Below, one piece after another: positions 1-10,382 of a stretch of 10,382 nucleotides of DNA. Origin of the DNA: Chamaesiphon sp. (GTDB taxonomy: Bacteria > Cyanobacteriota > Cyanobacteriia > Cyanobacteriales > Chamaesiphonaceae). The notes beneath the pieces were generated by a model. It made no database searches. It saw only the letters and a program-made list of their open reading frames with translations, and had not been told where the DNA came from. The first letter of the stretch is position 1, and every line of letters starts with the position of its first letter. The stretch covers positions 1-10,382 of the forward strand of contig JAJAYU010000385.1 in the NCBI GenBank assembly GCA_026786125.1, in the 5' to 3' direction. The position numbers and the translations under genes are program-made.

Positions 1-416
1 CGCCCGATCATCACCGTATTGCGGTGCTTTTGCGCCTGATACCGAATTGCTTGAATCGTTTCTTCCAAACGGGTCAGCAACACATCAGTACTTGCTACCA
101 TTTGCAGAGCTAGGGCGGTGTCCAGTACGTCCGAGCTAGTCATCCCTAGATGAATATACCGTCCGGCTGCACCAACGTATTCATTCACATTAGTCAGAAA
201 TGCAATCACATCGTGACGGACTTCAGCTTCAATTTCTAAAATGCGATCAACATCAAATTTAGCCTTCGCCTTGATTTCATCAACGGCTGCTTGAGGAATA
301 TGTCCTAGTTCAGCTTGGGCTTCACAGACAGCAATTTCCACTTGCAACCAAGTCTGAAATTTATAAGCATCTGTCCAAATTTCGCCCATTTCAGGCAGAG
401 TATAGCGTTGGATCAC
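1..416 (-). CDS. purB: Adenylosuccinate lyase, N-terminal part (runs off left edge)
   Basis: Adenylosuccinate lyase acts twice in cytoplasmic purine synthesis, releasing fumarate from SAICAR and from adenylosuccinate. Translating the minus strand from 416 gives 138 complete codons with no stop. The product begins (M)IQRYTLPEMG, as the family does, and carries RHDVIAF with His68 (the position of the conserved catalytic-site histidine in bacterial PurB) and the substrate-binding stretch HLGMTSSDVLDTA at residues 89-101. The start is GTG at 416-414. The same frame meets TAG at 438-440 with no ATG between, and the match to the family N-terminus fits GTG. A weak GGA lies five bases before it. The C-terminal two-thirds, with the lyase signature loop, lie outside the window. 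Identification is firm; the start is likely. Confidence 0.95.
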   Translation of the reverse strand, partial: MIQRYTLPEMGEIWTDAYKFQTWLQVEIAVCEAQAELGHIPQAAVDEIKAKAKFDVDRILEIEAEVRHDVIAFLTNVNEYVGAAGRYIHLGMTSSDVLDTALALQMVASTDVLLTRLEETIQAIRYQAQKHRNTVMIG

Positions 417-444
417 GAGTCCGTCACTTGAATATAACTACCTT

Positions 445-450
445 ATTGTA
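445..450 (-). promoter_or_regulatory. Candidate extended -10 promoter of purB
   Basis: On the minus strand the hexamer TACAAT is preceded by TGA, giving the extended -10 form TG-n-TACAAT. It lies about 28 bases before the purB GTG, implying a short leader. There is no recognisable -35 hexamer: that position falls in the GC-rich heptamer repeats at 454-474. Seen by eye only; no transcript evidence. Confidence 0.35.
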
Positions 451-453
451 TCA

Positions 454-511
454 GGGTCAGGGGTTAGGGGTGAGGGTTTAGGCTTTAGGCTTTAGGTTTT
501 TGGCTTTAGGG
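454..511. repeat. Two adjoining degenerate 7-bp tandem arrays
   Basis: On the plus strand 454-474 holds three heptamers, GGGTCAG, GGGTTAG and GGGTGAG. After two bases, 477-511 holds five more: TTTAGGC, TTTAGGC, TTTAGGT, TTTTGGC and TTTAGGG. Such short tandemly repeated repetitive sequences are known from cyanobacterial intergenic DNA. The arrays fill most of the space between the ferredoxin stop and the purB start, and reach the place where a purB -35 element would lie. Divergence between copies suggests age or repeated slippage. Confidence 0.8.
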
Positions 512-544
512 CTGGGGTGATGTCAAGAGAATAGACTTAAAATA

Positions 545-982
545 CTACTTCCCCTGGTTCATCTTCCGACGACGCATTTTCGCTGAAACGGTAGCTCGAT
601 CGACTGGAAAGCCCGCCACCGAAATTTCTTGGTACTGCCGCTCTGCTTCTAATTTCTTTAATTCGGTGTAATCCACCCATTGGATGCAATTCACCGGACA
701 AGTCTCGATCGCTTCTTGGATCGTATCTTCGAGATCCCCATCTTGACGAGCTACTCGCGCTCTACCATGATCTGGCTCGATAAAAAATGTGTTTCGCGCA
801 GTGTGAGCGCAATGAAGACAACCGATACAGGTCAGCTCATCGACATATACGCCCTTTTGCCGCCAGACCCCACCCAGTTCCGGCTCGAATCCAGATCGAT
901 CTTCAGCATCGCGGAGGAAGCCACCTAGTTCTGGCTCAAACCCAGATTGGTTAGAATCTAATGGTGGGGTAAAGTTACTCAT
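545..982 (-). CDS. Cyanobacterial [4Fe-4S] ferredoxin with doubled N-terminal motif
   Basis: A soluble electron-transfer protein of 145 residues. The motif C52-x2-C55-x2-C58, with the fourth ligand C95 followed by Pro, is the single [4Fe-4S] bacterial-type pattern; C99 is an extra cysteine. Before this core the motif SGFEPELGG occurs twice, at residues 13-21 and 30-38, exactly 17 residues apart. The C-terminal tail is basic (KMRRRK). The ATG at 982 lies 2 bases after the ycf35 stop, with GGAG nine bases before it inside ycf35, so the two genes are probably translationally coupled. From memory it resembles Synechocystis Fed7, reported to act under photo-oxidative stress rather than in linear photosynthetic electron flow. 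That link is family knowledge, not shown here, and its redox partners are unknown. Confidence 0.9.
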   Translation of the reverse strand: MSNFTPPLDSNQSGFEPELGGFLRDAEDRSGFEPELGGVWRQKGVYVDELTCIGCLHCAHTARNTFFIEPDHGRARVARQDGDLEDTIQEAIETCPVNCIQWVDYTELKKLEAERQYQEISVAGFPVDRATVSAKMRRRKMNQGK

Positions 983-984
983 CG

Positions 985-1374
985 TTACGCACTCCAGCGT
1001 TGGACTACCAGCTTGATCGAACCATCTTGTTGATTGCGTTCTTCAGCTACTTGAAAGCCTTGTTTAGTCGCTTCGGTGACGACAGTATGATAGGCATATC
1101 GTTGGGTAACTTGACTGAGGAATCGATCAACTGACCAATTTTGCTCCCAGAATTGTAGATCGGTGACTAGCTCATACTCATTATTAACATTGAGGCTAAA
1201 GCCAATATCATAGCCATTAGACTGCTCGATCGTTACTGCGGCTGTCCGAGTATCACCTTGATAGCCGCGCACTGATTGAGGTCCAGTTTTCCAGTCAATG
1301 CCTAGATCTGTTAAGGCGGCAGTGAGGGATTCTACGTTGCGGATCTTGGTTTTGATGTTGCTAAAGTGTGACAT
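985..1374 (-). CDS. ycf35: Ycf35 family protein (DUF1257)
   Basis: A soluble protein of 129 residues, recognised as the DUF1257/Ycf35 family found in cyanobacteria and some algal plastid genomes. It opens MSHFSNIKTKI and keeps the family's middle section with FSLNVNNEYELVTDLQFWEQ and the ending LVVQRW. There is no signal peptide, membrane segment or recognisable catalytic motif, and its biochemical role is not known to me. The ATG at 1374 fits the family start but has no Shine-Dalgarno sequence: a 35-bp AT-only heptamer array ends 6 bases upstream. The gene lies between DUF2997 (110 bases upstream) and the ferredoxin (2 bases downstream). This neighbourhood suggests the three products work together, perhaps in a redox or iron-sulfur-linked process; that is inference. 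Confidence 0.9.
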   Translation of the reverse strand: MSHFSNIKTKIRNVESLTAALTDLGIDWKTGPQSVRGYQGDTRTAAVTIEQSNGYDIGFSLNVNNEYELVTDLQFWEQNWSVDRFLSQVTQRYAYHTVVTEATKQGFQVAEERNQQDGSIKLVVQRWSA

Positions 1375-1380
1375 GTTGGT

Positions 1381-1415
1381 TAATTAATAATTGATAATTA
1401 ATAATTGATAATTAA
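1381..1415. repeat. 7-bp tandem array in the ycf35 leader
   Basis: Five heptamers on the plus strand alternate TAATTAA and TAATTGA (three of the first, two of the second) without interruption. The TAATTGA unit is the same as that of the array at 9121-9169, read on the opposite strand. The array sits 6 bases before the ycf35 ATG, where a ribosome-binding site would be expected, and contains only A and T on the plus strand apart from the two G residues. Confidence 0.9.
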
Positions 1416-1420
1416 CAAGC

Positions 1421-1457
1421 AATTTAGATATTGGGTTGAAAACCATCTATCTAAATT
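1421..1457 (-). promoter_or_regulatory. Perfect inverted repeat between DUF2997 and ycf35
   Basis: AATTTAGATA at 1421-1430 pairs perfectly with TATCTAAATT at 1448-1457. Inside the 17-base loop, GGTT (1434-1437) can pair with AACC (1441-1444) around GAA. In a minus-strand transcript this hairpin would lie 27 bases after the DUF2997 stop and about 47 bases before the ycf35 start. The stem is AT-rich and no run of U follows it, so it is a poor classical terminator. It may be an RNA-processing or attenuation hairpin that sets the ratio of the two products, or an operator. Function is inferred only. Confidence 0.5.
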
Positions 1458-1484
1458 TTAGTAGCTCTTGCTAACATCTGCTAG

Positions 1485-1691
1485 TTACCAAGTGGCTTGG
1501 GTGGTAGCGGTGGCGGTTAGTTCCACGTTTTGGGCGAAGTATGCCGCTGTTTGGGTTTGACTGACTACATCACCTAGTTCAGATTCGATCGCTGCTGTTA
1601 CTACGGTACAGGACTGACCCACTACCCCAGTGACTTTTTCCTGTACTCGCCCATCTGGATAGATGATAAACTCTAGCGTCTCCATGCTCAT
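1485..1691 (-). CDS. DUF2997 family small protein
   Basis: A 68-residue soluble protein recognised as DUF2997 from its opening METLEFIIYPDGRVQEKVTG (from residue 3), then GQSCTVVT, a helix with E-S-E-L-G, and SQTQTAAYFAQ. It has one cysteine (C28) and a Thr/Ala-rich end. No catalytic motif is visible and no function is established to my knowledge. Small DUF2997 genes recur beside DUF1257/Ycf35 and ferredoxin genes in cyanobacteria (recalled), which is the arrangement here. The ATG at 1691 is preferred over a second ATG two codons later because AGGAA lies 11 bases before the first and 17 before the second. It is probably the first gene of the block, read from the promoter at 1838-1866. Confidence 0.85.
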   Translation of the reverse strand: MSMETLEFIIYPDGRVQEKVTGVVGQSCTVVTAAIESELGDVVSQTQTAAYFAQNVELTATATTQATW

Positions 1692-1837
1692 TGGTTCAGT
1701 AATTCCTATAGATTGATAATCGATCGATAATTTAATGTTGGTGATCTACCGACTCAGACGGATTACCATCTCAAGCCAGCAGTCAACAATTTATCAAAAT
1801 CTTGTAAAAGTTATTGTTTAATAGAACCTTTATCTGC

Positions 1838-1866
1838 ATTATAGGCAAGTTTTGCAGAACTGAGAA
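1838..1866 (-). promoter_or_regulatory. Candidate promoter for the DUF2997-ycf35-ferredoxin block
   Basis: On the minus strand a consensus -10 hexamer TATAAT (1838-1843) stands 17 bases from TTCTCA (1861-1866), which matches four of six positions of TTGACA. Transcription would start near 1831, giving a leader of roughly 140 bases before DUF2997. The leader contains the palindrome ATCGATCGAT at 1719-1728. The perfect -10 in the right orientation between purK and DUF2997 makes this the best promoter candidate in the window. Confidence 0.5.
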
Positions 1867-1926
1867 GCTGCGTCAAGTTTCGTAAACTTCAATTTATATT
1901 CCTTCACGACTATAAATTTGTAATAG

Positions 1927-3057
1927 CTATTCATACCAAATTGTCTCTACCTGTCTAGCTATTACTTCCGCTTGCTGGCGAGAATTTTGGGATGTTTGGC
2001 TAGGGTTGTTACCAACCAAAACTGTGACGTGTCCAAGTTTTCGACCGATTCTAGATTCCTTGCCGTACCAATGAATGTAGGTATCTGGAATCGATGATAT
2101 TTGTTGACGTTTCGCCAAATAATCGCTCTGGCTATCTTCATAACCCAATAAATTGACCATCACTGCGCCACCACAAATGAGCTTGGTACTGCCCAATGGT
2201 AAACCAGCCACAGCCCGAATCAGTTGGCTAAATTGAGATGTAGCACAAGCTTCAATCGTCAGATGTCCAGAATTGTGTGTGCGGGGGGCGATCTCATTCA
2301 CCAATACCCGTCCATCACAAGTCGCAAATAACTCAATCCCGAATACCCCGATCGCGTTTAGACTAATCATTAGTTTCGTGGCGATCGATCCACATGTCTC
2401 CACAAGCGACTCTGGCAGATCATCTAGTGTAAATACTCGCCGACAGACTTGCTCCTCCTGTTGAGTCTCTAAGATCGGGTAAGTAACGACCTCACCACTG
2501 GCACCTCTAGCAGCGATAATAGCTAGCTCTCGATCGAAAGCGACAAATTCTTCAATTAGAAATGGCGTGTCAGGATAGCGATGATAGAGGTCTACTAGAG
2601 CCGACTTAGCTTTAATCATAAATGTCCCTTGTCCGTCATAACCATTGCGTCTAGCTTTGACAACAACGGGAAATTCAAATCCTGATGGTAATTCTGGTTG
2701 TTCTAGTACTGCGAATTTGGGTACGGGCAAGCCTAAATCTCGTAAGTAGCAGCGTTGAGTATATTTATCGAGTAGCGGTGCTAAAGCTGCTAGGGGCGGC
2801 AGAAAGACTGCATCGAGTTTTCCCAATCCAGCTAAATCAACAAACTCATTTTCAAAGGTAATTATGTCGCATTTAGTCGCCAATATCTTCGTCGCGGCGA
2901 CATCATCAACCGCTGCAAATACTATATCTTCCGCCAAACTAACGGCAACATCTGTTGCGTCTGGGGTTTGGATCACTAATTTTATCCCCAATTCCTGGGC
3001 AGCACTAGCCATCATCCAAGCCAGTTGTCCACCGCCGATTACACCGATTCGTTTCAT
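1927..3057 (-). CDS. purK: 5-(carboxyamino)imidazole ribonucleotide synthase
   Basis: PurK uses ATP and bicarbonate to carboxylate aminoimidazole ribonucleotide, giving N5-CAIR for PurE, in cytoplasmic purine synthesis. The 376-residue product has the usual family length and three-part ATP-grasp layout. It has an N-terminal nucleotide-binding-like fold with GVIGGGQLAWMM (residues 5-16), the ATP-grasp loop KARRNGYDGQG, the acidic hinge FLIEEFVAFDRE, and the signature EIAPRTHNSGH at residues 255-265. All expected motifs are present, so the enzyme should be active. The ATG at 3057 places the first beta strand immediately at the N-terminus, as in relatives; no clear Shine-Dalgarno precedes it. 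It stands alone: 235 bases separate it from DUF2997 downstream and 115 from the pentapeptide gene upstream. purB is the only other purine gene in view. Confidence 0.96.
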   Translation of the reverse strand: MKRIGVIGGGQLAWMMASAAQELGIKLVIQTPDATDVAVSLAEDIVFAAVDDVAATKILATKCDIITFENEFVDLAGLGKLDAVFLPPLAALAPLLDKYTQRCYLRDLGLPVPKFAVLEQPELPSGFEFPVVVKARRNGYDGQGTFMIKAKSALVDLYHRYPDTPFLIEEFVAFDRELAIIAARGASGEVVTYPILETQQEEQVCRRVFTLDDLPESLVETCGSIATKLMISLNAIGVFGIELFATCDGRVLVNEIAPRTHNSGHLTIEACATSQFSQLIRAVAGLPLGSTKLICGGAVMVNLLGYEDSQSDYLAKRQQISSIPDTYIHWYGKESRIGRKLGHVTVLVGNNPSQTSQNSRQQAEVIARQVETIWYE

Positions 3058-3102
3058 TTCAATTTCAAATCTAACTCAATCCTGTTCATTGCTAGTGGGC
3101 TT

Positions 3103-3158
3103 GGGCGGATTCAAACTAAATCGCTAGCTTCGTTTTAATTAGTACTATAAATCCGCCC
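3103..3158. repeat. Inverted-repeat element with GGGCGGATT ends
   Basis: GGGCGGATT at 3103-3111 is perfectly complementary to AATCCGCCC at 3150-3158, with 38 mostly AT-rich bases between. The GC-rich ends continue outward imperfectly (GTGGGCTT on the left, CCTACA on the right). I recall similar GTAGGGGCGG...CCGCCCCTAC palindromes as dispersed intergenic elements in cyanobacteria, so this may be a decayed miniature element. It fills the gap between the pentapeptide stop and the purK start and could end transcription of the former. Confidence 0.6.
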
Positions 3159-3172
3159 CTACAGATCTTGAC

Positions 3173-3670
3173 TTACTTACATTCGAGAGAGTCGCGGGTG
3201 GCGATACCAGTTTTGGAATTTACCCCAGTCGCGATCTTGCACAGTTCCTTCTGCTGAAGTTTGCCTAAAATTGCATCGGTAAAGTCTGCTCCAGCAATAT
3301 TGGTATCAGTAAATGTCGACCGTAACATCATCGCCTCAAAGAAAATTGCATCACTAAGATCGGCATTTACAAACCGTACTTGATCTAGCAAACCTTGGGT
3401 CAGATTTGCACCGTGGAGATTGGTATAATTCAGAGTTGAGGAGCTAATTACCACTCCAGTCAGATCCGCACCAGAGAAGTTAGTCTTATCCATCTTGGCG
3501 GTAGTGAATACAGCCGTCTGGAGATTTTTGCCTGAAAAGTCTTGCCCATTGATGTCGGCATTATCATAGGAGAGCATGGGCTTGTACTGAGAGGTTCCCC
3601 CCGCTGCCAGCGCGTGACCAGGAAAGAAGATTAAAATTGAAGCAAAGAATAAGGCAATAATAGTAGGCAT
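3173..3670 (-). CDS. Exported pentapeptide-repeat protein, probably thylakoid-lumen or periplasmic
   Basis: A 165-residue secreted protein. Residues 1-22 form a hydrophobic signal peptide ending in the cleavage-like HALA|AGG, although its start lacks the usual basic residue. Residues 37-136 then form about 20 uninterrupted pentapeptides of the A(D/N)LXX type (for example GADLT, GANLT, NADLS, GADFT), predicted to fold into a right-handed quadrilateral beta-helix. The C-terminal cap is short, with Cys144 and Cys164 spaced for a possible disulfide. This layout recalls the lumenal pentapeptide proteins of thylakoids, whose exact roles are mostly unknown. I chose the ATG at 3670. An in-frame TTG at 3682 would add four residues, but neither start has a clear ribosome-binding site. 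It is divergent from the 3954 gene. Confidence 0.85.
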   Translation of the reverse strand: MPTIIALFFASILIFFPGHALAAGGTSQYKPMLSYDNADINGQDFSGKNLQTAVFTTAKMDKTNFSGADLTGVVISSSTLNYTNLHGANLTQGLLDQVRFVNADLSDAIFFEAMMLRSTFTDTNIAGADFTDAILGKLQQKELCKIATGVNSKTGIATRDSLECK

Positions 3671-3953
3671 ATTTTCTGGCAAGCAGCGATCTTAAAGTTG
3701 GGGAGAACTGAATCTAGGTCAATTAGTCTTAACCTAATTTTTACAATCCTTAACATGCCCAGTTTATCGCAAAAGCACGATCGACGATCTAGAACTGAGC
3801 TAAGATCGGTCGATCAAGGTAAAATCGAGCAAATACGCTTTTCTACCTTCATGTCCGATTCCGTTAAACAAGAAGCTCTCCAAATTTTGGATAGCCTTGC
3901 TTTCACAGCTTTTGAGCAATGCCAACCTCTCATGTCAAAATCCCTAGAGAATT

Positions 3954-4187
3954 ATGACTCAAACTATTGCTATTCAACATCTTTCACCAGAATCGATTGA
4001 TCGAATCATCAATCACTTACCTGACTATATCAAAGTGGCTCTGATGGAAAAGTCCACTGAACTAGAATGCTCTCTAGAAGCTACGATTGAGATGGCAATT
4101 TCCAGTTTTCTGGATGAAGAATCATTAAGTTTTGAGGATTGTTTACTGGCAAAACGTCTAAAAGACGTTGGATCGAATCATCACTAG
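3954..4187 (+). CDS. Small acidic helical hypothetical protein
   Basis: I do not recognise this 77-residue protein. It starts MTQTIAIQHLSPESIDRI and looks mostly alpha-helical and acidic, with EKSTELECSLEATIEMAI followed by SFLDEESLSFEDCLLAKRLK. There is no signal peptide, membrane segment or metal motif; the two cysteines are not paired in a motif. The short, acidic two-helix character resembles antitoxin-like small proteins, but no toxin gene lies beside it, so that idea is weak. The ATG at 3954 has only a poor AGAGA-type ribosome site nine to five bases before it. The stop lies 5 bases before the holin-like gene, so the two are probably cotranscribed. Balanced helix-forming composition argues that it is real. 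Confidence 0.6.
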   Translation: MTQTIAIQHLSPESIDRIINHLPDYIKVALMEKSTELECSLEATIEMAISSFLDEESLSFEDCLLAKRLKDVGSNHH

Positions 4188-4192
4188 TTACC

Positions 4193-4546
4193 ATGACCAA
4201 ATTACTGATTAACTGGGTTCTAAATGCGATCGCCTTCCTGATCACGCAACGGATTATCGATCATTACTTACCAGGACAGTTTCAGCTCAGAGATATTACT
4301 ACCGCACTAATCGCCGCATTATTACTCGGTTTAATCAATAGTACCATCCGCCCCATCTTAAAATTCCTGACTTTTCCCTTAACCTTGCTAACGTTGGGGC
4401 TATCTTCACTGGGCATCAATGCCCTATGTTTGTGGTTTGTAGCTGAAAATGTACCTGGATTTGACATCAATGGCATCATCCCGACAATAGCAGGTTCGAT
4501 TGTCCTGTCGATCGTCTCCACGATCATCCATTGGTTTCACAAGTAA
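4193..4546 (+). CDS. YvlD/phage holin family 4-like membrane protein
   Basis: A 117-residue integral membrane protein with four predicted transmembrane segments, at about residues 4-20, 34-48, 54-78 and 93-113. The centre carries the family's hallmark: GLINSTIRPILKFLTFPLTL, followed by LTLG, that is N-x-x-I-R-P-I-L-K then a proline-broken hydrophobic stretch. The family (Phage_holin_4_2, including YvlD) is widespread in bacterial chromosomes, and most members are not phage lysis genes. Nothing else phage-like is nearby, so an envelope or stress role is more likely than lysis. The ATG at 4193 is chosen because an earlier in-frame TTG (4139) would add a charged extension overlapping the upstream gene. 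No Shine-Dalgarno is visible, so translation may be coupled to the upstream gene. A HIP1 octamer lies at 4226-4233. Confidence 0.85.
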   Translation: MTKLLINWVLNAIAFLITQRIIDHYLPGQFQLRDITTALIAALLLGLINSTIRPILKFLTFPLTLLTLGLSSLGINALCLWFVAENVPGFDINGIIPTIAGSIVLSIVSTIIHWFHK

Positions 4547-4565
4547 AAGGATTTACCATGAGATC

Positions 4566-4602
4566 GACCCAGATTGTAAAGTAGCTATTGGGTAATCGGG
4601 TC
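4566..4602 (+). terminator. Weak hairpin after the holin-like gene
   Basis: GACCC (4566-4570) and GATT (4572-4575) can pair with AATCGGGTC (4594-4602), leaving one bulged A. An alternative pairing of ACCCA with TGGGT inside the same stretch is also possible. It starts 20 bases after the stop codon, but only a mixed AATTCTACT follows rather than a run of T. Possible transcript end; not strong. Confidence 0.3.
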
Positions 4603-4670
4603 AATTCTACTAAAATTACTAGATAGTCTCGATCGCTTAGAAAGCAGACTGTGGAATTAATGAGTGGCTC

Positions 4671-4712
4671 ACCATCGACCATCCACCATCCACCATCCAC
4701 CATCCATTGTCC
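4671..4712. repeat. 7-bp tandem array upstream of hemL
   Basis: On the plus strand there is one ACCATCG, four exact ACCATCC copies (4678-4705) and a degenerate ATTGTCC (4706-4712). It lies 79 bases before the hemL start, in the 245-base space between the holin-like gene and hemL. On the minus strand the array stays open and would encode a Trp-Met-Val-Asp-Gly-rich peptide, which is an artefact of the repeat. Confidence 0.9.
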
Positions 4713-4780
4713 ACTTTCAATCACTAACCACTTATAACTAACCACTATAAGTACTACTTAAAATTTTAGCTTTAACAGTT

Positions 4781-4785
4781 GGGAG
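4781..4785 (+). promoter_or_regulatory. Ribosome-binding site fixing the hemL TTG start
   Basis: GGGAG followed by six A/T-type bases stands immediately before TTG at 4792-4794. No ATG or GTG in the same frame lies at the position matching the family N-terminus. Together with the exact family length from this TTG, the site decides the start. Confidence 0.7.
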
Positions 4786-4791
4786 AAAAAA

Positions 4792-6093
4792 TTGGTTTCT
4801 ACATCTAATTTGAAAACTACAAAATCAGAAGAAATATTTGCTGCGGCTCAGAAACTGATGCCAGGTGTCGTAAACTCGCCAGTGCGGGCATTTAAATCTG
4901 TTGGCGGTCAACCGATTGTATTCGATCGAGTCAAGGATGCTTATATCTGGGACGTAGACGGCAATCAGTATATTGATTATGTTGGCAGTTGGGGTCCTGC
5001 GATCTGCGGACATGCCAATCCTGAAGTAATCGCGGCATTACATGCAGTCCTCGAAAAAGGGACTAGTTTTGGCGCGCCTTGCTACTTGGAGAACGTCCTC
5101 GCTGAGATGGTAATTAATGCCGTCCCCAGCGTAGAAATGGTCAGATTTGTCAACTCTGGCACAGAAGCTTGTATGGCTGTGCTGAGGCTGATGCGCGCCT
5201 TTACGGGACGGGACAAGATTATCAAGTTTGAAGGTTGTTATCACGGACATGCGGATATGTTCTTGGTGAAGGCTGGTTCTGGTGTGGCTACCCTCGGTTT
5301 ACCCGATTCCCCAGGGGTCCCAAAATCAACTACGGCTGACACCCTGACTGCACCTTACAACGACTTAGAAGCTGTCAAAGCTCTATTCGCAGCCAATCCT
5401 GACAGCATTTCTGGCGTAATTCTGGAACCTGTAGTGGGTAATGCTGGTTTCATCGTGCCTGATGCTGGTTTCCTCGAAGGTTTGCGGTTGATTACCCAGG
5501 AATATGGCGCGTTGCTGGTCTTTGACGAAGTGATGACTGGCTTCCGGATCGCTTATGGTGGGGCACAACAGCGATTTGGTGTGACACCTGACCTCACCAC
5601 AATGGGTAAAGTGATCGGTGGTGGTTTGCCTGTGGGCGCGTACGGTGGACGCAAGGAGATCATGTCAATGGTTGCACCTGCGGGGCCGATGTATCAAGCG
5701 GGTACCCTATCAGGCAATCCCCTCGCCATGACAGCAGGCATCAAAACCCTGGAACTGCTCCAGAAGCCTGGTGCTTATGAGTACTTGGACAAAATCACTA
5801 CTCGTCTAGCTAATGGCTTGGTTCAAATTGCCAAAGAAACCGGACATGCGGCTTGTGGTGGTAATATCAGTGGGATGTTTGGCTTATTCTTCTGCGAAGG
5901 GCCAGTTCACAACTTTGAAGATGCTAAAAAGTCTGATGTGACTAAGTTTGGTCGCTTTCATCGCGGGATGCTCGAGCAGGGGATTTACCTAGCACCATCG
6001 CAATTTGAGGCTGGCTTTACTTCCCTGGCGCATACAGATGCCGATATCGATCGCACTCTAGCAGCGGCTCGGACTGTGATGTCTCAAATGTAG
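4792..6093 (+). CDS. hemL: Glutamate-1-semialdehyde 2,1-aminomutase
   Basis: This PLP enzyme converts glutamate-1-semialdehyde to 5-aminolevulinate, the committed precursor of haem, chlorophyll and bilins, in the cytoplasm. The product is 433 residues, the length I recall for the Synechococcus enzyme. Visible landmarks are SGTEA at 122-126 (phosphate binding), YHGHAD, the loop [17 protein letters not shown] that gates the active site, FDEVMTGFR with the cofactor-contacting Asp, and [14 protein letters not shown] with the Schiff-base lysine at exactly residue 273. The start is TTG, supported by GGGAG six bases upstream and by N-terminal similarity ([20 protein letters not shown]). One unusual change: the near-invariant MPGGV near residue 25 reads MPGVV. 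A strong hairpin follows 44 bases after the stop, so the gene is probably transcribed alone. Confidence 0.97.
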
Positions 6094-6137
6094 CGTTCAG
6101 TAGCTAGGTGTGAGTATTTAGCTAAACAGACGATAAG

Positions 6138-6170
6138 CCCACACCATACTTCTTGGCGGTATGGTGTGGG
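6138..6170 (+). terminator. Strong hairpin downstream of hemL
   Basis: CCCACACCATAC (6138-6149) pairs perfectly over 12 bp with GTATGGTGTGGG (6159-6170) around the nine-base loop TTCTTGGCG. The stem is GC-rich at its base. No run of T follows, which is not unusual for cyanobacterial transcript ends. It separates hemL from the fusion gene that starts 151 bases later. Confidence 0.65.
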
Positions 6171-6321
6171 ATGACTATAGGAACAACAAGCAGTTTGGCT
6201 GAGTAACAGCATCTTAAAAATTGGTATGATCGACTTGAGCAGTTCAAAATGCTACCAGCAACCAAAAGCTTTTAATGTGATAAGCGGAGTCTTGTCTGGT
6301 AAACAAGTATATTAAATTAAC

Positions 6322-9003
6322 ATGGACATTTACTGTACTCGTCTTTATTGCGAACAACCACTAAACTCGTTTGTCGATCTAGATGATAGTAAATTATTAG
6401 AAACTGCAACTCAACAGCATTGTGCTAATTGTGGTATGTCGTTAATTTTAGAGGGACGTTATGTGCCCCTAAAATTGTTGCAAGATGACGAACTCAGCAC
6501 AACTTTTCTGGGCAGAGATCTACATGCGCCAGAACTTAGATATTGTACGATCGAGCAATTACAGCTCGATCCTAGTTTTAGTCCTAGCCAAATCGAAATT
6601 GCGACCAAAATATTTGATCGTGAAGTTAAAGTTTTAGGGAAGTTGGGCGAACATCCCAAAATTCCACGGCTACTAGATTCATTAGAAATATTTGCCCCTG
6701 TTGCTCCAGATCATTTACCTCAAAAGTTTCTGTACTTAGTTCAAGAATATATTGATGCTAAAAGTTTAGATGCTGAATTACTCGCCCAGGGCAAATTTAC
6801 GGAAGCAGAAGTTATTGTTGTATTGAAAGAAGTTGCGAGAATTCTAGAATTTGTTCACTTTCAAGGAGCGATTCACCGAAATATTAAACCAGCAAAGATC
6901 CTCCGCGACTCACTCGGCAAAATCTACCTCACTGATTTTGGCGCGGTGAAGCAAATTAATAATGAGACAGGTGAAATGAGTGAGGATCTGTTATCCCGCA
7001 AATCAAAGTCTGGATTTAGACTAGAATATACTCTGTCAAATCAGTACTTAAGACCAGAAATATACCCATCTTCAGATTTGTATAGTTTAGCTGTGACCTG
7101 CATCAATTTACTCACAGGTAAACAGCCTAACGATCTATTTAATATTGATACAAATATTTGGTACTGGCGAACTCCAGATCTTCATGTGAGTGATTTCTTG
7201 GCAGCTATTCTCGATCGAATGTTGCAACAACTTCCCACCAATAGATTTGGATCGGCTAGAGATGTATTGGATGCTTTAGATGATAATTTAGGAATACCGA
7301 TCCTGAGTATTCCAGCAGATATGTTCGCTGAAAATGGAGCTAGTCCTAGTACTCTGATCCTCGACAAACCTTACGATGATCCTTTTCAGTTAGACAGTAG
7401 TTTTTTTGAACTAGACGATGATTTTATTCAGCTCGATCGTGATTTATTTCAATTAGATGATCGTTTATTTGAAGATGAAAAATCTTCGCTATCACTCAGT
7501 ATTGCTCCGTTACAAATCATTCCCAAAGTCACAGCTAAATCTAATCAACCGTGGCAGAAAGTTGGCATATTAGCGGTGGGAATTGCTGGTTTGAGTGCAA
7601 TGATTATTCCTGGCTTTTGGCAATTGTTCGATCAAAAACCGACGATGAGTGATACACTCACCCAGGATGTTCAGACTGCCATGATTCGCTACAGTAGCAT
7701 GGGTGAAAGGATTTTAGTCGGGATTGAAGGCGATCGTGATACTGACAAATTCAAGGAATTGAAAAGATTGGGAGTTGCAGCGATCGCTAGCAAGAATTAT
7801 CCTGAAGCTGTGATTAAGTTACAAGCAGCTTTAGTCGAAAATCCTAATTCACCAGAAACTCGAATTTATCTCAATAATGCGTTAGTCGGTGACAAGAAAA
7901 GTTATACAATTGCGGTCGCTGCCCCAATTGAGAGATCCCTTGATCGAGCCTCCGAAATGTTACGCGGATTTGCTCAGGCTCAAGCAGAAATCAATCAAGT
8001 TGGTGATATTAATGAAGCTAAAATTAAGTTAAGAATAATTGATGATAGCGACAATCCAAAAACGATTGAAAGTATTGCTAGAGCCGTCGTAAATTTACCT
8101 GAGGTACTCGGTATTGTCGGTCATAATCGCAATGAAGTCACGATCAAAGCCGCCAAGATTTATAATCGCAAAAAACTAGCATTTATTGCCCCGATTAGTA
8201 CTGCCGTTAAATTAACCGGAACCAACGAACCATATATTTTTAGGACTAATGCTAAGGCAGATGCGATCGCTAGTAAGCTAGTCGATCATCTAGTTAACAT
8301 CGATCGTAAACGTAAAGTAGCAATTTTTTATGTACCAACTATTGCCTCTAATAATGAATTCAAAACTCAATTTGCCAATAAATTAGCTGCTAAAGGCGGC
8401 AAAGTCGTAGGGACTTTTCCATTTTCCACTGTAGCTTCGACTGGATCGCCTAGGGCTAGTTTTACCCCAGCTTTTGATGCTGAAGCTCACCTCAAACAGG
8501 CGACAAATATGGGTGCCGAAGCAATTTTGTTGCTATCGACTGGACGCTCTAGTCGCGAGGCTCTAAAAGTCCTCAAGCTTCGAGCTGATAAATATCCCAA
8601 ACTGGAGGTGTTGAGTGATACTGGTTTGTATAGTCTCAATACGCTGAAGTTTGGTAGAGATGCGCGGGGTTTGATCATGATTGTGCCGTGGCAAGAATCA
8701 GAAAGTAGCCCTCAATTCTCTACAGGTGCCAAGCAGTTATGGAATACTCAAGTTAACTGGGCAACTGCCACATCCTATAACTCTGTGAAGGCTCTAGGTG
8801 CTGCAATCAAAGCCCAAGAGTCACCCTCTCGAACTGGTGTAATGAAGAATTTGGCTAAAAATGAATTTATGGGTGCGTCTGGGCGATTTCAGTTCAAAAA
8901 CGGCGAATCAACCGAACGCTATATTCTCGTCAAAGTGGGTGAAACTCCAGCTAATTATAAATACTCTTCGAGAATGGGCTATGATTTTTTGCCATTGGAG
9001 TAA
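6322..9003 (+). CDS. Zinc-ribbon/pseudokinase/TM/TPR/periplasmic ligand-binding fusion protein
   Basis: An 893-residue receptor-like protein. Domains in order: a four-cysteine zinc-ribbon-like start (C5, C10, C34, C37); a Ser/Thr-kinase-like domain (about 46-320); an acidic linker with a seven-residue repeat (355-382); one transmembrane helix (about 414-436); a TPR-like helical pair (about 478-520); and a type 1 periplasmic binding domain of the branched-chain amino-acid receptor kind (about 527-885). The layout is that of cyanobacterial proteins named kinase/ABC substrate-binding bifunctional. Here kinase residues are lost: the VIKQ lysine is Glu78 (CTIEQ), HRD is HRN (Asn187), and the following Asn is Lys192. 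The glycine-rich loop has no glycines. DFG (205-207), the helix-C Glu101 and SDLYSL (251-256) remain. I infer cytoplasmic signalling by a non-catalytic kinase fold, controlled by an external ligand. No ribosome-binding site is visible. It stands alone between the hemL hairpin and recJ. Confidence 0.9.
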   Translation: MDIYCTRLYCEQPLNSFVDLDDSKLLETATQQHCANCGMSLILEGRYVPLKLLQDDELSTTFLGRDLHAPELRYCTIEQLQLDPSFSPSQIEIATKIFDREVKVLGKLGEHPKIPRLLDSLEIFAPVAPDHLPQKFLYLVQEYIDAKSLDAELLAQGKFTEAEVIVVLKEVARILEFVHFQGAIHRNIKPAKILRDSLGKIYLTDFGAVKQINNETGEMSEDLLSRKSKSGFRLEYTLSNQYLRPEIYPSSDLYSLAVTCINLLTGKQPNDLFNIDTNIWYWRTPDLHVSDFLAAILDRMLQQLPTNRFGSARDVLDALDDNLGIPILSIPADMFAENGASPSTLILDKPYDDPFQLDSSFFELDDDFIQLDRDLFQLDDRLFEDEKSSLSLSIAPLQIIPKVTAKSNQPWQKVGILAVGIAGLSAMIIPGFWQLFDQKPTMSDTLTQDVQTAMIRYSSMGERILVGIEGDRDTDKFKELKRLGVAAIASKNYPEAVIKLQAALVENPNSPETRIYLNNALVGDKKSYTIAVAAPIERSLDRASEMLRGFAQAQAEINQVGDINEAKIKLRIIDDSDNPKTIESIARAVVNLPEVLGIVGHNRNEVTIKAAKIYNRKKLAFIAPISTAVKLTGTNEPYIFRTNAKADAIASKLVDHLVNIDRKRKVAIFYVPTIASNNEFKTQFANKLAAKGGKVVGTFPFSTVASTGSPRASFTPAFDAEAHLKQATNMGAEAILLLSTGRSSREALKVLKLRADKYPKLEVLSDTGLYSLNTLKFGRDARGLIMIVPWQESESSPQFSTGAKQLWNTQVNWATATSYNSVKALGAAIKAQESPSRTGVMKNLAKNEFMGASGRFQFKNGESTERYILVKVGETPANYKYSSRMGYDFLPLE
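7384..7467 (+). repeat. Coding 21-bp repeat: acidic seven-residue linker repeat
   Basis: Residues 355-382 of the fusion protein are four seven-residue units: FQLDSSF, FELDDDF, IQLDRDL and FQLDDRL, followed by a partial FEDE. The pattern is aromatic/aliphatic-x-Leu-Asp-x-x-aromatic/aliphatic. Codons differ between units, so the repeat is kept at protein level rather than being a fresh DNA duplication. It lies between the kinase-like domain and the membrane helix. Confidence 0.8.
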
Positions 9004-9010
9004 ATATTGC

Positions 9011-9068
9011 GTAGGTTGGGTTAAAGAATGTTGACGGAGCCTCTCATTCAGGAGACAACCCAACTTAC
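9011..9068. repeat. REP-like palindromic intergenic element
   Basis: GTAGGTTGGGTT (9011-9022) and AACCCAACTTAC (9057-9068) are inverted repeats of 12 bases with a single G-T-type mismatch, separated by 34 bases. GTAGGTTGGGTT...AACCCAAC palindromes recur between genes in many cyanobacterial genomes, as I recall. It begins 7 bases after the stop of the fusion gene and could fold as a transcript-end hairpin on either strand between two convergent genes. Confidence 0.65.
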
Positions 9069-9120
9069 AAATCCTCGCTCTAAGCCAAATTTGAGTTAAG
9101 TTTCTTAGAAGAAGCTACGC

Positions 9121-9169
9121 TATCAATTATCAATTATCAATTATCAATTATCAATTATCAATTATCAAT
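9121..9169. repeat. Seven perfect 7-bp tandem repeats overlapping the recJ stop
   Basis: TATCAAT is repeated seven times without error across 49 bases. Read on the minus strand the unit is TAATTGA, the same unit as in the ycf35 leader array. The last copy contains the recJ stop codon (TGA, 9167-9165), and the final Asn codon is partly made from repeat sequence. Because seven is not a multiple of three and each unit holds TAA and TGA, the array has stops in all three frames in the recJ direction. Confidence 0.95.
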
Positions 9170-10382
9170 TATTTAACACTTGCATCGCACTCTTAATAAG
9201 CTGAAAGTAAAATGGCTTGGTAATATCGATCAATTCAATTGGTGCTGCTGGCTTAATTAGTTCTGCTACCTTTTGACCCTTATTTACAACTAAAGCTCCA
9301 CCCTGCTCATTAATAATAGTGATTCGCAATTTATCATCAGAAATACTACAATCATAATTGCGATCTTGATAGTTAAACTTATAGTTTTGGGCTGAAATTG
9401 GTAATCTGACACTCACAACTTCTAACTCGATCGATCTTGAATCACGCCAATTATTTTCTTTGAGTTTATAAGCGATATCTAAATATTTAGGTAATGGAAA
9501 ATAATCCCCAAATCGCCACGCGATCGCTTTTATTCCTCTGGGGAACTCTGGCGTGTCAACCGTAAATTTCAGATGTCCTTTGCCGACAATTTTTTGTTCG
9601 ATTACTCGCACATTTGCCGTCCAGAATACTGGATCGGGATTCTCCATTCCACAAGGATGAATTGCATCGATCTGTTGATAGAGAGACATGTTGATTGACG
9701 AGAGATCTGCTTCAGCATCAATTTTGACTAGATATTTTAGATGTTCAATTTCCAGGCATTTATGAGCAAATTCACTCAACCGCTGTTGAAGTTGTTCCAG
9801 GTTTTGAGTAGGCATTGAAAACCCACCTGCCGCTCGATGTCCACCATATTTACCTAATAGCTCGTCACAGTATTGCAAAGCATGGAATACATCAAACTCA
9901 GGAATACTCCGTGCCGAACCTCGAATGTGATGTTCGTCTTCATTGGTACCGATAAATACCGGAACACCATAGCGTTCGACTAACCGCGAAGCTACAATCC
10001 CAATTACCCCATGATGCCAACCAGGATGAACAATTACTAATACCCGATTTTGTTTAATATTGTAATTACCTTGCTCAATCAGATTGATCGCTTCTTGTTC
10101 GATCGCAGCACACATATCTTGACGTTGTTTATTTACCTGTTCACACTGAATTGCTCTGGCTAAAGCCACACTCATATCATCAGTTGTCAGCAAATTAATG
10201 ATAATCTGAGGATCGTCAATTCTACCGATCGCATTAATTCTTGGCCCTAATCTAAATCCAATATCTTCAGGCTTCATTGCCGTATTTTTTGCCGCAGTAC
10301 CACCTTGAGTTCCCGACATTTCAATTAAGGCTTGAATTCCGGTAACTTGCGAATTGGGTAATAATTGCAACCCCTGCTTGAC
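9165..10382 (-). CDS. recJ: Single-stranded-DNA-specific exonuclease RecJ, C-terminal part (runs off right edge)
   Basis: RecJ degrades single-stranded DNA 5' to 3' in recombination and mismatch or excision repair. The frame is open to the last base, so 405 residues of the C-terminal part are present; the catalytic DHH half lies outside. Visible are GFRLGPRINAIGRIDDP (about 10212-10262), the DHHA1 section with HHGVIGIVASRLVERYG, then KYGGHRAAGGFS (about 9818-9853), and an OB-fold-like stretch from MENPDPVFW onward. After this comes a further C-terminal extension of about 90 residues, ending KSAMQVLNN. A TTG at 10370 is internal Leu, not a start. The stop lies inside the heptamer array at 9121-9169, so the last two codons were probably shaped by the repeat. 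It converges on the fusion gene. Confidence 0.93.
   Translation of the reverse strand, partial: VKQGLQLLPNSQVTGIQALIEMSGTQGGTAAKNTAMKPEDIGFRLGPRINAIGRIDDPQIIINLLTTDDMSVALARAIQCEQVNKQRQDMCAAIEQEAINLIEQGNYNIKQNRVLVIVHPGWHHGVIGIVASRLVERYGVPVFIGTNEDEHHIRGSARSIPEFDVFHALQYCDELLGKYGGHRAAGGFSMPTQNLEQLQQRLSEFAHKCLEIEHLKYLVKIDAEADLSSINMSLYQQIDAIHPCGMENPDPVFWTANVRVIEQKIVGKGHLKFTVDTPEFPRGIKAIAWRFGDYFPLPKYLDIAYKLKENNWRDSRSIELEVVSVRLPISAQNYKFNYQDRNYDCSISDDKLRITIINEQGGALVVNKGQKVAELIKPAAPIELIDITKPFYFQLIKSAMQVLNN

Follow-up and report, generated by a model that had tools for sequence, protein, structure and literature searches.

A well-supported receptor pseudokinase with a type 1 periplasmic binding domain in the cyanobacterial genus Chamaesiphon

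The stretch of Chamaesiphon sp. DNA analysed here (10,382 nucleotides, denoted the window) encodes a protein of 893 residues, Q, which is probably a non-catalytic membrane receptor whose kinase lost catalysis once and in place, and whose kinase fold was afterwards constrained anew as a binding module. The outer type 1 periplasmic binding domain would sense a small solute and the inner kinase-like domain would act without phosphate transfer. Catalysis would have been lost in the ancestor of part of the genus, with no active copy surviving in the same genomes, and the protein would nevertheless have been kept. Ligand binding may, via the membrane segment, alter the pseudokinase and the adjoining linker, by which a partner, be it a second kinase or some other signalling protein, would be recruited or released, the likeliest docking site being an acidic array of Phi-x-Leu-Asp motifs. 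Seen in the sequences themselves are the loss of catalytic residues, a single gene copy, one clade of dead sequences, purifying selection and acidic motifs found in the linker of the dead proteins alone. The features of the gene, all on the forward strand, are as follows.

6322..9003, +, whole gene of the putative receptor pseudokinase (ATG at 6322, stop codon ending at 9003, 893 residues)
6322..6453, +, 4-Cys prefix, residues 1-44 (C5, C10, C34, C37), from NF045510 and alignment
6454..7296, +, degenerate kinase domain, residues 45-325, from Pkinase, alignment and the PknB fold match
6478..6507, +, lost glycine loop LQDDELSTTF, residues 53-62 (GGFG or GGLG in live orthologues)
6553..6555, +, Glu78 in place of the β3 (VAIK) Lys, from alignment with live orthologues
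6874..6882, +, HRN (185-187) in place of HRD, from alignment
6895..6897, +, Lys192 in place of the catalytic-loop Asn, from alignment
6934..6942, +, retained DFG (205-207), from alignment
7039..7041, +, Asn240 in place of the APE Glu, from alignment
7375..7479, +, acidic heptapeptide tandem repeat of the juxtamembrane linker (DDPFQLD SSFFELD DDFIQLD RDLFQLD DRLFEDE)
7552..7626, +, hydrophobic segment, residues 411-435, proposed membrane helix, from hydropathy
7756..7848, +, TPR-like stretch, residues 479-509, TPR_2 below its cut-off
7954..8937, +, type 1 periplasmic binding domain, residues 545-872, from Pfam and the Atu2422 fold match

The intact reading frame described in an earlier note on this DNA is correct in start, stop and coordinates. 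At the very N-terminus the NF045510 4-Cys prefix model matches residues 4-41 with 26.5 bits (cut-off 24), and the four cysteines are retained in all genus members, dead and live; this bears out the cyanobacterial four-cysteine kinase type named in that note. The Pfam Pkinase match spans residues 96-310 (E 3.7e-23, 82.7 bits against a cut-off of 31.7) and begins only at position 43 of the profile. By its sequence and fold likeness to Ser/Thr kinases Q falls within the protein kinase superfamily. Residues 545-872 match Pfam Peripla_BP_6 with E 7.4e-28. The hydrophobic segment 411-435 is preceded by three Lys/Arg within 15 residues and followed by one within 15, and on hydropathy and flanking charge a single membrane helix is proposed that would place the type 1 periplasmic binding domain outside. 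The profile of the TPR-like stretch also matches designed TPR proteins.

The AlphaFold2 model of Q (36 sequences, mean pLDDT 72.4, pTM 0.46) predicts a kinase of two lobes and the fold of a periplasmic binding protein; the modelled kinase matches PknB and the modelled binding domain Atu2422 (3ipc), each with a TM-score of 0.81 by target length. Amino-acid binding proteins head the match list of the modelled binding domain, and this fold match suggests a ligand of amino-acid type. The linker and membrane stretch 324-446 has a pLDDT below 50, likewise in the live model, and the proposed membrane helix is confirmed in neither model. The segment 231-250, harboring the lost APE region, has a mean pLDDT of 53-54 in the dead model and 71-79 in the live one.

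Alignment with the live genus orthologues, L018 (of genome G002) and L020-L022, which carry the β3 Lys as VIK, leaves the register unambiguous. The substitutions Lys to Glu78, HRD to HRN187 and Asn to Lys192 are placed as the earlier note had placed them, no Lys appears at the VAIK position and no Asp at the HRD position upon realignment, and the glycine loop is replaced (GGFG to DELS). DFG, Glu101 and the SDLYSL motif are retained, again as noted before, and so are His185, Arg186 and Lys189, while the exchange of the APE Glu240 for Asn is a further loss that had escaped that note. Out of the glycine loop, β3 Lys, HRD Asp, Asn, DFG and APE expected of an active Hanks-type kinase, DFG alone is intact in Q.

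Four further genus members are dead as well. L015 and L016 show the same states as Q at the catalytic positions and L017 departs only by Asp at position 78; L019 is dead in another manner, with Glu78, Gln101, HRE, NFG and Gly for the APE Glu, and with Asn192 retained. Thus DFG, Lys189, the His and Arg of HRx, and Glu101 are kept in four of the five dead proteins, L019 being also devoid of the DFG Asp and Glu101. With a pseudokinase defined by loss of at least one of the β3 Lys, the HRD Asp and the DFG Asp, two of the three are lost in the HRN clade and all three in L019. In 31 live fusions 28 kinase-domain residues are invariant, and exactly K78, D187 and E240 are changed in all five dead proteins, i.e. 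three of nine catalytic versus none of 19 other invariant positions (p 0.026). For the 65 positions conserved at 90%, those changed in every dead protein comprise 6/16 catalytic and 2/49 other positions (p 0.002).

An assembly or frame error was considered and rejected: HRN recurs in three other genomes, at identities of 95, 84 and 67%, and a fourth genome shows another dead state; since the same state is read in independent genomes, HRN is not an assembly slip. From these residues phosphotransfer would be absent, and nucleotide binding would be little or none. According to the available text of PMC4718504, nucleotide binding is not reliably predicted from sequence, with WNK and CASK as exceptions. 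That Q is a receptor pseudokinase, as the earlier note proposed, is well supported by the alignment, the dead-only substitutions and the constraint on the HRN clade described below.

All nine Chamaesiphon genomes searched contain one full-length match each, which is dead in five (G000, from which the window derives, G001, G006, G004 and G008) and live with intact motifs in four (G002, G003, G005 and G007). Additional matches at E up to 1e-40 are one protein with the binding domain only (G002) and two with the kinase only (G004). As three of the dead genomes are complete to 77, 82 and 89% only, a second copy could escape detection there. The live orthologues occupy the same locus as the dead gene. 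In all five dead loci hemL lies upstream and recJ downstream; in the live ones hemL is adjacent in G002 and 6.4 kb off in G007, recJ is about 4.7 kb off in G003, and the 12-kb contig of G005 contains neither. Among the gene neighbours there is no obvious candidate for a partner gene.

Live fusions of kinase and periplasmic binding domain with the same architecture are found in other cyanobacteria too (L073, L023-L025 and others, besides L018 and L020-L022). The 27 fusions from outside the genus comprise 20 listed places with open frames of 775-893 residues and seven from other searches; at most four candidates were scored per genome, so that fusion counts are counts among the matches listed, and two surveys at stricter thresholds gave 18/388 and 2/386 genomes. 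Frames near 640 residues and three longer frames (3065 residues, G375:C2; 1902, G409:C49; 1211, G191:C11), which also harbor the binding domain, stand outside this set. Most relatives of the binding domain, among the matches listed, are about 470-550 residues long and leave no space for a kinase. The 4-Cys prefix is common to the genus fusions and 10 of the 27 outside fusions. None of these 27 is dead, and the changes of Q are shared by none of them and by none of the four live orthologues, which answers the comparison with relatives asked for in the earlier note and disposes of the idea that atypical residues are widespread across the fusion family. All 27 retain the β3 Lys, the H[RC]D Asp and DFG. 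Contrary to Q, live fusions keep a GGFG-like loop, Lys, HRD, Asn, DFG and APE, with L077 as a variant (HCD, Ser189, and Ser192 for Asn).

Marker genes group G000, G001, G006, G002 and G004, followed by G008 (UFBoot 94, 75 and 96% in three treatments), and the concatenated markers join live G002 and dead G004 as sisters (100/100). Single genes are mixed with regard to this pair (pentapeptide gene 100, rpoC2 47), and hemL and purK place G002 elsewhere with support of 80 and 52; rpoB is absent from the G002 data and this genome is listed with 6% contamination. In the tree of the kinase half the five dead sequences form one clade, with L018 of G002 falling with or beside the live ones. For the kinase half, AU tests rule out the species tree (p 3e-5 for all sites, 1e-3 for third positions, 7e-5 for protein) and likewise a placement of L019 with live kinases (3e-5, 0.03 and 5e-5, respectively). 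The binding half is compatible with the species tree (0.55, 0.37 and 0.28), and the kinase-half topologies (trees 3/5) give 0.20/0.29 for all sites, 0.05/0.05 for third positions and 0.59/0.30 for protein. The latter are thus not clearly rejected, and whole-gene replacement in G002 is possible, too. Sitewise support for L018 outside the dead clade extends from residue 46 to about residue 405 and is mostly reversed thereafter (9 taxa, two topologies); this change of sign favours a recombination breakpoint in the G002 gene near residue 405. As G002 is a species nested among dead ones yet has a live kinase half, this half or the whole gene has most likely been exchanged: either G002 acquired a live gene, in full or only its kinase and linker half, or it was the dead half that passed from one species to another. 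The binding half of L017 (G004) is unusually fast, with the longest genus branch in the binding-half tree.

Because the dead kinase halves form one clade, a single conversion in place is likeliest, and the dead kinase most likely arose once. The derived text of the N-lobe is common to L019 and L017. With Lys and glycine loop lost in all five proteins and the HRD Asp replaced differently in L019, the simplest reading is that the β3 Lys was lost first.

Selection was estimated with a purpose-written codon model script (F3x4, branch classes). For the kinase domain omega is 0.226 over all dead branches, 0.097 over live and 0.415 over connecting branches; on the dead branches both omega = 1 (2dlnL 196) and equality with the live ones (2dlnL 26) are rejected. 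The HRN crown has a kinase omega of 0.174 (omega = 1 rejected with 2dlnL 182, equality with live with 2dlnL 10) and is constrained in both lobes, the HRN stem one of 0.489, with 1.04 in its N-lobe. In L019 the kinase omega is 0.386 (omega = 1 rejected, 2dlnL 7.8), and the N-lobe is indistinguishable from neutral (2dlnL 0.45). The binding domain shows no difference between dead and live (0.127 versus 0.105, 2dlnL 2). For the closest pair, Q and L015, omega is 0.39 in the kinase and 0.14 in the binding domain, pairwise values being noisy and several dS saturated. These values fit a burst after which the HRN clade came under constraint again, and a relaxation that persists in L019. The earlier claim of selection on the fold rather than decay therefore holds for the HRN clade, where neutrality is rejected, but needs tempering, as the constraint is weaker than in live kinases and the L019 N-lobe is near neutral. 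The frames are open in all five dead genes, and a pseudogene over the whole length is rejected on these open frames and on omega. Judged by the intact frame and by purifying selection once catalysis was lost, the dead proteins are kept for a function, less strongly so in L019.

The second trait setting the dead proteins apart lies in the juxtamembrane linker, in which acidic Phi-x-Leu-Asp motifs are common to all of them. Counts of [FILVW]x[LF]D are 5, 5, 4, 3 and 5 in Q, L015, L016, L017 and L019, respectively, as compared with 1, 0, 0 and 0 in the live genus members and 0, 0 and 1 in three outgroups; the acidic heptad linker as such is present in Q and missing from the live genus fusions and the three outgroups. 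Tandem Repeats Finder reports 7401-7470 with a period of 21. The lag-7 identity of the Q linker is reached in 0/20000 shuffles and its motif count in 32/20000. Q, L015 and L016 show a clear heptad register and L017 a partial one; L019 has none. In addition, the net charge of the N-lobe is -3, -1, -4, -2 and -3 in Q, L015, L016, L017 and L019, compared with +6, +3, +5 and +4 in live genus members and +2 to +6 in outgroups. The dead proteins being of common ancestry, their linker motifs and their charge represent a single event.

Could the kinase be an inert remnant that merely folds and anchors or dimerises the receptor, leaving the remaining function to the binding domain? The raised kinase omega of the dead branches at an unchanged binding domain, and the near-neutral N-lobe of L019, are in line with this, yet it is an unlikely explanation given the strong constraint on both lobes of the HRN crown, the retention of non-catalytic invariant residues and the patterned acidic repeat conserved in the linker. 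Improbable to a higher degree is that the domain still uses nucleotide or performs other chemistry. SelO and SidJ are pseudokinases with unorthodox chemistry. Both are named in the available texts of PMC12599244/PMC7586955, sequence is an imperfect predictor (PMC4718504, in its accessible part), and DFG, Lys189, the HRx His/Arg and Glu101 persist in four of the five proteins; on the other hand the N-lobe has become acidic, the glycine loop is lost and so are the β3 Lys, HRD Asp, Asn192 and APE Glu, and L019 has additionally lost the DFG Asp and Glu101.

Two independent losses, with G002 ancestral and the N-lobe likeness due to chance or long-branch effects, would account for the deviating changes of L019 (HRE, NFG, Q101) and for live G002 standing beside dead G004 on the markers, which without exchange only separate losses explain. 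This is very improbable, however, as protein, all-site and third-position tests (the last with p 0.03) reject L019 apart from the dead kinases, and the derived N-lobe text shared with L017 speaks against it as well. A bolder proposal, possible but doubtful, is that the locus occurs in the genus with two interchangeable output cassettes, a catalytic kinase and a non-catalytic one in which an acidic heptad docking array has taken over from phosphotransfer, and that these cassettes (kinase and linker, up to about residue 405) pass from species to species by recombination under an unchanged outer sensor. The reading as a non-catalytic receptor that lost catalysis once remains the probable one, and within it a role of the pseudokinase as scaffold or allosteric activator is a suggestion.

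Comparable arrangements are known from other systems. HER3 is a receptor tyrosine pseudokinase with known partner kinases. By analogy, such receptor tyrosine pseudokinases resemble the arrangement proposed for Q in having an outer ligand domain, a membrane segment and an inner non-catalytic kinase fold; HER3 is eukaryotic, its partner kinases are known and it has no common descent with Q as a receptor. The available text of PMC12599244 describes seven bacterial pseudokinase families (ActPs1-3, GLW, CP1, DYD and DLHK) along with EssB/YukC, and regards bacterial pseudokinases as experimentally little explored and grouped in old families distant from active relatives. As described there, these families share with Q a kinase fold whose ATP, catalytic or metal motifs have degenerated, and EssB/YukC, which works by interaction, is a transmembrane pseudokinase as is proposed for Q. 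In this portion of PMC12599244 no periplasmic-binding-protein receptor is described among the families, and the words periplasmic, substrate-binding and extracellular are absent. The cyanobacterial CP1, according to the same portion, has no transmembrane regions and is linked to a COG3899 ATPase domain; Q has a hydrophobic segment and a binding domain, and no such ATPase is found in it with Pfam at E 0.01. In actinobacterial PknG-GlnX-GlnH a periplasmic amino-acid binding protein is proposed to feed a Ser/Thr kinase via a TPR scaffold (PMC8546545, accessible part), but there three proteins and an active kinase are involved, as opposed to one non-catalytic polypeptide, and the TPR-like stretch of Q would, if the topology is right, lie on the outer side, unlike that scaffold. 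Eph receptor pseudokinases arose by duplication, as stated in the available text of PMC7586955; no duplicate is seen in the nine Chamaesiphon genomes. No fusion of a pseudokinase with a periplasmic binding domain turned up in a literature search largely confined to papers outside subscription.

Q is not the only degenerate kinase of the window genome, where three of 13 near-complete kinase matches, including Q, depart from the catalytic motifs, and the surprise is tempered accordingly. L168 (G000:C78:8801-9553) and L205 (G007:C1:3526232-3526849) carry Glu for the β3 Lys (CAIEEL and SIEEL) and a CPEH catalytic loop, with NFG in the former, from the window genome, and DFG in the latter; they possibly represent another genus-conserved pseudokinase. 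L170 (G000:C50:2961-3686) has HQN at the HRD position, DLG at the DFG position and an N-lobe that did not align. Elsewhere in the window, five intergenic tandem repeats with units of 7 bases or multiples thereof (454-518, 1381-1415, 4670-4706, 4722-4750 and 9121-9172, the last with 7.4 perfect copies) resemble cyanobacterial heptanucleotide repeats, and 545-982 on the reverse strand encodes a predicted ferredoxin-like protein with SGFEPELGG twice near its N-terminus.

With live orthologues at the very locus of the dead gene, the finding is somewhat stronger than was visible to the earlier note. Within one genus the live and the dead state are represented by single-copy orthologues of one locus and are directly comparable, the sister pair of live G002 and dead G004 being among the comparisons, and the set makes the order of the losses readable. 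Such a comparison could show what a receptor kinase does besides phosphorylation and, if the acidic linker is a new output, the locus would offer a testable example of how a kinase is turned into a docking receptor.
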